The translations under genes and the position numbers were made by a program. The notes beneath the pieces were generated by a model that was given only the letters and a program-made list of their open reading frames with translations, was not told where the DNA came from and ran no database searches. A DNA stretch of 64,000 nucleotides from Rhodothermales bacterium (lineage in GTDB: Bacteria > Bacteroidota > Rhodothermia > Rhodothermales > Bin80), in assembly GCA_022822185.1 (NCBI GenBank), contig JAJECE010000010.1, positions 1 to 64,000 on the forward strand, in the 5' to 3' direction. How positions within the stretch are numbered: position 1 is the stretch's first letter; every line of letters begins with the position of its first letter. Shown here piece by piece: positions 1 through 64,000 of the stretch.

Positions 1-71
1 AACAGAAACAGAATCCCCGCACATCCCCATCTAAGAAATGGATATATGCGGGGAACGGATATAAAATTCAT
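1..71 (-). CDS. 6-bladed beta-propeller lipoprotein, fourth array copy (5' end only)
   Basis: Only the first 23 codons lie in the window; the gene runs off the left edge. The reading frame starts MNFISVPRIY and continues into the same Arg/Trp/Gly-rich stretch and hydrophobic signal segment as the three complete copies to its right. The start is preceded by the same 'ctgccgtag' upstream bases as the other copies. It shows that the tandem array has at least four members and that its left boundary is outside this window. Confidence 0.85.
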   Translation of the reverse strand, partial: MNFISVPRIYPFLRWGCAGILFL

Positions 72-92
72 CTACGGCAGATCAATTCATGG

Positions 93-245
93 TCATGCCG
101 CATAGGATCCAGTTCCACGAAACTCGCCGGAACTTCCGTCGTTGCATACAATCCACTGCACCCATCCTCCGCTACTCTCCACAACCACAGTTCTGCACTC
201 ACCATCATTGTAAACAGCATTCTGAATTCTGGCGGCTCCCTTCAC
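93..245 (-). CDS. small Cys-containing ORF, intact array copy (50 aa)
   Basis: This 50-codon frame starts at a GTG that overlaps the TGA of the upstream propeller gene as GTGA, a typical translational-coupling arrangement. The product (VKGAARIQNAVYND...) contains ECRTVVVES, SGGWVQWIVC and NDGSSGEFRG, and aligns with the C-terminal two thirds of the 80-residue secreted protein at 3883..4125 (CDNGQCRTIVWENSGGW). It has no signal peptide of its own. The two sister copies at 1361..1516 and 2626..2781 carry an amber TAG where this one has CAG (Gln30), so this is the only open copy. Whether it is translated is unknown; it could be a by-product of the duplication. Confidence 0.5.
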   Translation of the reverse strand: MKGAARIQNAVYNDGECRTVVVESSGGWVQWIVCNDGSSGEFRGTGSYAA

Positions 246-1342
246 TCTAGGTCAAACTCATAGCCGTAGACATACTCTTCCCACGTTGAAGACACATACA
301 AATGATCTCCATGCAGGAGAAAATCCCTGGCCTTAATCTTCTCTGTATCGTCGAAGGTGCTGAAAATCACTTTTGCGGCGATTTCATAGTCATTCTCAGA
401 TAAATCAAGGACATCAACATAATTACCCGTAGAGTTTACAATTAGATAGTGCGGACTGAGGAACTTCATTGTTATCATGAATGCACGCGTACCCGGTTCT
501 ATTCCCCCAAGAGAACCATCGGGGTGACCAACAGCAGGCTCAAAATCACGAACCCGCTTTCCCTCGAACCGAATGGTCTTCAAATGTCTGAATTGATCAT
601 CATAGACAAAGATATACGGGAGCCCAATGTATGCCACTGCAATCCGATCCCCCTTGGGAGAAACCGTCAAGAAGTTGCCGTTTTCTCCCGACCGACCGTC
701 CACCTCCAAAAAAGGAAGTAACTTGGCGGATTCGATCCATGAATAGGGGGGTAATTTGCTGTAAGGACAAATCAGCCAGTCAATCCCGATACATTCCAAA
801 AATATATACTCAGGGGAAACTGAAAATTGCTGTTGACTTCCTGTAATGAAGTGGGGAAACGAGCCAACGTATTCAAATTTTTCCGTGAATATCTGTACAC
901 GTTCCGATTCTTTGACGAATATATGCGAACCGTCATAATCAATCCCCCATATGTGATTAAATTCTCCAGGAGCTTTTCCTTGGATACCAATTTTCCGACT
1001 CAAATAGCCATCATCTCCCACCGCGAAGATGTTATGTCCATACAGTTCAGAAATGTAAATACTGTCTCCAACTGAGATCATATAGGACGGACGGCCAAGA
1101 ATCAACGAATCAACTGGGAAACCCAACCTAGTCGTTGCTGTCCATCTTTCCGGTTCAATGTCCGTATTGACCACAAAGTGGGGCGCAGAATCCAGTAAAC
1201 TGTCAATAACCGGAGAATCTTCAAACCGAGTGAGCGTTGTTTCTCCGTTCTGACAGGCAGTCAAGGAGAATAACAGCAACAGAACCCCCGCACATCCCCA
1301 TCCAAGAGATGGAAATATGCGGGGAATGGGAATGAAATTCAT
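242..1342 (-). CDS. 6-bladed beta-propeller lipoprotein, array copy 1
   Basis: A 366-residue exported protein. The N-terminus has a signal segment ending in the lipobox L-T-A-C (Cys30), so it should be lipid-anchored. The rest is rich in repeated short strand patterns such as GDSIYISE, DGSHIFVK and GDRIAVAY, typical of the 6-bladed beta-propeller family common in Bacteroidota lipoproteins (family knowledge). KIGIQGKAPGEFNHIWGIDY is a characteristic blade-start motif. It is very similar to the next two copies over its whole length, differing mainly by point substitutions. The biological role is not known; such propellers usually bind ligands or partners at the cell surface. The downstream small ORF overlaps its stop codon. 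Confidence 0.85.
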   Translation of the reverse strand: MNFIPIPRIFPSLGWGCAGVLLLLFSLTACQNGETTLTRFEDSPVIDSLLDSAPHFVVNTDIEPERWTATTRLGFPVDSLILGRPSYMISVGDSIYISELYGHNIFAVGDDGYLSRKIGIQGKAPGEFNHIWGIDYDGSHIFVKESERVQIFTEKFEYVGSFPHFITGSQQQFSVSPEYIFLECIGIDWLICPYSKLPPYSWIESAKLLPFLEVDGRSGENGNFLTVSPKGDRIAVAYIGLPYIFVYDDQFRHLKTIRFEGKRVRDFEPAVGHPDGSLGGIEPGTRAFMITMKFLSPHYLIVNSTGNYVDVLDLSENDYEIAAKVIFSTFDDTEKIKARDFLLHGDHLYVSSTWEEYVYGYEFDLE

Positions 1343-1360
1343 CTACGGCAGATCAGGTCA

Positions 1361-1516
1361 TGGTCATGCCCCATAGGATTCAGTGCCACGAAGCTCGCCG
1401 GAACTTCCGTCGTTGCATACAACCCACTACGCCCATCCTCCGCCACTCTCCACAACCACAGTTCTGCACTCAACATCATTGTAAACAGCATTCTGAATCC
1501 TGGCCGCTCCCTTCAC
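1361..1516 (-). pseudogene. small Cys-containing ORF, amber-interrupted array copy
   Basis: The frame begins with GTG overlapping the propeller stop (GTGA) and reads VKGAARIQNAVYNDVECRTV, but stops at a TAG after GGGWA. The same frame continues beyond the TAG as WVVCNDGSSGELRG to a TGA at 1361. The intact sister copy at 93..245 has CAG at this codon. It is either a nonsense-inactivated copy or a 30-residue peptide. Confidence 0.55.
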
Positions 1517-2607
1517 TCTAGGTCAAACTCATAGCCGTAGACATATTCTTCCCACGGTGAAGACACATACAAATGATCTCCATGCAGGAGAAAATCCCTG
1601 GGATTAATCTTCTCCGTATCGTCGAAGGTGCTGAAAATCACTTTTGCAGTGATTTTATAGTCATTCTCAGATAAATCAAGGACATCAACATAATTACCAT
1701 TCAAATTTACAATTAGATAGTGGGAACTGAGAAACTTCATTGTAATAATGAATGCACGCGTACCCGGTTCTATTCCCCCAAGAGAGCCATCGGGGTGACC
1801 AACAGCAGGCTCAAAATCACGAACCCGCTTGCCCTCAAACCGAATGGTCCTCAAATGTCTGAATTGATCATCATAGACAAAGATATACGGGAGTCCCATG
1901 TATGCCACTGCAATTCGATCCCCCCTAGGAGAAACCGTTACGAGGTTGGCATTTTCTCCCGACCGTCCGTCTACCTCCCACACAGGAAGTAACTTGGCGG
2001 ATCCGTTCCAGGAATAAGGGGGTAATTTGCTATGAGGACAAATTAGCCAATCAATCCCAATACATCCCAGAAATATATAATCAGGAGAAACCGAAAATCG
2101 ATGTTGCGATCCTGTAACGAAATCGGGGAACGAGTCGACGTATTCAAATTTCTCCGTGAATATCTGTATGCGCTCTGAATCCTTGGCGAATATGTGCGAA
2201 CCATCATAATCAATTCCCCATATGTGATTAAACTCTCCAGGAGCTTTTCCTTGGCCACCAATTTTCCGGCTCAAATAGCCATCATCTCCTACTGCAAAGA
2301 TATTATGGCCATACGATTCAGAAATGTATATACTATCTCCAACTGAGATCATATTGCCCGGACGACCAAGAATCAACGAATCAGTCGAAAAACCCAACCT
2401 AGTCGTTGCGATCCATCTTTCCGGTTCAATATCCGTATTGACCACGAAGTGGGGCGCAGAATCCAGTAAGCTGTCAATAACCGGAGAATCTTCAAATCGA
2501 GTGAGCGTCGTTTCCCCGTTCTGACAGGCAGTCAAGGAGAATAACAGAATCCCCGCACATCCCCATCTAAGAAATGGAAATATGCGGGAAATGGGAATGA
2601 AATTCAT
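1513..2607 (-). CDS. 6-bladed beta-propeller lipoprotein, array copy 2
   Basis: A 364-residue paralogue of the flanking copies with lipobox L-T-A-C (Cys28); its signal segment is two residues shorter than in copy 1. The conserved APHFVVNTDIEPERW entry segment, the GQGKAPGEFNHIWGIDY motif and the C-terminal GHPDGSLGGIEPGTRAF and YVYGYEFDLE are retained. No frameshift or internal stop is present, so it appears functional. It starts 18 bases downstream of the remnant small ORF in the preceding spacer. Function is unassigned beyond a surface or periplasmic binding role expected of the fold. Confidence 0.85.
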   Translation of the reverse strand: MNFIPISRIFPFLRWGCAGILLFSLTACQNGETTLTRFEDSPVIDSLLDSAPHFVVNTDIEPERWIATTRLGFSTDSLILGRPGNMISVGDSIYISESYGHNIFAVGDDGYLSRKIGGQGKAPGEFNHIWGIDYDGSHIFAKDSERIQIFTEKFEYVDSFPDFVTGSQHRFSVSPDYIFLGCIGIDWLICPHSKLPPYSWNGSAKLLPVWEVDGRSGENANLVTVSPRGDRIAVAYMGLPYIFVYDDQFRHLRTIRFEGKRVRDFEPAVGHPDGSLGGIEPGTRAFIITMKFLSSHYLIVNLNGNYVDVLDLSENDYKITAKVIFSTFDDTEKINPRDFLLHGDHLYVSSPWEEYVYGYEFDLE

Positions 2608-2625
2608 CTACGGCAGATCAGGTCA

Positions 2626-2781
2626 TGGTCATGCCGCGTAGAATTCAGTGCCACGAAGTTCGCCGGAACTTCCGTCGACGCACACAACCCACTACTCCCA
2701 TCCTCCGCCACTCTCCACAACCACAGTTCTGCACTCACCATCATTATAAACAGTATTCTGAATCCTGGCCGCTCCCCTCAC
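2626..2781 (-). pseudogene. small Cys-containing ORF, amber-interrupted array copy
   Basis: It starts at GTG overlapping the stop of propeller copy 3 (GTGA) and reads VRGAARIQNTVYNDGECRTV to GGGWE, then TAG. The frame resumes as WVVCVDGSSGELRGTEFYAA to a TGA. The amber lies at the codon before the conserved Trp, exactly as in the copy at 1361..1516, so both probably descend from one mutated unit. Confidence 0.55.
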
Positions 2782-3872
2782 TCTAGGTCAAACTCATAGC
2801 CATATATATACTCTTTCCATGGTGAAGACACATACAAATGATCTCCATGCAGGAGAAAATCCTCGGCATTAATCTTCTCCGTATCGTCGAAGGTGGTAAA
2901 AATTATATTTGCGGCGATTTTATAGTCATTTTCAGACAAATCAAGGACATAATTATCTTCCGGGTTTACCATTAGATAACGGGAATTGAGGAACTTCATT
3001 GTGATAATGAATCCACGTGTACCCGGTTCTATTCCCGCAAGAGAGCCATCGGGGTGACCAACAGCAGGCTCAAAATCACGAACCTGCTTTCCCTCGAACC
3101 GAATGGTCTTCAAATGTCTGAATTGATCATCATGGACAAAGATATACGGGAGCCCAATGTATGCCACTGCAATTCGATCCCCCTCAGGAGAAACCGTTAC
3201 GATGTTGCCGTTTTCTCCCGACCGACCGTCCACCTCCAAGACAGGAAGTAACCTGGCAGGCTCGATCCAGGAATAAGGAGGTGATTTGCTGTAAGGACAA
3301 ATCAGCCAGTCAATCCCAATACATTCCAGAAATATATAATCAGGGGAAACCGAAAATCGCTGTTGAAATCCTGTATTGAATTCGGGAAATGAGCCGACGT
3401 ATTCAAATTTCTCCGTGAATATTTGCATACGATCAAAATCTTTGACGAATATGTGTGAACCGTCATAATCGATCCCCATTATGTGATTAAACTCTCCAGG
3501 AGCTTTTCCCTGGAGACCAATTTTCCGGCTCAAATAGCCATCATCTCCCACCGCGAAGATATTATGGCCATACGATTCAGAAATGTAAATACTATCTCCA
3601 ACTGAGATCATGTTGCCTGGACGGCCAAGAATCAACGAATCAACTGGAAAACCCAACCTAGTCGTTGCTGTCCATCTTTCCGGTTCAATGTCCGTATTGA
3701 CCACGAAGTGGGGAGCAGACTCCAGTAAGCTGTCAATAACCGGAGAATCTTCAAATCTAGTAAGCACTGTTTCCTCATTCTGACAGGCAGTCAGGGAGAA
3801 TAACAGAAACAGAATCCCCGCATACCCCCATCTAAGAAATAGAAATATGCGGGGAATGAGAATAAATTTCAT
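2778..3872 (-). CDS. 6-bladed beta-propeller lipoprotein, array copy 3 (array-proximal)
   Basis: A 364-residue lipoprotein with lipobox L-T-A-C (Cys30). It has the same blade motifs as copies 1 and 2 but is slightly more divergent (for example KIGLQGKAPGEFNHIMGIDY, and a two-residue deletion near YVLDLSENDY). It begins 10 bases after the stop of the 80-residue secreted protein gene, so the two are probably co-transcribed. It is the first propeller gene of the array in the direction of transcription. Confidence 0.85.
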   Translation of the reverse strand: MKFILIPRIFLFLRWGYAGILFLLFSLTACQNEETVLTRFEDSPVIDSLLESAPHFVVNTDIEPERWTATTRLGFPVDSLILGRPGNMISVGDSIYISESYGHNIFAVGDDGYLSRKIGLQGKAPGEFNHIMGIDYDGSHIFVKDFDRMQIFTEKFEYVGSFPEFNTGFQQRFSVSPDYIFLECIGIDWLICPYSKSPPYSWIEPARLLPVLEVDGRSGENGNIVTVSPEGDRIAVAYIGLPYIFVHDDQFRHLKTIRFEGKQVRDFEPAVGHPDGSLAGIEPGTRGFIITMKFLNSRYLMVNPEDNYVLDLSENDYKIAANIIFTTFDDTEKINAEDFLLHGDHLYVSSPWKEYIYGYEFDLE

Positions 3873-3882
3873 CTACGGCAGA

Positions 3883-4125
3883 TCATTTCATGGTCATGCC
3901 GCAAATAGTTCCCGTATAGGCCCCGGTACCAAAAGAGAGTCTAGTTCTACCGCCGCAATTAATGGACAGCACCCATCCTCCGCTATTCTCCCAAACTATA
4001 GTTCTGCACTGACCATTATCGCAATAAATCCCTCTTCCTCCTGACCGAGATTGAGATTGGACAGAAAGAACACTGCCAGCGAGAAGAAATAGGCACATAC
4101 ATGCCAAGCAAACTAAAAACTTCAT
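3883..4125 (-). CDS. small secreted Cys-containing protein (80 aa), head of the array
   Basis: The product starts with MKFLVCLACMCLFLLAGSVL, a clear signal peptide, and a probable cleavage site near Ser-Val-Gln-Ser. The mature part is about 55 residues with four cysteines (YCDNGQC, SINCGG, TICGM), suggesting disulphides outside the cytoplasm. The family is not recognised; similar small proteins sit beside 6-bladed propeller genes here. Pieces of this gene lacking the signal peptide follow each propeller copy, so it seems to be the original partner of the propeller gene before duplication. Confidence 0.7.
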   Translation of the reverse strand: MKFLVCLACMCLFLLAGSVLSVQSQSRSGGRGIYCDNGQCRTIVWENSGGWVLSINCGGRTRLSFGTGAYTGTICGMTMK

Positions 4126-4410
4126 TTTTTTGAAAATTTGTTGAAAGTAATGCGAAACTGACTGCCCCTTCTCACCAGAAAAGGAGCAATCTACAGCAAG
4201 TATACGACAATTCCTATTAATGGTTCATATCTTGCTCGACTTTTTTTTGATTCAGGCATCTATCACACGCCAAATGCCATTTTCTGTACCCGCAAACGCT
4301 CTTAGGCTGCCCCGGAAATCCATGCCCCCATTCAAAGCCCATCCGGGCAAATACTCGCCTGACCTGCCAGTCCGACCTGAACACACTGAAAACCCAAACT
4401 GGAGCGGTGC

Positions 4411-4871
4411 AACCTGACCGATTCCCTCCTTGCAGAATATCTTGTCAAACGATTATGGAAGAGCCCAATGCCTGACAGTTTAAGTCTTATCCCCTCCACT
4501 GTCCAGTCTGGCTGCCGACTGGCGGGAACCGAGCCGCCTGTCAGCTCCTGACCCGGCAAATCTTCGCACGCAGCCGGGCCGAAGGATGTGATCACCACTC
4601 TGGACAGATGATCGGAATCTCCTTTAACGGCGTGAATTTCATTGCTGAAAAGGCTGCCCGGCAGGGGCTCCCCGGATGCCGGGGATCGGCCCTGCTCATG
4701 CTCATGTCCGATGCCATGCTGCGCGTCTCCAAACTGGCTGGAATTCAGGCGACATTCCTAGAAGTCCATAACGGCCGCTTCACGGTCTCCGCCAGCGAGA
4801 CCGATCAGGAAGGGAGGAATGTCTTATACTTCCCGGGCTCCACACCATGTGGCTGCTTCAGGCTTCGCTGA
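4411..4871 (+). pseudogene. decayed tyrosine recombinase/phage integrase
   Basis: Two frames carry recognisable parts. At 4411..4551 the translation reads NLTDSLLAEYLVKRLW then STVQSGCRLAGTEPP, resembling the N-terminal core-binding domain of tyrosine recombinases. At 4608..4871 the translation contains GCRGSALLMLMSDAMLRVSK followed by SETDQEGRNVLYFPG, matching the first catalytic-domain helix with its 'LRVSE' arginine region and the beta-hairpin 'KTDQEG' of such integrases. A stop codon and a frame change separate the parts, and no downstream HxLR or catalytic Tyr region was found. It is a relic, not an active integrase. Confidence 0.5.
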
Positions 4872-5859
4872 TATCAACTCAGTCTCCTGAATGCGGATGC
4901 GGCCTTCTTCCGCGAAGTTCCGTCAAATGTTTGGCTTACCTCTATGCCAGTCTACCCCGACACTCAGACTGGAAACCAAACTGACTACATGCTCCTGACT
5001 TCGTCATACGGCATCCGCTCATGAGTAATCTGAAAACATGGCGGCCTATCCGGGGTTCCACGGAAACCCGATCAAGCCCTTATATGTTTCCGGACCATAT
5101 CCTCCGTCAACTCCCTGCCATACGTGTATCCCCCTTCAGACCGCGGAATCAAATCTCTTTGACCATTTACCCCCATCCGGTTGATCATATCAAGTAAAGA
5201 CAAAAGCGAAGTCAAAATATATTCGTTCCGAAGATACATGCGCGAAAGGCATGGGGACGTATACGAAGGTTCCATACAAGTGGTGGGGACGATCAGAACC
5301 ACAAAGACCGGATCACCGAGCGGGCACCTCAGCAGCCAATGCACACCCCACCAGTCTGCCGCAGAAGCGCAAACCGTATAGGGGGGCGCTGAATGATCAG
5401 ATTCGTCAGTTTTGGGAGCAATTGCAGAACACACTGCACAAGTTATAAAAACCGGACGGGAGTCGACGATGAGCAGGGACCGCGCAAAAAGATGGGCAGA
5501 TCGTGACCAACTGGGAAAAGATGCCTCGTGGAACATATTCCTGAAAATACGCCCCCCGGCGGCACAGGACATCCGGGCCGCCGACATCCGGTGCAAACCG
5601 CTCCAGAGTTTGATAAACGCACACGTTGCACAATCACACGGGTATGCAGAGACGAGAGCATAAACCGGGATGCGGTAGACATGGGGAAGCACTCATTGCA
5701 CCTCGCCTGAAAAGATCTCCCAAATACTCCATCACACCCTGCACGACCAACCCTAAAGCCTCAACAACAACCTCATATGTAACCGGGATTTGTGTATATT
5801 AACGAAATCTTCACAATTTCATCTTCATCGGAATCCAACTCTTAATTGACTCCAGTCAC
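4872..5859 (+). other. gene-poor stretch, no supported gene
   Basis: About 1 kb without a convincing gene. Several overlapping open frames exist on both strands around 5072..5710, including a 206-codon frame on the minus strand, but they are rich in Cys, Ser and Arg, mutually overlapping and show no domain. A plus-strand frame at about 5208 reads IYSFRRYMRERHGD, loosely like the start of a TIGR01212-type radical SAM protein, but the cluster cysteines are not in place. The region is probably decayed sequence. The MFS promoter should lie near 5780..5850. Confidence 0.5.
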
Positions 5860-7317
5860 ATGATTAGTCGTAATCGTCTCTTTTATGGCAGCTGTCTTGC
5901 CCTGCTGACGACAGCATTTGCCTTCACCGTCATCTCCGGCATCGCCTTCTCGGTCAAATCAGAATTTGTTCTCACCAACGCACAACTCGGGGTATTCACC
6001 GGGGTATTCTTTATCGGGTTTACTATCAGTCAGGCCATTTTTTCTCCGCTCTGCGATATCATCGGAATGCGATGGATCGTGCGGGGTGCATTTGTAACGC
6101 ATGTAGCAGGAGCTGTTCTGATCATGACTGCACAGGGCTATGTACCTGCTGTCGCGGGTTCCCTGTGTGCCGGACTTGGTGCAGGTCTCGTTGAAGCCGG
6201 ATGTAACCCGCTGGTCGCCGCGCTCTACCCGGATAATAAAACATCCAGGCTGAACCACTTTCACATGTGGTTCCCCTACGGGAATCTGATCGCTGCCATC
6301 CTTCTGACCCTGGTCTTTGCAAATCTTGGAGGTGGCTGGCGTGCACAGCCGCTGCTGATTCTGGTTCCTGCATTGGGATATGGGCTGATGATGTTTACGG
6401 CCCCTTTCCCGCAGACAGAAGGGGTTCAGGCAGGAGTCTCGGTAGGGGAGTCATTCAAGGCCCTCTTTGCTCCCATCATGCTCATCATGTTACCGATGAT
6501 GCTGCTTACCGCCTCAATGGAGCTGCCTCCATCGAGCTGGGTTCCCCCGGTACTCCAGGCAGGCGGGATCAATGGACTCCTCGTCTTTGGCTTCGTATTT
6601 GGGATCATGGGGACGCTCCGCCTCCTTGCAGGGCCGGTCGTCCGGGTTCTTACACCAACCGGGATCCTGTTCGGGGGTGCGGTCCTCGCCACACTGGGGC
6701 TCTATCTGTTCAGTATGGCAGAGTCTACCTTGATGGCATTTCTGACGGCGGCGATCTGGGCCATCGGGATTGCTTATTTCTGGCCCACCATGCTGGGCTA
6801 TGTATCGGAACGAAACCCGAAGAGCGGAGCCCTGGGGCTTGGCGTGATGGGGGCCGTCGGCATGCTGGCTTCCTTCTTTGTCACCCCCTGGTTAGGAGGG
6901 GTCGCCGATGATCGCGGCCACGACACCCTGGACCATGCGGTGGTTGTCGAGATCTTTGAAGATGTGAATCTCCAGTTCCCGGGTGTGGCCGAAACTGCCG
7001 GCAGTCAGGCCGAAGATATTATGGCGGTTAATATGACCGTACAGGAGGTGCTGAACCAGCGGGATACGGAGGGGAATCTGCCGCGTGGAAGCACCATGCA
7101 GGCACTTCGGGCCATCGGTGGATCCGGGGTTGAACTGGAGGTCGTAGAGCGGGCGCAGGCAGAATTGAACCCCGCAGACAATGCAGGCGGGCGACGCTCG
7201 TTCCGCACACTCGCTCCCTTTGGGTTTATCCTGATCGTAGTATTTGGGCTTCTCCTGATACGGGATCTCCGGGCCGGTGGCTATCGGGCAGAAAAACTCG
7301 GCAGTCAGGACGAATAG
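5860..7317 (+). CDS. MFS transporter
   Basis: A 485-residue integral membrane protein with about twelve hydrophobic segments. Helices 1-6 fall in residues 8-190, with the MFS A-type loop near SPLCDIIGMRWIVRG; the second bundle lies in residues 205-370. There is a polar insertion of about 100 residues (about 360-460, from DDRGHDTLDHAVVV to NAGGRRSF) before the last helix, probably periplasmic. The substrate cannot be told; the general layout resembles sugar or organic-acid MFS carriers. It is convergent with the FAD dehydrogenase gene, with only 15 bases between stops, and so is not in an operon with it. Confidence 0.85.
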   Translation: MISRNRLFYGSCLALLTTAFAFTVISGIAFSVKSEFVLTNAQLGVFTGVFFIGFTISQAIFSPLCDIIGMRWIVRGAFVTHVAGAVLIMTAQGYVPAVAGSLCAGLGAGLVEAGCNPLVAALYPDNKTSRLNHFHMWFPYGNLIAAILLTLVFANLGGGWRAQPLLILVPALGYGLMMFTAPFPQTEGVQAGVSVGESFKALFAPIMLIMLPMMLLTASMELPPSSWVPPVLQAGGINGLLVFGFVFGIMGTLRLLAGPVVRVLTPTGILFGGAVLATLGLYLFSMAESTLMAFLTAAIWAIGIAYFWPTMLGYVSERNPKSGALGLGVMGAVGMLASFFVTPWLGGVADDRGHDTLDHAVVVEIFEDVNLQFPGVAETAGSQAEDIMAVNMTVQEVLNQRDTEGNLPRGSTMQALRAIGGSGVELEVVERAQAELNPADNAGGRRSFRTLAPFGFILIVVFGLLLIRDLRAGGYRAEKLGSQDE

Positions 7318-7332
7318 GAATTTTCGGTGACC

Positions 7333-10269
7333 CTAATCCGCTGGCGGGATCATGGCATCCCGAAGCACCTCCGCCGGATGCAGCACACGCTCAATGTCAT
7401 AGTGCTGCAACTGGTGGCGGCAACTGGTCCCGGGTGCAACAATCAGCGCATCTCTGCCGGCACTGCGCATCTCCGGAACAAGACGGCGCTCCGCCATCTT
7501 TCTGGAGATTGCGTAGTGTTCTTTCTCGTAGCCAAATGCACCTGCCATGCCACAGCAGCTGGAGTCCACCTCACGTACATGGTAATTTTCAGGTAACGCC
7601 AGAATCTTCCGTGTCGGCTCCGTTCCCACAAGCGCACGCTGATGGCAGTGCCCATGGAGCATCACCTCTTTGGCTGCGCTTGTAAAGGTCATAGGTAACT
7701 GCCCTTCCTCCGCAAGGCGGGCAATAAATTCTTCAAACAGTACCGCTTGCCGGGCAACCACCTGTGCGTCCTCACTCTCTGGCAGCAGGTACAGATACTC
7801 GTCACGCATCGACAGCAGACAACTTGGTTCCAGACCAATAATGGGCAGCCCCCGCTCTGCGTACGGAAGCAGCCGGGCAACCGTATCCTTTGCAGCCGCA
7901 CGCGCCTTCCGGACCATCCCCTTCGAAATCAACGGCCGCCCACAGCAGCGGTGCCCCGGCAGGAGCACCTCAAAGCCGGCAGTTTCCAGCACCTCAACGG
8001 CGGCAATCGCGACATGCGGATCGTTAAAGGTATTGAAGGTGTCGTGAAACAGTACCACCTGCGGCCTCGGCCGCCCGTCAAATGCATGCCTTTTGAACCA
8101 TGCTGTGAAGGGCTGCCGCGCAAAGGTCGGCATCTTGCGCTGCATGGTTATCCCCAATGCACGATCCAGTACAAAACGTACGGGAGAACTCCCCAATACC
8201 CCGTTGAACACAGGCGCGAGGAACCCGCTGGCCAGGCGGCTGACTCTGGCAATATCCGCAAACATGCGTGTACGCATCGGAATGCCATGCCGCTTATGAT
8301 ACTGTGCCAGAAACTCAAATTTAATCTTCGCCATGTCCACCGATGACGGACACTCGGACTTGCATGCCTTGCACTCAACACACAGATCCATCACCTCATA
8401 CATCCGCTTACTGGTCAGTTCTTCCCGGGGCAGTACGCCGGACAGGGCCGCCCGCAGAGCATTGGCGCGGCCCCGGGTGGTATGCTCTTCCTCATGCGTT
8501 GCCATGAAACTCGGACACATCACGCCGGAAATCTCCTTCCGGCAGATACCCGCCCCATTGCACATCTCCACCGCACGATCAAACCCGTGTTCCGCACTGA
8601 AATCAAGATTCAGTTCCAGAGGAACCACCTCGTAGTCGGATCCGTAACGCAAATTCTCTGTCCCGGCACATGCATCCACCACCACGCCCGGATTCAGGAT
8701 TCCCTCGGGATCCCACAGCGACTTAACCCTCTGGTACAATTGATACAGGTCTGGTCCAAAGAATCGCTCATTCATCCAGCTCCGTGCCCGCCCGTCTCCG
8801 TGTTCACTGGAAAGCGCACCTCCATACCCCTGTAATAACTCAACTGCAAAGTCGAGAATTTCGGGGATCTTGGCAATTTCCGATGCATCTTTTGTGTTCA
8901 GCAGTGGACGGATATGAACACAGCCCGCACTGGCATGTGCATAATAGGCGACCCGGGTATTGCGTGCTTCACAGAACTCGCCGATCTTCCCCACATACGA
9001 TGCCAGGTGCTCGGTGGGAACTGCTGCATCCTCGATAAACGGGATGGGCTTATGATCCCCTTTGATACTCATCAACAGCCCCAGGCCTGCTTTCCGAACG
9101 GCCCACACATTCTGCTGCCGTCCAGATTCCAGCACCGGCAGGACGCAATCCCGATATCCCTCTCTGGCAAGCACCGTGCACAGGTATTCAATTTTGGATC
9201 GGAGTTCACTTTCTCCACTCCCATAGAACTCCGTAATCAGAATACAATCGGGATCCCCCTCAATGAAGGTTGGTAGGAGCCGCGCATATTCGGGGACATC
9301 CTTGCACAAGCGTAATCCCAGATTATCCAGCAGTTCAATTGCGCTGGGGTTTGCCTCCAGGATGGCGGGAATTTGCTGGAGCGCCTCCGCGGTGGACCTG
9401 CAATGGACGATCGCCAGACCCCGAGCCTCCGGAATGGGGACCAGGTTCAGTGTTACATCCTGAATTACGGCCAGAGTGCCCTCCGCACCGCATACCAGCT
9501 TGGCCAGATTAAACCGCTCATCCTGAGGCATCCTGAAGGACGGTCCACTTCCAACCAACCGGTCAAGATTGTATCCCCCGCAGCGCCGCCAGTGGCGGGG
9601 TGTTCCCTCCGTAATCGTTTTGCGGTGCTCCGGCGACCGGGTCAACTCCATGATTCCCCGATAGAGTTCCCCTTCCGCCCCGCTTCTTTCCGCCTTTTTT
9701 GGGAGTTCATCTTCCTCTAACGGGCCAAAGACTGCCTGCGAGCCGTCACTGAGTACGACCTTCATCCCCAGAACATGATCGGCAGTCATACCATAACAGA
9801 TCGAATGGCTTCCGGTGGCGTTATTACTGACAATCCCCCCCAAAGCAGAACGGTTGCTGCTGGCCGGATCCGGCCCAAACTGCAGGCCGGTGTGTGCGAT
9901 CCTGTGATTCAGTTCGTCCAGTACAAGCCCTGGCTCGGCCCGCACCCACCCTTCGGCCTCGTTCACATCCAGGATCCGGTTCAAGTGGCGCGTAAAATCT
10001 ATCACGACTGCCTCGGCAACCGCCTGCCCGGCCAGGCTGCTGCCCCCGGTCCGAGGAAGAATCGGGACACCAAATTTCGCCGCAAACGTCACCGCCGCGT
10101 GCACATCATCTCTTGAGGCTGGGAAAAAGACACCATGCGGCATCACGCTGTAAATACTGGCATCCGTACTGTAGAGGACACGACTGTATTCGTCCGTCCT
10201 GACCTCTCCCTGACTCTCTCTTTTGAGTGCGCGCAAAAAATCTGTCAGCGCCAGATCGGTATTTTGCAT
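7333..10269 (-). CDS. FAD-linked oxidoreductase fused to Fe-S/CCG module (YdiJ/GlcD-GlcF type)
   Basis: A 978-residue flavoprotein. An FAD-binding type 4 domain (PCMH fold) occupies about residues 40-270, with the FAD loop RTGGSSLAGQ and the SNRSALGGIVSNNATG segment. An FAD-oxidase C-terminal domain follows to about 540. A ferredoxin-like part has CNGAGICRKE...MCPS and CVECKACKSECP, which should carry two 4Fe-4S clusters, and the end has two CCG-type cysteine motifs (HRCCGRPLIS, SSCCGMAGAFG). This architecture matches D-2-hydroxyglutarate dehydrogenase YdiJ and related D-2-hydroxyacid dehydrogenases, which oxidise a D-2-hydroxyacid and pass electrons to a carrier. The exact substrate is inferred only to class level. 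Confidence 0.88.
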   Translation of the reverse strand: MQNTDLALTDFLRALKRESQGEVRTDEYSRVLYSTDASIYSVMPHGVFFPASRDDVHAAVTFAAKFGVPILPRTGGSSLAGQAVAEAVVIDFTRHLNRILDVNEAEGWVRAEPGLVLDELNHRIAHTGLQFGPDPASSNRSALGGIVSNNATGSHSICYGMTADHVLGMKVVLSDGSQAVFGPLEEDELPKKAERSGAEGELYRGIMELTRSPEHRKTITEGTPRHWRRCGGYNLDRLVGSGPSFRMPQDERFNLAKLVCGAEGTLAVIQDVTLNLVPIPEARGLAIVHCRSTAEALQQIPAILEANPSAIELLDNLGLRLCKDVPEYARLLPTFIEGDPDCILITEFYGSGESELRSKIEYLCTVLAREGYRDCVLPVLESGRQQNVWAVRKAGLGLLMSIKGDHKPIPFIEDAAVPTEHLASYVGKIGEFCEARNTRVAYYAHASAGCVHIRPLLNTKDASEIAKIPEILDFAVELLQGYGGALSSEHGDGRARSWMNERFFGPDLYQLYQRVKSLWDPEGILNPGVVVDACAGTENLRYGSDYEVVPLELNLDFSAEHGFDRAVEMCNGAGICRKEISGVMCPSFMATHEEEHTTRGRANALRAALSGVLPREELTSKRMYEVMDLCVECKACKSECPSSVDMAKIKFEFLAQYHKRHGIPMRTRMFADIARVSRLASGFLAPVFNGVLGSSPVRFVLDRALGITMQRKMPTFARQPFTAWFKRHAFDGRPRPQVVLFHDTFNTFNDPHVAIAAVEVLETAGFEVLLPGHRCCGRPLISKGMVRKARAAAKDTVARLLPYAERGLPIIGLEPSCLLSMRDEYLYLLPESEDAQVVARQAVLFEEFIARLAEEGQLPMTFTSAAKEVMLHGHCHQRALVGTEPTRKILALPENYHVREVDSSCCGMAGAFGYEKEHYAISRKMAERRLVPEMRSAGRDALIVAPGTSCRHQLQHYDIERVLHPAEVLRDAMIPPAD

Positions 10270-10466
10270 GAACCGTTAGGACCGGGAATTCGGGGTATAT
10301 GAATTTGCGTTCACCCAGTTGTATGGTGCACATCCTGATACGCTTGTCTCTGCGGCGATGCCCGGACCGGCAGCTGGCGTAAGCCTGTCTACGGCGGTGG
10401 CACGTTTCTGGCACTGCCACGCGGCACAGGCACGAATCCGCAGAAAGGGGGGAATAACTAGTGAAT

Positions 10467-12023
10467 TCATTGGGAGGGTTTCTCGTTTTGCTCATCAAAG
10501 AGCGTCGGCATTGCACCGGGAATTTTTCGCTTGAAGTGCGTATAGGCCCGTTTCGTTGCGATCCGTCCCCGGGAGGTGCGCTGCATGTACCCTTCCTGAA
10601 TCAGGTAGGGTTCGTACACTTCTTCAATCGTTCCTGCTTCTTCGCCCACCGAGACCGCCAAAGTGGAGAGTCCGGCAGGGCCCCCGTCAAATTTATCAAT
10701 CAGGCTCAGAAGAATACGCGTATCCATATCGTCTAGTCCTTCGGTGTCCACATCCAGAGCCGTCAGTGCCCGGTCTGCGGTTTTGAGACTTATACAACCA
10801 TCTCCCTCCACCTGTGCAAAATCCCTTGCACGGCGCAGGAGGCGATTTGCGATGCGCGGGGTCCCCCGACTGCGGCGGGCGATTTCCCATGCCCCCTCTT
10901 GTTCAATGGAAACGTCAAGAATGTTCGCGGAACGGGTCAGAATGGCTTGAAGCAGTTCTGCACTGTAGTAGTCATATCGAAAATCAATCCCGAACCGGCT
11001 GCGCAGGGGGGCGGTCAATAACCCTTTTCGGGTGGTTGCTCCGACCATCGTAAACCTGGGGAGTGGAATCTTTACGCTTCGTGCATTTGGTCCGCTGTCA
11101 ATCACAATATCAATATAGTAATCTTCCATCGCCGAATAGAGGTACTCTTCGACTAGCGGGGAGAGCCGGTGCATTTCATCAATGAACAGAACATCGCCTT
11201 CCTGGAGTTTGGTCAGGATCCCTGCCAGATCTGCCGGCTTATCCATGACGGGGCCGGATGTGGTGGTGATGGTGGCCCCCATTTCTTCTGCAATAATATG
11301 CCCTAGTGTGGTGTTATGATTGCAGAATCCGTTTCCGATAAATGAGTGCGAACCTGGGACAACAAAATCAAAGGTTTCTGCCTCGGAGTGCACCCTGCCT
11401 GTGACCACCGCCCAATCAAATTCCCCTGTCGCTTTGGGTTTTTCAGCATGAAAACCTTCCAGGGCAGCCAGATCTCTGCCGGTGAGTCCGAGGCCCGCTG
11501 AATCCGCAGATTGGCGCTCCGGGCACACTAAAACTCCATCCCCGACCTGTATGGAAGCGAGGGGGCGCCAGGCCAGTGTACCCTGCTTTTCTGCCAATAG
11601 CGGATGTCTTGGCGTGCCTTCAATGGATTGTCCGCGATTCGTAGAGAGGCGGATCGTCGGCCCGCGCCCGCTCGCGTACACATGCGAGGTACGCTCTGCG
11701 CCCCCTGCCCCGATCACGGTCACCGCATGGGTTCTGGTTTGACCGGGTTGCAGGTTATCTGGAATCAGGCATCCCATCGGCACTCTGCCCTCGGGGGTCT
11801 CAATGGAGGTGTCTGCGGTCACACACTTGCCCAGCCCCGGCGGGCCGGACAAGAGAACATGATCCAGTGCCTCTCCGCGCTCTAGCGCCGCCCGCATGAA
11901 GATGCTCAGGTTCCCTTTGATTTTATCCTGCCCGATAAAATCTTTCAGCTTCTGCGGACGCAGTCGCTTCTCAAAGTCCTCATCATGCATTTTAGGTGCA
12001 ACCGTGCCTGTACGCTCAGTCAT
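10467..12023 (-). CDS. ruvB: Holliday junction branch migration ATPase RuvB, intein-containing precursor
   Basis: RuvB is the hexameric motor of the RuvAB complex that drives Holliday-junction branch migration. The chosen ATG at 12023 gives [20 protein letters not shown], the usual RuvB N-terminus; an upstream in-frame extension of 25 codons looks untranslated. The precursor is 518 residues: N-extein 66 residues ending GPPGLGK, intein 171 residues, C-extein 281 residues starting TTLGHII. The spliced protein would be 347 residues, normal for RuvB. Walker B is FIDEMHRL, followed by sensor 1 near MVGATTR, the arginine-finger region [12 protein letters not shown], and the winged-helix domain with [12 protein letters not shown]. 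It diverges from rpoN (129 bases between starts). Without splicing the P-loop would be split and the enzyme inactive. Confidence 0.95.
11313..11825 (-). other. mini-intein in the RuvB Walker A motif
   Basis: A 171-codon in-frame insertion lies between the Lys and Thr of the P-loop GPPGLGK^TTLG. Block A starts with Cys1 ([13 protein letters not shown]). Block B is EGTPRHPLL with the T-x-x-H pattern (Thr71, His74). Block F is [18 protein letters not shown], and block G ends FCNHN with the penultimate His and terminal Asn; the +1 extein residue is Thr. These are the residues needed for class 1 protein splicing (established knowledge). No LAGLIDADG or HNH endonuclease domain is present: only about 35 residues ([20 protein letters not shown]...) separate the N- and C-terminal splicing halves, so it is a mini-intein that cannot home on its own. 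Confidence 0.95.
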
Positions 12024-12152
12024 CGGTATATCGACGGCAAATTGTGTATTGCATAAATTGTCAGAATATCCTCTGTGCACTGCAAACCCCTTAGCCACCT
12101 GCTACGTTTCAAGTGCAGATTGCGACTAAACATAAGGATAGATTTTCAAACC

Positions 12153-13595
12153 ATGCTGAATCTGAGTCAGGAATTAAGGCTGCAGCAGAAGCTGTCTCCT
12201 CAGCAGATCCAGTATATCAAGTTATTGCAGTTACCGACCCTTGCTTTAGAGCAGCGCATTCAGCAGGAACTTGAGATGAATCCTCTTCTAGAGGATAGTC
12301 CCCAGGATGAACCCATATCGGGATCGGAAGAAGAGCCGCTGGAAAACAGCAACGATGAAGAATTTGATCTGGAAGACCTGCTTCCGGATGTAGATGACCT
12401 GTATGGCTACAAGGCACGCGTAGACGATCATCAGGAAGACCGGGAGATGCCGATCACGGCGGCAGAATCCATGACGGATTACCTGCGCAGCCAGAAAGGA
12501 TTTTTGAGATTCAACCGGCGGGACACTCTGATTGCCGAACAAATCATCGGATCCATTGACGAGGACGGCTACCTGAGGCGGGAACTTGCCTCTATCGTGG
12601 ATGACATCACCTTCAATTACCGGGAAGAACTCTCGGAAGAGGATGTTCTGAATGTATTGCGCTGTATTCAGCGGCTTGACCCGCCTGGCATTGCAGCACG
12701 CAATGTGCAGGAATGTCTGCTGATCCAACTGGAACTGATGTCCGAGGATACCCTTGGGCGTACGGTGGCGATCCAGATGATCACCAAACTGTTCCCGGCT
12801 TTTTCCCGAAGACAATATGGACGAATCAAAGAGCGCCTGAACATTGACGATGCAAGTCTCAAATCTTCGATAGACCTGATCCAGTCCTGCAATCCGAAGC
12901 CGGGTGAGGGGGCAATCACTCCTCAGGAAAACTATGTGATCCCTGATTTTCTGGTTCGCAAAGCAGACCAGACCTTTGTGATTCAGCTCAATTCGGGGAA
13001 TTTTCCAACCCTCTCGGTTTCCAAGCCTTACCGGCAGATGATGGAGCAGATGGTTGCGGAGAAGAAGTCAAATCCCGCAAAATCGTCGGATGCTCAGACC
13101 AAACAATTCCTTCGTTCCAAACTGGAGTCAGCCAAATGGTTTATCGATGCCGTACAGCAGCGCCGCAAGACCATGCTCTCGGTCATGCGGGAGATTGTCT
13201 CCTTCCAGGAGGCCTTCTTCGCGTACGGGGAGGGGCATTTGCGTCCGCTGATCCTCAAGGACATTGCAACGCGGATCAACATGGACATTTCCACGATCAG
13301 CCGAGTGGTGAGCGGCAAATATGTTCAGTGTGATTTTGGGGTGTATGAACTCAAGTATTTTTTCTCGGAGGGCGTTGCCACGGATGCTGGCATCAGCGTC
13401 TCCAACAAAGAGGTCAAGTCCATCATTGCGGGGATGATTGAGCAGGAGAACAAGACCCGCCCCCTGACGGATCAGGAACTCACGGCGAGTTTGAAGGAAC
13501 AGGGCTATCACATTGCACGCCGGACGGTTTCCAAGTACCGGATGCAGTTGGGGATGCCGGTTGCCCGCCTCCGCAGGGAGATTGTTTTAGACTGA
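12153..13595 (+). CDS. rpoN: RNA polymerase sigma-54 factor
   Basis: A 480-residue sigma-54. The start at 12153 gives MLNLSQELRLQQKLSPQQIQ, the Gln/Leu-rich region I that contacts enhancer-binding activators; a longer frame starting at 12075 lacks family support. An acidic region II (about residues 48-85, EEEPLENSNDEEFDLEDLL) follows, then the core-binding domain with QRLDPPGIAARNVQECL, and the DNA-binding part with a helix-turn-helix (DISTISRVVSGKYVQ). The RpoN box is ARRTVSKYRM near the C-terminus, followed by LGMPVARLRR. A purine-rich 'aaggat' lies upstream of the start. Divergent from ruvB. No sigma-54 activator gene is present in the window. Confidence 0.95.
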   Translation: MLNLSQELRLQQKLSPQQIQYIKLLQLPTLALEQRIQQELEMNPLLEDSPQDEPISGSEEEPLENSNDEEFDLEDLLPDVDDLYGYKARVDDHQEDREMPITAAESMTDYLRSQKGFLRFNRRDTLIAEQIIGSIDEDGYLRRELASIVDDITFNYREELSEEDVLNVLRCIQRLDPPGIAARNVQECLLIQLELMSEDTLGRTVAIQMITKLFPAFSRRQYGRIKERLNIDDASLKSSIDLIQSCNPKPGEGAITPQENYVIPDFLVRKADQTFVIQLNSGNFPTLSVSKPYRQMMEQMVAEKKSNPAKSSDAQTKQFLRSKLESAKWFIDAVQQRRKTMLSVMREIVSFQEAFFAYGEGHLRPLILKDIATRINMDISTISRVVSGKYVQCDFGVYELKYFFSEGVATDAGISVSNKEVKSIIAGMIEQENKTRPLTDQELTASLKEQGYHIARRTVSKYRMQLGMPVARLRREIVLD

Positions 13596-13783
13596 GTACG
13601 AATGGGTATCCTGCTTTCTTTTTTCGGGAAGAACGGTATACCCGTGAGGCTTCATGCCATACTGAGAGATCAGAAAAGCGGTGGGGCCTGCGGCTCGAAG
13701 TAAAGATCCAATTCTGACTTCGGTGTCTCTCTCTCCCACTTTGTCTTGAAGTTAAGTTTCTTAATAAAATCAATTGTGCTCAT

Positions 13784-14227
13784 TCACTTGACATCCAACT
13801 GATCACAGATATCGGGAACCTTGCGATTCGCTCCCTCTTTTGAGGGTTGAGAAACCTCATGGGTAACCACAATACGGCATTCTGGATATTCCAGTGCTGA
13901 TGCAATAAGAAACGGATCAGCACCAACCTTCTTTATATCCATTTCGGTGAGGTTTTCCCCGTACGCCTCAGACATCACCTTCCGAACGAGTTCCAGGCTT
14001 TCCTTTTTTATAAGAACTAGGCTCTCCTTGCTACTTTTGATCCATTTGTCGAATTTCTTGTTTTCCGGCCGAATTTCGGGATATACGGAAAGATGTATTT
14101 TACAAACATCCTTTCTGGACTGAAAATACAGCCATTCCCAAAATTCCGGCACACGATCATATCCATAGTAACTGTCGTGAACACTGATCACAGAACTGGA
14201 ATCAAGAAGATACACCGACTGAACCAT
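13784..14227 (-). CDS. DUF4411 family PIN-like protein, C-terminally cut by TGA
   Basis: A protein of about 147 residues starting VYLLDSSSVISVHDSYYGYD, with the N-terminal Asp of a PIN-like fold, EFWEWLYF, and ADPFLIASALEYPECRIVVT near the C-terminus (second acidic cluster). This matches DUF4411 proteins, PIN-like presumed RNases often encoded next to XRE-ImmA genes. The ATG at 14227 is preferred over a TTG one codon upstream. The frame ends at TGA after PDICDQLDVK, but reading past the TGA gives MSTIDFIKKLNFK, which resembles the usual family C-terminus, where a Cys often occupies the stop position. The protein thus appears truncated by a late nonsense change. It lies 13 bases after the peptidase gene (10 bases if the TTG is used), probably in the same operon. 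Confidence 0.75.
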   Translation of the reverse strand: MVQSVYLLDSSSVISVHDSYYGYDRVPEFWEWLYFQSRKDVCKIHLSVYPEIRPENKKFDKWIKSSKESLVLIKKESLELVRKVMSEAYGENLTEMDIKKVGADPFLIASALEYPECRIVVTHEVSQPSKEGANRKVPDICDQLDVK

Positions 14228-14240
14228 CAATTCATATCAT

Positions 14241-15485
14241 TTAAGATTCCAACAGTCTAGAAACCTGACCGGGTTTAGCTGCCAAGATGATCGCCGCCTT
14301 GGAGACCGTAAGATTTTCCAGTTGTATCATCTGCTTGACGAACTGAAGCAGCCCATTACCCAATTCACTACGCCGAACACGATAAAAACTGGGACCTCCG
14401 GATTTTTCATCCTTCTGTGCTTCTTTCTTCCGATTCTGAGATCTCTCCCACTCTTTTGCGTAAAATTGATCCAGTTGTAGAGATACCGCATGCGTAATCA
14501 CCCGTTCCTGATGCAGCCTTGTTGCCACCATCCTGTGACTGAGATTTCGTTTTTTCGCTACTCGGGATATGACATCCTTGAGTTCCGAGAGATCTACGTT
14601 CCAGTCGATCTGTCCTTCCCTGATCAATGCTGCGGGGAACAGCCACTGTCCCGCCACACGATTACAGAATTTTTCGATTGGATTTATCGATTGGAGATCA
14701 CTATCACTGATGCCTGTTTGATCAAGCAGCAGATGGACAATTTCGTGTAGTACAGAAAATGACATCGCAGATATGGAATCTTCTTTATTGATCACCATAA
14801 AGGGAGCAATGTCATCTGCGATCACAAATGCTCTAAACAAATTGGAGGACAACTTATTGTGACCGCCCCCTGGATTCCCCTTTAGAACAACGAATATACC
14901 GGACTCCTCACACGAGGATCGAAGCAGTCTGAACGCAGATGGTGAATCAGATTGTCCGTAGTACTTGTCTCTGGTACACCGATCTCCTAGCACCATGCCC
15001 AGTCCGTCTAATGCATCCCGAACCAGACGCTCTTTCTGCCCCTGTGTCATGTTCTGAAGTTCCGCCCCCATGATTTCTGGTTCTTTCGGCAGATCCCATT
15101 TTCGTCTCAACCAACCTACAAACGGAAGTGAAGTACACTCTTCCTCCGACTCCAAAATATCCCTGATCATTCCCTGACTGGCCTTTGCGTATCGCAGCAG
15201 TGCCGCAATCAGAGCCTTATCTTTGGGCTCGATTTGTTCAGACAGTCCACGGAAATCAGCACCGTAGTCTGATTCAACCGGAATATCCTCCAAATAGAAC
15301 GTCAATAATGGGCGCCTATATTTGTCGGCCATTTTGAGAAGCATTGGATGTGACGGGGCTTTCTCCCCCTTCTCAATTTTCTTTAGGCTCTTCTCCGCCA
15401 CACTGATCTTAGTTGCCGCTTCCTGTAGTGTCAATCCCGCAGTTTCACGTGCCCAAATCAGGATTTTGGGATTCACATGTATCAT
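14241..15485 (-). CDS. XRE-family HTH/ImmA-IrrE-type metallopeptidase
   Basis: A 414-residue protein. Residues about 5-62 form an XRE helix-turn-helix (ILIWARETAGLTLQEAATKI, SVAEKSLKKIEKGEKAPS). A peptidase domain at about 180-300 carries H247-E-I-V-H251 in SFSVLHEIVHLLL, the zinc HExxH motif, with a downstream NRVAGQWLFPAAL segment that supplies the third ligand region in this family. ImmA/IrrE peptidases cleave repressors or antitoxins. Together with the downstream PIN-like DUF4411 gene it forms the known pairing described as toxin-antitoxin-like (family knowledge). The direct DNA target is unknown; autoregulation at the region upstream of 15485 is plausible but not shown. Confidence 0.88.
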   Translation of the reverse strand: MIHVNPKILIWARETAGLTLQEAATKISVAEKSLKKIEKGEKAPSHPMLLKMADKYRRPLLTFYLEDIPVESDYGADFRGLSEQIEPKDKALIAALLRYAKASQGMIRDILESEEECTSLPFVGWLRRKWDLPKEPEIMGAELQNMTQGQKERLVRDALDGLGMVLGDRCTRDKYYGQSDSPSAFRLLRSSCEESGIFVVLKGNPGGGHNKLSSNLFRAFVIADDIAPFMVINKEDSISAMSFSVLHEIVHLLLDQTGISDSDLQSINPIEKFCNRVAGQWLFPAALIREGQIDWNVDLSELKDVISRVAKKRNLSHRMVATRLHQERVITHAVSLQLDQFYAKEWERSQNRKKEAQKDEKSGGPSFYRVRRSELGNGLLQFVKQMIQLENLTVSKAAIILAAKPGQVSRLLES

Positions 15486-16228
15486 CGACGATGTGGGTTC
15501 TGTTGCTTTTTCCTACGGATTAGATCAGGATAAGTGCCTGCCGGAATGGTAACGGGGATGGTCCAACTGACCAAAAACACATCCAGTGAGAGTCGGTCAC
15601 AGTAGAACTGTGATTGCGTGGACCAAATTAGCACAAGGTAGCGATCTTGATTTACAACCCGAATATAGCAACTGCCTGGAAGAACCGTTTGGATACCGGG
15701 AAAAAAGAATGGATCGGGCTATTACACTGTGTCCGGCAACCAACCCGCGCAGCATTGCAGCACCTGATTACAGGAATGCCTGGTCACCGAGACAGAAAAG
15801 TGCCTTACACTATAATGAAAGTGAGTATTTCGCCAATTAGACGATCATCCAACGTATGTGCCGGTTACCTCGTTCTGTGGAACTACAAACATCCCCATGT
15901 GCGCACTCTGTACGTCAATTTGGACGATGACGTTTGATTCTGGCGTGATATAAGCCTCGGTGGCTGTTTCGCAAACCTCCTTTGGCTGCATCTTCCCGTT
16001 TACCCGTTTCCTCCAGAAGGCAAAAAATTCCCGTTAATTTACGGATACCGGCCCTTTGATCAGACCTTCCTCAAAGAGTTCAGTGTTTCAGTCAGGCTTT
16101 CGGGATCTCTTGCATATGCATCCGGGAATCCCATATAGGCATCCCCTCAAAAACCTGTATGGGCCGATCAAATCTGCGGGGAATTGCCCCAGTTACAGTA
16201 TATTTGTCGTTCTTGGCACCGTGCAAGT
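15486..16228. other. intergenic stretch, no gene recognised
   Basis: About 740 bases between two oppositely transcribed loci. Short frames exist on both strands (a 96-codon plus-strand frame at 15647, and a 48-codon minus-strand frame around 15845..15990 reading MQPKEVCETATEAYITPESN). None has a recognisable domain or a good ribosome binding site. Promoters for the peptidase gene (leftward) and the kinase gene (rightward) should lie here. Confidence 0.4.
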
Positions 16229-17729
16229 ATGTTACAGCAGGGAGACGTTCTCAGTCGGTACGAAATCCACTCCGTGATCGGTCAGGGAGGGTTTGGGGTT
16301 GTATACAAAGGAGAACACCGGGAATTGGGGATTGGGGATTGAGGTTGCGATCAAGGAGTACTTCCCCTCCGAATTATGTGTCCGCCAGAGCGGAACGGTT
16401 CAGCCGACCAGAGGGGAATTTCAGGTGCCATTTGAGGAGGGACTGGAGCGTTTCCTCAAAGAGGCAAAGCAGTTGGAGAAATTCCGTGACTACCCAAATA
16501 TCGTAACCTGCCGGGATTTATTTCGCGCCAATGGCACCGCCTACACGATCATGGAATATGTGCAGGGATTGCCGCTCTCCACACTTCTGGAACGGCGTGA
16601 ATCCAGTGGAGAACCCTTGGCGGAGCAGGAACTGTTGGATTTAATTCTGCCTCTATTGTCTGGACTGCAAACCGTGCATGACGCAGGAGTCTGTCATCGG
16701 GATATTAAGCCTTCCAATATTTGAGTTCGCCGGGATGACAGTACGCCCATCCTGATTGATTTTGGGGCAGCGAAGCAGGAGATCAGCAGGCACACCAAAT
16801 CACTGGCTCCCTACACGGATGGCTATGCTGCGATGGAGCAGGTCGGTGACGGGAAGATCGGCCCCTGGACCGATATTTACGGATTGGGCGCAGTGATGTG
16901 GAGAGTGGTCGCTGGCGGGAACCCTCCGTTTTCGCCGCTAAATCCAACAACCGTCCAGAAGCGAGCCTATGCGATCATGCAGGGACAAGCCGATCCCCTG
17001 CCCACGGCGACAGAGATTGGTCAGAGACGATTCTCAGCCGAAATACTTCATGCAATAGATCACTGTCTCGTCATTAATGAGAATAAGCGAACCCAAAGTT
17101 GTGCAGAACTTTTGGGGGAGTTGAAACCGTCGGTTTCTGTTGCCGAAGAAAAGAAAGATCAGGCCAGTTTATTGGGAAATACAGATGAACTTCCCTCTGA
17201 ATCCCCAGACGTACCGATCCAGGATGAAGTCCTCAATCCCGATTCTGCGAAGAAATCCAGTAGACAGGGGCTCAAAATTTCAATTGCTTTAATATCCGGA
17301 GCAGTCATTTTATTGGCGGTAATCGGCTATTTCTGGCAAAACCAAACATCTCGCACAATACAAGAGGAGCATCGCCTCACTGGACACACAGATGGGGTTA
17401 GGTCTGTGGCTTTCTCGCCAGATGGTTCTCAGCTGGCCTCTGGATCATGGGACAAAACCATTCGGCTGTGGAATGTGGATACCGGCGAAGAAACGCACCG
17501 ACTCACTGGACATACATCTGCAGTTTTATCTGTGGCTTTCTCACCAGATGGCTCTCATTTGGCCTCTGGATCAGAAGACGGAATAATTCGGCTGCGGGAT
17601 GTAGATACCGGCGTAGAACTTCACCGCTTCACTGGACATACGGATGCTGTCTGGTCTGTGACTTTCTCTCCAGATGGAAAACGAATTGCTTTTGTAGCAG
17701 CAGATAGTACCATCCGAATATGGAAATAG
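16229..17729 (+). pseudogene. Ser/Thr protein kinase with C-terminal WD40 repeats, disrupted
   Basis: From ATG 16229 the frame reads MLQQGDVLSRYEIHSVIGQG, with the Gly-rich loop GQGGFGVVYKGE, but hits TGA at 16340. A tandem 7-base repeat (ttgggga at 16325-16331 and 16332-16338) causes the shift; removing one copy joins it to IEVAIKEYFPSE with the catalytic Lys. The kinase core continues with VCHRDIKPSNI, an in-frame TGA at 16722-16724, then [11 protein letters not shown] (DFG). A transmembrane segment follows ([20 protein letters not shown]), then three WD40 repeats of about 42 residues ([21 protein letters not shown]), fewer than a closed propeller needs. The intact ancestor would be a membrane-anchored PknB-like kinase. 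Two independent lesions make function unlikely. Confidence 0.85.
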
Positions 17730-17865
17730 AAGGATTTCGGCACTCCTGCTCCCTACCGCCAACACTGTCCCCCTATTATCTGCACACATCCACTGCTCAA
17801 TTCTAACTCACAGCGAAATCCCGCCTATATGCCATGGTATCTGGCTTATAGATTCTCGACTGTAG

Positions 17866-17924
17866 ATTCTGAGTGGCGCAATCCCAAAATTTTGAATTAA
17901 ATACTTTTTGACTTTATCCACAGG
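17866..17924 (+). repeat. dispersed repeat with DnaA-box-like end, copy A
   Basis: The segment begins attctgagtggcgcaatccc and ends ctttatccacagg. A related segment lies at 61529..61601 with the same order of conserved blocks (attctgagta, aatcccaaaa, ttttt, ctttatccacagg). The end contains TTATCCACA (17914-17922), identical to the consensus DnaA box. About 210 bases downstream is the 73-residue ORF. Confidence 0.5.
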
Positions 17925-18134
17925 TTGTCCGGCGCATCAAGCCTGCAACATTCCCGCAACAGCAATTTTTCTTCCATTGAATTGCGTGTACGGGCCTCTA
18001 TGCGTGTAATTGAGGCGTAAGCAGCACGGAAATGTAACTTTGGCCCGGTTTTTGCCGTAACGTTACGAAGCAGAGTTTGAAGCACTTGAGCCCCGCTCAA
18101 TTTAGACGCGCTGCAAAACAAAAAAGACGAAACA

Positions 18135-18356
18135 ATGAAACATACCAACCCACTTGGAAGGCTGTTCGCACGGTATCTGGCCGGCCAGATTGAAGAATCT
18201 GTATGGAAGCGTTTTCTCTCAGCGCTGGAATCGTTTGAATCTAATCCGTCAGAGCGCTCGGCCCTGATTGCGTTCTTTGACGATGTCCTCGTCGGCAGTG
18301 GAGACCGCACAAGCCTGCAACTTAACCGCTTACTTGCGGAAGCGGTTAAAGCCTAG
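18135..18356 (+). CDS. small hypothetical protein (73 aa)
   Basis: A compact 73-residue soluble protein, MKHTNPLGRLFARYLAGQIE..., with mixed charge and a helical pattern and no signal peptide or membrane segment. It is followed by a clear terminator-like hairpin at 18410, which supports a real transcription unit. I do not recognise the family. The region upstream holds the dispersed repeat at 17866..17924 and no obvious Shine-Dalgarno sequence. A 137-codon frame on the opposite strand overlaps it but looks like a shadow. Confidence 0.55.
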   Translation: MKHTNPLGRLFARYLAGQIEESVWKRFLSALESFESNPSERSALIAFFDDVLVGSGDRTSLQLNRLLAEAVKA

Positions 18357-18409
18357 CGTCTGTTGACGATTTAAGGATCATTCGGAGGATCCGTGTTGGA
18401 TTCCCGTGA

Positions 18410-18442
18410 GGCCAGTATCTTATGATCTGGCCTTTTATTTAT
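18410..18442 (+). terminator. rho-independent terminator after the 73-aa ORF
   Basis: A stem GGCCAG...CTGGCC (18410-18415 with 18427-18432), extended by ATC/GAT in the loop region, is followed directly by TTTTATTT. Confidence 0.75.
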
Positions 18443-18555
18443 ATATTTCCCGGGAATTGCATACTCCTGTGCGTTCGGTTGAACCCGTACAGACACACAT
18501 AAACGTTTTGCAGGCCGCGAATCCTTAAATAATTCGACCCAATCAGCACCGATAT

Positions 18556-18819
18556 ATGAAACGATTTGAAGATCTTTTCCAGGAGTTAAAGGATAAGGTA
18601 GACCGGCAGGACCCGGATTCCGGCACCGTACGGGCAGTACGGGCAGGCTCCCACGAGATTGGAAAAAAAATTCTGGAAGAGGCCGGCGAGGTCTGGATGG
18701 CCGCCAACCACGAAACCCCGGAACGCACCGCAGAAGAAATCTCGCAACTGATCTATCATATTCAGGTCATGATGATCGCCCGTGACCTGTCCCTGGAAGA
18801 TATTTATCGTCACCTCTAA
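18556..18819 (+). CDS. hisE: phosphoribosyl-ATP pyrophosphatase
   Basis: An 87-residue protein that hydrolyses phosphoribosyl-ATP to phosphoribosyl-AMP, the second step of histidine synthesis. The all-alpha MazG-like fold is shown by [14 protein letters not shown], which carries the metal-binding EExxE pattern, and [19 protein letters not shown]. It is a stand-alone HisE; no HisI domain is fused. hisG follows after 12 bases, so the two are co-transcribed. The order hisE-hisG, with the remaining his genes absent from the window, indicates a split his pathway. Confidence 0.9.
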
Positions 18820-18831
18820 GCTCCCTGTCCA

Positions 18832-19680
18832 ATGTTACAGATTGCACTCCCCAATAAGGGAGCACTAGCCGCGGATGCAGTCGAACTGATTCGGTCTGCC
18901 GGCTATAAGTGTCAGCGTTCCGGCCGTGAGTTACGTGTCCGGGATACCGAGAATCAAGTCCTGTTTTATTTCCTGCGCCCGCGTGATATTGCGACCTATG
19001 TGAGTAACGGGGTCCTTGATCTAGGGATTATCGGCCGGGATTTTCTGATTGAGCAGCAGGCGGGTCTGGAAGAAATTCTCCCGCTCAACTTCGGTGCGGC
19101 GCGGCTCTGCTACGCAGGCTTGCGTGACCGTAATCTTACCCCGGATCAGTTTAACGGGCTCCGCATTGCGACCTCATTCAGTCACCTGGTCTCGGCGGAT
19201 CTGGCCAAAAAAAACATCCAGGCCGAGATCGTCCCCCTTGACGGAGCCGTTGAGGTCTCCATTCAATTAGGGGTTGCAGATCTTATTGCAGATCTCGTCC
19301 AGACCGGGCGTACGCTGGAGGACGCGGGGCTAGCGATCATTGATGAGCCGATTCTACACACCGAGGCGGTATTGACCGGCCGGCCGGGAATTGTTAAAAC
19401 TGGATCTGCCGCAGACCTGTTTGTGCGACGTATTCAGGGAATCCTTCTGGCCCGAACCTATGTGATGATTGAGTACGGATGCCCCCGGTCCGCCCTTGAA
19501 CATGTCTGTAAAATCACTCCCGGCATTGAATCACCAACGATTGCACCCCTAAGCAAAACGGGCTGGATTGCCGTAAAAGCACTAGCTAAGCGTGAAGATG
19601 CCAACCAGATCATGGACGATCTGGAACGGCTTGGTGCAACGGGAATTGTAATTACTGATATCCGTACCTGCAGAATCTAG
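18832..19680 (+). CDS. hisG: ATP phosphoribosyltransferase (long form)
   Basis: HisG condenses ATP and PRPP in the first, feedback-controlled step of histidine synthesis. At 282 residues it is the long form: a type 2 periplasmic-binding-like catalytic domain (MLQIALPNKGALAADAVELI at the start, GVLDLGIIGRDFL, GVADLIADLVQTGRTLEDAG as the PRPP-binding region) and a C-terminal HisG_C domain from about residue 205 (PGIESPTIAPLSKTGWIAVK) that binds histidine. Long HisG does not need HisZ. It lies downstream of hisE and 4 bases before the beta-lactamase-like gene. Confidence 0.93.
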   Translation: MLQIALPNKGALAADAVELIRSAGYKCQRSGRELRVRDTENQVLFYFLRPRDIATYVSNGVLDLGIIGRDFLIEQQAGLEEILPLNFGAARLCYAGLRDRNLTPDQFNGLRIATSFSHLVSADLAKKNIQAEIVPLDGAVEVSIQLGVADLIADLVQTGRTLEDAGLAIIDEPILHTEAVLTGRPGIVKTGSAADLFVRRIQGILLARTYVMIEYGCPRSALEHVCKITPGIESPTIAPLSKTGWIAVKALAKREDANQIMDDLERLGATGIVITDIRTCRI

Positions 19681-19684
19681 TATC

Positions 19685-20575
19685 GTGACTCGCTTTCTTT
19701 CCAGACTGATCATGCTGACCCTGATTGGCTGCGCTGCAATCTCATGCAACCAATCCATTACATTGGAGCAGCAAATAGAAGCAGTAATCAGCGAATACCC
19801 CGGTGCCACCGTTGCCGTGTCCATTCGGGATGCAAGCACACAGACCACGCTGGACCTCCTCCCTGACCGCTCTTTTCACGCCGCCAGCACCATGAAGGTG
19901 CCTGTGCAGATTGAAGCATGGCGCCGCGTTCGGGATACTGATCTCTCCATGGATTCAACTCTTGAGGTAAAAAACTCTTTTCGCTCCATTGTAGATGGAA
20001 CACGCTACAGCATTGAGGATGATTCGGATGATGCGATCTACAAGCGGCTGGGAGAGCGCATGACGATCTCCGAGTTGATCTACCAGATGATCACTGTATC
20101 GTCCAATCTGGCGACGAACCTTCTGATTGATTTTCTGGGGGCAGAATCCGTTCAGCAGACGGTTGATTCTCTGGGTGCCCCCCAGATGAAGGTGCTTCGG
20201 GGAGTGGAGGATATCAAAGCGTTTGAACGTAACCTCAGCAACACAACGACCGCCCCTGCTTTGGCAGCCCTACTGGAAGCTGTCCGAAAGGGGCAGGCCG
20301 TTGGACCTGCCGCGGACAGCAGTATGGTTGCAGTACTGCTGGAGCAGGCATTCAATGAAATGATTCCTGCCGGACTCCCGTCCGATGTGCGGGTGGCCCA
20401 CAAGACTGGACAAATTACACGGATCCATCACGATGCGGCAATCATCTATCCGCCAAACGCTCCGCCATATGTCGTGGTGATCCTGATTGAGGGCTTAGAT
20501 GACGATTCCGAATCCGCTGCACTCGGGGCAGCCATCACACGCACCGTACACGCTGCACTGCGAGAGCAACCATAG
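19685..20575 (+). CDS. class A beta-lactamase-like serine hydrolase, lipoprotein
   Basis: A 296-residue exported protein. The signal region ends with a lipobox-like A-I-S-C (Cys21), suggesting a lipid anchor. Penicillin-binding-fold motifs are present: S68-T-M-K71 (SxxK), S139-S-N141 (SxN) and K240-T-G242. Between them GVEDIKAFERNLSNTTTA resembles a shortened omega loop ending in the usual TTTP-like turn; the general-base Glu of true class A enzymes is not certain. It may be a beta-lactamase or a related peptidase/esterase. It starts 4 bases after hisG, so it is probably the last gene of that transcription unit, and it is convergent with the TonB receptor gene. Confidence 0.85.
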   Translation: MTRFLSRLIMLTLIGCAAISCNQSITLEQQIEAVISEYPGATVAVSIRDASTQTTLDLLPDRSFHAASTMKVPVQIEAWRRVRDTDLSMDSTLEVKNSFRSIVDGTRYSIEDDSDDAIYKRLGERMTISELIYQMITVSSNLATNLLIDFLGAESVQQTVDSLGAPQMKVLRGVEDIKAFERNLSNTTTAPALAALLEAVRKGQAVGPAADSSMVAVLLEQAFNEMIPAGLPSDVRVAHKTGQITRIHHDAAIIYPPNAPPYVVVILIEGLDDDSESAALGAAITRTVHAALREQP

Positions 20576-20647
20576 CAAAGTCTCACCATCTCCACCTGAA
20601 CAAACCTGTGCAAAACCATGTCATCGGCAACTGGCAGCCGGATGACG

Positions 20648-22897
20648 CTACAGGGAATACGTAACGGTCAGGTAGAGATCACGGCCCAGACTGGGGAGAT
20701 TCCCATAACTAAGGTGTTTGTGATAGTACACATCAAATATATTGTTGACTCCTGCACTGATCTCCATGTGTCTAGACACCGCACCGGAACCGGGTTGCAT
20801 CCTTCCGCGAACATTCACAACAAAATAACCGTCGGTTACATCTTCGTCTGCCAGTTTTTGAGCCACCCGGTTCTGGGGCATCGCCATACGGATCTCCAGT
20901 TCACTGGACCACCGATCACGCATAACACGAAGACTAGATCCGCCACTAAGTGGAGGGATTAGATACATGGGCTCGTCTAGTTCAAGGTTCTGCCCGCGTG
21001 TATAGGAGGCGGTGGCCGTCCACTCAAACCATTTCCTGAAATCTATGACCGCACTCAGTTCTCCGCCCAGAAGCAGCACCGCCGATGCATTCTGATAAGT
21101 TCTGAACCTCAGTGTCATATTGCCTGACAGGCTTCCATCATTTTCGCCAGCGATGTAGTGCTGAATGTAATTCCCGAAGACGCTGGCCCGGAGCGCCAAA
21201 CGGGAGGTCCACCGCTCAAATCCCAATTCAGCCTGCGTACTTCTCTCCGGTTTCAATGCAGGGTTGCCGGTATAGAAATACCCGTCAACATAATTGTAGA
21301 CATAGTGTCCATAATTTTCTACATGGGTAGGGAGGCGGCCGACATTGGCCAATGAAAGTCGCAGCAGATTTTCGGATCCAATGGATCTGGTGAGGCTGAA
21401 ACTTGCCCCTGCAAGGGTATATGACCGTGCAAGTGTACTGATATTCCAGCGCCCCTGCAGTACAGCTACCGCTTCATCACGTAACACATCACGAGGGGAA
21501 TGATCCAGACGTACCCCTATGCGTGCAGTCAAACCCGGTCGCAGCCGTGAAGTGAGATCCAGGGCAATTGCTCCATGGCGCACACGGACATCTCCCAGAT
21601 TCAGCAGATACATGTCCGGGATATTCTCAAATACGCTGAACATCCACATATCCCCAAAGCTTTTGGTCTGGTAGGCATCCAGTGTAACCTTTAACCGGTG
21701 TACTCCATGTGCCAGTTCCAGTGTACTCAATCCACCGGTCGTTCTCGTCTTTCCGAACATTGGCATGTGCATGGCACGCATGACCGGGCGCTCCCAGACA
21801 TTCCGATCAAAATCACTCATCCAGTGATCTACCCGGTTAGTGTAGAGCTTGGTCTCCCACCTTGAGATCCAATGCAGCCCGGGAGTCCAGACGTAGGTTA
21901 AACTATAGATTTTGGCTTTTGCCAGCGCGGCATCCATTAACAGAACAGGATAGCCCACCTCCCATGCATTGTCTCCCAGGAAAGATGCGGTGAATTCATG
22001 CTGCCGGCCAACCCGCTGAGATAGATCTAATTTGTAATTGTTCTTTTTGAAACCGGAACCCGGAATGGGGTTCTGGCCCCCTGGGCTAAAATCTCCCGCC
22101 TCTTTGTAGGAAAAGCTGCCCCGAACACTGGTATTTTTGTGAGAACCCCCACCGGATACACGCCCCTGACGCAGTTTTGCGGCAGAACTGTAGTTCACCT
22201 CTGCATCGGCATAAAGGGGACGATCAAAGCGGGGTTTCCGGGTAACTAGGTTAATCGTGCCGCCGATCTGGGAGGCTTGGGTCAAATCAAAACCCCCTTT
22301 GGTGAGTTCCAGTTTTTTCAAGTTTTCCACTTCGACATAAGACGAGGACGGATCCATCTTATCCACACATGCTCCAACCACCTTGATCCCGTCAATCACA
22401 AGTCCAACCTGCCCTCCGCTGAGCCCCCGGATGACTGGTTCCCAGGCAAAATTGGCACGCTGAACAAAATCTGTACCGGGTACACGATCCAACAGATCCT
22501 CGGTTGCTTTCAGGTGATGCGAAGCAGTTGCAGGATCGTTGATTCGCGGAGAACTGCTCTGCACGACAACTTCATCCACCGCAATGACCGCAGGCATAAG
22601 GGGAATTCTTAAATGATCCTGAGAGACAGATCCGGCAGAAACTGTGAATTCGGCGGGCGTATATCCAACAAAAGAGATGCGAAGTTCATACTCACCTTCC
22701 GGCAGAGCCAATTCAAAATGACCATTCCCATCGGTCGTCGTACCGGTTCCACGATCTAAAACCATGACGGACGCAGACCCAATCGCCGTGCCGGTCAACG
22801 CGTCCACCACATGCCCATGAACGATATTCTGCGCCTGCGCGGGCCCAATGCACACAGGCAACAGACACCAGATCCAGAGATTTCTGACCAGACGCAT
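20648..22897 (-). CDS. TonB-dependent receptor (putative copper/metal-complex uptake)
   Basis: An outer-membrane receptor of 749 residues from the ATG at 22897 (MRLVRNLWIWCLL..AQAQ, a clear signal peptide); a 26-codon upstream extension is not used. It has an N-terminal carboxypeptidase-regulatory-like domain (HGHVVDALTGTAIGSASVMV), a plug domain (AVDEVVVQSSSPRIN, VPGTDFVQRANFAWEPVIRG, IGGTINLVTRKP) and a beta-barrel ending in YLTVTYSL. The start overlaps the stop of the preceding gene as TGATG, so they are translationally coupled. The neighbouring MbnP- and MbnH-like genes suggest copper or a copper chelate as substrate; that is inference from context. Confidence 0.9.
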   Translation of the reverse strand: MRLVRNLWIWCLLPVCIGPAQAQNIVHGHVVDALTGTAIGSASVMVLDRGTGTTTDGNGHFELALPEGEYELRISFVGYTPAEFTVSAGSVSQDHLRIPLMPAVIAVDEVVVQSSSPRINDPATASHHLKATEDLLDRVPGTDFVQRANFAWEPVIRGLSGGQVGLVIDGIKVVGACVDKMDPSSSYVEVENLKKLELTKGGFDLTQASQIGGTINLVTRKPRFDRPLYADAEVNYSSAAKLRQGRVSGGGSHKNTSVRGSFSYKEAGDFSPGGQNPIPGSGFKKNNYKLDLSQRVGRQHEFTASFLGDNAWEVGYPVLLMDAALAKAKIYSLTYVWTPGLHWISRWETKLYTNRVDHWMSDFDRNVWERPVMRAMHMPMFGKTRTTGGLSTLELAHGVHRLKVTLDAYQTKSFGDMWMFSVFENIPDMYLLNLGDVRVRHGAIALDLTSRLRPGLTARIGVRLDHSPRDVLRDEAVAVLQGRWNISTLARSYTLAGASFSLTRSIGSENLLRLSLANVGRLPTHVENYGHYVYNYVDGYFYTGNPALKPERSTQAELGFERWTSRLALRASVFGNYIQHYIAGENDGSLSGNMTLRFRTYQNASAVLLLGGELSAVIDFRKWFEWTATASYTRGQNLELDEPMYLIPPLSGGSSLRVMRDRWSSELEIRMAMPQNRVAQKLADEDVTDGYFVVNVRGRMQPGSGAVSRHMEISAGVNNIFDVYYHKHLSYGNLPSLGRDLYLTVTYSL

Positions 22898-23685
22898 CAG
22901 GATACCGTAAAGCCCTTGAAGTATACGGTATCCTGCACCGTACCTGCACGCTGAATAAACACGGTCACTTCCCATCCGCCGGACATAATAAAATTCACCG
23001 ATCCCCGATACCGTCCGTGGTGTACATGCACGGGGGCTTCATACGGGGTACTGTGACCTTGCCCGGCCCCCATATCCATCCACGGGAACAGATCAATCCT
23101 GGCATCCTCCAGAGGAAGAAACTGCTCATCGACCAGGCGATGAAGGGCAAATTCAATCACATCAAGCCCCGTCACCGGATGAACGGGCCGTACCCACGAT
23201 ACATAATATCCATCCGTGTACTGCACCCATATAGATGACTGTATCTCAACAGGGAGCACCGCCTCCCCTGATTCTCCACCAGCAGTATAGGTGATTTGCA
23301 GTTGCCAGTCCCCTTCTTCGCCATGCGGGGCAATGAACAGCGGAGCCCCTTCAAAGCGGCCCGGTCTGTCGGTGCGGACAAGCTTCACGGTCCCTAGGGG
23401 AGAGGAAACCGTTCGCGCTCCGGCCGCCCATTTTGAGAGAACCCTAAAGTCGCCGTCCGAAACGGGCACCCCATCCACAGCGGCTTCCACCCAGAGAATA
23501 CTCGCCCCCATACGAAGGGAGTCGGGGGCCATCAGATTGATGGAAAGCCGCCCATCTCTGATTACAGCCAATGCTACCGATGTGTCCTCGGGATCGGTAG
23601 GGTGCTCCCGAAAAAAATCGGTGTCTGTGATGCTCGGTGCACACCCTGTCAGAAAGCAAACGATAACCAGGAGAATTCTGATCAT
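22897..23685 (-). CDS. lipoprotein with FixH/YtkA-like domains (putative)
   Basis: A 262-residue lipoprotein with lipobox L-T-G-C (Cys15). The body is beta-rich with two similar halves. The end (HVHHGRYRGSVNFIMSGGWE) resembles the Ig-like YtkA/FixH fold, in which a His-containing strand precedes 'G.W.v.v.i'; HVHH and the earlier DMGAGQGHSTPYEAPV could offer His/Met metal ligands. It overlaps mbnH by 4 bases (ATGA) and the receptor gene by one, and so belongs to the same operon. A periplasmic metal-binding or partner role is inferred. Confidence 0.65.
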   Translation of the reverse strand: MIRILLVIVCFLTGCAPSITDTDFFREHPTDPEDTSVALAVIRDGRLSINLMAPDSLRMGASILWVEAAVDGVPVSDGDFRVLSKWAAGARTVSSPLGTVKLVRTDRPGRFEGAPLFIAPHGEEGDWQLQITYTAGGESGEAVLPVEIQSSIWVQYTDGYYVSWVRPVHPVTGLDVIEFALHRLVDEQFLPLEDARIDLFPWMDMGAGQGHSTPYEAPVHVHHGRYRGSVNFIMSGGWEVTVFIQRAGTVQDTVYFKGFTVS

Positions 23686-24686
23686 GGCCCTTCCATCCCT
23701 GCAAAAAGGGTGGTGTCAGTGAGCGCGTGCAGAAATGCTTCCAGATCTGCCTGTTCCTCTTCCTCCAGGCCCAGCGGTTGAATCAACAGATTTTTGCCGC
23801 GTACATCCCTTCCCCCCTGATCGTAATGATCAATCACCTCCGATAAGGTCGCCATCCCCCCGTTATGCATATAGGGGGCCGTTTGCGCAACATTGCGCAG
23901 GGAGGGTACTTTAAATTTTCCGTAATCTTCTTCCAGGCCGGTCACACGGGCACGCCCGGAATCTTCTTTGCTGATCGCAATTCCGTTATTCTCGAACCTG
24001 AGACTGGTAAGGAGGAATCCATGATGGCAGTGCAAACACCCGGCCTTCCCTTCAAACAGTTTATAGCCTCGTATTTCGGCGGGGGAGAGTGCTGTCTGAT
24101 CCCCTGCTTTATAGCGGTCATAGCGTGCACCACCACTGAGCAGAGTTCGCTGATAGGCCCCGAGCGCCTGAGTTAATCCCCGCAGGCTCGGAGCCTCATC
24201 AAATAGTTCCTCAAATGCTTCCCGATACGTCGGAATAGATTCGAGTCGCTGCAGCACAGATGCAAGGTCTAGTGCCATTTCGTCTGGATTTTGGAGCGGA
24301 CCGAATACCTGATGTTCCAGAGTAATACTGCCTCCATCCCAGAAGAACAACTGATGGTAGGCGATATTAAGCAGAGACGGGGTATTTCGTATTCCGGGCC
24401 GCCCTCCAACTCCGCGGCTCACCGCCTGTCCATCTGCAAAGAAAGCGTTCGGGCGATGACAGGTTGCACAGGAAACCGTACTGTCAAGCGAAAGGACGGG
24501 ATCAAAAAACAACTGCTGCCCCAGAAGGACTTTGTCTCTGGTGAGGGGGTTGTGAACCGGAATGGGAACGGGATCAAACCCAATCGGCACCACCGGACGC
24601 AACTGCTCTTCCGAGGTTGAATCCGGTGGTGCACAGCCCGATACAGCCAGCACAACAAAAACGAGTCTACAGCTATGGGCAAACAT
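23682..24686 (-). CDS. mbnH: MbnH-like di-haem cytochrome c peroxidase family lipoprotein
   Basis: A 334-residue protein with lipobox A-V-S-G-C (Cys18). It has two c-type haem sites, C73-A-T-C-H77 and C217-L-H-C-H221, as in the MauG/CcpA family, plus FFADGQAVSRGVGGRPGIRN and the C-terminal YMHNGGMATLSEVIDHYD typical of the family. MbnH proteins are MauG-like enzymes that oxidise a Trp of their partner MbnP to kynurenine (established for methanotroph MbnP/MbnH). The gene directly follows an mbnP-like gene (50 bases) and overlaps the next gene. The MbnH name rests on this pairing; an ordinary cytochrome c peroxidase cannot be excluded. Confidence 0.8.
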   Translation of the reverse strand: MFAHSCRLVFVVLAVSGCAPPDSTSEEQLRPVVPIGFDPVPIPVHNPLTRDKVLLGQQLFFDPVLSLDSTVSCATCHRPNAFFADGQAVSRGVGGRPGIRNTPSLLNIAYHQLFFWDGGSITLEHQVFGPLQNPDEMALDLASVLQRLESIPTYREAFEELFDEAPSLRGLTQALGAYQRTLLSGGARYDRYKAGDQTALSPAEIRGYKLFEGKAGCLHCHHGFLLTSLRFENNGIAISKEDSGRARVTGLEEDYGKFKVPSLRNVAQTAPYMHNGGMATLSEVIDHYDQGGRDVRGKNLLIQPLGLEEEEQADLEAFLHALTDTTLFAGMEGP

Positions 24687-24736
24687 CTCCAGGGGGTTCT
24701 AGCCGATCTTGTATTCCCACTGCCAGATCACAGGGA

Positions 24737-25606
24737 TCAACCATCAGCAGATGTGCTGACCCCCGTCCTCTTTCTATCGGTACTGACCGCAAATGCAGAG
24801 GGAATTTGATTCGCCACGGCATTTGCGACAGGAAGATTATTCATGGTATGACAAATCCGCTGATCTGGATCAGACAGATCTACATTGCGCAAAAACTCTC
24901 CGTAATCAATACTGAGGTCAAGGATTCCGGGCTGATCCGCCTCAAGGATCAGGTCATGGGTAACCATGACTTGCCTGAGGAACCGCTCTGTACCTAAATG
25001 TACGGCCCATTCATCGTCCGGGACAGCGTCACCGTCGGTATCTACTTTTCCATCTATTCGGAGGTAGAGGTACCCGGCATTCCAGTTCCAGTGATTATTG
25101 TAGTCTGTCTGTTTGGCTAACGGATGACCTGCGGGCACCTGAGACGGATCAATGCGGTTGTTCGTGCCAGCGATGCCAATCTTAAAGTGGATTTTCTCAT
25201 ATTTCCCTGCCGGCCAGGTGCCAAGATCGTATGAATCTATCCCCGCGTCCTGCTTTACAAGAACAATGTGATCCTGGACGGTATGGGAAATGTCTTCATC
25301 ATCTTCGTTTTTTGCGGGGACCGTCAAACCGTCGCCCAAAATGGATACGGGATCCCCATTACTGTTGATCAGGGTGATTTCCGAGATGTACATCCGTACG
25401 GATTCAAAGGAGATCAGGGTTCCGTTCACGTCAAAGGTGGCACCAGGATCTGTAGAGAGCGGCTTCCCGTTGACCTGGGCATTCAGGTTAAGGGTCAGGG
25501 TGGTACTCCCGGTATCCGAGGTCGCCGCATCACACCCGACCAGAAACAATACCATCAGGTTTACTGCTATAAAGAGGTTATTCCGGTAATTCATTCGTTC
25601 GGTCAA
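24737..25606 (-). CDS. mbnP: MbnP family copper-binding lipoprotein (putative)
   Basis: A 289-residue lipoprotein with lipobox V-G-C (Cys25). The beta-sandwich body contains TTLTLNLNAQVNGKPL, ISFESVRMYISEITLINSNG, YEKIHFKIGIAG, and the hallmark NNHWNWNAGYLYLRIDGK with Trp173 and Trp175, ending with the MNNLPVANAVANQI segment. In characterised MbnP proteins a conserved Trp in this region is oxidised to kynurenine and takes part in high-affinity copper binding (established for the family). The ATG at 25594 (MNYRNN) is an equally good start. The gene lies upstream of the MbnH-like gene, the FixH-like lipoprotein and the TonB receptor. Confidence 0.82.
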   Translation of the reverse strand: MTERMNYRNNLFIAVNLMVLFLVGCDAATSDTGSTTLTLNLNAQVNGKPLSTDPGATFDVNGTLISFESVRMYISEITLINSNGDPVSILGDGLTVPAKNEDDEDISHTVQDHIVLVKQDAGIDSYDLGTWPAGKYEKIHFKIGIAGTNNRIDPSQVPAGHPLAKQTDYNNHWNWNAGYLYLRIDGKVDTDGDAVPDDEWAVHLGTERFLRQVMVTHDLILEADQPGILDLSIDYGEFLRNVDLSDPDQRICHTMNNLPVANAVANQIPSAFAVSTDRKRTGVSTSADG

Positions 25607-25791
25607 CTGTTAAAGTGTGCACAATTCGTACTTCGCACCGAATTCGGTGCGCTCAAGCAAAGCTGGGTACAATGACCTGCGAGGGTACTTTCAAACAAGC
25701 GGGTGCTTGAAATCACGTACCGGTGGACGAAAACGACTAATACAGAATGTGCGTAGATCTTCTGCACAAGTCTGAAGATCCAATTCGCAGG

Positions 25792-26148
25792 TCACGAATT
25801 GTGCGGAGGGCCTCGGGCCAGACGGGATTTTAAGAGGGCGGGTTGCCACTGAGTCGCAGTGTGTTGAAGAAGCGGATCGGCAACCGGGTCATACGTTGGA
25901 GAAGTAACGGGTTGTGCAAGATCCCCAATCAGGGGCACAGCAAAGAGCGCCAGATATGGACATGCATCGTGCCCCTCATGCGCATCTTGATAGCCTTCTC
26001 CGTGGGCCGTTTTATGGCTTGCCCCATGCACCGGGGCATACATATCGCTTGCAGCCATGTACACCAAGTGCGTCAGAGGCGAAAACAAGCCTCCTACGAT
26101 AAGTACACCTGCCAATAAAACGGATGCCTTCCGGCGGGAAAACTTCAT
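25792..26148 (-). CDS. DUF2946-like small His-rich membrane protein
   Basis: A 118-residue protein with an N-terminal membrane segment (VLLAGVLIVGGLFSPLTHLV), then a His-rich stretch VHGASHKTAHGEGYQDAHEG followed by HDACPYLALFAV. The His cluster plus 'CPY' recalls DUF2946 proteins, which are found beside copper and other metal genes; the usual second Cys of the CPxC motif is missing. It lies 185 bases upstream of mbnP in the same direction and may be the first gene of the copper operon or a separate unit. Confidence 0.6.
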   Translation of the reverse strand: MKFSRRKASVLLAGVLIVGGLFSPLTHLVYMAASDMYAPVHGASHKTAHGEGYQDAHEGHDACPYLALFAVPLIGDLAQPVTSPTYDPVADPLLQHTATQWQPALLKSRLARGPPHNS

Positions 26149-26991
26149 GTTCAGCGTTTCACTGTCTCCAACCCTCAGTAAATCTTAAAGGTAAAAACAT
26201 CAGTCAGAATCGTCACTGACGAGGTTGATCTGCTTCTACTCCGCCAAAACCATAGCCCTCCGCAGGCAACACACGGACGAACAGAGTGCATATTTACGTA
26301 CTTGTGACTTGCAACTGACAAAAATTGTGATTGATCCATCCGCTGATATTTTTGGCACAGAAGCGGGTTCCCCTTTGACTGTGATTTTCACGGAAACGTA
26401 CGATTCGCGGTTCAAATGATCGGTTGGCATCTTGCCGTCAAGCGTGAGGGTTGGGGTTAATATTGATATTTTCGAGACTGCAGGGCCGCCATCGAAAGCA
26501 GCGATCACGCACCCCTTTATAACGACTCCTCCATTGGTTTTTCAGAGATATAACGGGATTTTGAGGCCAAATGACATGCTGATTGCTCTTGGTTAAGACT
26601 GGATACGAAAGAGACGGATGAACCTGTGGAATTAGATGGATTTCGGCTGTAACCGCTCCAGGTTCAGTACATGGATGATTCCAGAACTAGTCTTGGCGGA
26701 TTCACAGGAAAGGCGGATGCCCTCTCGGAAATCATCCGAATTGAGCGAAGTGCACTTTGGACAGATAGGCGCAAACGGTGCGGCAATTTTCCCTTCGTAG
26801 TGCTTATATTCCTCTGATATTGCGAAAAAGAGGATCTTTCTGGAACCCCCGGATTTTTATGTCGTAAGGTAGAACTAAAGCGGAAGTTCGCCAATGGCTC
26901 TGCCGGAAGCGTGTGACTTTTCTAAGCAATTGCATTCTCGGACGGATGCGGGTAAAATCCAGTTTTCAACAAACCTTACTGTCTGAAGAAC
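26149..26991. other. intergenic stretch, no supported gene
   Basis: About 840 bases between the leftward copper cluster and the rightward coiled-coil genes. A 90-codon minus-strand frame (26236..26508) contains ESYVSVKITVKGEPASVPKI, and a 76-codon minus-strand frame lies at 26664. Neither has a recognised domain, and both look like chance or decayed frames. The promoters of both flanking units should be here. Confidence 0.4.
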
Positions 26992-27405
26992 ATGTCGGAA
27001 CAACGACCGGAAACGGTGCGTCTCTTCTCTTTCTTTCGGAAATTAACGGAAGGAGAAGAAGTGTCAATAGACGAAGTTCACGAAGCAACCAACGATATTT
27101 ACACCATGTCAGGAATTAACAACATTTCCCAATTCGGAGCCCAAATGGAAGGCTTCAAGGAAGCCGTATTAGCGAGGCTCGAATCTACAAATATAAAGAT
27201 AGATGCGCTCACCGAATCTACAAATACAAAGATAGATGCGCTCACCGAGTCTACAAATACAAAGATGGACGCGCTTAACGAATCCACAAATGCAAAGTTG
27301 GATGCCCAAAACAGCAAGTACAATATATTGCTATGGATGATTGGGCTATTCGGTGGATTAATCTCACTTATCCTGACCTATGCCACCTTCTTTGCTGAAC
27401 AATAA
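26992..27405 (+). CDS. coiled-coil membrane protein with 11-residue repeats
   Basis: A 137-residue protein. Residues about 1-60 are soluble (GEEVSIDEVHEATNDIYTMS). Then come four 11-residue units (ESTNTKIDALT type), a spacing typical of hendecad coiled coils, then NSKYNILLWMIGLFGGLISL and a transmembrane helix ending in TYATFFAEQ. Topology is probably a long coiled coil with a single C-terminal membrane anchor. A shorter paralogue follows at 27483, sharing everything from MSGINNISQFGAQ onwards. The function is unknown; a structural or scaffold role is conceivable. It is of the general DUF1640/Bdr-like kind but is not assigned to a family. Confidence 0.7.
   Translation: MSEQRPETVRLFSFFRKLTEGEEVSIDEVHEATNDIYTMSGINNISQFGAQMEGFKEAVLARLESTNIKIDALTESTNTKIDALTESTNTKMDALNESTNAKLDAQNSKYNILLWMIGLFGGLISLILTYATFFAEQ
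27181..27312 (+). repeat. 33-bp tandem repeat, four units (hendecad coiled coil)
   Basis: Four consecutive 33-base units (27181, 27214, 27247, 27280), each beginning gaatctacaaat or a close variant, encode 11-residue units of the ESTNTKIDALT type. A matching set of three units lies at 27591..27689 in the paralogue. Confidence 0.9.
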
Positions 27406-27482
27406 TAGTAACGGTGGTGTGGCCTTGATTGATTAGAAAATGTTGATGGTTTCAGAAATCTGACCAACTGCCCCAGTACACC

Positions 27483-27782
27483 ATGTCAGGAATTAACAAC
27501 ATTTCTCAATTCGGAGCCCAAATGGAAGGGTTCAAGGAAGCCGTGCTGGCGAGGCTCGAAATTCTTAGTGCGGGGATCGCTTCGTTCACCGAATCCACAA
27601 ATGCAAAATTGGACACGCTCACTGAATCTACAAATACAAAGATGGACGCACTCACCGAGTCTGCGAATGCAAAGCTGGATGCCCAAAACAGCAAGTACAA
27701 TATATTAACATGGATGATCGGGCTATTCGGTGGATCAATCTCACTCATCTTGGCCTATGCCACCTTCTTCGCTGAGCAATAA
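27483..27782 (+). CDS. coiled-coil membrane protein, shorter paralogue
   Basis: A 99-residue protein lacking the first 38 residues of its neighbour. It starts MSGINNISQFGAQMEGFKEA, identical to the internal part of the 26992 gene, and retains three 11-residue units, the SKYNIL...GLFGGSISLIL membrane segment and the YATFFAEQ end. The similarity begins abruptly at 'tacaccatgtcagg', so it is a partial tandem duplication. Its first unit is replaced by ILSAGIASFT. The shared start context means this Met may also be an internal start in the first copy. Confidence 0.6.
   Translation: MSGINNISQFGAQMEGFKEAVLARLEILSAGIASFTESTNAKLDTLTESTNTKMDALTESANAKLDAQNSKYNILTWMIGLFGGSISLILAYATFFAEQ
27591..27689 (+). 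repeat. 33-bp tandem repeat, three units
   Basis: Three 33-base units (27591, 27624, 27657) encode ESTNAKLDTLT, ESTNTKMDALT and ESANAKLDAQN. They are homologous to the array at 27181 but one unit shorter, suggesting copy-number change by slippage or unequal recombination. Confidence 0.85.
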
Positions 27783-27973
27783 GGACAGACGACAAAAAGA
27801 TCCTCTTTACGTCAGGAGATCTATGATGCAGACTGGAACTCTCTTATTTTGTCCAGCTAAGTCCGACCGGCGGCACTTTACGGTTACCCGTGAGAGTTCC
27901 TGAAAACCCCTGCACCGATACTCACTGCACCTGCTCAACCGAGTTTTACCAAGATATTAAAGCCTCGGTGTGG

Positions 27974-29527
27974 TCACTTCTCTTTCAGAGCATTCACATG
28001 ATCACACAGGATCTCAAGCGTTTCGTTGATGTCCTCCAGATGCGTCCGGAATGACACAATCGCTAAGCGCAAGACAATGGTTCCCCGAATTCGCGTGGAG
28101 GTTAAGAAAGCCCGGCCATCCTGATGTAAACGATTCACCAAAGCAAGATTGAATTCGTTCGCGTCTCCTTTCTCAGGAACGTATCGGAACGTTACAATAG
28201 ATAAATCAGGGTACGAACCAACCTGAAATCCCTCAAATTCCCTCAGACGCTCATATGCATATCTGGCCAGATGTATCTTCTCTGACAAAGCCGCACGGAA
28301 CGGTGCAACCCCCAATAGTTTGAGTGGCAGCCACATACGAAGCCCGCGAAAATGCTTGGATAATTCGGGAGACAGGTACGCCGGAGATAGTTCATGAGCA
28401 TCCGAATCCATGTCCAGCATGTACTCCCCGCGACCACCATGGGCAGGCCCAAGAAATTCCTGATCACGTACCAAAAGCGCACCTGTGCCAAACGGCAGGA
28501 ATAGCGTTTTATGAGGATCCAGCACCAAAGAATTGGATTGATTGATCCCGGAAAGAACCTCCTGCCCCTCTGGACAGAGTGCAAAAAAAGCGCCGTACGC
28601 ACCGTCAACATGAAACCATAAATGATTCGAGCGGGCAATAGAGGCGATCTCATTTAGAGGATCCACTGTCCCCGTATTGGTGGTTCCTGCGGAACCAACA
28701 ATCAGCCACGGGTTCAGACCGGATGCCTTATCGCCCGCAATGGTTTTCTCAAGTGCGTCAGGTGACATGCGGCAATGACCATCTTCTGCAACCCTGCGGC
28801 GTATTGAACTTCCCATTCCTGCAATTCGGAGGGCTTTGTCCACACAGTGATGGGTGTGTTCGGTCATATAAATCACTGCACGATCATAATCGGCACCGCG
28901 GAGCCCTGATGCTTCCCGTGCAGTAATGACCGCCGATAAATTGGCAATGCTCCCACCCGATGCAAGATAGCCACCGGCACCCCTGGGATAGCCCACAATC
29001 TGGGCCATCCAGCGAATCAGCATATTTTCCATGCGAACAGCACCGGGAGAAGAATGGAACACGCCAGCATATCGTCCACCAACTGCTGCAAGAAAATCCC
29101 CAAACGCAGAGTGTACCAGCCCCCCGGACGGAATATAGCCAAGGTATCGGGGAGACCCCGAGTTAAGGCCCTCATGGTCTACAAAATCATATAGAAGTTG
29201 CAGCGCCTCATCCAATGAAATCCCTTCCTCACCGATGGGGGAGGACAATAATCCCACACTCCGCTCCTTCGATTTTACATAGGCAGGAGTTTCACGCACC
29301 GTTGCAAGGTGCTGCCGGGCATAATTCCCTGTTTTCGTGAAGAGCTCTTCCAGCTCCTCCTGAGTGGGATCAAGTGCACTGGCCTGCTGTGCAAGTTCTG
29401 CCAAAAATCTGGGATTCAATGAACCGTTCACTGTTTCTTGGTGTGTCTCTGCACCGGGTCCTGCGATTGAAGCTAGATAATCCATGATAACCGTATTTTG
29501 GGGAATTTGATAAGAACGTCCAGACAC
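27974..29527 (-). CDS. group II PLP-dependent decarboxylase (aromatic-L-amino-acid decarboxylase-like)
   Basis: A 517-residue type I fold PLP enzyme. Landmarks in order are YLGYIPSGGLVHSAFGDFLA near the start of the fold, YLASGGSIANLSAVITARE (phosphate-binding 'SGGS.AN'), WLIVGSAGTTNTGTVDPLNE, LWFHVDGAYGAFFALCPEG (the Asp that binds the pyridine nitrogen) and LVLDPHKTLFLPFG, where Lys forms the Schiff base. It probably decarboxylates an aromatic amino acid, but glutamate- or other-specific members share these motifs. The frame as given starts with GTG; ATG at 29485 (MDYLASIAG) is an alternative. Divergent from the aldolase gene, 135 bases away. Confidence 0.9.
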   Translation of the reverse strand: MSGRSYQIPQNTVIMDYLASIAGPGAETHQETVNGSLNPRFLAELAQQASALDPTQEELEELFTKTGNYARQHLATVRETPAYVKSKERSVGLLSSPIGEEGISLDEALQLLYDFVDHEGLNSGSPRYLGYIPSGGLVHSAFGDFLAAVGGRYAGVFHSSPGAVRMENMLIRWMAQIVGYPRGAGGYLASGGSIANLSAVITAREASGLRGADYDRAVIYMTEHTHHCVDKALRIAGMGSSIRRRVAEDGHCRMSPDALEKTIAGDKASGLNPWLIVGSAGTTNTGTVDPLNEIASIARSNHLWFHVDGAYGAFFALCPEGQEVLSGINQSNSLVLDPHKTLFLPFGTGALLVRDQEFLGPAHGGRGEYMLDMDSDAHELSPAYLSPELSKHFRGLRMWLPLKLLGVAPFRAALSEKIHLARYAYERLREFEGFQVGSYPDLSIVTFRYVPEKGDANEFNLALVNRLHQDGRAFLTSTRIRGTIVLRLAIVSFRTHLEDINETLEILCDHVNALKEK

Positions 29528-29662
29528 TCAGAATGAGTAAATCTGGAGGCCGTTCGCAATGATCAGACCTGTACCCGTATATTCAATGAAAATCTACGAG
29601 CAGATCTGCTTAGGTCGTATACGAGACGAAGCAGAAAATGCTTCATAATTTTGCGATAAAAG

Positions 29663-30310
29663 ATGGAAAATCGTAGCCTGCTGACAAAAAAACTGATCAC
29701 CTCCGGTGCAATCGCGGTTTTGCGTCTTCAAGAAACATTACCGCTCAAGCCAGCGGTGGATGCCCTCATACATGGAGGTGTCACAGTCCTTGAAATTACG
29801 CTCACAACTCCAGATGCACTGACCTCTATAGAGACACTTCGGAAATCCTGCGATGCTGAAATCCTGATTGGAGCGGGATCCGTGATTACTGAAAAGCAGG
29901 CACATGCTGCCGCTGCTGCGGGAGCAGACTTTATTGTGTGCCCAATTACCAGTAAAGAGGTGATCCATGCCGGACATGCGCACGGTTTACCCGTTCTGCC
30001 AGGCGCACTGACTCCCACCGAAATACAAATCGCTCACGAATATGGGGCAGATATGGTGAAGGTTTTCCCTGCAGGACAGCTGGGGCTCAGCTATATCCGG
30101 GCACTTTTAGCCCCGCTGCCACATTTAAAGCTGGTGCCCACAGGGGGAGTGACTCCTGAAAATGCAGGGGAATGGATCCGTGCAGGTGCTGCTGCCGTGG
30201 GATTAGGCAGTGCTTTATTTGACACGGAAGCGGTTCAAAGTGGTCAACTCTCCATACTTACCGAACATGCCCGCACCCTGCATGCCAGTATTGCACAAGC
30301 CCGACAATGA
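29663..30310 (+). CDS. eda: KDPG/KHG aldolase
   Basis: A 215-residue TIM-barrel class I aldolase that splits 2-keto-3-deoxy-6-phosphogluconate, or 4-hydroxy-2-oxoglutarate, to pyruvate plus an aldehyde. Motifs are SGAIAVLRLQ, GVTVLEITLTTPDA (with the Glu that acts in catalysis), GAGSVITEKQAHAAAAAGAD, VKVFPAGQLG, where Lys forms the Schiff base, and LVPTGGVTPENAGEWI (phosphate binding). It is monocistronic, with no Entner-Doudoroff partner nearby, so it may serve uronate or sugar-acid breakdown, in keeping with the GH88 gene elsewhere in the window (inference). Confidence 0.92.
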   Translation: MENRSLLTKKLITSGAIAVLRLQETLPLKPAVDALIHGGVTVLEITLTTPDALTSIETLRKSCDAEILIGAGSVITEKQAHAAAAAGADFIVCPITSKEVIHAGHAHGLPVLPGALTPTEIQIAHEYGADMVKVFPAGQLGLSYIRALLAPLPHLKLVPTGGVTPENAGEWIRAGAAAVGLGSALFDTEAVQSGQLSILTEHARTLHASIAQARQ

Positions 30311-30372
30311 ACCTGATTTTTAGTATTACATGCTTCGTGTCTGAAAAAATGGCCCGGCAATAAAGATTCTGC

Positions 30373-32145
30373 ATGAACCGCATTGAGGTTGATTTATTTT
30401 CGGAGTCTAACATTACGCAGCGTGCGGCCGGTTACGATTCCGTTGATGCCGGAAAACTCAATGCCTGGCTGGATCCTTACATTCCGAAGGAGCGTGCCTG
30501 CATTCTGGATATCGGTGCCGGCAGTGGCCGGGATGCGGCCTGGTTTGCGTCGAAGGGACACAGTGTGTGTGCAGTGGAGCCTGACCCCCAGCTATATCAG
30601 GCAGCCAAGGCCAAACTACATGATTCTAAGCCCCCCTTTACCTTAGTGGAAGACCGGCTGCCCGACCTTAAAAAGACAGGTGTCGTGAGTGGCATGTCAT
30701 TTGATCTGATCCTGCTGAATGCGGTTTGGATGTTCATTCCCGAAACGCAGCGCGAACGCAGTTTTCGGAAACTGATCACCCTCCTGAAGCCTCGGGGAAT
30801 CATCGCATTCACACTGCGCACACCGTGCGAGTCCCATCGAGGGATGCACCCGACTTCTGTTTCTGAAATTGAAGCGCTTGCAAAGGGACACGGTGCCTAC
30901 GTTGAATTTACTCAGGAAGTGGAGGACTTACTTGGACGGCCAGGTGTGAAATGGCATCAGATCATCGTCCGTCTGCCGGATGACGGTACGGGCGCATTGC
31001 CGCTTGTTCGGCGGATTGTACTGCTTGATAATAAATCTGCGACCTACAAGCTCGCACTGCTTCGATCTCTGTGCAGAGTGGCCAGTATCTCGCCTGGTTT
31101 GGCACATGAATCCAGTCAAGATCAGGTGGCGATCCCGCTGGGAGCGGTAGCCCTTTCCTGGATCCAGCTCTATCTTCCTTTACTGAACAATGACATGCCC
31201 CAGAGACCGGACAATGAATCCGGGGGGCAGCGCATCGCATTTGTCAAAGATGCTCTCGAAAAATTCATCCCAAATCCACAGGATGTTACCCAACTCCGAA
31301 CCGGCGCATCACTGCATTCTGACCGCGGGATGGATTTGACAAAATCCATTCGAGATGCCGCGGCAACGATTGCAAAAATGCCAGTGAACTATCTCAATTA
31401 TCCGGATGGACGGCCGATTTTCAGGGTAACCAAGAAGCGTCTCAAAGTCCGCCGTTCCATCACACTGAACGAGGAGTATTTTTCGCAGTTCGGAGAAATG
31501 ACCGTCCCTATTCACCTCTGGCAGGCGCTCCTGCGGTATAATGTGTGGATTGAACCCGCTCTGGTTGAGGAATGGATCCGGCTGATACGCCGATATGCGG
31601 AGCGGCAGAACAGACAGGTGGACGAACTGAAATTAAGGCGACTGATGCGTCCCTATGAACCTGATCGCAATCAATTGGAAGTCCGCAGGCATGCGCTGGC
31701 ATTACTGGACACTCAGTCAATCCATTGCGTATGGACGGGTAAGAAGTTACAGGCCGGAAACATGGATATTGACCACTGTCTCCCCTGGGCAGTATGGCCA
31801 TGCGACGATCTTTGGAATTTGATGCCTTCCAGCAAGACGGTCAACCGCAGCAAGAGAGACTATTTGCCCAACAATATTACCATCCGGGAAGCACAGGACC
31901 GGATCATGACCTGGTGGGAGAATGCCTACCGCAGAGAAGCAGCAACGAGGGAACGGTTTCTTCTGGAGGCAAAGGCCCGGTTGCCCGCGTTAAAGGAGTC
32001 CATCCCCTCACTTGATGACGTATTTTTGGCTTTAGACCTGCAGAGGACACGCCTGTATAATGATCATCGCATTCCTGAATGGTCCGGTCCCCGCGGATCG
32101 AATCCAGACCTTCATTCCACGAATGAGAGCAGCCATGATCTATAA
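30373..32145 (+). CDS. class I SAM methyltransferase-HNH nuclease fusion protein
   Basis: A 590-residue two-enzyme protein. The N-terminal domain (about residues 1-205) is a Rossmann methyltransferase with the SAM loop LDIGAGSGRDAAWFASKG (Asp46 to Gly52) and SFDLILLNAVWMFIPE; it is not a DNA amino-methyltransferase, since the NPPY/DPPY motif is absent. A middle region (about 210-440) begins VRRIVLLDNKSATYKLALLR and has no recognised domain. The C-terminal part carries an HNH nuclease: C452-VWTGKKL, DIDH468CLPW, LWNLMPSSKTVN and SKRDYLP. The nuclease core residues are present. Proteins of this architecture occur in many bacteria but no function is known to me; a nucleic-acid modification or defence role is inference. 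Confidence 0.85.
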   Translation: MNRIEVDLFSESNITQRAAGYDSVDAGKLNAWLDPYIPKERACILDIGAGSGRDAAWFASKGHSVCAVEPDPQLYQAAKAKLHDSKPPFTLVEDRLPDLKKTGVVSGMSFDLILLNAVWMFIPETQRERSFRKLITLLKPRGIIAFTLRTPCESHRGMHPTSVSEIEALAKGHGAYVEFTQEVEDLLGRPGVKWHQIIVRLPDDGTGALPLVRRIVLLDNKSATYKLALLRSLCRVASISPGLAHESSQDQVAIPLGAVALSWIQLYLPLLNNDMPQRPDNESGGQRIAFVKDALEKFIPNPQDVTQLRTGASLHSDRGMDLTKSIRDAAATIAKMPVNYLNYPDGRPIFRVTKKRLKVRRSITLNEEYFSQFGEMTVPIHLWQALLRYNVWIEPALVEEWIRLIRRYAERQNRQVDELKLRRLMRPYEPDRNQLEVRRHALALLDTQSIHCVWTGKKLQAGNMDIDHCLPWAVWPCDDLWNLMPSSKTVNRSKRDYLPNNITIREAQDRIMTWWENAYRREAATRERFLLEAKARLPALKESIPSLDDVFLALDLQRTRLYNDHRIPEWSGPRGSNPDLHSTNESSHDL

Positions 32146-32288
32146 TCGAAATCCGATGCATCCCTCTGATTGGGAATACATCATTCCATCCCCATAACGC
32201 CCGACTCCAGCATCAGAGGTAAAAGTTCAAAACAGCCAGATCCTGTACTTTCCCGGACATCTATTCCAACAATACACACCCAAAATGA

Positions 32289-35200
32289 CTACTTGAGCAG
32301 TGTCATCATCCTGACCGCCCTCTCTCTTTCGGTTTGCAGAACATACATATAGGTGTCACTGGCCAGCCCCGCCCCGCTGAACCGTACACTATGGCGACCG
32401 GCCTGCTGCACGCCGTCCAGCAGGGTCTGCACTTTCTGCCCCAACAGATCATACACGGTGAGCGTAACCGGCCCGGTTCGGGTCAGCGAAAATTCAATGG
32501 CCGTCGTCGGATTGAATGGATTCGGGTAATTCTGCTCCAGCGAAAAGTCCGTGGGAATCTCCTCCCCCAGAGACTCTATGGAGGTCGTTGGATCCGGCAG
32601 GACATGAATGGCCCCGGAGGGCATGCCGAGCCCCACCGCATTCCTTGCCGTAACCCGGTAAAAGCGGGTGGCGGTCGAGGGCGGGAACGTATGGCGGTAG
32701 GCCGTCGCCGTCACATCGGCGAGTTTCTCCCAGGTGAATCCGGCATCCTCGGACATCTCAACCTGATAGCCGGTAACAGGGGTCCCCCCGTCATCCACCG
32801 GGGCGGACCAGGACAGGTTCACCGCCTCCTGCCCCTCGGCAACCGCCTCCACATTGGTCGGCACGCCGGGTGCCCGCAAGGCCGCACGGGTCGTGGCATG
32901 CGCCACATTGGAAAGAGCACTTGCTCCAACCGGATTGATCGCACGGACCCGGTAATGACGTGTCGTTTCGGGGGCAAGCCCCGTATGCGTATAGGTGGTC
33001 TCACTGCGTTCCGTGTCCAGAACGAGATCTGACCAGGTCTCGCCCGCATCCGAAGAGACCTCAATGTGATACCCGCTCACGGGGGCTCCGCCGGGATTGG
33101 AGGGCGCTGTCCAGGACAGGTGGATTTCCGTCTGCCCGGAAGCCGTTGCGATAAGTTCTGTCGGCATATCCGGCACGGAGATCACCACATGGTCCACATT
33201 CGAGGGATCCGCACTTTCACCAACGGAATTGATCGCATAGACGCGATAATGTCTTGTGTCGCCCTCGCTCAGCCCCGTATGCGTATAGGTGGTGGCCGAG
33301 CTTTCGGTGTCCTTGACCAGATCCGTCCAGGTCTCGCCCGCATCCGAAGAGACCTGAATCCGATATCCTGTAATCACAGCGCCGCCATTATTCGAGGGAG
33401 CCGTCCAGGAAAGCGTAATCTCTGCCGGCCCCGAAGCGGTTACCGTGAGTTCCGTCGGGACATCCGGCGCGGTGGCGGCCCCTGTCGTTGCGTAGTCCAC
33501 ACTGGACGGCGTGCCGATACCGACCGCATTGATGGCAGAGACACGATAATCGTATCTGGTTGCCGCTGCAAGCCCCGTATGCGTATAGGTGGTGGCCGTG
33601 CTGCGGGTGTGCGCCACCAGATCGGACCAGGTGTCTCCCGCGTCCGTCGACCATTCAATCTGATACCCGGTAATCACGGCCCCGCCGTTATTCGATGGAG
33701 CACTCCAGGAAAGAACGATTGCGTTTGGACCGGATGCCGTTGCGGTAAATCCGGCAGGCGCATCCGGCGCAGCGACAGCCTCTGTTGTTGCGCTGGCCAC
33801 ATTCGAGGGCATACCGGTGCCGACAGAATTGATCGCAGAGACGCGGTAATGTCTTGTATCCCCCTCGGTCAGCCCCGTGTGCATATAGGTCGTAGCCGTA
33901 CTTCCGGTGTTTGCCTCCAGATCCGACCAGGTGTCTCCTGCATCAGCGGACACCTCAATCTGATAGCCCGTAATTGCAGCCCCGCCGTTGTCCGAGGGAG
34001 CCATCCAGGAAAGGATGATTTCGGTTTGCCCAGAAGCCGTGGCGGTTAAATTCACAGGTGCCTCCGGCACCGTGGCCTCAATATCGCTCCAGATCGCCGT
34101 GGCCGACACCGCTGATTCTGGTCCGGTGTTGGAACCATTCGTTATCGAATTCGCCGCCACTTCTACCACCACATTCACTCCGCCGGTCGGTGTGACCACC
34201 AGACTGTAACGATTCCCGTTCCCGGAAAAAGCCCCCTTCGCCCCACCGGTCACTGTCACATCCCCCGTTTCAAATCCGGTCACATCCTCCGAAAAGATAA
34301 ACACCGCCGTAAAATCGGTCGTGGAATTGATCCTGTCTGGAACGCCAGTGATGTTAACGGTCAATGCTACCGCATCCCAGATCGCCGTCGCCAAGACTGC
34401 CGCTGCCGGTCCGGTATTCAGACCATCCGTTGCCGCGTTCGCCGCCACTTCTACCGTTACATTGGAGCCTCCCGCCGGCGTGACTTCCAGACTGTAACTG
34501 CTTCTATTTCCAGTGAAATTGCTTTTCGTGCCGCCGGTCACCGTCACATCCCCCGTTTCAAATCCGGTCACATCCTCCGAAAAGGTAAACACCGCCGTAA
34601 AAGCGGCCATGGAATTGATCTTGGCTGGCACCCCGGTGATAGCCACCGTCGGTGCCGTCGCGTCCCAGGTCGCGGTGGCGCTGACCGCCGTTGCCGGCCC
34701 GGTGTTAAAACCGTCTGTCGCCGCGTTCGCCGCCACTTCTACCACCACATTCACTCCACCGGTCGGTGTGACCACCAGACTGTAACGACTCCCGTTCCCG
34801 GAAAAAGCACCTTTTGTACCGCCGCTCACCGTCACATCCCCCTTTACAAACTCGGTCACATCCTCCGAAAATGTAAACATCGCCGTAAAAGCCGTCATAG
34901 AATTGATCTTATCGGGTACCCCGGTGATGGCCAAGGTCGGTGCCGTATTCCAGATCGCCGTGGCATTGACCGCAGATTCCGGGCCGGTGATGTTGCCGTC
35001 ACTGCCTATGGCCGAGTTTGCCTGTACAGTGACCGTTACATCCGACCCGCCGGCCGGCGTGATCCCCAGACTGTAACGACTCCCGCTCCCGGAAAAAGCA
35101 CCTTTGGTCCCGCCGCTCACCGTCACATCTCCCTTCACAAACCCGGTCACCGCTTCCGAAAAAATGAAGTTTGCGGTGATGATCGCCGTTGAATTGATGT

Positions 35201-36365
35201 TCGACGGCACCCCGGTAATCTCTACCGTTGGTGGTCTGGCGATCTCCCAGACTGCTGTGGACGAGACCGCCGATGACGGGCCCGTATTGAGACCATCAGT
35301 AGTTGAATTTGCCTTTACGGTGACGGTTACATCAGATTGGCCGTCTGGGGTAACCACCAGACTGTAGCGACTCCCGCTCCCGGAAAAAGCACCTTTGGTC
35401 CCGCCGCTCACCATCACATCCGCCTTCACAAACTCGGTCACCGTCTCCGAGAAATTGAAGGTGACCGTAAAATTGGCTGTGGAACTGATTTTGTTTGGAA
35501 CACCGGTAATCTGAACGGTTGGAGCCGCCGCATCCCAGACCGCTGTAGCCGAGACGGCCGTTGCCGGGCCGGTTTGGTTGTCGCTGCCTGTGGCGGAATT
35601 TGCCTTTACAGTGACCGTCACATCATCTGTATCAAGAATAAAGATAGTCAAATCAAAGCGGAGTTGATTTAAGTAACGGTTGAACCCGCCTTTGGTGCCC
35701 CCAACCACCTCTATATCTGACTTCTCAAACCCCGTTACAGCCTCCGAAAACATGAAGGTTAACTTGTGTGCCTTATTAGCGGAGTTGATCTTCTCCGGTA
35801 ATCCGCTAATCGTCACTGTCGGCGCGGCCCCGACCTGGGGCACACTTTCCCGGTAGTGAGATGCCGCCTCGGAGGATTGGTCTGGTGATAGGTGGATCAG
35901 TGGATCCCTATGCGGCTCTAAAATGCTATCGTCCAATGAGGCCGCAGCCCCGCCAGCAGTTCTGACCTGCTCATTCTCTCCTCCCTGATTCGCCGCCACC
36001 TGTGCAACTGGAAGCGGCCCATTTTTGCCTGCGTATGCCGCGTCCACACGCCGATGATCTGATCTTCTAAAATCCACTGGGGGGTGTATGCGTATCCCCT
36101 GGACTTCTTGATCATATTTGCCGGAGACTGTGTCGCCGTGCTGTTCCGTTTCTCCTATTTCATCAACATGTAACGGAGATGATATCTGCACCAACTCCGC
36201 TGCATAAGTGGAACGGGGGGCGAATATTCCCCCAAGCAAAAAATTAGCCGCTGCTAAGGCAAGAACGCACCCATATACAACATCCTGCCATCGGTATTTC
36301 CAGCAAAAAATGGGGGGGGGTAGACAGGAGGCCAAATAACGATAACCTGAAACGAGGCCTCTCAC
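32289..36365 (-). CDS. large T9SS-secreted protein with Ig-like and fibronectin III repeats
   Basis: A 1358-residue multidomain exported protein. An N-terminal hydrophobic segment (VVYGCVLALAAANFLLGGIF) ends near STYAAEL, a likely signal peptide. Six Ig-like repeats of about 96 residues (bacterial Big_12-like, for example VTGFVKGDVTVSGGTKGAFS) span about residues 180-755. Five fibronectin type III domains (ILSWMAPSDNGGAAITGYQI type) follow to about 1260. The end is a T9SS sorting tail: EQNYPNPFNPTTAIEFSL, then VTLTVYDLLGQKV and a basic C-terminus. It is probably a surface adhesin or a cell-wall-associated protein. The frame as given starts with GTG at 36365, without a well-placed Shine-Dalgarno. 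A run of nine C on the coding strand (36312-36320) encodes Pro16-Pro18, so the start and its frame are uncertain. Confidence 0.85.
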   Translation of the reverse strand: MRGLVSGYRYLASCLPPPIFCWKYRWQDVVYGCVLALAAANFLLGGIFAPRSTYAAELVQISSPLHVDEIGETEQHGDTVSGKYDQEVQGIRIHPPVDFRRSDHRRVDAAYAGKNGPLPVAQVAANQGGENEQVRTAGGAAASLDDSILEPHRDPLIHLSPDQSSEAASHYRESVPQVGAAPTVTISGLPEKINSANKAHKLTFMFSEAVTGFEKSDIEVVGGTKGGFNRYLNQLRFDLTIFILDTDDVTVTVKANSATGSDNQTGPATAVSATAVWDAAAPTVQITGVPNKISSTANFTVTFNFSETVTEFVKADVMVSGGTKGAFSGSGSRYSLVVTPDGQSDVTVTVKANSTTDGLNTGPSSAVSSTAVWEIARPPTVEITGVPSNINSTAIITANFIFSEAVTGFVKGDVTVSGGTKGAFSGSGSRYSLGITPAGGSDVTVTVQANSAIGSDGNITGPESAVNATAIWNTAPTLAITGVPDKINSMTAFTAMFTFSEDVTEFVKGDVTVSGGTKGAFSGNGSRYSLVVTPTGGVNVVVEVAANAATDGFNTGPATAVSATATWDATAPTVAITGVPAKINSMAAFTAVFTFSEDVTGFETGDVTVTGGTKSNFTGNRSSYSLEVTPAGGSNVTVEVAANAATDGLNTGPAAAVLATAIWDAVALTVNITGVPDRINSTTDFTAVFIFSEDVTGFETGDVTVTGGAKGAFSGNGNRYSLVVTPTGGVNVVVEVAANSITNGSNTGPESAVSATAIWSDIEATVPEAPVNLTATASGQTEIILSWMAPSDNGGAAITGYQIEVSADAGDTWSDLEANTGSTATTYMHTGLTEGDTRHYRVSAINSVGTGMPSNVASATTEAVAAPDAPAGFTATASGPNAIVLSWSAPSNNGGAVITGYQIEWSTDAGDTWSDLVAHTRSTATTYTHTGLAAATRYDYRVSAINAVGIGTPSSVDYATTGAATAPDVPTELTVTASGPAEITLSWTAPSNNGGAVITGYRIQVSSDAGETWTDLVKDTESSATTYTHTGLSEGDTRHYRVYAINSVGESADPSNVDHVVISVPDMPTELIATASGQTEIHLSWTAPSNPGGAPVSGYHIEVSSDAGETWSDLVLDTERSETTYTHTGLAPETTRHYRVRAINPVGASALSNVAHATTRAALRAPGVPTNVEAVAEGQEAVNLSWSAPVDDGGTPVTGYQVEMSEDAGFTWEKLADVTATAYRHTFPPSTATRFYRVTARNAVGLGMPSGAIHVLPDPTTSIESLGEEIPTDFSLEQNYPNPFNPTTAIEFSLTRTGPVTLTVYDLLGQKVQTLLDGVQQAGRHSVRFSGAGLASDTYMYVLQTERERAVRMMTLLK
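36312..36320 (-). repeat. homopolymeric C9 tract near the 5' end of the T9SS protein gene
   Basis: Nine consecutive G on the plus strand (C on the coding strand) form codons 16-18. An alternative ATG frame starting upstream (MRLEFTRNSEGKILSGERPR) reads through the tract in a different frame and would join the main ORF if the tract were C8 or C11. Confidence 0.9.
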
Positions 36366-36420
36366 CCGAAAGGATTTTACCCTCCGAGTTACGGGTAAAT
36401 TCTAGTCTCATTGCTTACAC

Positions 36421-36870
36421 TAATTTTGCTTATCTAAACGCAAGCATGGCCACTCACGCGCTAAATCAATTAAGTATTGCCATATAATATACGGTCTGAA
36501 TGATTTACATGCAACATTGGAATGATCTTCGGAGGGCTGAGCGTGATCGGATTTCTTGTCCCGTGCAGGGGGTTTTTGAAAAATTACAGGACTGCTTCGC
36601 GGATCTGACAGAGCCGAACTGTGAGGGATACCTGAAAACAATTCCAGACAGTTACACCTGTACGGAATGCTCAATAGGCTCCCGGAAAAACATATTCCAG
36701 AGTTCTCTGATCCATACGAGCATAAACTCTGGACACTTCATCGTCAGCAGCCCGTTCATCTCTCCAATGCTGCTTTCAAATACCGATCCCCACCATACCT
36801 AGACCTATCAGTACATGAACCAGTCCTCGTGCAGGCTTCCTCTCATACACTCCGGAACACAGACGGTCTC
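36421..36870. other. intergenic stretch, no gene recognised
   Basis: About 450 bases upstream of the T9SS protein gene and downstream of the ROK kinase gene. Plus-strand frames at 36500 and 36667 overlap each other in different frames (FEKLQDCFADLTEP, then LPEKHIPEFSDPYEHKLWTL). They could be pieces of one decayed gene, but I do not recognise it. Confidence 0.35.
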
Positions 36871-37761
36871 CTACAGGGTAAGTGCCATCGCCCCCAGCAC
36901 ACCGGCCCCGCTTCCAAGTCCGGGCGGAACAATATACTGATCAATCTCATGGGTCAACTCTCTTGCCTGGACATACCCGTTCAGATGGGACTGAACGCGT
37001 GAACGAACAGCAGGAAATAAATGCTCCTGCTGCATCACACCGCCCCCCATGATGACCCGCTCCGGTGACAGCGTCAGGATCAGATTGGTTACGGCATATG
37101 AGAGGTAATGCGCCACAAACGACCATGCGATATGGTCGGACGGAAGGGACTCTGCAGGAACACCGAAACGTGCCTGAATCGCCGGGCCGGTCGCCATACC
37201 CTCCAGACAGGTGCCGTGAAAGGGGCAGATCCCCTCGAAGTCATCTCCTTCCGCACGCGGCAAGAAAAGATGGCCCATTTCCGGGTGTACCAGTCCATGA
37301 ATCGGCTGCCCATTCACCAGTGCTCCACCCCCGAAACCTGTCCCGATCGTAAGATAGAGAAGGTTCTGTTTTCCCTGCCCTGCTCCCCACAGATGCTCGC
37401 CGACAGCGGCACCATTGACATCCGTATCAAAGGCAACCGAACACTGCAATTCCTGCTTGATCCGTCCAGCCAGGTCGGTATTTGACCAACCTGCTTTTGG
37501 AGTGCCGGTAATAAAACCATAGGTCTCAGAGCCTGGCCGCACATCGGCGGGGCCAAAGGTGGCGATGCCAATGGAATCCGGCAACCGGGGCTGTGCACGA
37601 AAAAAATCCACCGCCCGTCGAATTGTTTCTTCCGGCGTAGTGGTAGGAAATCGCTCTACGGCGTGAATGTCATCTGGCGGATCGCCAATTGCACAAACGA
37701 ATTTCGTTCCTCCTGCTTCAATACCTCCAAGAAGAGCGTTGGTTTTCAAAATAGAGGTCAC
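36871..37761 (-). CDS. ROK family sugar kinase (fructokinase-like)
   Basis: A 296-residue ROK kinase. ATP-binding N-terminus LLGGIEAGGTKFVCAIGD, catalytic Asp in FDTDVNGAAVGEHLWGAG, IGTGFGGGALVNGQPIHG, then the ROK zinc motif HPEMGHLF... with GICPFHGTCLEGMATGPA (His/Cys ligands). The GICPFHGTCLEG form is typical of the fructokinase branch (GmuE/YdhR-like), which phosphorylates fructose or a related ketose at C6. It overlaps the end of htpG by 4 bases and is the last gene of the gldA-htpG operon. The specific sugar is inferred. Confidence 0.9.
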   Translation of the reverse strand: MTSILKTNALLGGIEAGGTKFVCAIGDPPDDIHAVERFPTTTPEETIRRAVDFFRAQPRLPDSIGIATFGPADVRPGSETYGFITGTPKAGWSNTDLAGRIKQELQCSVAFDTDVNGAAVGEHLWGAGQGKQNLLYLTIGTGFGGGALVNGQPIHGLVHPEMGHLFLPRAEGDDFEGICPFHGTCLEGMATGPAIQARFGVPAESLPSDHIAWSFVAHYLSYAVTNLILTLSPERVIMGGGVMQQEHLFPAVRSRVQSHLNGYVQARELTHEIDQYIVPPGLGSGAGVLGAMALTL

Positions 37762-39614
37762 TGGGCGGTGCGGGTCGCATCTACGAGGATGCGGGTCATA
37801 CGTGTGACAAATGCAGAGGGCTCGGTCAGATTGCCATCCAGAAGGAGGGCTCCCTCGTAGACCTGTTCGATCGCTTCCTCAACCAGAGTGTTCTGATTTT
37901 CATTGGAGGACTTGAGCGCCAGAATATTTTTCATGAGCGGGTGATCTACATTGACTTCCAGTACTTTCTTCATCCCCTCATAGTCGGGATTCATGGATTT
38001 CATCATCCGCTCCAACTGCGGATCAACCCCATCTTTCGGTGCCACCAATGTTGCAGCCGAATCAACTAAGCGTCTGGAAACCGTCACATCCTGGATCCGA
38101 TCCCCCAGTTGAATACGGAAGAGCGAGAGAAGGGAGTCCTGATCATCACCGGGCAGAGATTCAGAGTCCTGATCGTCCCCTAAATCAAGGTCTGCTCCAG
38201 TCACGCTGGTAAATGTCTTTTCCTCAAACTTCTGCACATTTGGGAGCGTGAGTGCATCAATCGGATCCGGCAGGAGCAGGACCTCAATCCCTTTCCGTGC
38301 AAACCCCTCCAGATGAGGGCTCTTGCGGGCCGACTCAAGGGAGTCTGCCAGTAAATAGTAGATGGTTTCCTGCCCCCCTGTCATCCGGTTTACATAGTCT
38401 TGCAGTGAGGTCAGGTTTTCGCTGTGAGTCGAGGGATAGCGCATAAGTTTCAGAAGCTCATCCCTTTTGGAGAAATCACTCCAGAGTCCCGTCTTGAGCA
38501 CCGCACCAAAATTATGAAAGAATTTCTCGAAGCGCTCCGCATCCTCCGTAGCCCATTCCTCCAGGAGACCAAGAAGCTTACCCGTCAGTGTGGACCGGAT
38601 CCGCTGGGCGACGGGGCTTTTCTGGGTAACTTCTCTAGACACATTCAAGGGCAGATCATCCGTATCAACCACCCCCCGGACAAAACTCAGATACTCCGGG
38701 AGAAGTTCTTCGGCATCATCCCGCACAAACACTCCGGAGCAGTACAGGTGAAGGTCGCTCCGGCGCTCTTCCCGAAAAAGATTCATAGGAGCCTGTGCGG
38801 GCACAAACAGGAGAGCTTCAAAGCAGAGGACTCCTTCAATCTGCAGGTGCAGATGTCCAAATGGATCCGTGTAGTCGCCCGTAATGAACTTGTAAAATTC
38901 ATTGCGTTCCTCTTCGGTGATCTCATCCTTGCGTTTCTTCCAAAGTGCCTTGAGCGTATTCACCTGATCCGAACCAAGATGGATCGGGAAGTCCACAAAA
39001 TTGGAATACTTGCGAATGATAGATCGGATACGGGTTTCCTCGGCAAACTCTTTTGCCTCTTCCTTCAGGTGCAAGGTAATCCTGGTTCCCCGCTCGTTCC
39101 GGGTTCCTTCACTGATGGCATAGGTACCGGTTCCATCACTCTTCCAGATCAGTGGATTCGCATCCTCACCGGCGTGCAGAGTTTCCAGCACGATCTCATC
39201 CGCGACCATGAATGCAGAATAAAAGCCAACGCCGAACTGACCAATCATATCTGCATCCACCGGTTTCCCGGACGCTTTCTGCTCCTCAATGAATGCCAGT
39301 GTCCCGCTGCTTGCGATGGTCCCTAACCGGCTAATGAGGTCCTCACGGGTCATCCCGATCCCGGAATCTTCTATGGAGAGGGTGCGGGCATCCGAATCCA
39401 GCGTAATGGTAATCTTCAGATCTTGATGTCCCTCGCCGGAATGGTCGGTCAGCTGTTGAAAACGGGCTTTGTTCAGGGCATCTGATGCATTGGAGATCAA
39501 TTCCCGAAGGAAGATTTCCTGATTCGTATACAGTGAATTCACAATGAGATGCAGCAGTTGCTGCATCTCGGCTTTGTATTCAAATTGCTGGGTTGCTGTA
39601 TTTTCTGCCATCAC
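37758..39614 (-). CDS. htpG: molecular chaperone HtpG (Hsp90)
   Basis: A 618-residue Hsp90 dimer-forming ATPase. N-terminal GHKL domain with FLRELISNASDALNK, LSIEDSGIGMTREDLI and IGQFGVGFYSAFMVADE; middle domain with GVVDTDDLPLNVSREVTQKS; C-terminal dimerisation domain (about residues 500-618). ATG at 39611 is preferred over the GTG just upstream. The gene is embedded between a DUF4340 gene (11 or 14 bases upstream) and the ROK kinase gene (overlapping downstream), which is an unusual neighbourhood for htpG. Confidence 0.96.
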   Translation of the reverse strand: MMAENTATQQFEYKAEMQQLLHLIVNSLYTNQEIFLRELISNASDALNKARFQQLTDHSGEGHQDLKITITLDSDARTLSIEDSGIGMTREDLISRLGTIASSGTLAFIEEQKASGKPVDADMIGQFGVGFYSAFMVADEIVLETLHAGEDANPLIWKSDGTGTYAISEGTRNERGTRITLHLKEEAKEFAEETRIRSIIRKYSNFVDFPIHLGSDQVNTLKALWKKRKDEITEEERNEFYKFITGDYTDPFGHLHLQIEGVLCFEALLFVPAQAPMNLFREERRSDLHLYCSGVFVRDDAEELLPEYLSFVRGVVDTDDLPLNVSREVTQKSPVAQRIRSTLTGKLLGLLEEWATEDAERFEKFFHNFGAVLKTGLWSDFSKRDELLKLMRYPSTHSENLTSLQDYVNRMTGGQETIYYLLADSLESARKSPHLEGFARKGIEVLLLPDPIDALTLPNVQKFEEKTFTSVTGADLDLGDDQDSESLPGDDQDSLLSLFRIQLGDRIQDVTVSRRLVDSAATLVAPKDGVDPQLERMMKSMNPDYEGMKKVLEVNVDHPLMKNILALKSSNENQNTLVEEAIEQVYEGALLLDGNLTEPSAFVTRMTRILVDATRTAQ

Positions 39615-39625
39615 AATAATTCAGA

Positions 39626-40516
39626 TTATTCTCCTTGACCAAGCAGTGATTCCACTTCCGGGAAAAGCTGATCCAACCGACTCTCAAACACCCTGTAGGT
39701 CCACTGCCCGCCACCGGTCACCAGAGCAACCGCAGACTCAGCAGGGGTGGCCCGCAGTGATACCGTCGTATTTGCACTCGTGGAGAGATCAACGCGGTAA
39801 TTGGCATCGGACAGGATCTGCGCAGGAAGGTCATCAAAGAACCCGTCGGCATTCAACGGGGCAAATCTGCGGAGCCAGTTGGTGATCTGCAGGCTATCCC
39901 CTGGCTGATCATCCACCATCCAGGTGCCATCTTCCAGGGACACCTCATACGACACATCCTGACGCACCACCCGGGCAGAGGTCACCGTCCCCATACCTGT
40001 ATCCACGACCTTGCGGTCACGCCACCGTTCTGGATCCTGATTGATAGTCACTCGACCATTGGTCGAATAGACATTGGGGTCATCTCCGATTCGAACGTAA
40101 ATCGACATGTAATCCCGCCCCTGTCTGGAAATCATAATCTCCTCTGCCCCGTCGGGCCAGGTCAGCGTCACCTTCGTTGCGGTTGAATCAATGCCATAGA
40201 TCTCATAGCGGTCTGCATTCGCGGTCACCCGCGCATTCAGCGAGAGATCCCCTAGTTCGGTGAGTGCCCTGGAGATCGTGGAGGAATCGGCGGGCATATC
40301 TACGGGCTCACGCATGAACCACTGCAAGCCCTCCTTTTCCAGTTTGAGTTCAGTATCTGGCAGCGTGATGGAGATCTGCGTTACTTCATCGGTCGGCAAA
40401 TTCAGATCGGGTACACGAATATTGCTCGGATTCTGGTCAAACACACCAGCGAGCCAGGCAAGGAGCAGGAGTACCACCAGCGTACCCCCCAAAATTAGTG
40501 TTTGCTTTTGTCGCAT
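39626..40516 (-). CDS. DUF4340 domain-containing membrane-anchored protein
   Basis: A 296-residue protein with one N-terminal transmembrane segment (TLILGGTLVVLLLLAWLAGV) and a periplasmic beta-rich body (ELKLEKEGLQWFMREPVDMP, SVYSTNG-like repeats, TWMVDDQPGDSLQITNWLRR). This layout is that of DUF4340 proteins, which are regularly encoded beside GldG-like and ABC components of the same kind. It starts 11 bases after gldG. It probably works with the GldFG complex at the membrane, but its role is unknown. Confidence 0.85.
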   Translation of the reverse strand: MRQKQTLILGGTLVVLLLLAWLAGVFDQNPSNIRVPDLNLPTDEVTQISITLPDTELKLEKEGLQWFMREPVDMPADSSTISRALTELGDLSLNARVTANADRYEIYGIDSTATKVTLTWPDGAEEIMISRQGRDYMSIYVRIGDDPNVYSTNGRVTINQDPERWRDRKVVDTGMGTVTSARVVRQDVSYEVSLEDGTWMVDDQPGDSLQITNWLRRFAPLNADGFFDDLPAQILSDANYRVDLSTSANTTVSLRATPAESAVALVTGGGQWTYRVFESRLDQLFPEVESLLGQGE

Positions 40517-40527
40517 CAGTCAATGAA

Positions 40528-42042
40528 TTACAGAACTACGATTTGTCTTGCACGTCGTTTGCGCCATCGTGCAAGTCCTAACAGGACAACAATCAACAGC
40601 GGTCCTATCATATTAGAATATTTGATCACCGGCCGCATCCCTTCCGACACATCCTGAAGGGTGCGAGGCTGGATTGATTTGGATCGAATCGCCAGAAGTG
40701 CTTCATCCTGTGCCAGCCAGTCCACCAGGTTTAATCCAAACTGGGAACTGCCTCCGCTTGCGGGCACAATGGACTCATTCACAAAGTCTCCATCGCCCAC
40801 CACCACCAATCGGGTCGGCTGACTAGACAGGCCCGGCGTATACGCACTGGGGAACGTACCGGTAAAGGCGGCTCCGAGCAGATAGGGCCCTCCGGATAAC
40901 GTCGCGGATGTCTCGGTTGGCTGAAGCATAAAGAACCCCTGCTGCAAACCGCTCTGCGGAGAGGAATAAATGAGCGGCTCTCTGGTTACCCCGGTCGGCA
41001 GTGCGGCACTGGTATCCACGGAACTCACAAAGTAGAACATGAGATCCTGCAGACGATTCACCATCTGATTCTCCATGTTAAATCGCTTAGCAACTGGAAA
41101 AAGCGGGTACTGCATCTGCTGGGAGATGTTGAAAAAACCCTGACGTCGCTGAACGGTCACGACCGAACTCTCTTCATCCATGATCAGGTTCGGGGTCAGC
41201 ACGATCCCGTAGTTGGCCAGAAGCGGATCAATCCCGATATTCAACTCGGCCGCCTGACCTGCCTGAAGGTTCGCAGCAACACGGTTCAGCAAAAATCCGA
41301 CCCGGCCTCCATCCATAATGTATGCGTCCAGTGCCTGAAGATCTTCATCAGGAATAGTATCCGTTGGGGCAATCACCAGAAGCACCTCTGGACTGCCTGC
41401 ACCTTCCAGTTCCGCTGCGGTTAAAATCTGAACGTCATAATTCGTGGATAGGCTTTGCTGCAGGGTCTGCATATCCTGCATCGGATCCGGCTCTCCGTGA
41501 CCGGACCAGAATGCTGCAATCGGCTTCACATCCCGCGTCAATCGCCGGATGGCACTCGTAAGGTCATATTCAAGTCGTGACAGGTCCTGAATCACCGGGA
41601 TGGTTTCCCGGTTATTCTCATACTCCACGGCGACCCCCATGTAGGCGTTCTTCAGTTGAACGTTGTCACTCTCGATGACCTGAATCTGAACGGGGGGAAT
41701 CCCTAGTCGCCCGGCTTCGGTGCGCAGATCTTCGTCTTCGCCCGGATCAATAAACTGGTACTCCACATTCTGTCCGCCGTATGCACGGTAGTCATCAAGT
41801 TTATCTTTCAAAAACCTGCGATTGGAAGCAAACTGTGCCGGCAGATCCGCCGAAAAGAACGCGGTGATCGTCACGGGATCCTCCAGACCTTCCACAATAT
41901 CTTTGGATGCACCTGAGAGCGAGTACACGCGGTCATCGGTGAGGTCAAGACGGCCGAAGATGTTCAGACCAATGAGGTTGACCACGATCAGAATCGCCGC
42001 GGCCAGAAGCAGGGTTGTTTGTGCAGAAAAATCTCGTTTCAT
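40528..42042 (-). CDS. gldG: GldG-like ABC-2 auxiliary protein
   Basis: A 504-residue protein with an N-terminal membrane segment (LLLAAAILIVVNLIGLNIFG), a large periplasmic domain of the ABC_transp_aux kind (AFWSGHGEPDPMQDMQTLQQ, LDAYIMDGGRVGFLLNRVA, QPTRLVVVGDGDFVNESIVP) and a C-terminal segment (MIGPLLIVVLLGLARWRKRR). GldG works with GldF and GldA in an ABC transporter. In Flavobacterium these are needed for gliding, but homologues occur more widely in T9SS bacteria. The gene lies 20 bases after the permease gene. Confidence 0.88.
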   Translation of the reverse strand: MKRDFSAQTTLLLAAAILIVVNLIGLNIFGRLDLTDDRVYSLSGASKDIVEGLEDPVTITAFFSADLPAQFASNRRFLKDKLDDYRAYGGQNVEYQFIDPGEDEDLRTEAGRLGIPPVQIQVIESDNVQLKNAYMGVAVEYENNRETIPVIQDLSRLEYDLTSAIRRLTRDVKPIAAFWSGHGEPDPMQDMQTLQQSLSTNYDVQILTAAELEGAGSPEVLLVIAPTDTIPDEDLQALDAYIMDGGRVGFLLNRVAANLQAGQAAELNIGIDPLLANYGIVLTPNLIMDEESSVVTVQRRQGFFNISQQMQYPLFPVAKRFNMENQMVNRLQDLMFYFVSSVDTSAALPTGVTREPLIYSSPQSGLQQGFFMLQPTETSATLSGGPYLLGAAFTGTFPSAYTPGLSSQPTRLVVVGDGDFVNESIVPASGGSSQFGLNLVDWLAQDEALLAIRSKSIQPRTLQDVSEGMRPVIKYSNMIGPLLIVVLLGLARWRKRRARQIVVL

Positions 42043-42062
42043 GGCTTAGCTATCACTATCAG

Positions 42063-42770
42063 TTATTCGGGGCGCTTGGCCAGAGAGTAGGTCGTCAGCA
42101 AAAATGCAAATGCAGTCAACGACAGGTAATAGAGGATGTCCCGGGTGTCAATCACCCCGCGCATCAGGTTCTGAAAATGGTAATCCGCTCCCAGATACTG
42201 CATGATCACTCCCAACTGGCCGGGGACAAAATCTGTGATCTTGTCCAGCAGGAACAGCAGGAAGATGATGGCAAATCCCAGAATGAACGCCACAATCTGG
42301 TTCCGGGTCAGACTGCTGGCCCACATGCCAATCGCCCCGTAGGTAATCCCTAACAGAAACAGTCCCAGATAGCCACCAACGGTCCCCCCTAAGTCCAGAT
42401 CTCCAAGAAAGGCCAATGTAATTGCATACACGAAGGTGAGTGCAATGGCCAGAAAGAGCAGGAGTGCGACCGACAGGAGTTTCCCCAGGATAACCTGCCA
42501 GTCACGTACTGGAAGGGTCAGGAGTAATTCCAATGTTCCTGCACGGCGCTCTTCGGCAAAGGATGCCATGGTCAGCGCCGGCATAAAAAACAGAAAGATA
42601 AAGGGAGCTATCGAAAATACAGAACGAAGCGAAGCTACATTCTGCAAAAACAAAGCGTTGCTGAAAAACCAGCCCGTAATCGCCAGAAACACACATAATA
42701 CCACGTATGCTGCCGGTCCATCAAAGTAGGCTCTCAACTCACGCTTTGTTAGAATCCACGTTTGTTGCAT
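42063..42770 (-). CDS. gldF: GldF-like ABC-2 permease
   Basis: A 235-residue integral membrane protein with six predicted helices. It starts WILTKRELRAYFDGPAAYVV, has the ABC-2 helix-loop motif FAEERRAGTLELLLTLPVRD just after the second helix, and ends with DILYYLSLTAFAFLLTTYSL. The short loop with the Glu-rich motif is diagnostic of ABC-2 permeases such as GldF. It follows gldA after 34 bases. Confidence 0.9.
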   Translation of the reverse strand: MQQTWILTKRELRAYFDGPAAYVVLCVFLAITGWFFSNALFLQNVASLRSVFSIAPFIFLFFMPALTMASFAEERRAGTLELLLTLPVRDWQVILGKLLSVALLLFLAIALTFVYAITLAFLGDLDLGGTVGGYLGLFLLGITYGAIGMWASSLTRNQIVAFILGFAIIFLLFLLDKITDFVPGQLGVIMQYLGADYHFQNLMRGVIDTRDILYYLSLTAFAFLLTTYSLAKRPE

Positions 42771-42804
42771 GATTCGTCTTAATCTTAAAAGTTGCGTTCG
42801 ATAA

Positions 42805-43728
42805 TTAGCCGCTGGTCAGCTGCCGGAAGACATCTTCCAGGTTTTTGCTCTTACGGTGCAGGCCGGTGAGTGTCCAGTTATGGCTCACGGCCAGGCGAAA
42901 CAGGTCCGCCCGAATATCGCTGGATGAGTTCAGCATAAAGTAGGCCTCTCCCTGATCATCCGTACCGTGTTCCACGACTTCGGCGGGGGCCCAGTCCCCA
43001 AGAATGGAAGCGACCTCCTCCTCATTATTCAGGAGTGTGATCAAGACCTGCTCTCCCCCGGACAGGCTGGAACGAAGTTCTTCGGGGGTTCCATCAGCCA
43101 CCAGCGTTCCGTTATCAATGATGATCACCCGATCACAGGAGGCCTGCACTTCCGACAGGATATGTGTGGAGAGTACGACGGTCCGTTCGCGTCCGATCTC
43201 CCGGATGAGTTCACGGATTTCGACGATCTGGTTGGGATCCAGTCCGCTGGTTGGCTCATCCAGAATCAGGATCGGAGGATTATGGATCATCGCCTGTGCA
43301 AGGCCGACGCGTTGTTTATATCCTTTGGACAGGGCATCAACCCGTTTTGCCAGCACATCATGGAGTCCGCACGCGTTGGTCATCGCCCGGATCCGTGCCG
43401 GGCGATCTTCGGCGGAGATGCCACGCATGGCGGCGACAAACTCCAGATAGTCGTAGGTGATCATGTCTGAATAGAGCGGCGTACTTTCGGGCAGGTATCC
43501 GATCTGCTGCCGTACCGGGAGGGCATCCTCAAGGATATCCTTCCCTCCCACCACGACGGTTCCCTCATTGGGCGGGAGGTAGCCGGTCATGACCTTCATG
43601 GTTGTGGACTTCCCTGCCCCGTTCGGGCCTAGAAAGCCGATGACCTCCCCCTGATTCACCTGAAAGGAAATGGAGCGCACGGCCTCAACCGGGCCGTACG
43701 ACTTACTGAGATTTTTGACCTCAATCAT
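42805..43728 (-). CDS. gldA: GldA-like ABC transporter ATP-binding protein
   Basis: A 307-residue ATPase subunit with Walker A GPNGAGKST, Q-loop IGYLPESTPLYSDM, signature LSKGYKQRVGLAQAM, Walker B ILILDEPTSGLDP and the H-loop STHILSEVQ. About 70 C-terminal residues (VLITLLNNEEEVASILGDWA onward) form the extra domain typical of ABC-2 type ATPases. It is the first gene of a six-gene run with short gaps: gldA, gldF, gldG, DUF4340, htpG and ROK kinase. Confidence 0.9.
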   Translation of the reverse strand: MIEVKNLSKSYGPVEAVRSISFQVNQGEVIGFLGPNGAGKSTTMKVMTGYLPPNEGTVVVGGKDILEDALPVRQQIGYLPESTPLYSDMITYDYLEFVAAMRGISAEDRPARIRAMTNACGLHDVLAKRVDALSKGYKQRVGLAQAMIHNPPILILDEPTSGLDPNQIVEIRELIREIGRERTVVLSTHILSEVQASCDRVIIIDNGTLVADGTPEELRSSLSGGEQVLITLLNNEEEVASILGDWAPAEVVEHGTDDQGEAYFMLNSSSDIRADLFRLAVSHNWTLTGLHRKSKNLEDVFRQLTSG

Positions 43729-44345
43729 GGGCTAATTTCTGAGTTAAACTTGGTTTTACGCCTCTTCAGCGTTAGTGTGCCGAAAAAACGAACAGATGAA
43801 CGATTGATCGGCAGCATTTCGTATATATTTGTCCAGACTGTACCGAAATTGCTGATTTTTCTTTCAGCGCACCTCCGCATCCCTTATGCCTGAACGTGAC
43901 CATCATCCGGTTTGGGTGTCAACTGATCCCGGCCCGTGATGACAGGACGGGGCAAATTTACGACATATTAGAATTTTTTTGGTACAGTAAAAATTTTGAG
44001 GCAGCGCAATGCTCCCGACGGATCAGAAAAGTCTATTTCATGTGGGAGATTCCTGCAAAACCAATCATCCAGACTAAAAAGTACTCCCGAGCACCTTCAT
44101 GTCCACAAAAAACTCCCCGGTTTCCAGACACCAAGGTTGAGGATCTTGCAAGGGTCGTTCATTTTCTGTCATGCCATTGCGCCTAGGTGAAAATAAGTCA
44201 TCCATCTGAGATTCAGTTCAGAAAATAGCAAGTGCACTCCCCCTATCCGCATAACGGAGAAATCGGTGTTCAGGTTGTAGGCAGAGTAGAATGGGAACCT
44301 TTCCATTCAGAGGAATGTATACCCCTGTAAGTTATTCTCAGAAAC
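43729..44345. other. intergenic region upstream of gldA and the DUF1640-like gene
   Basis: About 620 bases carrying promoters for two divergent units and a MITE-like repeat at 44050..44155. Open frames of 64-96 codons on the plus strand (43896..44190) read across the repeat and have no domain; they are not called. Confidence 0.5.
44050..44155. mobile_element. MITE-like element, decayed copy
   Basis: About 106 bases. It begins ttcctgcaaaaccaatcatc, holds 'ctaaaaagtactc' and 'acaaaaa' blocks, and ends gatcttgcaaggg. It aligns with the 89-base element at 60865..60953, which has perfect 11-base terminal inverted repeats (ttcttgcaaaa). Here the ends have diverged. No transposase reading frame fits inside. 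Confidence 0.55.
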
Positions 44346-44774
44346 ATGATCAATACACTTTCGATCTCACGCGAACTCACCAAGTCGGGACTTAAACGAG
44401 AGCACGCTGAGGCCATTGCAGATGCTGTTGCGGAAGCTATTGCCCAACAAAACGGAAATTTTGCAACCACGGAGTTCGTACATACCCGTATTAGTGAGAT
44501 GCAAAAAGGCACGGATGATAAGATTGATACTTTACGTGTGGAAGTCAGTGAGTTGCGTAATGACATGGAGACTAAAATAGGCGAAGTACGCGTGGAAATA
44601 GCTTCAGTTCGTGTGGAGATCAGTGAGTTACGTGCCGACATGAGTACATTGAATGCGAAGATCAGTGCCAGCGAGACTCGGATCGTACGTTGGGTAGTGG
44701 GAATAGTTATAGCTATGGGGATCTTTCAGGCATTATTTGATTTCATACCTAGCCTGATATCAGGGCCTGTTTAA
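44346..44774 (+). CDS. DUF1640/CCDC90-like coiled-coil membrane protein
   Basis: A 142-residue protein. The N-terminus SISRELTKSGLKREHAEAIADAVAEAIAQQ is the family entry motif (helix 'LTksG.k.ehAeAiA'), followed by ATTEFVHTRISEMQK, a long heptad/hendecad coiled coil (DKIDTLRVEVSELRNDMETK, VRVEISELRAD) and a C-terminal transmembrane helix (WVVGIVIAMGIFQALFDF). Such proteins are anchored by the C-terminal helix; the function in bacteria is unclear. It lies about 190 bases downstream of a MITE-like element, as does the unrelated small membrane protein at 61082. Confidence 0.75.
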   Translation: MINTLSISRELTKSGLKREHAEAIADAVAEAIAQQNGNFATTEFVHTRISEMQKGTDDKIDTLRVEVSELRNDMETKIGEVRVEIASVRVEISELRADMSTLNAKISASETRIVRWVVGIVIAMGIFQALFDFIPSLISGPV

Positions 44775-44798
44775 TCCTTTGTCGGGTCAATTATTCTT

Positions 44799-44815
44799 GC
44801 AGCATCGAATGCTGC
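44799..44815 (+). terminator. hairpin after the DUF1640-like gene, terminator-like
   Basis: A perfect 7-base stem gcagcat/atgctgc around a cga loop, 25 bases after the stop codon. There is no clear T run, so termination activity is uncertain. Confidence 0.35.
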
Positions 44816-45160
44816 CACGCTCTTGGAGCGGCATTCTGAAGATCCTCCATATATGGCTGCCTGATGAGGATTCGTTGCGCATCATTTCAAATGGTCAGGC
44901 CCTCTATCACGGCAATCTTTACTGCCCCTGACTCTAAAAATCCTTCCCTGTTCGGTGCTTCAGTTCGGTTACGAAAGTTGCGGCCAATCCAGAGTGCATA
45001 AACATTCCTGTAAGGCTGCCCTGCGGCATTGTGCAGGAAGACACGAGACTCGTTTTCACCCTGATGAAATTCTCCCGACTCTCACTGATGTGTCATCCCT
45101 GTCTCGTGTATCTTGGTGACCATGTTATCAGGAAGATGGGTATAGGAAAAAACGACTTCG

Positions 45161-45286
45161 ATTGCCCGTGAACTGGTCATGACACTGAATAGCGTGAACC
45201 GAGCAATCAAAAGAATGGAGATGCAGGGGATCATCTCCAAACTGTGTTACGGAATGCGTGCAATCTACGCGGGCAAGTTGATGTGA
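45161..45286 (+). pseudogene. C-terminal winged-helix remnant, Fic-protein-like
   Basis: An open 41-codon frame without a start reads IARELVMTLNSVNRAIKRME then MQGIISKLCYGMRAIYAG. This resembles the DNA-binding winged helix at the end of many Fic family proteins ('SKPTVYRAIKRLEE.GIL'). No Fic core motif (HPFxxGNGR) could be found upstream, so it would be a decayed fragment. The match is by eye only. Confidence 0.3.
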
Positions 45287-45354
45287 GCGGTTGCATTAGT
45301 AAAACAATTCCGTATCTTATGCCATTCAAGTAAACAGCCTGGAGGGGCAATCTT

Positions 45355-45564
45355 ATGAGCGTTAAGCGTCGGTACTATCGTGAAAAATATCAGACAAAGA
45401 AGCCAGTCCCCAAAAAGCCCGAAACTTTTTTGAGTTATTGGGCAAAATGTTATTTTAGTTTAGGAACGTACTCCATGTGGAGAAAATGGAGGGATAGGTC
45501 AAAAGAACTTGCCCTGTTAGAAGAAATCGCCAAAAATACAGCGAGGTCAATAGATGCCGGTTAG
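45355..45564 (+). CDS. small basic hypothetical protein (69 aa)
   Basis: A Lys/Arg-rich 69-residue protein (MSVKRRYYREKYQTKKPVPK) with aromatic residues in the middle (FLSYWAKCYFSLGTYSMWRK) and a helical end (LALLEEIAKNTARSIDA). A strong Shine-Dalgarno, ggaggg, lies 8 bases before the ATG, which supports real translation. The next gene starts inside its last codons. No family recognised. Confidence 0.6.
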   Translation: MSVKRRYYREKYQTKKPVPKKPETFLSYWAKCYFSLGTYSMWRKWRDRSKELALLEEIAKNTARSIDAG

Positions 45565-45808
45565 CCATAATGCAGTAATAAAATTACGCTCTTTGCTTGT
45601 CATCTCTTTTCTTGCAATCCTTTTGCTGACGGCGGCGCGCAGTTACCGGGCGGGCAGGCAATCTAATCAATCAGGGTTTGCAATGCTGGATTGCAGCATA
45701 CCAGGCGACGAATTGCTTTGCCTTGAGCATCGATACCCGGCATCCAGAGAAAAACTACATCCAGAACTGGACATAAAAGTGTGGGTTTCAAAGCCTGCTA
45801 ATCGGTAA
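45554..45808 (+). CDS. small membrane-anchored hypothetical protein (84 aa)
   Basis: An 84-residue protein with one N-terminal membrane segment (LRSLLVISFLAILLLTAAR) and a short external part with two cysteines (MLDCSIPGDELLCLEHRYPA) that could form a disulphide. It overlaps the end of the 69-residue gene by 11 bases, suggesting translational coupling and a two-gene unit. The function is unknown; a small toxin- or immunity-type pair is possible but not supported by motifs. Confidence 0.5.
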   Translation: MPVSHNAVIKLRSLLVISFLAILLLTAARSYRAGRQSNQSGFAMLDCSIPGDELLCLEHRYPASREKLHPELDIKVWVSKPANR

Positions 45809-45912
45809 GAGAGGGTTTTTGCTGAGGATATGTGTGAGGAGTTCTCTCATATCGCTAGAGGCGGGGATCTATATCTTAGAGCGGTAAGATCATCCCGCAC
45901 ACCCGGAATAGA

Positions 45913-46284
45913 ATGGTTGAGTTGTGCGGAATAACTGCCATGACCAAACTCCTATCATTCTACAGTCTCCGAGACGTCACGCCAGACCAAGTCAGGGATT
46001 GCATTGCGAGGTTTGTTCAGGACAATCCCTTGGATGACATGGAAGCCGTCCATGAAGCAAGTTCCTATCTGAAGAACTGGAGAGCGGCGGCCGATCAGTA
46101 CGTCGTCACGATTCCGAGTGAGCTTCACGGCCATTTGACCGCAATAACTCAAAAATCAATCACTTCGCTGGGTTCATTGGTAAAAGTGTTGTCCATTGAT
46201 CCCTACACCGTTCAAAATCGTAAGAAATCGGCCCAAAACGGCAAATCTTTCGTTCAGCAGGAACTTTTCCCCCAAGTTATATAA
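45913..46284 (+). CDS. hypothetical protein (123 aa)
   Basis: A 123-residue soluble frame; the ATG at 45940 (MTKLLSFYSLRDVTPDQVRD) may be the true start. The C-terminus reads NGKSFVQQELFPQVI. No domain is recognised and no clear ribosome binding site is seen. It ends 23 bases before the decayed IS1634-type transposase, so it may be associated with that mobile region. Confidence 0.4.
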   Translation: MVELCGITAMTKLLSFYSLRDVTPDQVRDCIARFVQDNPLDDMEAVHEASSYLKNWRAAADQYVVTIPSELHGHLTAITQKSITSLGSLVKVLSIDPYTVQNRKKSAQNGKSFVQQELFPQVI

Positions 46285-46307
46285 CTTTTTTTCGGATTTT
46301 TGGGGAA

Positions 46308-46895
46308 TCAGGTGGGTAATCCGCTGGATCTGGTTAAATTCCGTTCGGATCGGATCGGATCCCAACTGTGATGATGCCCCGCCTGTTTGAACTGGAAACG
46401 GATCAAAGGTGAGATATGATACGCCAGAATGGTGAGGAACATGTGCGAATCAGTCCGATCATTTTTTCGGTGATACAGAGGATGCAATCCGAGGTCCGAT
46501 TTCATGGCACGGAATGCACTCTCAATCTCCGTGAGCCGCCAGTACATTCGTGCCACCTGTTCTAGGCTCCAGTCAAGATGCGTGGTGCGGATCACATATC
46601 CACCAGAAGCCCGACATTTTTGTTCATGTGCTGCTTTCCGGGTAAAGGTCAGACTTGTGGCATACCGCTGCCCTTTTCGAGGGCCCGGTTTGTCCGTGAT
46701 GACCACCTCATACAAGTGAGATACATCTTTATGCTTTTGCTTCAAGCGCCCGAATTTGATGTGTACTTTCTCCAGATCCTTGAGATATCTAGGCTCGGAA
46801 AAGCCTTTATGTAACCCCGTCAGTTCGTGTCTCGAATCTGCTCTTCGGTGTACTGCTTCGCTTCGCTATGGATATAGTGCTTGGATGTGAACATC
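46308..46895 (-). pseudogene. IS1634-type transposase fragment, frameshifted
   Basis: Reading leftward from about 46895, the translation gives MFTSKHYIHSEAKQYTEEQI, then after a shift ELTGLHKGFSEPRYLKDLEK, then the long frame at 46308..46745 with LTEIESAFRAMKSDLGLHPL and YHRKNDRTDSHMFLTILAYH. These are typical of the C-terminal catalytic half of IS1634-family DDE transposases (the 'Y..L.eIE.aFR..Ks.L..rP..Hr' signature). The N-terminal half is absent, and the extreme C-terminus is altered by a triple 'cggat' repeat near 46350. It is inactive. Confidence 0.8.
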
Positions 46896-47065
46896 AAATT
46901 TTAGCAACTGGTTCGATAGAATCTGGTCTTAGAGTGCTTCTTTGCGGGTTTTTCCGTTAATATTTTTGATGGAGATTTACAATGGTCAGTGAGAAGAATT
47001 TTTAAGAATCTTGACAAAAATAAATATTACAATGGTGCGTTCAAACCCCCACAGGACCGGTTTCT

Positions 47066-47896
47066 GTGAGAAACGAGGCTCGAATCACTAAAATCTTCAT
47101 TTCCTGTTTTACCATGAGACACCTATGGTGGAGAGATCCCACCCTTTTTACCGTTCCAATTGAGGATATCCTGATTGACCCGGATTCCCGTGACCATATT
47201 CCCCGCGTTCTGCGTGCTTTGCAGGCGATTTGGATGCGGCCGGAGATCCGAGATCGGATCTTGACGATCATCCAGAGTCAGGTGGGTAAAGGGATCCGTC
47301 AAGACACAGGTCGTCCGGGGATGACCTGTTGGAGCATTCTTGTGCTGTTGCTTTTGAAGCAATCCATGAAAGCGACGTTTGATCTGGTGACCGAATTGTC
47401 CAATCAGCGCAAGAACCTGCGGATTATGCTGCAAGTGGAAACCGAGTACAAGGATGCGTTGCGTTTCAAGCGGCAGACGATCACCCAAAATGTGGGTTTG
47501 ATCAGCGAAGCGAGTTGGCAGCAGATCAATGAGATCGTGGTGGAGATGGGCTACAACCTGATGGCCAATTCAAAGGCGACTCCCGAACAAGGAAGTTGCG
47601 ATTTGTGTGTGGTGGAAACCAATGTTCGTTTTCCCACCGATGTTCGCCTGCTTCATGATGCCACATGGAAATTATTGCAGCGTTCGTACAAAGCCTGAAA
47701 GGTCCTGGAGTTGTGGCAGATCTGTAGTCTGAAGGGATGGCGACAACTCGCTCATATGAGGAAATCCTTGTATGCGGCTTATCTGGTGGTGAGCACTACA
47801 AGGAAGTGCAGATCCAATCCAGAGGCGGTTCTATCGTACTTGGACGCATCTTCACAATTTGACATGAAATCAGTTAATTTTCAGGTCAAATTGTGA
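47066..47896 (+). pseudogene. ISNCY-type transposase fragment with internal TGA
   Basis: The frame opens near 47066 (a better start is 47114, MRHLWWRDPTLFTVPIEDIL) and contains GRPGMTCWSILVLLLLKQSM and CDLCVVETNVRFPTDVRLLH, the 'D.tvvETNihyPTDs.Ll' catalytic segment of ISNCY/IS1202-like transposases. It is stopped by TGA at 47696-47698. The same frame continues as KVLELWQICSLKGWRQLAHM and SNPEAVLSYLDAS, which still fits the family, then is lost. The C-terminal catalytic part is missing, so this is an inactive remnant. Confidence 0.75.
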
Positions 47897-47901
47897 AGAT
47901 G
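47847..47901. repeat. 17-bp perfect inverted repeat
   Basis: Arms catcttcacaatttgac (47847-47863) and gtcaaattgtgaagatg (47885-47901) are perfect complements around a 21-base spacer. The structure sits between the end of the ISNCY remnant and the stop codon of the leftward gene at 47905. It could act as a terminator for both directions, or be an IS-related or target structure. Confidence 0.85.
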
Positions 47902-47904
47902 GGT

Positions 47905-48429
47905 TTAGAGATTCTGGAGAAAATCCGGCAGATCCGACTCCCATGGATGCTTAACATATTGTCCGCTGTCCCCTTGCAGAATCAGTTTATTCTCGTTGTT
48001 TATATTCTGGGGTGGATTGCGATAATCTACACTTGATGCGCACAACTCAAAGTTGATCGTAAACTCTGTCTGATGCTCCACTCTAGAACCGATGGCATTG
48101 AGGAAAATATAGGCACAATGGCAATTACATGCTGGCACCCAAAAGACAGCGTTGTTCCTCACTGGGCAAATGTACAGAAAAAAGGATTTTGCTTGCTGCA
48201 AGTTGGTTGGAAGGAATCTGCCATCAACCCCACACGATTTAAACCAGTCAGAAATCCTAAGAGCACTCGCTAATTCCATAGATATAGTAATCTTACCGCT
48301 TTTCTCTGTTCCCAGTTGCCTGTGTATTTCAACCGTAATACATACTTCCGTTACTTTGCCAATAGAAGTGAAGGTGCTGTGGGGGATTCCTAAACCAGCG
48401 ACATAACATTCACCTAGCGTCATCATCAT
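47905..48429 (-). CDS. hypothetical protein (174 aa)
   Basis: A 174-residue soluble frame without a signal peptide, containing GLGIPHSTFTSIGKVTEVCI, WFKSCGVDGRFLP and a region with several cysteines (CPVRNNAVFWVPACNCHCAY). No domain is recognised. It lies 57 bases downstream of the 441-residue gene in the same direction. The 17-bp inverted repeat directly follows its stop. Confidence 0.5.
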   Translation of the reverse strand: MMMTLGECYVAGLGIPHSTFTSIGKVTEVCITVEIHRQLGTEKSGKITISMELASALRISDWFKSCGVDGRFLPTNLQQAKSFFLYICPVRNNAVFWVPACNCHCAYIFLNAIGSRVEHQTEFTINFELCASSVDYRNPPQNINNENKLILQGDSGQYVKHPWESDLPDFLQNL

Positions 48430-48486
48430 GATAAATTTCGGGGATTGATATAAAATTTGAAACCGAGAGCAAGCGTGTGACTCATT

Positions 48487-49812
48487 CTACTCACACATTT
48501 CGCTAATTACCTCGTGTGCTCCGTATAGATTCCATTTAAGGCGAAGCGGCATGTCCATCCAAGAAGGGATGGGAACCAAAATAGTTAACTCTTCCATGTC
48601 CAACCAATCACGCCCCACTTCGCCATTGACCTCAGGTGGTTTCAGTATGTATCTCTCTCCCAACCACTCCTTAGGATTATTTTCCTCTCGGAAACTCCAC
48701 TCCACACTCTCCCTTGGAATGATCGCCAACATATGTCCATCAACAACAAATGCCCGCCAAACTTCCTGCTCTTCGCCAGGATTAACAAGCACATCTAGTT
48801 CCGCACCCTCGTTGGGGAGCAAAGGTTGAAGCGTCCACGAATCATCTGGACTCGGGTCTATTCGTAAGCGATCAAGCCATGCTTGGACATCGGCTGTTTT
48901 CGCCCCCCGATAATCTCTATCTTTTGCTATGTGAAGCGTGATGTATTTGCCTAAACAAGAGATTTGCAACTGCCCATCTACAACCGCCCGCATTCCATCA
49001 ACATCCCGATACTTAGCCTCTGCTACAGGGCTTAAAAGCATGTCTCCCACGGCCCTCCACATTTCGCGCCGTTCTTTTATAGCAACCGACGCTTCCACCA
49101 ACGCTCGGAGTGCATTTATAGTTGCATTTGATTTCTCAATCGGAGAGTCTTCATAAACGAGTTCATTGGTTGGCATAGTGTATACATCTATACCACAACC
49201 ATCTTGCAGCGCTTCAGCAGCTCCACCCAGACTCCAAATAAAATTTGCACTCTCCTCCCCATCAGAAAGCCATGGAATCTCCATTTCTAATTTGTCTCCC
49301 GTCAACCATCCCCAGTCCCAGTAATCTCTCGAAATATCCAGCCAATCCAAGAAAGATATATCATCATTTACCATACGGGTGGGAGATATCTCAGGTAGAA
49401 TATGGAGTTTCCCAATTCCTCTGCTAACCGCCCATTCCCTCTTCTGCCCATCTATCTTTACGGGTATCTCCGTCCAGACATTATGATCCAGACCCGAGCA
49501 ACATTTGATCCATGCTTTGTTCGTCATAATTATTCCTCCTGTAAAAGTGAGCCCACCCTTACAACTCTCAATTCTGAGATCCCCTCTGCTATTGATCTGC
49601 AAATCGTAAGCGGTTCCGGTTATCCTTGAAGCCACTCTCTTTCCATCCTTTTCTACGTAACGTTCTACTCCGGTCCATTCATCTTCCTCTTTTTCCCATT
49701 CTATACTCCAGAGATCCCCAATCGCCTGTTTATCTGATTGAGCCGCTACTGATACCATTGTAATAAGTGGTAAGACAAATAATAGTAAATGGATTTTGAT
49801 CAGTCGTATCAT
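48487..49812 (-). CDS. secreted hypothetical protein (441 aa)
   Basis: A 441-residue protein with a clear signal peptide (MIRLIKIHLLLFVLPLITMV...AAQS). The body is Trp-rich and acidic (WSIEWEKEEDEWTGVERYVE, YDLQINSRGDLRIESCKGGL), with internal similarity of short strand motifs. It ends SWMDMPLRLKWNLYGAHEVI. No family recognised. A periplasmic or surface location is predicted from the signal only. Confidence 0.65.
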   Translation of the reverse strand: MIRLIKIHLLLFVLPLITMVSVAAQSDKQAIGDLWSIEWEKEEDEWTGVERYVEKDGKRVASRITGTAYDLQINSRGDLRIESCKGGLTFTGGIIMTNKAWIKCCSGLDHNVWTEIPVKIDGQKREWAVSRGIGKLHILPEISPTRMVNDDISFLDWLDISRDYWDWGWLTGDKLEMEIPWLSDGEESANFIWSLGGAAEALQDGCGIDVYTMPTNELVYEDSPIEKSNATINALRALVEASVAIKERREMWRAVGDMLLSPVAEAKYRDVDGMRAVVDGQLQISCLGKYITLHIAKDRDYRGAKTADVQAWLDRLRIDPSPDDSWTLQPLLPNEGAELDVLVNPGEEQEVWRAFVVDGHMLAIIPRESVEWSFREENNPKEWLGERYILKPPEVNGEVGRDWLDMEELTILVPIPSWMDMPLRLKWNLYGAHEVISEMCE

Positions 49813-50085
49813 CTTCTTGTGCGTTATGGTAGCGCATGTCTGCTACCTAATAATGGAGATTCGCATCTAACCTGTATTCGTGCCAGAACCCTGCCTCTTG
49901 AAAATTAATTTCCGTAATGACATGGACGATTTTTGCAGATCAGTACCTTGATAATGATGTAGTCTTAGTCTGTTCCGCCCACCTTGTTAACAAGGAGGAT
50001 TGGGATATTGATAAAACTACCAAAAGGCTATCCATGTTTCAAAAGCGTTGCTTTCTGAACAGACTTCTACTCGTAGTGACAAAAA

Positions 50086-51339
50086 TTATAGGTTCTCCAC
50101 CAATGCCCTGCCGAATTCGCTGCAGCTCAGGAGGGTCGCGCCGTCCATCAGACGGTGGAAATCATACGTGACCCGCTTCTGTCCAATCGTCCTCTCTACA
50201 GCACCAGTCACAGCATCCGCCGCCTCCTTCCATCCCAGATGACGAAGCATCATCTCCCCGGAAAGGAGCACCGAACTAGGGTTCACCTTGTCCAGACCGG
50301 CATACTTGGGGGCCGTCCCGTGCGTCGCCTCAAAGAGAGCTAAACCCGTGTCGTAGTTGATATTTGCCCCCGGAGCAATCCCGATCCCGCCAACCTGCGC
50401 AGCCAGTGCATCCGAAATATAATCCCCGTTCAGATTCATGGTCGCAATCACACTGTACTCTCTGGGGCGGGTCAGAATCTGCTGCAGAAAGGCATCCGCA
50501 ATGACATCCTTGATGATCACTTCATGCCCGTCCCGGCGCAGTACATGCCAGGGGCCGCCATCCAGCGGCTCCGCACCAAACTGCTCCGCCGCAACCTTAT
50601 ATCCCCAATCCCGGAATCCCCCCTCCGTGTACTTCATAATATTCCCCTTGTGAACGAGCGTCACGCTGGGTTTCTGTTCGGTGACGGCATACTCAATCGC
50701 AGCACGCACAATGCGCTCAGTCCCCTCCTCAGAGACAGGCTTGATCCCGATCCCGCTGCTCTTCGGAAACCGGATCTTCGCGAAGCGCTCGGGGAAAGCC
50801 TCCCGGAACAGTTCCTGGAACCGCCGATTCTCTTCGGTTCCACTTTCGAATTCAATACCGGCATAGATATCTTCCGCATTCTCGCGGAAAATGATCATGT
50901 CCACCAGCTCCGGATGGCGGACCGGGGACGGAACTCCGGAAAAATATCGTGTCGGCCGAACACACGCGTAGAGATCCAGCTGCTGACGAAGCGCCACATT
51001 CAGGCTTCGGATTCCGCCGCCCACCGGCGTCGTTAACGGCCCCTTGATGGCAACCCGGTAATCCCGGATGGCCTGCAGCGTGTCTTCCGGGAGCCACTCG
51101 TTAAACTTCCGGTGTGCTTTGTCTCCCGCATAGATCTCGAACCAGTGAATCGCCCGCTCCTTCCCGTATACATGGGCAACCGCGCTGTCCAGTACAAAAC
51201 GGGCCGCCGCCCAGATATCGGGTCCAATCCCATCTCCCTCAATAAAAGGGATGACCGGATGGTTCGGAACTTGCAAACTCCCGTTAGAGAATTGGATCGG
51301 CTCCCCCGATTCAGGAGAAGCCAGGTGTACATAAGACAT
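50086..51339 (-). CDS. icd: isocitrate dehydrogenase (NADP-dependent)
   Basis: A 417-residue TCA-cycle enzyme that oxidises isocitrate to 2-oxoglutarate. Substrate residues are in [20 protein letters not shown] (Ser and Arg of the SxNxxLR loop). [58 protein letters not shown] and [19 protein letters not shown] (cofactor loop of the bacterial NADP type) are present. The C-terminal part matches the E. coli-like homodimeric class. It follows the glycosyltransferase gene by 27 bases. Confidence 0.96.
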
Positions 51340-51366
51340 GATGAGTTAGAATAAAAACTTTGTTGA

Positions 51367-52092
51367 TTACAGTTTTCCAAAGAGGGAACGTATACGCAGT
51401 TCCCACACCTTAAACGCCGCTTCACGAACGATGGCCGAACTCATCTTGCTCTGCCCCTCAGTCCGCTCCGTGAACACAATGGGGATTTCTAGGATACGAA
51501 ACCCCCTTTTCCAGGCACGATACTTCATCTCCACCTGGAATGAATATCCATTACTGCGGATTGCCCCCAGTTTTACCGACTCAAGAACGCGGCGATGGTA
51601 CGCCACAAAGCCCGCCGTAACATCATATACGGGCAATCTCGTGACAATCCGTGTATACCAGCTTGCTCCATAGCTAAGCAGGAGCCGGCCAAGCGGCCAG
51701 TCTACCACGCGTACGCCTTTCAAGTACCTGGAGCCAATGGCTACGTCACATTGATCAGTTTTAATTGCCTCAATCAGACGCGGCAAATCATTCGGGTTAT
51801 GCGAAAGGTCGGCATCCATCTCACAAATCACTTCATACCCGCGCCCCAGTGAATAGTCAAAACCAGCGAGATAGGCCGTCCCTAATCCCAGCTTCCCCGG
51901 GCGTTCCAGAAGGTCAATTCGATCTGGATAGTCTGACTGCATACGGCGGACAATATCCGCCGTACCATCTGGAGATCCATCGTCCACAACCAGCGCATCC
52001 AGATCGGAAGATTGCTCCATCACACGGCGAAGCGCCAGAGCAATATTCTGTGCTTCGTTATAGGTCGGGATGATGACAAGGGTGCGATTCAT
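51367..52092 (-). CDS. polyprenol-phosphate mannosyltransferase (DPM1-like GT2)
   Basis: A 241-residue GT2 glycosyltransferase. N-terminal LVIIPTYNEAQNIALAL, nucleotide-sugar loop VVDDGSPDGTADI, LGTAYLAGFDYSLGRGYEVI, metal-binding EMDADLSHNPNDLPRL (DxD-like) and SRYLKGVRVVDWPLGR; KYRAWKRGFRILEIPIVFTE is the family C-terminus. There is no membrane segment, as in single-domain bacterial DPM synthases. It transfers a sugar from a GDP-sugar to polyprenyl phosphate for cell-envelope glycans. It may be co-transcribed with icd and is divergent from pdhA. Confidence 0.92.
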   Translation of the reverse strand: MNRTLVIIPTYNEAQNIALALRRVMEQSSDLDALVVDDGSPDGTADIVRRMQSDYPDRIDLLERPGKLGLGTAYLAGFDYSLGRGYEVICEMDADLSHNPNDLPRLIEAIKTDQCDVAIGSRYLKGVRVVDWPLGRLLLSYGASWYTRIVTRLPVYDVTAGFVAYHRRVLESVKLGAIRSNGYSFQVEMKYRAWKRGFRILEIPIVFTERTEGQSKMSSAIVREAAFKVWELRIRSLFGKL

Positions 52093-52202
52093 AAGGCGCA
52101 GCAGAAAGATCTTTAACTTCCAGGGATCACAAACACCGCATAAGGGTATACAAGGGTTGGACTCGATAAAACTCCAGCAATTATCTGACTTATCCTGATA
52201 TC

Positions 52203-53309
52203 ATGGCTTTGATGACGAAAAGTGCAGTTCTGCACAATGGCCAGTCTGATGTCTCGTATGATACCATTGAGACGAAACTTCCCTTTCGAAAATATCCAGG
52301 TGACAGGTTTACTCATTCGGATCTCGGACTGAACGTAGCAGACATTGGCGACATCTATCGGAATATGCTTCTCCAGCGGCGCTTTGAAGAGCGCTCTGCA
52401 CAGATGTATGGACGACAAAAGATTGGCGGTTTTCTACACTTATATATTGGTCAGGAAGCCATCTCCACCGGATCGGTCTACGCCTTGAAACCTGGATTGG
52501 ATTCTGTCATCACAGCATATCGAGATCATGGTATCGCATTGGCACTGGGAATGTCCTCTAACGAATGTATGGCCGAACTGTTTGGGCGCAAAGATGGATG
52601 CTCAAAAGGAAAGGGAGGCTCCATGCACTTTTTCAGCAGGGAAAAAGGGATGTTTGGGGGGCATGGCATTGTGGGCGCACATATTCCGGTCGCCGCCGGC
52701 ATTGCGTTTGCGCATCGGTACAAGAATGATGGCGGCGTGTGCGTGTGCTATCTCGGAGACGGAGCGGTGTGGCAAGGGTCTTTTCATGAGACACTGAACC
52801 TGGCATCACTCTATCAGCTGCCCGTGATTTATGTGATTGAAAACAATCAGTACGCCATGGGAACCGCCGTAGACCGCGCCGCGGCCGAGACGGACCTCTT
52901 CAAACAGGCAACCTCCTACAAAATGCCGGGATCCCTCGTGGATGGAATGGATGTGTTCAGCGTGTGCCAAGCCATGCGGGATCATGTTGCGCTTGCCCGT
53001 AAAGGACAGCCATCTCTGGTGGAAATCCGCACCTATCGCTACCGGGGACACTCCATGAGTGACCCTGGAAAGTACCGGACCAAAGAAGAACTGGAGGCAA
53101 AAAAGAATGAAGACCCCATCCTTCGCCTGAAGAGTTACATCATTGAGCACCAGTTGATCACCAACGAGGCGCTGGATGTACTGGATGTAGAGGTCAAAGC
53201 CGAAGTGGCGGCATCGGTGACCTTTGCAGATGAGAGCCCGCTGCCCCCGCTGGAAGCGATCTATGAGGATGTGTATACACAGAAAGATTTCCCTTTCCTG
53301 AAAATTTAA
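52203..53309 (+). CDS. pdhA: pyruvate dehydrogenase E1 component, alpha subunit
   Basis: A 368-residue thiamine-diphosphate enzyme subunit. It has FLHLYIGQEAISTG, FGRKDGCSKGKGGSMHFFS (the GKGGSMH motif), GIVGAHIPVAAGIAFA, the TPP/Mg motif GDGAVWQG...LPVIYVIENNQYAMGT and the phosphorylation-loop-like YRYRGHSMSDPGKYR. It decarboxylates pyruvate and passes the acetyl group to E2. pdhB begins one base after its stop. It is the first gene of a five-gene run. Confidence 0.95.
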   Translation: MALMTKSAVLHNGQSDVSYDTIETKLPFRKYPGDRFTHSDLGLNVADIGDIYRNMLLQRRFEERSAQMYGRQKIGGFLHLYIGQEAISTGSVYALKPGLDSVITAYRDHGIALALGMSSNECMAELFGRKDGCSKGKGGSMHFFSREKGMFGGHGIVGAHIPVAAGIAFAHRYKNDGGVCVCYLGDGAVWQGSFHETLNLASLYQLPVIYVIENNQYAMGTAVDRAAAETDLFKQATSYKMPGSLVDGMDVFSVCQAMRDHVALARKGQPSLVEIRTYRYRGHSMSDPGKYRTKEELEAKKNEDPILRLKSYIIEHQLITNEALDVLDVEVKAEVAASVTFADESPLPPLEAIYEDVYTQKDFPFLKI

Positions 53310-53310
53310 A

Positions 53311-54294
53311 ATGGCAGAATTACAACTACGAGAGGCCATTCGTGCGGCAATGGTCGAAGAGATGGACCGTGATGAGGATATTTTCCTCATGGGGGAAGAA
53401 GTGGCCGAATACAACGGTGCCTACAAAGTCAGCGAAGGAATGCGGGACCGCTACGGAGACCGGCGTGTCATTGACACGCCAATCAGTGAGAATGGATTTG
53501 CAGGCCTGGGGCTTGGAGCGGCGATGAATGGACTGCGCCCCATTATCGAATTCATGACCTGGAACTTTGCATTTGTAGCGATGGATCAACTCGTCAATAA
53601 TGCCGCGAAGATCCGCTATATGTCGGGAGGACAGTTTTCTTTTCCGATTGTGTTTCGCGGCCCGAATGGTGCAGCAGGGCAACTGGCCGCAACCCACAAC
53701 ACATCCGTGGAAGCACTCTACAGCTGCTTCCCCGGACTGAAAGTGATTTCCATCTCCAATCCGGATGACGCAAAAGGACTGCTCAAGTCCGCTATCCGGG
53801 ATGATGACCCGGTGATCTTCCTGGAAAGCGAATTCATGTATGGAATGCGTGGCGAGGTTTCGGATGCAGAAGACTATACCATTCCCATTGGGAAAGCACG
53901 GATTGCCAAAGAAGGGGATGCCGTCACCGTCATTGGACATAATAAAAGTTACTGGCGGGCCATGGAAGCCGCCGAAATGCTGGAGGCCGACGGCTATGCA
54001 GCCGAGGTCATTGACCCCCGTACCATTCGTCCCTTTGACTGGGATACGGTGATTGCATCCATCAGGAAAACGAACCGGTGTGTAATCGTTGACGAGAGCA
54101 ATCCGTTTGCAAGCGTTGCCTCGGAGGTTGCATTTCAGATTCAGGCGCGGGCATTTGATGATCTGGATGCGCCCATATCCCGGGTTACCGCCAAGGATAC
54201 GCCCGCGCCATATGCTAAAAATCTTATTGAATACTACTTACCCAGCGCAGAGGATGTCTATCGTGCCTGTCGCGAGGTGATGTATCTTGACTAA
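53311..54294 (+). CDS. pdhB: pyruvate dehydrogenase E1 component, beta subunit
   Basis: A 327-residue transketolase-fold partner of PdhA. Landmarks are LMGEEVAEYNGAYKVSEGM, DTPISENGFAGLGLGAAMNG, EFMTWNFAFVAMDQLVNNAA, FRGPNGAAGQLAATHNTSVE and VIDPRTIRPFDWDTVIASIR. Its C-terminal domain, from about residue 195, interacts with E2. Coupled to pdhA by a one-base gap. Confidence 0.95.
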   Translation: MAELQLREAIRAAMVEEMDRDEDIFLMGEEVAEYNGAYKVSEGMRDRYGDRRVIDTPISENGFAGLGLGAAMNGLRPIIEFMTWNFAFVAMDQLVNNAAKIRYMSGGQFSFPIVFRGPNGAAGQLAATHNTSVEALYSCFPGLKVISISNPDDAKGLLKSAIRDDDPVIFLESEFMYGMRGEVSDAEDYTIPIGKARIAKEGDAVTVIGHNKSYWRAMEAAEMLEADGYAAEVIDPRTIRPFDWDTVIASIRKTNRCVIVDESNPFASVASEVAFQIQARAFDDLDAPISRVTAKDTPAPYAKNLIEYYLPSAEDVYRACREVMYLD

Positions 54295-54321
54295 CATTCT
54301 TTTCTCCACATGGACTGACAA

Positions 54322-55596
54322 ATGCCGATTGCAATAGATATGCCAAAAATGACGGACACCATGGAAGAAGGTGTCCTGGTGGAATGGGCCGTTGAAGAAG
54401 GAGATAACATTGCCGCTGGCGATGTAATCGCACAGGTGGAGACAGACAAGGCCACGATGGATGTGGAGGCCTACGACGATGGGGTGCTGCTTAAGAAGGT
54501 TGCCCAGGCCGGCGATTCACTGCCCATTGGCGGACTGATTGCAATCCTCGGAAATGAGGGAGAGGATATATCCGGGCTGCTGGCAGAGCATGGCACCAAC
54601 GGTACCGTGGCCGCAGCACCGCCTGAGGAACCGGTTTCGGTTGAACCGAAACCAATTCCCGTTGAAACCGCTCCATCCGGTGATGCGCTGCCCGCTGCCG
54701 GTTTGCCAACCAACGGGCGAACGAAGGCATCTCCGCTGGCTCGGAAAATGGCTTCCGATCATGGCCTTCCATTGGTAAATCTGATCGGTTCCGGCCCTGG
54801 AGGACGGATCATTAAGCGGGATGTACAGGCACAGATTGGGCGGGCTCCGGCCCCAGCCGCCGCACCTGCCCCCACTTATGTGCCATCCGACCGGAGCGTG
54901 GATAGCGTGCGCATTTCGCAGATGCGCAAGGTGATTGCCCGGCGTTTAGCCGAAAGTAAATACACATCGCCTCATTTCTACCTGACGGCGGATGTAGATG
55001 TGGCGGCACTGATCACGCAGCGTACCATGCTCAATGATTATCTTGCAAAATCGGGCGGCCCCAAAGTTTCGTTCAACGACTTTGTCACCAAGGCCTGTGC
55101 CAGCGCTCTGGTACAGCATCCAGATGTAAACGTTACCTATGCTCCGGATGATGGCGTGATTCTCCGGTACAACTATGTAGACATTGGAGTTGCGGTAGCC
55201 ATTGAGGATGGTCTGGTCACACCGGTCATCCGTGATGCGCAGCAGAAAACCGTCGCAACTATTGCGCAGGAAATTCAGGCACTGGCCGTGCGGGCCCGTG
55301 ACAAAAAGCTGACCCCCGAAGAAATGGAGGGATCCACATTCACCACCAGTAATCTGGGAATGTTTGGGATTGAATCCTTTACGGCGATCATCAATCCGCC
55401 CAATGCCTGCATCCTTGCCATTGGCGGGATACGAGATACACCGGTTGTAGAAAACGGTGCGGTTGTCGCAGGGAAGCGGATGAAACTGACGCTTTCGTGT
55501 GATCACCGAGTCGTGGACGGGGCTGTTGGTGCACAGTTCATGGCCACCGTGAAAGAATTACTAGAATCACCTCTGAGTCTGTTACTCCAAACGTAG
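54322..55596 (+). CDS. pdhC: dihydrolipoamide acetyltransferase (E2) of pyruvate dehydrogenase
   Basis: A 424-residue E2 core. It has one N-terminal lipoyl domain with the lipoyl Lys in QVETDKATMDVEAYDDG, a Pro/Ala-rich linker, a peripheral-subunit-binding domain at about residues 135-175 (KASPLARKMASDHGLPLVNL), a second linker, and the catalytic domain from about 195 with SFNDFVTKACASALVQHPDV, FTTSNLGMFGIESFTAIINP and the active-site SCDHRVVDGAVGAQFMA. One lipoyl domain is usual for this order. No E3 gene is in the window. Confidence 0.95.
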   Translation: MPIAIDMPKMTDTMEEGVLVEWAVEEGDNIAAGDVIAQVETDKATMDVEAYDDGVLLKKVAQAGDSLPIGGLIAILGNEGEDISGLLAEHGTNGTVAAAPPEEPVSVEPKPIPVETAPSGDALPAAGLPTNGRTKASPLARKMASDHGLPLVNLIGSGPGGRIIKRDVQAQIGRAPAPAAAPAPTYVPSDRSVDSVRISQMRKVIARRLAESKYTSPHFYLTADVDVAALITQRTMLNDYLAKSGGPKVSFNDFVTKACASALVQHPDVNVTYAPDDGVILRYNYVDIGVAVAIEDGLVTPVIRDAQQKTVATIAQEIQALAVRARDKKLTPEEMEGSTFTTSNLGMFGIESFTAIINPPNACILAIGGIRDTPVVENGAVVAGKRMKLTLSCDHRVVDGAVGAQFMATVKELLESPLSLLLQT

Positions 55597-55624
55597 TGAG
55601 CCTGCCTCTGGATTTGTAACGGTT

Positions 55625-56437
55625 ATGCGGGTTGCACACATCAGCGACCTCCACTTTGGTCGACTTTCTTATCCAGACATACAGGAAGATCTGATTGACA
55701 GTATTCGCACGGCAGAATGTGATGCAGTGCTGATCACAGGTGATCTGACCCAACGGGCAAGGAGAAGCGAATTCAGAGCAGCAAGAGCATTTCTGGATGC
55801 ACTCCCCACGCCGCAGCTGGTCATTCCCGGCAACCATGATATGCATGCGTGGTGGCATCGTCCAGATCTTCGGATCTTCAATCCATTCCGGCGATACCAA
55901 AAAAAGATCTCCAAAGAGCTTGAGCCGGAACTCTCGATTGACGGCCTGGCGGTACTAGGACTCAATACATCACACGGACTCTCTATCAAGGGCGGACGCT
56001 GCATCCCGGAACAGATTGGGCAGATCCACGAGTATTTCCTGCCGCAGCCCCCTGACACATTTAAGGTTCTGGCAGTTCATCATCCACTGCAGCCTCTTCA
56101 GCCATTCAAGGAATTTGATGTGGCCCACCGTGGAGAGCAACTGGTGCACGCGGCCATGGAGTGCGGTGTAGATGTGATTTGTGCCGGTCACTGGCACCTG
56201 ACGTATATTGAATCCTGTAATACTGTTTTGGGGCGAATCCTGATTTCGGTGGCGGGCACTGCCACCTCGGATCGCGGACGTTTCCCGCATGGCGGGGCCA
56301 ATGCATGGGTGCTTATCGAAAAAAACTCCATGGGACTGGATACGCAGTTTTACCGTTATGAACGGGACACACGTATATTTAACCTAATGAACCATACACG
56401 CTATCTGCCGGATGGGCAGGACGAGGAAATCACATGA
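55625..56437 (+). CDS. metallophosphoesterase
   Basis: A 270-residue calcineurin-like phosphoesterase with the dimetal motifs D8-x-H10 (ISDLHFG), G39-D40 (ITGDLTQ), G69-N-H-D72 (IPGNHDMHA), H in VHHPLQPLQP and GHWHLTY. The substrate is unknown; many of these act on cyclic nucleotides or lipids. It starts 28 bases after pdhC and overlaps the GH88 gene by 4 bases (ATGA), so it is probably co-expressed with both. Confidence 0.88.
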   Translation: MRVAHISDLHFGRLSYPDIQEDLIDSIRTAECDAVLITGDLTQRARRSEFRAARAFLDALPTPQLVIPGNHDMHAWWHRPDLRIFNPFRRYQKKISKELEPELSIDGLAVLGLNTSHGLSIKGGRCIPEQIGQIHEYFLPQPPDTFKVLAVHHPLQPLQPFKEFDVAHRGEQLVHAAMECGVDVICAGHWHLTYIESCNTVLGRILISVAGTATSDRGRFPHGGANAWVLIEKNSMGLDTQFYRYERDTRIFNLMNHTRYLPDGQDEEIT

Positions 56438-57870
56438 TTAAAATAGACAAACTGATCCCCCTGGCGGCTTTCAAAAAACCTTTGGAACGGATGTGGGAGG
56501 CATCTGAAAAGAAACTCTGGGCAATTGAAAAAGCCAATAAATCAGGGGACAGCAATGCCCTCGTTTTTACCCGTGAGGGGCGCTATGTCCCTCAGGATTG
56601 GACTGACTGGACCCGCGGATTCCGAATCGGATCCATGCTTCTGCAAGCCGAAGCGACGGACTCAAAGGAGTTTTTGAACTACGCCCGTGATGCCACCGTT
56701 GAGCACATCCTTCCCCAGATTACCAGTTTTGGTGTCCATGACCATGGGTTCACGGTCACCAGCACATTTGGCGCCCTCCTTCGCCTGATGGATGAAGGAG
56801 TGATCCCGCACAATGAATGGGAGCGCAAATATTATGTTCAGGCCTTAATCACCAGTGGAGTTGTTCAGGCAAATCGCTGGACTGAAATTGAAGACAATCT
56901 TGGATTTATTCATTCCTTCAACGGTCCGCATTCTCTTTTTGCGGATACGATCCGATCCCTCCGTGCCCTGGTGATTGCCCATCTGCTGGGAGGGGTCTTA
57001 CGGGGAGAGGAAGATCAGATGTTTAGTTTACTAGACAGGGTAATCGCCCATATCATCGCAACCTCCCGGTATATTGTCTGCTCCGGCTTCAAGGATCATG
57101 GGTATGATGAGCTGGGCCAAGTTACCCATGAGGCAATCTTTAATGTCCGTACCGGAACCTATCGCTGTCCAAGTACCCAGCAAGGGTATTCACCGTTTAC
57201 CAGCTGGACTAGAGGGTTGGCATGGATTATTCTGGGATTTGCCGAACTGTTTGAATTTTTCAGGCTGCTTCCCAGGCACTACCGAAGGACACTGGGAAAC
57301 ATTGAATTTGAACTCTACGATGTACTTAGGTGGACGACCGTCTACTACGTAGAAAACTCACCAACCTGTGGAGTTCCTTATTGGGACACCGGTGCACCCG
57401 ATCTGGAGAATCTGGAAAACTGGGCCGGTAAGGATGCAGATCCGTTCAATGACTGGGAGCCGGTGGACAGTTCCGCCGCAGCAATTGCCGCACAGGGTTT
57501 TTTGCGGCTCGGAAAAATTATGGGGCGAAGCGATGGCAGGAGATACCAGATGGTCGGCCGCAAGATTGCGTACACTTTGCTAAATGAACCCTATCTGAGC
57601 ACAGACCCGAACCATCAGGGCCTGCTCCTTCACAGCGTGTACCACTGGCCCCAGCGATGGGATTATATACCTAAGGGTTCATACGTCACCCATGGAGAAA
57701 GTGTGATGTGGGGCGATTATCATTTGCGGGAACTGGCACTCTACATAGGAAGGCTTGCAAGGTCGAAAAAGTATTATGCCTTTACGAACTTTGACTGGGA
57801 CCCGCTTGAAGTGCAGCATTACCCCACAAAAGACTGGACTGATCTCTTGTATGGGAGCAGGCCACTCTAG
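56434..57870 (+). CDS. glycoside hydrolase family 88 (unsaturated glucuronyl hydrolase-like)
   Basis: A 478-residue (alpha/alpha)6-barrel enzyme. It contains WTRGFRIGSMLLQAEATDSK, TSFGVHDHGFTVTSTFGALL (with the Asp of the first helix pair), STQQGYSPFTSWTRGLAWII, VPYWDTGAPDLENLENWAGK, DWEPVDSSAAAIAAQGFLRL and HGESVMWGDYHLRELALYIG. These match GH88 enzymes that cleave the 4,5-unsaturated uronyl residue left by polysaccharide lyases. No signal peptide is seen, so it is probably cytoplasmic and acts on imported oligosaccharides. It overlaps the phosphoesterase gene and converges with a sulfatase 14 bases away. Confidence 0.9.
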   Translation: MIKIDKLIPLAAFKKPLERMWEASEKKLWAIEKANKSGDSNALVFTREGRYVPQDWTDWTRGFRIGSMLLQAEATDSKEFLNYARDATVEHILPQITSFGVHDHGFTVTSTFGALLRLMDEGVIPHNEWERKYYVQALITSGVVQANRWTEIEDNLGFIHSFNGPHSLFADTIRSLRALVIAHLLGGVLRGEEDQMFSLLDRVIAHIIATSRYIVCSGFKDHGYDELGQVTHEAIFNVRTGTYRCPSTQQGYSPFTSWTRGLAWIILGFAELFEFFRLLPRHYRRTLGNIEFELYDVLRWTTVYYVENSPTCGVPYWDTGAPDLENLENWAGKDADPFNDWEPVDSSAAAIAAQGFLRLGKIMGRSDGRRYQMVGRKIAYTLLNEPYLSTDPNHQGLLLHSVYHWPQRWDYIPKGSYVTHGESVMWGDYHLRELALYIGRLARSKKYYAFTNFDWDPLEVQHYPTKDWTDLLYGSRPL

Positions 57871-57884
57871 CGAATGCGTCCGAA

Positions 57885-59288
57885 CTATTCCAGTACCCGT
57901 GACCGGCGGCGATTGCTCCCCTCCGTATCTGTGAGCCCATCCCCTAGATCCTCCCGCATCCTGTTCATATATCCAAGGAGTCGATCCACCACATCTGGAT
58001 GGGAATCGGCGAGATTGGTGGTTTCTCCAATGTCGGACTGCAGGTCAAACAGCGATAACCCAATGGAGTCCTGCCGATAGGCACCCTGAAAGGTCGGGGT
58101 TGCAAGCGTGGCCCCATGAATACTTCTGTAGTGATGCGGTACGTGCAGTTTCCATTGACCGGAGCGGACCGCCTGGAGTTGATAGCCCTGATAAAAAAAC
58201 AATGCCTCATGCGGCGAGGGGCCTCCATGAAGCACATCAACCAGCGAACGTCCATCAAACGGAAATGGCCCGGGGGATGCCCCTGTCAATGCGGCAACGG
58301 TTGGCATCACATCTATCGCCGAAGCCATCGCACGGGTAACGCCGGGTGGAATGATCCCCGGCCAGAACATCAGCATCGGCACACGATGCCCTCCTTCAAA
58401 CGTGGTCCCTTTTCCTTCACGCAGCGGGCCGGCATGCCCACTGTGATCTCCCTTGATGAGCCATGGGCCGTTGTCTGACGAAAAGATGACCAGTGTATTC
58501 CCGGTCAGATTGTAATGCTGCAGCGTCTCGATGATTTGGCCGACGGACCAGTCGATTTCCATGATCACATCTGCATAGAGACCTGCACCGGATTGTCCCT
58601 CAAAGGCCTCCGAGACAAAAAGTGGCACATGCGGAAACGTATGTGGGAGATACAGAAAGAATGGTTTATCGTGATTGGCATCAATGAACGCGGTTGCCCG
58701 CTCCGTATAGCGCCGGGTCAGCTGAGACTGATCCGGCTCCAGTTCAATCGTACGAAAGCCGTCCACCAGCGGAACCGGCGGATGCTGCCTCGCAGGCGGG
58801 TTGGGATTCTTGACTGCGTCCGGTGTCATATCGTTGGAGTACGGAATCCCCAGATACTCGTCAAATCCATGTTGCAGCGGCAGGTGCAGCGAGTCATGCC
58901 CCAGGTGCCATTTCCCGAAGATGGCGGTGGCGTAGCCCAGTCCTTTGAGCATTTCGGCCAGGGTCTGTTCGTCGGGATGCAGGCCGCGTCTTGACTGCGG
59001 CATCAGCACGCCGGGAATTCCGACCCGCTGTGGATACATCCCTGTAAGAAAGGCGGCTCTGGACGGGGAGCAGGAGGCGGCGGCCGTATAGAAATCTGTA
59101 AATCGAAGCCCGCCTGCGGCCAGCGAATCCAGGTGTGGCGTAACCAGGTCCTCTGCCCCGTAACTGCCGAGATCCACCCATCCCTGATCATCGGTGACAA
59201 TCAGGATCACATTGGGAATTTCGGGTAGCGTCTGGCAGCCGACCATGGCAGGCACCACTGCGAGAAAAATAATTCGACAGCAATTCAT
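57885..59288 (-). CDS. sulfatase (arylsulfatase family), lipoprotein
   Basis: A 467-residue exported sulfatase. The signal segment ends in a lipobox-like A-M-V-G-C (Cys18). The formylglycine site is C73-S-P-S-R77 (type I CxPxR), followed by AAFLTGMYPQRVG. Metal residues are in LIVTDDQGWVDLGSYG and IFSSDNGPWLIKGDHSGHAG; the C-terminal part (VPMLMFWPGIIPPGVTRAMA) fits this family. It needs a formylglycine-generating enzyme, which is not in the window. With the adjacent GH88 gene it points to breakdown of a sulfated uronate polysaccharide such as ulvan or a glycosaminoglycan (inference). Confidence 0.93.
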   Translation of the reverse strand: MNCCRIIFLAVVPAMVGCQTLPEIPNVILIVTDDQGWVDLGSYGAEDLVTPHLDSLAAGGLRFTDFYTAAASCSPSRAAFLTGMYPQRVGIPGVLMPQSRRGLHPDEQTLAEMLKGLGYATAIFGKWHLGHDSLHLPLQHGFDEYLGIPYSNDMTPDAVKNPNPPARQHPPVPLVDGFRTIELEPDQSQLTRRYTERATAFIDANHDKPFFLYLPHTFPHVPLFVSEAFEGQSGAGLYADVIMEIDWSVGQIIETLQHYNLTGNTLVIFSSDNGPWLIKGDHSGHAGPLREGKGTTFEGGHRVPMLMFWPGIIPPGVTRAMASAIDVMPTVAALTGASPGPFPFDGRSLVDVLHGGPSPHEALFFYQGYQLQAVRSGQWKLHVPHHYRSIHGATLATPTFQGAYRQDSIGLSLFDLQSDIGETTNLADSHPDVVDRLLGYMNRMREDLGDGLTDTEGSNRRRSRVLE

Positions 59289-59594
59289 CTACGGGGATTC
59301 GCCCTCAGAAAGAATTCATACTATGGTGCACACCGTCAGGCAGCACCTCTATTGGGCTATAAGATACCAAAATCACCTGCCATTACCGAACTCATTTGTA
59401 CAGCGAAAACAAGCCATCATCTTGACCTACCGTCTCGGCTGCTCCATTGGTGCCAATACTGCGGGTCAACCGGTCATGCACCGATTCAGTGATCAAAAGT
59501 ATGCGAGGTCGTGAATCAGATTGTATTCTGATTGTGGTTCCACGAAGAGTTGTACTGTAGGTCTTACGAACACCAGAACAAGACGGTATAATCA

Positions 59595-60680
59595 ATGAAA
59601 GGCATTTCGGTGACGGTTTCTTCTTTTGTGTTGGGCGCGGTGATCCTTCTAATAATACAGATGGGGTGTACCTCATCTCAAACCCCGCAAACCCCGGCTC
59701 CATTTTTGGTTGAGTTCTCAGCCGACACGCTCCCGTCGTACAATCTTGAGGGAGAGTTATTCATTTCGAGTGACTCCCTGGGAATGCCTAACGAGATCGC
59801 CATCGGCGAAGATTTTGTGTTCATCGGGGACCCGTATGCAGGTCAGGCGATCACTGTTTTCGATAAAGAGTCCGGTGATTTTGTAGCACATACAGCTACA
59901 AAGGGAGACGGGGCCAGGGAAATATCTTATCTGGGATCTATGAACTTCAAGCCAGAAACCAATTCGGGATGGCTTTATGCCTATCCTGGAACAGCAAAGT
60001 ATTTTGACGGCGAATCCATAACTGATAATACAATCCGACTGACTGGTGAGGGAACTCCAATGGATCCAGTATGGGTCATTGGAGACAGCATCATTTCTTC
60101 GGGATTCTATGAATCTGGCAGACTTGGTGTGTATGCGCCATCTGGAGAGTTTATTCGAACGATAGGGACCCTTATTCCAGGCGAAACATCCATCTCTGTG
60201 ATGGCCCGGCAGTACGCCTATCAGGCCATCCTGAAGGCAAATTCGGCGGGAACGAGAATTGTCGCTGGATCCCTGAATACAGATCGGATTGAAATTTTTA
60301 ACACATCAGAAGTGCTCCACTTAATTCGCGGCCCAGGTTTTCACGAGCCTGAATTCAGTATTCTTGATTTTAATGGGAGCCCGCGTACATTCATTGAAAA
60401 CGAAACGATTCAGGGATATATCAGCATTGCTGTCACTGATCAACTCATCTTTGCCTTATATTCTGGCAGAACTAGGGGCTGGGTTCGCAGCCAGGGGTAC
60501 TTTTCGCCACCTAGTCAGACAGTAATTGTTTTTACATGGAACGGGTCTCCTGTCGGGGTACTGGAACTACAGGACGGGGCCGTGGAAATTGGGGTCACCC
60601 AGAATGGGCAGTACATCTATGCGGTTTACCGCAACCCTGAACCGATAGTCATGCGCTATGACATCCCTGCTCTGATGTGA
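59595..60680 (+). CDS. 6-bladed beta-propeller/TolB-like lipoprotein
   Basis: A 361-residue lipoprotein with lipobox Q-M-G-C (Cys25). Repeating strand patterns include IAIGEDFVFIGDPYAGQAIT, VWVIGDSIISSGFYESGRLG and TQNGQYIYAVYRNPEP, as expected of a 6-bladed propeller of the same broad class as the array at 1-3872, although the sequences are only distantly alike. It is preceded by about 300 bases without a gene. Its partner and function are unknown. Confidence 0.75.
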   Translation: MKGISVTVSSFVLGAVILLIIQMGCTSSQTPQTPAPFLVEFSADTLPSYNLEGELFISSDSLGMPNEIAIGEDFVFIGDPYAGQAITVFDKESGDFVAHTATKGDGAREISYLGSMNFKPETNSGWLYAYPGTAKYFDGESITDNTIRLTGEGTPMDPVWVIGDSIISSGFYESGRLGVYAPSGEFIRTIGTLIPGETSISVMARQYAYQAILKANSAGTRIVAGSLNTDRIEIFNTSEVLHLIRGPGFHEPEFSILDFNGSPRTFIENETIQGYISIAVTDQLIFALYSGRTRGWVRSQGYFSPPSQTVIVFTWNGSPVGVLELQDGAVEIGVTQNGQYIYAVYRNPEPIVMRYDIPALM

Positions 60681-60864
60681 TCCATCCGGTATCCGATCAA
60701 GAGTAAACGAAGGTCGGGGTTATTGTGTTGGATTGATCAATCGACCAGATTAGACTACTCGTTAGTGTCATCAATCCATGATTGAATCAAAATTCAGAAT
60801 TGATTATGGTTGGCTGCGAAATATGCCCTATCTTGACGGAGAACTTATCACGACACAAGAGAGA

Positions 60865-60953
60865 TTCTTGCAAAACTAACAATCCAGGCTAAAAAGTACT
60901 CTTGGGTGCACTCAAGTGAACAAAAAGCCTCAAGATTGAGAATTTTGCAAGAA
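60865..60953. mobile_element. MITE-like element with 11-bp terminal inverted repeats
   Basis: An 89-base element bounded by ttcttgcaaaa (60865-60875) and its exact complement ttttgcaagaa (60943-60953). The interior has 'ccaggctaaaaagtact' and 'gaacaaaaa' blocks shared with the decayed copy at 44050..44155. It contains no reading frame. No clear target-site duplication is visible. Confidence 0.65.
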
Positions 60954-61081
60954 GTTCTATAGTTAAGAATTGTCGGATGATGGGAACAATTTGAGTGCCC
61001 CGGAGTATAAATGCCCATTAGAATAATCTAAATTGTTAGGTTGTTCTTATGATTTCAGTAAACTAGCAGATTGAAGATATA

Positions 61082-61405
61082 ATGAACAAGTCTAAATTGC
61101 CCACTGCTGGAACCGCTAGGCTAAGTGATGCGGAGTTGGTAAGGTTGGTAGACGATGCCATAGGCGGAGATCAGATCGGGAGGGGAGGTTCGATGTTCGT
61201 CGCCCATCAATTTAGATTTGATGAATATAGGCACCGAAGAACTACAGAAAGGGATGAGAATCGGCACAGGGAGATGATGCAGATGTCCGAGGAAATGGGC
61301 AAGTTTACAAGGCATATATATCGGTTTACAATAGCCATGTTTATTGCTGCCTGTATTAGCACCTTTGCCACTGTTATAAATGTGCTGCTAGCCATTAAGG
61401 GCTAG
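61082..61405 (+). CDS. small membrane protein with charged helix (107 aa)
   Basis: A 107-residue protein: a soluble N-terminus (LSDAELVRLVDDAIGGDQIG), a very charged Arg/Glu/His helix (YRHRRTTERDENRHREMMQM) and a C-terminal membrane segment (RFTIAMFIAACISTFATVIN). The topology recalls the DUF1640-like protein at 44346 but with no sequence similarity. A MITE-like element lies 128 bases upstream. Confidence 0.5.
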   Translation: MNKSKLPTAGTARLSDAELVRLVDDAIGGDQIGRGGSMFVAHQFRFDEYRHRRTTERDENRHREMMQMSEEMGKFTRHIYRFTIAMFIAACISTFATVINVLLAIKG

Positions 61406-61528
61406 CAGCCCGTGGATAAAGTATGATCACAGAGTTAGACAGTACGACTGAATGTCGTAGATAGCCAAACCATCTATTTTCCTCCCTTTATGAGACTCTA
61501 AAGGGCGAAAAACTTCCATTCTATAGCT

Positions 61529-61601
61529 ATTCTGAGTAGTCTAATCCCAAAACATCAACCCAAAAAGCGTTGCTAAGGTTTTTCTGAACTTTATCCACAG
61601 G
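61529..61601 (+). repeat. dispersed repeat with DnaA-box-like end, copy B
   Basis: It starts attctgagtagtctaatccc and ends actttatccacagg, sharing block order with 17866..17924. TTATCCACA lies at 61591-61599. The next gene starts 23 bases downstream. Confidence 0.5.
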
Positions 61602-61624
61602 CTACTAGAGAATTCTGACTACGA

Positions 61625-62044
61625 ATGAAAAAAACACTCCATCTTTTTGAAGCATTTACCCAATACAGTGACACTGGATTCAGAGGAGATGTCGCTGTTG
61701 ATGAGTTCAATGGCGAGACTGACATTCAGACTTGGCTAACCCGGAATGGACAAATAGACGAAGATGAGCATGTGGTAGGAATAAGCGTCACCCTTTTTGA
61801 CGCCGGCAGTTGGGGAATTACAGTTTACATCCATCGTAGTCAAGACGAGATGAGTCTCCCTGATATCGTTCAAAATGGCATATCCTTACAACTCAGACAA
61901 TTGGATATAGACATGGATCCTCTCAAATTCCTTAACAAGCTCGGTCGATTTGAGATCGTCCTACGAGAGAAATGTCTTCCTCTGTCGCCTGAACATAAAC
62001 GAACATCAATTGACACCTGGCGGCCTCGTGATGACCAGTTATAA
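61625..62044 (+). CDS. hypothetical protein (139 aa)
   Basis: A 139-residue acidic soluble protein (MKKTLHLFEAFTQYSDTGFR, then GDVAVDEFNGETDIQTWLTR). No signal or membrane segment and no recognised domain. The dispersed repeat with a DnaA-box-like end lies just before its start. Confidence 0.5.
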   Translation: MKKTLHLFEAFTQYSDTGFRGDVAVDEFNGETDIQTWLTRNGQIDEDEHVVGISVTLFDAGSWGITVYIHRSQDEMSLPDIVQNGISLQLRQLDIDMDPLKFLNKLGRFEIVLREKCLPLSPEHKRTSIDTWRPRDDQL

Positions 62045-62095
62045 TAGACGGCATTAATGCTGGGAACCAGAATGGACCGTAATATCTGAGATCAA

Positions 62096-62326
62096 ATGGA
62101 AAGTATGTCCTTGGAAAGAAAAATTGAAAACATGCGCAGGTTGGAAGAAATCTGCCACAAACATATAGATAGCCTAGTAGATGTGGTGGATGGAGAATAT
62201 CCGCAGAGAGTTGTTCCCTTGGTCAGTGTCTTGTTTTACGTGTCAATGCTCCGAAGAACATTGGAGTCGGATCGGGAAAACGGGTCGGAACATGGAGTTG
62301 AGGCAGCAAAGTACAACATGTTTTAG
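62096..62326 (+). CDS. hypothetical protein (76 aa)
   Basis: A 76-residue mostly helical protein (SLERKIENMRRLEEICHKHI) with a short hydrophobic stretch (VVPLVSVLFYVSM). It starts 51 bases after the previous gene in the same direction. No family recognised. Confidence 0.4.
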   Translation: MESMSLERKIENMRRLEEICHKHIDSLVDVVDGEYPQRVVPLVSVLFYVSMLRRTLESDRENGSEHGVEAAKYNMF

Positions 62327-62471
62327 TCGAAACTGCATCCAGCATATCAGATTAGCCGGTTGATGGCATTAGTTACTAGCTGTGTGATCTGTATATTTTT
62401 CCTGACAGACTATATACACGGACCGTTAGCCCGCTTTTAATTCTACTCTAAAACTAAACCGGCCTTCAGCA

Positions 62472-62896
62472 ATGACACGCTCATTCGAATATGATCAGAT
62501 TCAGACATTTAAGGCCCTGAGGGCGGACATAGAGAGATTCGAAAACGATGCTCTAAATGAGAATCTGGTATGTGATTGCAAAGTTTGGCATCTCTGTGAT
62601 CACATATTTGAATATCTTGGCCCCAATTCACCGTTCAAGAAATTGGCCGACGTTGAAAAACACGCTAAGGACACCTATCCTGAAATTGCCACCTCCAAGA
62701 TATTCGTAACGCATCGAAATACTGGACGATCACAAAGTATACACCCTGCATCAAGGGGGCCCGATATCGGCCCGGCGACTTCTGTAGAAACGATTTTGAC
62801 TTCAAAGACTTTCATGTTTCTGGGCTCGAAATAGAACTGCCGAATGCTAGCAAGGTGCTTTTCTACGATGTAATCATAAGCGCTCTGAAATTCTGA
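62472..62896 (+). pseudogene. frameshifted hypothetical gene (conserved-type protein)
   Basis: The first frame (to about 62685) reads MTRSFEYDQIQTFKALRADI ... VWHLCDHIFEYLG and stays open to 62834 with unrelated-looking residues. A different plus frame then takes over at about 62683: CHLQDIRNASKYWTITKYTP, DFKDFHVSGLEIELPNASKV and FYDVIISALKF, ending at TGA 62894-62896. The two parts together look like one family ('WhLCDwvf...LqDi.NasKHr.iTkYtP...sGLEIELP'). A single T missing near 'gaaattgcc' would explain the break. An open frame on the opposite strand (62675..63055) is then a shadow. Confidence 0.6.
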
Positions 62897-63066
62897 TCTA
62901 ATTTCCTCGCAATCCACATGGTCACATAACAACCCATAACAACTAAGAAATTCTGCACTTAAAGCTTCCCCGTGACAAACTTTTGGCCACCAAGGCTGTT
63001 CATGGAGGGGGGATAAATTCTGTCCAAGAAACTCCAACATTTCAGCGATTCCCAAATCATAGTATC

Positions 63067-63633
63067 ATGACCGTAATCATTAAAATTTTTGGCAAGACAG
63101 TTAGCACCATACTTATATCTGTTATTAGTGGACTACTGATTGCTTTCGCATTATTTCTTTTACGAGAGAGAGTATTTCCCTTACCCGAAATTGCTGGACG
63201 TTGGTGCGTGGAAACGCACACTACACAAACGCAGAAAACTGACTATCAGGACATGGTAATACAATACATGGCCATTTTACTGCGGGAAGGCTCTACTGTT
63301 AAGGGGACAATGGAAAAAATCTCCGAAAATGCACCCAACAGCGACAACCCTGGACTAAAAAAATATGATCCTGAGAATCGTGTACATGGAGCCGTGGAAG
63401 GATCCATCCAGAAACTGTATACTGGATCCAAGGATCAAATTGTCATACACATTATTGAAGAAGGTGAAAGGCGTGTTTCTACTCAATTTCATGATCTTAC
63501 CATAGAACATTCAGACACCTTATTCGTAGGCGCATTTTTTTCAACGGCTGCCAACTCTGAGGGCAAGTCTGTATGGCGCAGAACTATGCAGGGGGAGGAG
63601 AATTGTAGTGATTCTCTGTTCTACGACCTCTAA
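63067..63633 (+). CDS. membrane-anchored hypothetical protein (188 aa)
   Basis: A 188-residue protein from the ATG at 63067 (MTVIIKIFGKTVSTILISVI); a longer frame starts at 62983 but its extra 28 residues look untranslated. One N-terminal membrane segment (STILISVISGLLIAFALFLL) is followed by a soluble domain beginning LPEIAGRWCVETHTTQTQKT, with MAILLREGSTVKGTMEKISE (a pattern 'G.W.....T....Y..m...Y...L...G....GT.EK' seen in lipocalin-like bacterial proteins, by eye). The function is unknown. Confidence 0.55.
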   Translation: MTVIIKIFGKTVSTILISVISGLLIAFALFLLRERVFPLPEIAGRWCVETHTTQTQKTDYQDMVIQYMAILLREGSTVKGTMEKISENAPNSDNPGLKKYDPENRVHGAVEGSIQKLYTGSKDQIVIHIIEEGERRVSTQFHDLTIEHSDTLFVGAFFSTAANSEGKSVWRRTMQGEENCSDSLFYDL

Positions 63634-64000
63634 CTACTATCCCTCCACATCCATCTTCGTGAAATAGTCTCCACTGGGGCCCTACAGTTCACTTTCTCAC
63701 TGAACATGATGCCCCCCAATTCGCATGAATTACTGATCACCGTACCTGCCTGTGTTCTGGCCTGAATTCCCGTAATAAATGACTCCAACTTACAGCGCAT
63801 CAGCATCGGCAGCCACTGATTGCATCTTAATGACCAAGCATAGTTCAACATTTTGCAATACTGACAACTGGTTCTACCGGCATTTGTATCTGTGTCAGGT
63901 CTGATATATATAGTCGTCGCAACCTCTGAAGAAAAATTTTACAAGTAGATTTAAGACCATTCTCCCATGCATTCAAAAAACCTGTGACCCGTTGCGAGTT
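63634..64000. other. terminal stretch, no supported gene
   Basis: About 370 bases with no convincing gene. A 73-codon minus-strand frame at 63630..63851 has no domain, and its end overlaps the stop of the preceding gene. Confidence 0.35.

What the first reader, a model, noticed from the sequence alone, without database searches (positions are those of the whole stretch)
11313..11825. Mini-intein splitting the RuvB P-loop
The sequence shows a 171-codon in-frame insertion exactly between Lys and Thr of GPPGLGK^TTLG, with Cys1, the block B T-x-x-H motif, and C-terminal His-Asn followed by Thr, all that class 1 splicing needs. It has no homing endonuclease domain. Removing it restores a 347-residue RuvB. 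P-loops are common intein sites in ATPases, but I cannot say whether this exact RuvB site is already described. Because RuvB must be spliced to bind ATP, splicing could act as a control point on recombination; that part is inference.
Basis: partly seen in the sequence, partly recalled or inferred. Interest (0 to 1): 0.78.

Follow-up and report, generated by a model that had tools for sequence, protein, structure and literature searches.

The report
Mini-intein splitting RuvB's ATP-binding loop
In a Rhodothermales bacterium the only gene for the DNA-repair motor RuvB is interrupted by a small self-splicing protein element that should have to cut itself out before RuvB can bind ATP; relatives carry the same element with and without its mobility enzyme, so it is a clear but not unprecedented example of a tamed intein.

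Summary
Window 11313-11825 (minus strand) is a 171-residue in-frame insert between Lys and Thr of the RuvB P-loop. It looks like a class 1 mini-intein: curated intein N- and C-terminal models match over cut-off, the predicted fold matches the Mxe GyrA intein at Z 20, and Cys1, block B Thr/His, block F Asp and terminal His-Asn are invariant in 13 of 13 family mini-inteins. The 98.8% complete genome has one RuvB match, this one. The site is not unique: a P-loop-Cys pattern hits 17 of 114 genomes of the order, 10 of 10 in the genus. Full-length, LAGLIDADG-bearing inteins sit at the same bond in other Rhodothermales and Anaerolineae, and inteins with an apparently decayed endonuclease in Thermoleophilia. 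The insert is under purifying selection. Most likely a homing intein that lost its endonuclease and became fixed in a genus. RuvB is already listed as an intein host in a 2018 review, and P-loop mini-inteins are known in DnaB. Verdict: new member of a known kind. Splicing and its regulation are untested.

The parts
10470..12098 (-). ruvB precursor frame, 543 codons from GTG 12098 (likelier start ATG 12021-12023, 518 codons; start not tested); stop codon 10467-10469
   Evidence: RuvB_N, AAA_lid_4, RuvB_C; NF000868 and TIGR00635 over cut-off; single match in genome
11826..12023 (-). N-extein (66 residues from the ATG), ending GPPGLGK of the Walker A / P-loop
   Evidence: numbering (K66, C67)
11313..11825 (-). 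mini-intein, 171 residues, Cys1 to Asn171, no endonuclease domain found
11823..11825 (-). Cys1, nucleophile of the N-S acyl shift (role inferred from known class 1 inteins)
   Evidence: invariant in 13 of 13 family mini-inteins
11604..11615 (-). block B T-P-R-H, Thr71 to His74 (block names recalled)
   Evidence: Thr and His invariant in 13 of 13; numbering
11367..11369 (-). block F Asp153
   Evidence: invariant in 13 of 13; numbering
11313..11318 (-). block G penultimate His170 and terminal Asn171 (Asn cyclisation, role inferred)
   Evidence: invariant in 13 of 13
10470..11312 (-). C-extein (281 residues) starting Thr+1-Thr-Leu-Gly; Thr+1 is also the P-loop Thr

Best explanation
A class 1 type, cis-splicing mini-intein occupies the K^T bond of the RuvB Walker A motif. 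The precursor folds; Cys1 attacks its own preceding peptide bond, the thioester passes to Thr+1 of the C-extein, Asn171 cyclises and releases the intein, and the exteins join by a peptide bond to give a 347-residue RuvB with an intact P-loop. Thr+1 is both splicing nucleophile and P-loop threonine, so ATP binding should be impossible before splicing. By descent it belongs to a set of inteins of this RuvB site: longer forms with LAGLIDADG endonucleases appear to move among Rhodothermales and Chloroflexota, while in the window's family the endonuclease is gone and the remnant is fixed in a genus, probably kept because imprecise removal would destroy an only-copy ruvB. Shown: sequence, predicted fold, conservation, single copy, distribution, purifying selection. 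Inferred: that splicing occurs, its chemistry and rate, endonuclease activity in relatives, and the reason for retention.
For: Exact in-frame insert with all class 1 residues; intein N- and C-terminal models over cut-off; AlphaFold model (mean pLDDT 75.8) matches solved inteins: Foldseek top hit Mxe GyrA intein E 1.2e-10, VIA-align Z 20.1 over 150 residues, rmsd 2.2 (4oz6_A). One RuvB match in a 98.8% complete genome, RuvA present. Catalytic residues invariant in 13 of 13 family mini-inteins; in the 7 of 45 genus pairs with insert dS below 1, dN/dS 0.127-0.334 in the insert and 0.039-0.071 in the extein. Same bond in 17 of 114 genomes of the order, 10 of 10 of the genus, 13 of 16 of the family, and in longer inteins of 450-512 residues with LAGLIDADG_3 over cut-off in the 3 scanned from Rhodothermales and Anaerolineae (L035, L038, L045). 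The window insert scores 84-95 bits against the 5 long RuvB inteins of Rhodothermales and Anaerolineae, 54-62 against the 4 of Thermoleophilia, and 17-34 bits against 4 DnaB and 1 DnaE inteins of the same order.
Against: No splicing was observed; it cannot be here. Pfam Intein_splicing is below its curated cut-off for this insert. The intein model is weak at residues 105-117 and 123-134; the precursor model was unusable (mean pLDDT 53.6). Hedgehog autoprocessing domains share the fold (Z 17.7), so fold alone does not prove an intein. The splicing-domain tree does not resolve whether the family mini-inteins arose once: one clade in 16% of bootstraps, not rejected (p-AU 0.528).
Confidence: 0.95

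Rival explanations
1. Conditional splicing: the intein has been co-opted as a post-translational switch, so that RuvB activity is released only under certain redox, metal or DNA-damage conditions.
For: Endonuclease-free yet found in 10 of 10 genomes of the genus; P-loop position; Cys1 needed for the chemistry; a Cys three residues before the terminal Asn in 8 of 10 genus members. A P-loop mini-intein in mycobacterial DnaB is blocked by a disulfide under oxidation (PMC6195587, passages seen).
Against: Fixation without an endonuclease is equally expected from the difficulty of precise removal. The extra Cys is missing in 2 of 10 genus members and in 3 of 3 other family mini-inteins, so it is not a conserved device. 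No expression or splicing data.
Confidence: 0.12
2. Decayed intein that no longer splices; RuvB is lost in this species.
For: No experiment shows splicing; Pfam Intein_splicing is below cut-off.
Against: The catalytic residues are kept, and both insert and extein are under purifying selection; an extein dN/dS of 0.04-0.07 is hard to square with a dead gene.
Confidence: 0.02
3. Assembly chimera or contamination.
For: Draft genome of 132 contigs.
Against: Same insert at the same bond in 9 of 9 other genus genomes, 97% identical precursor in G003; contamination estimate 0.72.
Confidence: 0.01

Closest known systems
Longer inteins at the same RuvB K^T bond in Rhodothermales and Anaerolineae (found here: L053, L054, L038, L035, L045)
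   Same: identical insertion bond, Cys1, HN^T, related splicing domain (84-95 bits)
   Different: 450-512 residues; LAGLIDADG_3 over cut-off in the 3 scanned (L035, L038, L045), DG-type motifs seen by eye only in L053 and L054; sporadic, e.g. 1 of 13 genomes of genus g19
Mycobacterium smegmatis DnaBi1, P-loop mini-intein of DnaB (PMC6195587, passages seen)
   Same: endonuclease-free, in the P-loop, the +1 P-loop hydroxyl residue doubles as splicing nucleophile
   Different: class 3 mechanism and Ser+1; host is DnaB; splicing shown and redox-sensitive
Mycobacterium xenopi GyrA mini-intein (1am2, 4oz6)
   Same: best fold match, Z 20.0-20.1, and best PDB sequence match E 7.1e-6; HN followed by Thr+1 (recalled)
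   Different: 24-25% identity; host GyrA
RuvB as listed bacterial intein host (Table 1 of PMC5874633, passage seen)
   Same: same host protein
   Different: the row gives no species, site or sequence; whether it is this site cannot be told

Membership tests
class 1 intein | in-frame insert in a conserved host protein whose removal restores it | tested here: met
   15 loci of relatives without the insert (L018-L032) read K and T side by side at this bond
class 1 intein | Cys or Ser at position 1 and intein N-terminal blocks | tested here: met
   Cys1; TIGR01445 29.7 bits against cut-off 24.5
class 1 intein | block B Thr..His | tested here: met
   Thr71, His74 invariant in 13 of 13
class 1 intein | C-terminal His-Asn followed by Cys/Ser/Thr | tested here: met
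   HN^T; TIGR01443 17.8 bits against 15.6
class 1 intein | Hint fold | tested here: met
   predicted model only; Z 20.1 to Mxe GyrA intein
class 1 intein | Pfam Intein_splicing over its curated cut-off | tested here: not met
   29.3 bits against 35.8, E 8.9e-7; a library threshold, not a biochemical feature; 3 of 7 other RuvB-site inteins scanned also fall below it
class 1 intein | self-splicing activity | not testable with these tools
   needs expression
mini-intein | no homing endonuclease domain | tested here: met
   171 residues; no Pfam endonuclease family at E up to 1, against LAGLIDADG_3 over cut-off in 3 longer relatives
RuvB | RuvB domains and curated RuvB models | tested here: met
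   RuvB_N, AAA_lid_4, RuvB_C; NF000868 469.6 bits against 282
class 3 intein (considered) | no Cys/Ser at position 1 (recalled) | tested here: not met
   Cys1 present in 13 of 13

The most novel reading that the evidence does not exclude
In this Rhodothermales genus the endonuclease-free RuvB intein is kept because its splicing is conditional, making Holliday-junction branch migration switchable after translation, with Cys1 (and, in 8 of 10 species, a Cys near the terminal Asn) as sensor.
Probability: 0.1. Interest if true: 0.7.

Novelty: new member of a known kind. Interest (0 to 1): 0.36.

Why it matters
The RuvB K^T bond shows the steps of the proposed homing cycle side by side: empty sites, long inteins with endonuclease, inteins with an apparently decayed endonuclease (Thermoleophilia), and mini-inteins of 138-182 residues, present throughout one genus. 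It adds a clear P-loop case in a recombination motor and a set of closely related natural mini-inteins for asking whether P-loop inteins are tolerated passengers or switches. The single insert is otherwise ordinary for an intein.

Tried and rejected
Second ruvB in the genome: none found. Phage or plasmid source: 29 RuvB relatives in viral contigs, 29 of 29 with Thr or Ser directly after the P-loop Lys in the motif read, so no insert there; the scan patterns came from the extein, so a viral intein in another gene would be missed. In 50,697 phage records the insert matched 3 records, all Staphylococcus phage Twort (helicase, 31% over 58% of the insert); no match in plasmids. Single origin of the mini-inteins: unresolved. 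Co-conversion beside the G038 long intein: flanks 94% and 97% identical to empty-site G028, no sharp gradient; nothing concluded. Precursor structure: model too poor to use. Literature: searches for intein with RuvB (14 papers), Holliday junction helicase, P-loop terms, Rhodothermales (no paper), other helicases, Holliday junction with P-loop. I looked inside three papers only: PMC5874633 (passages; RuvB in a table), PMC1193525 (passages; inteins mentioned in a figure legend, none tied to RuvB) and PMC6195587 (passages); the rest were seen as listings. The main catalogue I know of (doi 10.1093/molbev/msv271) is not held, so whether this exact site is in print could not be settled. G016 gave no RuvB-length match and is not counted as empty.

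Full report
OBSERVATION. The minus-strand frame 12098-10470 encodes RuvB split by 171 codons between Lys and Thr of GPPGLGK^TTLG. Coordinates 11313-11825 are exact. The curated intein end models match over cut-off; Pfam Intein_splicing matches below cut-off. The PDB sequences matched best are the Mxe GyrA and Pho RadA inteins (E 7.1e-6 and 2.7e-5).

STRUCTURE. An AlphaFold model from 11 aligned mini-inteins (the window and 10 loci of the scan) has mean pLDDT 75.8, weak at 105-117 and 123-134. In the longer relatives the endonuclease lies between the first 104 and last 38 residues, which align with the mini-inteins. In one search (50 entries listed) the first ten rows are inteins, Z 18.7-20.1; Hedgehog autoprocessing domains, which share the fold, follow at 17.7 and 17.4. 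The precursor model was not used.

ONE COPY. The genome gave one RuvB match, one RuvA over cut-off, a DnaB matched end to end without a break and one further Pfam intein match, in a 1311-residue protein that reads as DnaE (recognised by eye).

DISTRIBUTION. Of 59 genomes, 15 carry the insert (G000-G010, G012, G013, G026, G038). In 43 the two RuvB pieces lie side by side and meet at the P-loop bond, as at an empty site (15 of these were read directly; the others judged from the match coordinates). G016 gave no RuvB-length match. Two stop codons flagged for G010 do not lie in its 542-codon frame, which is open through both exteins and the intein. A DNA pattern for DH-x-[FILMV]-[FILMV]-x-GPPG-[FILMV]-GKC hits 13 of 16 genomes of the family, 17 of 114 of the order (13 of 16 in the family, 4 of 98 elsewhere: G026, G038, G432, G433) and 10 of 394 drawn from the phylum, all 10 in the order; the backward control pattern shows no hit in the rows listed. 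In the collection of 84,980 species a stricter pattern hits 20 stretches: 12 titled Rhodothermales, Rhodothermaceae or Bacteroidetes/Bacteroidota, 5 Thermoleophilia, 3 Anaerolineae or Anaerolineales. All 20 read, by eye, as RuvB followed by an intein start; 17 hold the whole intein and 3 are cut by the end of the stretch or frame read (L037, L041, L052). The sets overlap: 10 of the 12 have the contig lengths of genus or family genomes, and L038 and L041 seem to be G433 and G432 (contig number and position). So the scan adds 8 loci outside the order. These patterns miss Ser1 inteins, other RuvB sites and contigs under 3 kb.

FORMS. Intein lengths: 138-182 in the window's family (13); 450, 508 and 510 in other Rhodothermales (L038, L054, L053); 508 and 512 in two Anaerolineae; 420-476 in four Thermoleophilia. 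Pfam was run on 7 of these: LAGLIDADG_3 is over cut-off in L035, L038 and L045 (E 2.3e-15, 1.4e-18, 5.5e-20), below cut-off in L036 (E 0.066), and absent in L049 and in the mini-inteins L050 and L051. In 10 genomes outside the family or the order (L035-L041, L045, L049, L052) there is one RuvB each over the curated cut-off.

HISTORY. Long inteins of Rhodothermales are 53-57% identical to each other and 45-50% to those of Anaerolineae, while exteins fall from 74-77% to 52-55%: this fits movement between phyla but does not prove it. The tree does not reject all Rhodothermales inteins as one clade (p-AU 0.17). In genus g19 only G038 of 13 genomes hits the pattern, and its extein is nearly that of empty G028 (97% DNA identity in the C-extein), which fits recent gain. 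In the window's genus the mini-intein is in 10 of 10 and forms one group (98/100). On the extein tree presence or absence of an intein needs at least 6 changes over 34 rows. Empty G011 and G015 lie inside the family tree, so loss or separate gains occurred; which is not settled. G014, also empty, was not put in the tree.

SELECTION. The extein set was the last 60 residues of the N-extein plus the C-extein. Over 45 genus pairs most dS exceed 1 or are saturated; in the 7 with insert dS below 1 the insert has dN/dS 0.127-0.334 and the extein 0.039-0.071 (Nei-Gojobori type counts by my script). Pairs are not independent. The insert evolves faster than the extein but is constrained, which fits a need to splice.

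MECHANISM. From established class 1 chemistry (recalled): N-S shift at Cys1, transfer to Thr+1, Asn171 cyclisation, acyl shift to a peptide bond. Thr+1 is also the P-loop Thr. The mycobacterial DnaBi1 paper describes the same double role for a P-loop Ser, and says that the P-loop intein in Pyrococcus RadA disrupts ATPase function (PMC6195587, passages).

KNOWN OR NEW. A 2018 review lists RuvB among bacterial intein hosts, without site or species, and names the P-loop as a frequent site (PMC5874633, passages). In the searches I saw no other account of a RuvB intein, but I opened only three of the papers listed, and the main catalogue is not held. The verdict is a new member of a known kind.

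Noticed in passing
L056 1408-5343 (own genome C118): A second mini-intein (158 residues) in a protein that reads as DnaE, between GYGFNK and SHSVAYS.
   Followed up: partly
L062, L063, L064, L065: DnaB P-loop inteins (PSMGK^C...HN^T, 254-496 residues) in two other genus members, one other family member and one genome of another family of the order; the window's own DnaB is uninterrupted.
   Followed up: partly
L036, L039, L040, L049: Thermoleophilia RuvB inteins of 420-476 residues; LAGLIDADG_3 is below cut-off (L036) or absent (L049) in the two of four scanned, perhaps a middle stage of endonuclease loss.
   Followed up: partly
window 13787-15485 (-): DUF4411 protein beside an HTH plus Peptidase_M78 protein; the arrangement recalls toxin-antitoxin pairs (recalled, not tested).
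   Followed up: no
window 12153-13592 (+): rpoN (sigma-54) divergent from ruvB.
   Followed up: no

Follow-up and report, generated by a model that had tools for sequence, protein, structure and literature searches.

Five co-directional genes on the minus strand of the window (the whole 64,000-nucleotide stretch of DNA analysed here), running from 26148 to 20648, most likely serve to import ionic copper into the cell. The reading that we favour, with a probability of about 0.68, is that of an ionic-copper acquisition operon combining a CruR-like stalling leader, an OprC-type receptor, an MbnP protein modified by MbnH and a YtkA-like relay. In order of transcription, the features are:

25792 to 26148, minus strand: CruR-like upstream ORF of 118 aa (PF11162, 22.7 bits; invariant residues in relatives; spacing and motif statistics)
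25595 to 25791, minus strand: long intergenic gap, candidate copper-dependent (Rho-type) termination site
24737 to 25594, minus strand: MbnP lipoprotein (PF20243; Trp and His invariant in 16/16; AlphaFold2 model compared with 7l6g)
23682 to 24686, minus strand: MbnH-like di-haem MauG-type lipoprotein (TIGR04039 as best NCBIfam match; 6e1c; invariant Tyr288)
22897 to 23685, minus strand: YtkA/FixH-like lipoprotein (PF13115; alignment of 8)
20648 to 22897, minus strand: OprC-type TonB-dependent receptor (OprC 6fok; CxxxM and HxM copper site)

The gene content was established directly: a DUF2946-like ORF, MbnP, MbnH, the YtkA/FixH-like lipoprotein and the TonB receptor are all present where the original prediction had placed them. 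The overlapping stops and starts that it described are also there, the MbnH and YtkA genes sharing 4 nt (23682-23685) and the YtkA and receptor genes overlapping as TGATG at 22897, given a receptor start at the Met27 codon; the last three genes therefore appear tightly coupled. This receptor start at 22897, where a signal peptide begins, is probably to be preferred over 22975, and MbnP probably starts at the ATG at 25594 rather than at the TTG at 25606. The gap between the DUF2946-like ORF and MbnP measures about 197 nt. Lipobox-like cysteines were read directly in MbnP (LVGC), MbnH (VSGC) and YtkA (LTGC) and are invariant in the alignments. A search for MbnB gave no match in the genome carrying the operon (98.8% complete), which separates it from a methanobactin operon and agrees with the predicted lack of methanobactin genes.

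MbnP matches PF20243 above the gathering score (E 1e-25, 91.2 bits for a cut-off of 27). Its best NCBIfam match, TIGR04052, gives 57 bits, yet lies below the equivalog cut-off of 140, so that we consider it a divergent PF20243 member and not an equivalog; this is also the case for MbnH and the receptor, divergent members whose best NCBIfam matches likewise fall below the cut-offs. The expected W-N-W-N-x-G-Y signature reads WNWNAGY, with the first Trp of WNW at 25088-25090. In the alignment of MbnP relatives, this first Trp of WxW and the His of HLG are invariant (16/16), and a profile of these relatives matches the MbnP of Methylosinus trichosporium (7l6g, E 1.6e-7). Moreover, six chains of 7l6g were top-ranked by Foldseek for an AlphaFold2 model of the protein (probability 1.00, TM about 0.5), nothing else being convincing among the matches. 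This model has a mean pLDDT of 79 and derives from a six-row alignment, with low confidence around WxW, and the geometry of the site was therefore not read from it. While the fold and the WxW motif are common to both proteins, the Rhodothermales subfamily has an extra His before WxW and its C-terminal Met is not conserved among relatives; this is the Met of CHTM (Met255 in the numbering of the 289-aa ORF), which we take to be the OB3b-type Met copper ligand. Its lack of conservation counts against the favoured reading, as do the scores of MbnP and MbnH below the NCBIfam cut-offs. On the basis of the conserved residues, the first Trp of WNW is predicted to become kynurenine. When named genomes were scanned with the MbnP alignment, at least five loci emerged; the organism is placed in Rhodothermia through its relatives, a named one being Rubrivirga.

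MbnH was reportedly studied by Kenney in 2019, and Manesis is said to have described in 2021 an MbnH-dependent kynurenine in MbnP and a wide distribution of these proteins. The di-haem protein of the operon belongs to the CCP_MauG family (PF03150, E 5.7e-52), and its two CxxCH motifs (residues 73-77 and 217-221), both invariant in the alignment, bear out its description as a two-haem MauG-like protein. PF03150 spans CcpA as well as MauG, and both MbnH (245.8 bits for a cut-off of 362.9 in the TIGR04039 MbnH family) and MbnP score below their family cut-offs, as might be expected if the protein were an ordinary peroxide-removing peroxidase for which MbnP is not a substrate. We regard this as very improbable: MbnH is its best NCBIfam match, its best PDB match is 6e1c, a "Di-heme enzyme" (E 1e-49), and the MbnP and MbnH genes adjoin in the operons surveyed. 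In addition, residues 53-289 align with residues 11-295 of MauG, the ends of the alignment placing Tyr288, invariant in 15/15 relatives, at MauG Tyr294; both MauG and BthA use this Tyr as the sixth ligand of the haem (PMC6405878). The match to 6e1c and the invariant Tyr288 at this position thus favour an enzyme of the MbnH/MauG type, resembling MbnH (TIGR04039, 6e1c) as a di-haem MauG-like protein with a Tyr at the ligand position, although its chemistry is a prediction from sequence. The MbnP/MbnH pair also has its own TonB receptor, as had been proposed. Known MbnP/MbnH pairs likewise have a TonB receptor nearby, whereas the Rhodothermales operon is divergent and devoid of methanobactin genes. 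CorA/CorB and MopE/SACCP are functional analogues of the pair, and kynurenine copper sites are known in CorA and MopE (PMC3912023).

The receptor (PF00593, E 2e-24) also contains plug and CarbopepD_reg_2 domains, and its best NCBIfam match is TIGR01778 TonB-copper, with 153 bits yet below the equivalog cut-off of 472. Among solved structures, OprC is the nearest to it (6fok, E 1.9e-28), with the CxxxM and HxM motifs aligned: C203, M207, H384 and M386 (numbering of the 775-aa ORF) correspond to Cys143, Met147, His323 and Met325, the copper ligands of OprC (PMC8610252). All four residues are present in 11/11 receptors of MbnPH-YtkA operons, and none of them in the four receptors compared from other loci. 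Because the CxxxM-HxM site of OprC is kept in all these operon receptors, ionic copper is likely to be the cargo rather than a metallophore, as judged from sequence comparison. The receptor could instead import an unknown chalkophore, a small molecule chelating copper, that MbnPH would handle as in methanobactin producers, and methanotrophs do have isolated MbnPH pairs in the vicinity of MbnT-like receptors (PMC3621798); with an ionic copper site in 11/11 operon receptors and MbnB absent from the genome, we judge such a cargo quite unlikely. With ionic copper as the preferred cargo, the closest comparison is OprC of P. aeruginosa (PMC8610252), which shares the full CxxxM-HxM copper site; the Rhodothermales receptor differs by an N-terminal carboxypeptidase-regulatory-like domain and by its partner genes, MbnPH and YtkA here and the FoxB-like reductase PA3789 with OprC. 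No description of an OprC-type site in such an operon was found in the accessible literature.

The lipoprotein encoded between MbnH and the receptor matches YtkA (PF13115, E 1.7e-10) and harbors the signature MxMG..GHSTP...FIMSGGW, in which M203, M205, H211, M234 and W238 are invariant among 8 relatives. Its recurrence in operons of the same type supports the proposal that this FixH-like protein is a further component of the system. From its residues it is a plausible copper relay, and the invariant Met/His signature marks it as a concrete candidate to act downstream of MbnP in the route. NosZ was considered as a client enzyme and rejected, its one match being weak and C-terminal (19.4 bits).

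The first gene had been described as a His-rich DUF2946-like protein. The ORF exists and is His-rich; its PF11162 score lies just below the cut-off of 23.7, and it most likely acts as an arrest leader of the CruR-like, copper-responsive kind and not as a working copper protein. In Bordetella, the nascent CruR (DUF2946) senses copper via a CXXC motif and stalls at RAPP when copper is absent, which prevents Rho termination before a TonB receptor gene (PMC9426467). Stalling of CruR was later demonstrated in vitro, and RGPP is a strong arrest motif (PMC12992588). The Rhodothermales ORF displays the pattern of CruR, being the first gene, followed by a long gap (162 bp in B. pertussis), with an export signal and a C-terminal RAPP-like motif at fixed spacing. 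It ends in RGPPHNS, with RGPP at residues 112-115 (25804-25815), and its single Cys, Cys63 (25960-25962), lies in H60-x-x-C63-x-Y65 (sequence CPYL). Cys63 and Arg112 are separated by 49 residues, exactly as are Cys90 and Arg139 in B. pertussis CruR (PMC9426467), and both ORFs head genes of copper uptake, proposed as such here. The two differ in that CruR comes from Proteobacteria, carries RAPP instead of RGPP, and has CXXC where the Rhodothermales group has a single Cys, mostly as HxxCx[YF]. The CXXC copper motif of CruR was tested for and is missing, which is why we term the ORF CruR-like and not CruR. Its His-richness and its export signal or N-terminal transmembrane segment would also suit a functional exported copper-binding protein. 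However, neither the length nor the sequence of the His-rich stretch is constant, and the few invariant positions (C63, Y65, R112, P114 and P115 in 9 relatives) at near-constant spacing fit the logic of a leader; moreover, two DUF2946 relatives, CruR and CutF, function as leaders, and their products went undetected in cells. An exported copper protein is thus unlikely, and an arrest leader is preferred.

A search with nine such ORFs recovered this leader family in 50/244 genomes of the class, and within 345 genomes sampled from the phylum it is confined to the same order; the model was seeded with nine RxPP sequences and is biased toward finding RxPP. The fetched loci contain 2194 ORFs of 80 aa or more, of which 47 carry R[GA]PP in their last 12 residues; 46 of these 47 are members of the family, an enrichment that is partly by construction, all nine seeds having carried RxPP. 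No relatives were found on plasmids. The family comprises two groups. In the CXXC group (n = 23), the first Cys is placed 44-46 residues ahead of RxPP, and the genes that follow the leader are mostly those of other TonB receptors. In the single-Cys group (n = 25), the leader precedes an MbnPH-YtkA-receptor operon, the gene of another TonB receptor or an AhpC/TSA thioredoxin-like gene; the Cys lies 47-49 residues before RxPP in 24/25, with Y/F at +2 in 24/25, His at -3 in 18/25 and a second Cys at +3 in 0/25. Since these members lack the copper-sensing CXXC of CruR, they could use another ligand than CruR, or even respond to another metal. In the accessible literature, no Rhodothermales leader group combining HxxC with a near-fixed spacing was found described. 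Variants with CxxxC instead of HxxC occur in three loci (L085, 632-1006; L087, 8236-8862; L033, 8675-9043), those of L085 and L087 preceding AhpC/TSA (ResA-like) genes and not transporters. A second leader-like ORF in L033 (17058-17525, minus strand), carrying CTLC as well as RGPP, is located about 8 kb away from the single-Cys leader, and both leader types may thus coexist in one genome.

The gap between the leader and MbnP is the candidate site of termination. A C>G bubble covers the 3' half of the upstream ORF and the gap; 14% of the window stretches have one as large, and it was discarded as proof of Rho termination since this is not significant. Single folds compared by eye revealed no recurring RNA structure in the gap, and no canonical promoter above chance was detected near the upstream ORF. 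The gap also includes a perfect 18-bp palindrome, CGCACCGAATTCGGTGCG (25634-25651), about 40 nt before the MbnP start, which is identical in the nearest relative (L025) and was not seen in L024 and L026.

Some elements of this arrangement are already known: a 2013 study (PMC3621798) described MbnP/MbnH pairs that lie near TonB receptors but not within Mbn operons, and operons headed by CruR homologues with MbnPH-like genes downstream have been known since 2022 (PMC9426467). In the class, MbnP is present in 25/244 genomes, and 13 MbnP loci, that of the window included, carry a single-Cys CruR-like leader; several of these 13 end at contig ends, and the full order is not readable in all. The same gene order, which the original prediction proposed to look for in other genomes, does recur within Rhodothermales as upstream ORF, MbnP, MbnH, YtkA and receptor. 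A sister clade (L030, L032, L035, L038, L114/L152) has the same operon type with another small ORF in place of the leader and unrelated to it; this ORF contains a membrane segment as well as the motifs CxN...C(D/E)GxC and, at the C-terminus, (H/V)PP. This CxGxC...[HV]PP family is found in 118/345 genomes sampled from the phylum and is a candidate for a widespread metal-responsive arrest peptide of Bacteroidota. Its members lie in the leader position upstream of MbnP in L028, L030, L032, L035, L038, L041 and L114. In an MbnH tree, several forks of which are weakly supported, operons with one leader type stand apart from those with the other inside the operon clade, and the HPP leader is also seen with the distant MbnPH lineage of L028/L041. 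The HPP family (A2) may belong to the CutF-like leaders of PMC9973294, copper-sensing exported leaders with a similarly proline-rich C-terminus, whose survey includes Bacteroidota; copper enhances the stalling of CutF and activates, unlike what is proposed for the CruR-like leader. We tentatively suggest, at slightly less than even odds, a new Rhodothermales class of metal-sensing arrest peptides that reads copper by His-x-x-Cys in place of CXXC, with a second, unrelated and independent stalling sensor (CxGxC...HPP) at the same position of this operon in a sister clade. Such a leader exchange on one operon was not found described in the accessible literature.

From these features we infer a copper-dependent scheme in which the operon would be on under copper shortage. 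When copper is scarce, ribosomes would stall on reaching the C-terminal RGPP of the leader and the downstream genes would stay transcribed, while copper bound to the HxxC site of the nascent leader would release the stall, and transcription would end in the long gap, possibly through Rho. Copper ions would cross the outer membrane through the OprC-type receptor. In MbnP, oxidation of the first Trp of WNW by MbnH would yield a kynurenine and so equip this anchored lipoprotein with a tight Cu(I) site, and the Met/His-rich YtkA-like lipoprotein may then pass copper onward. The operon would thereby unite an arrest leader, an ionic-copper receptor and a kynurenine-type copper protein with its maker in a testable logic. 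For CruR, neither this lineage nor this metal motif has been described, and the range of copper-sensing leaders would widen accordingly; the operon also suggests that MbnP/MbnH can serve ionic copper instead of a chalkophore.

Other loci of the window deserve mention. A class A beta-lactamase-like lipoprotein (19685-20575, plus strand; PF13354, E 8e-51) is encoded directly after hisG and is convergent with the copper operon. On the other side, two closely similar small ORFs lie in tandem (26992-27405 and 27483-27782, plus strand), each with repeats of the ALTESTNTKMDAL type and, towards the C-terminus, a membrane segment; a Pfam search with one of them gave no match. Finally, a gene at 30373-32145 (plus strand) codes for a methyltransferase domain (PF13649) followed by a C-terminal HNH endonuclease domain (PF13395), and is perhaps a restriction-modification or defence protein.
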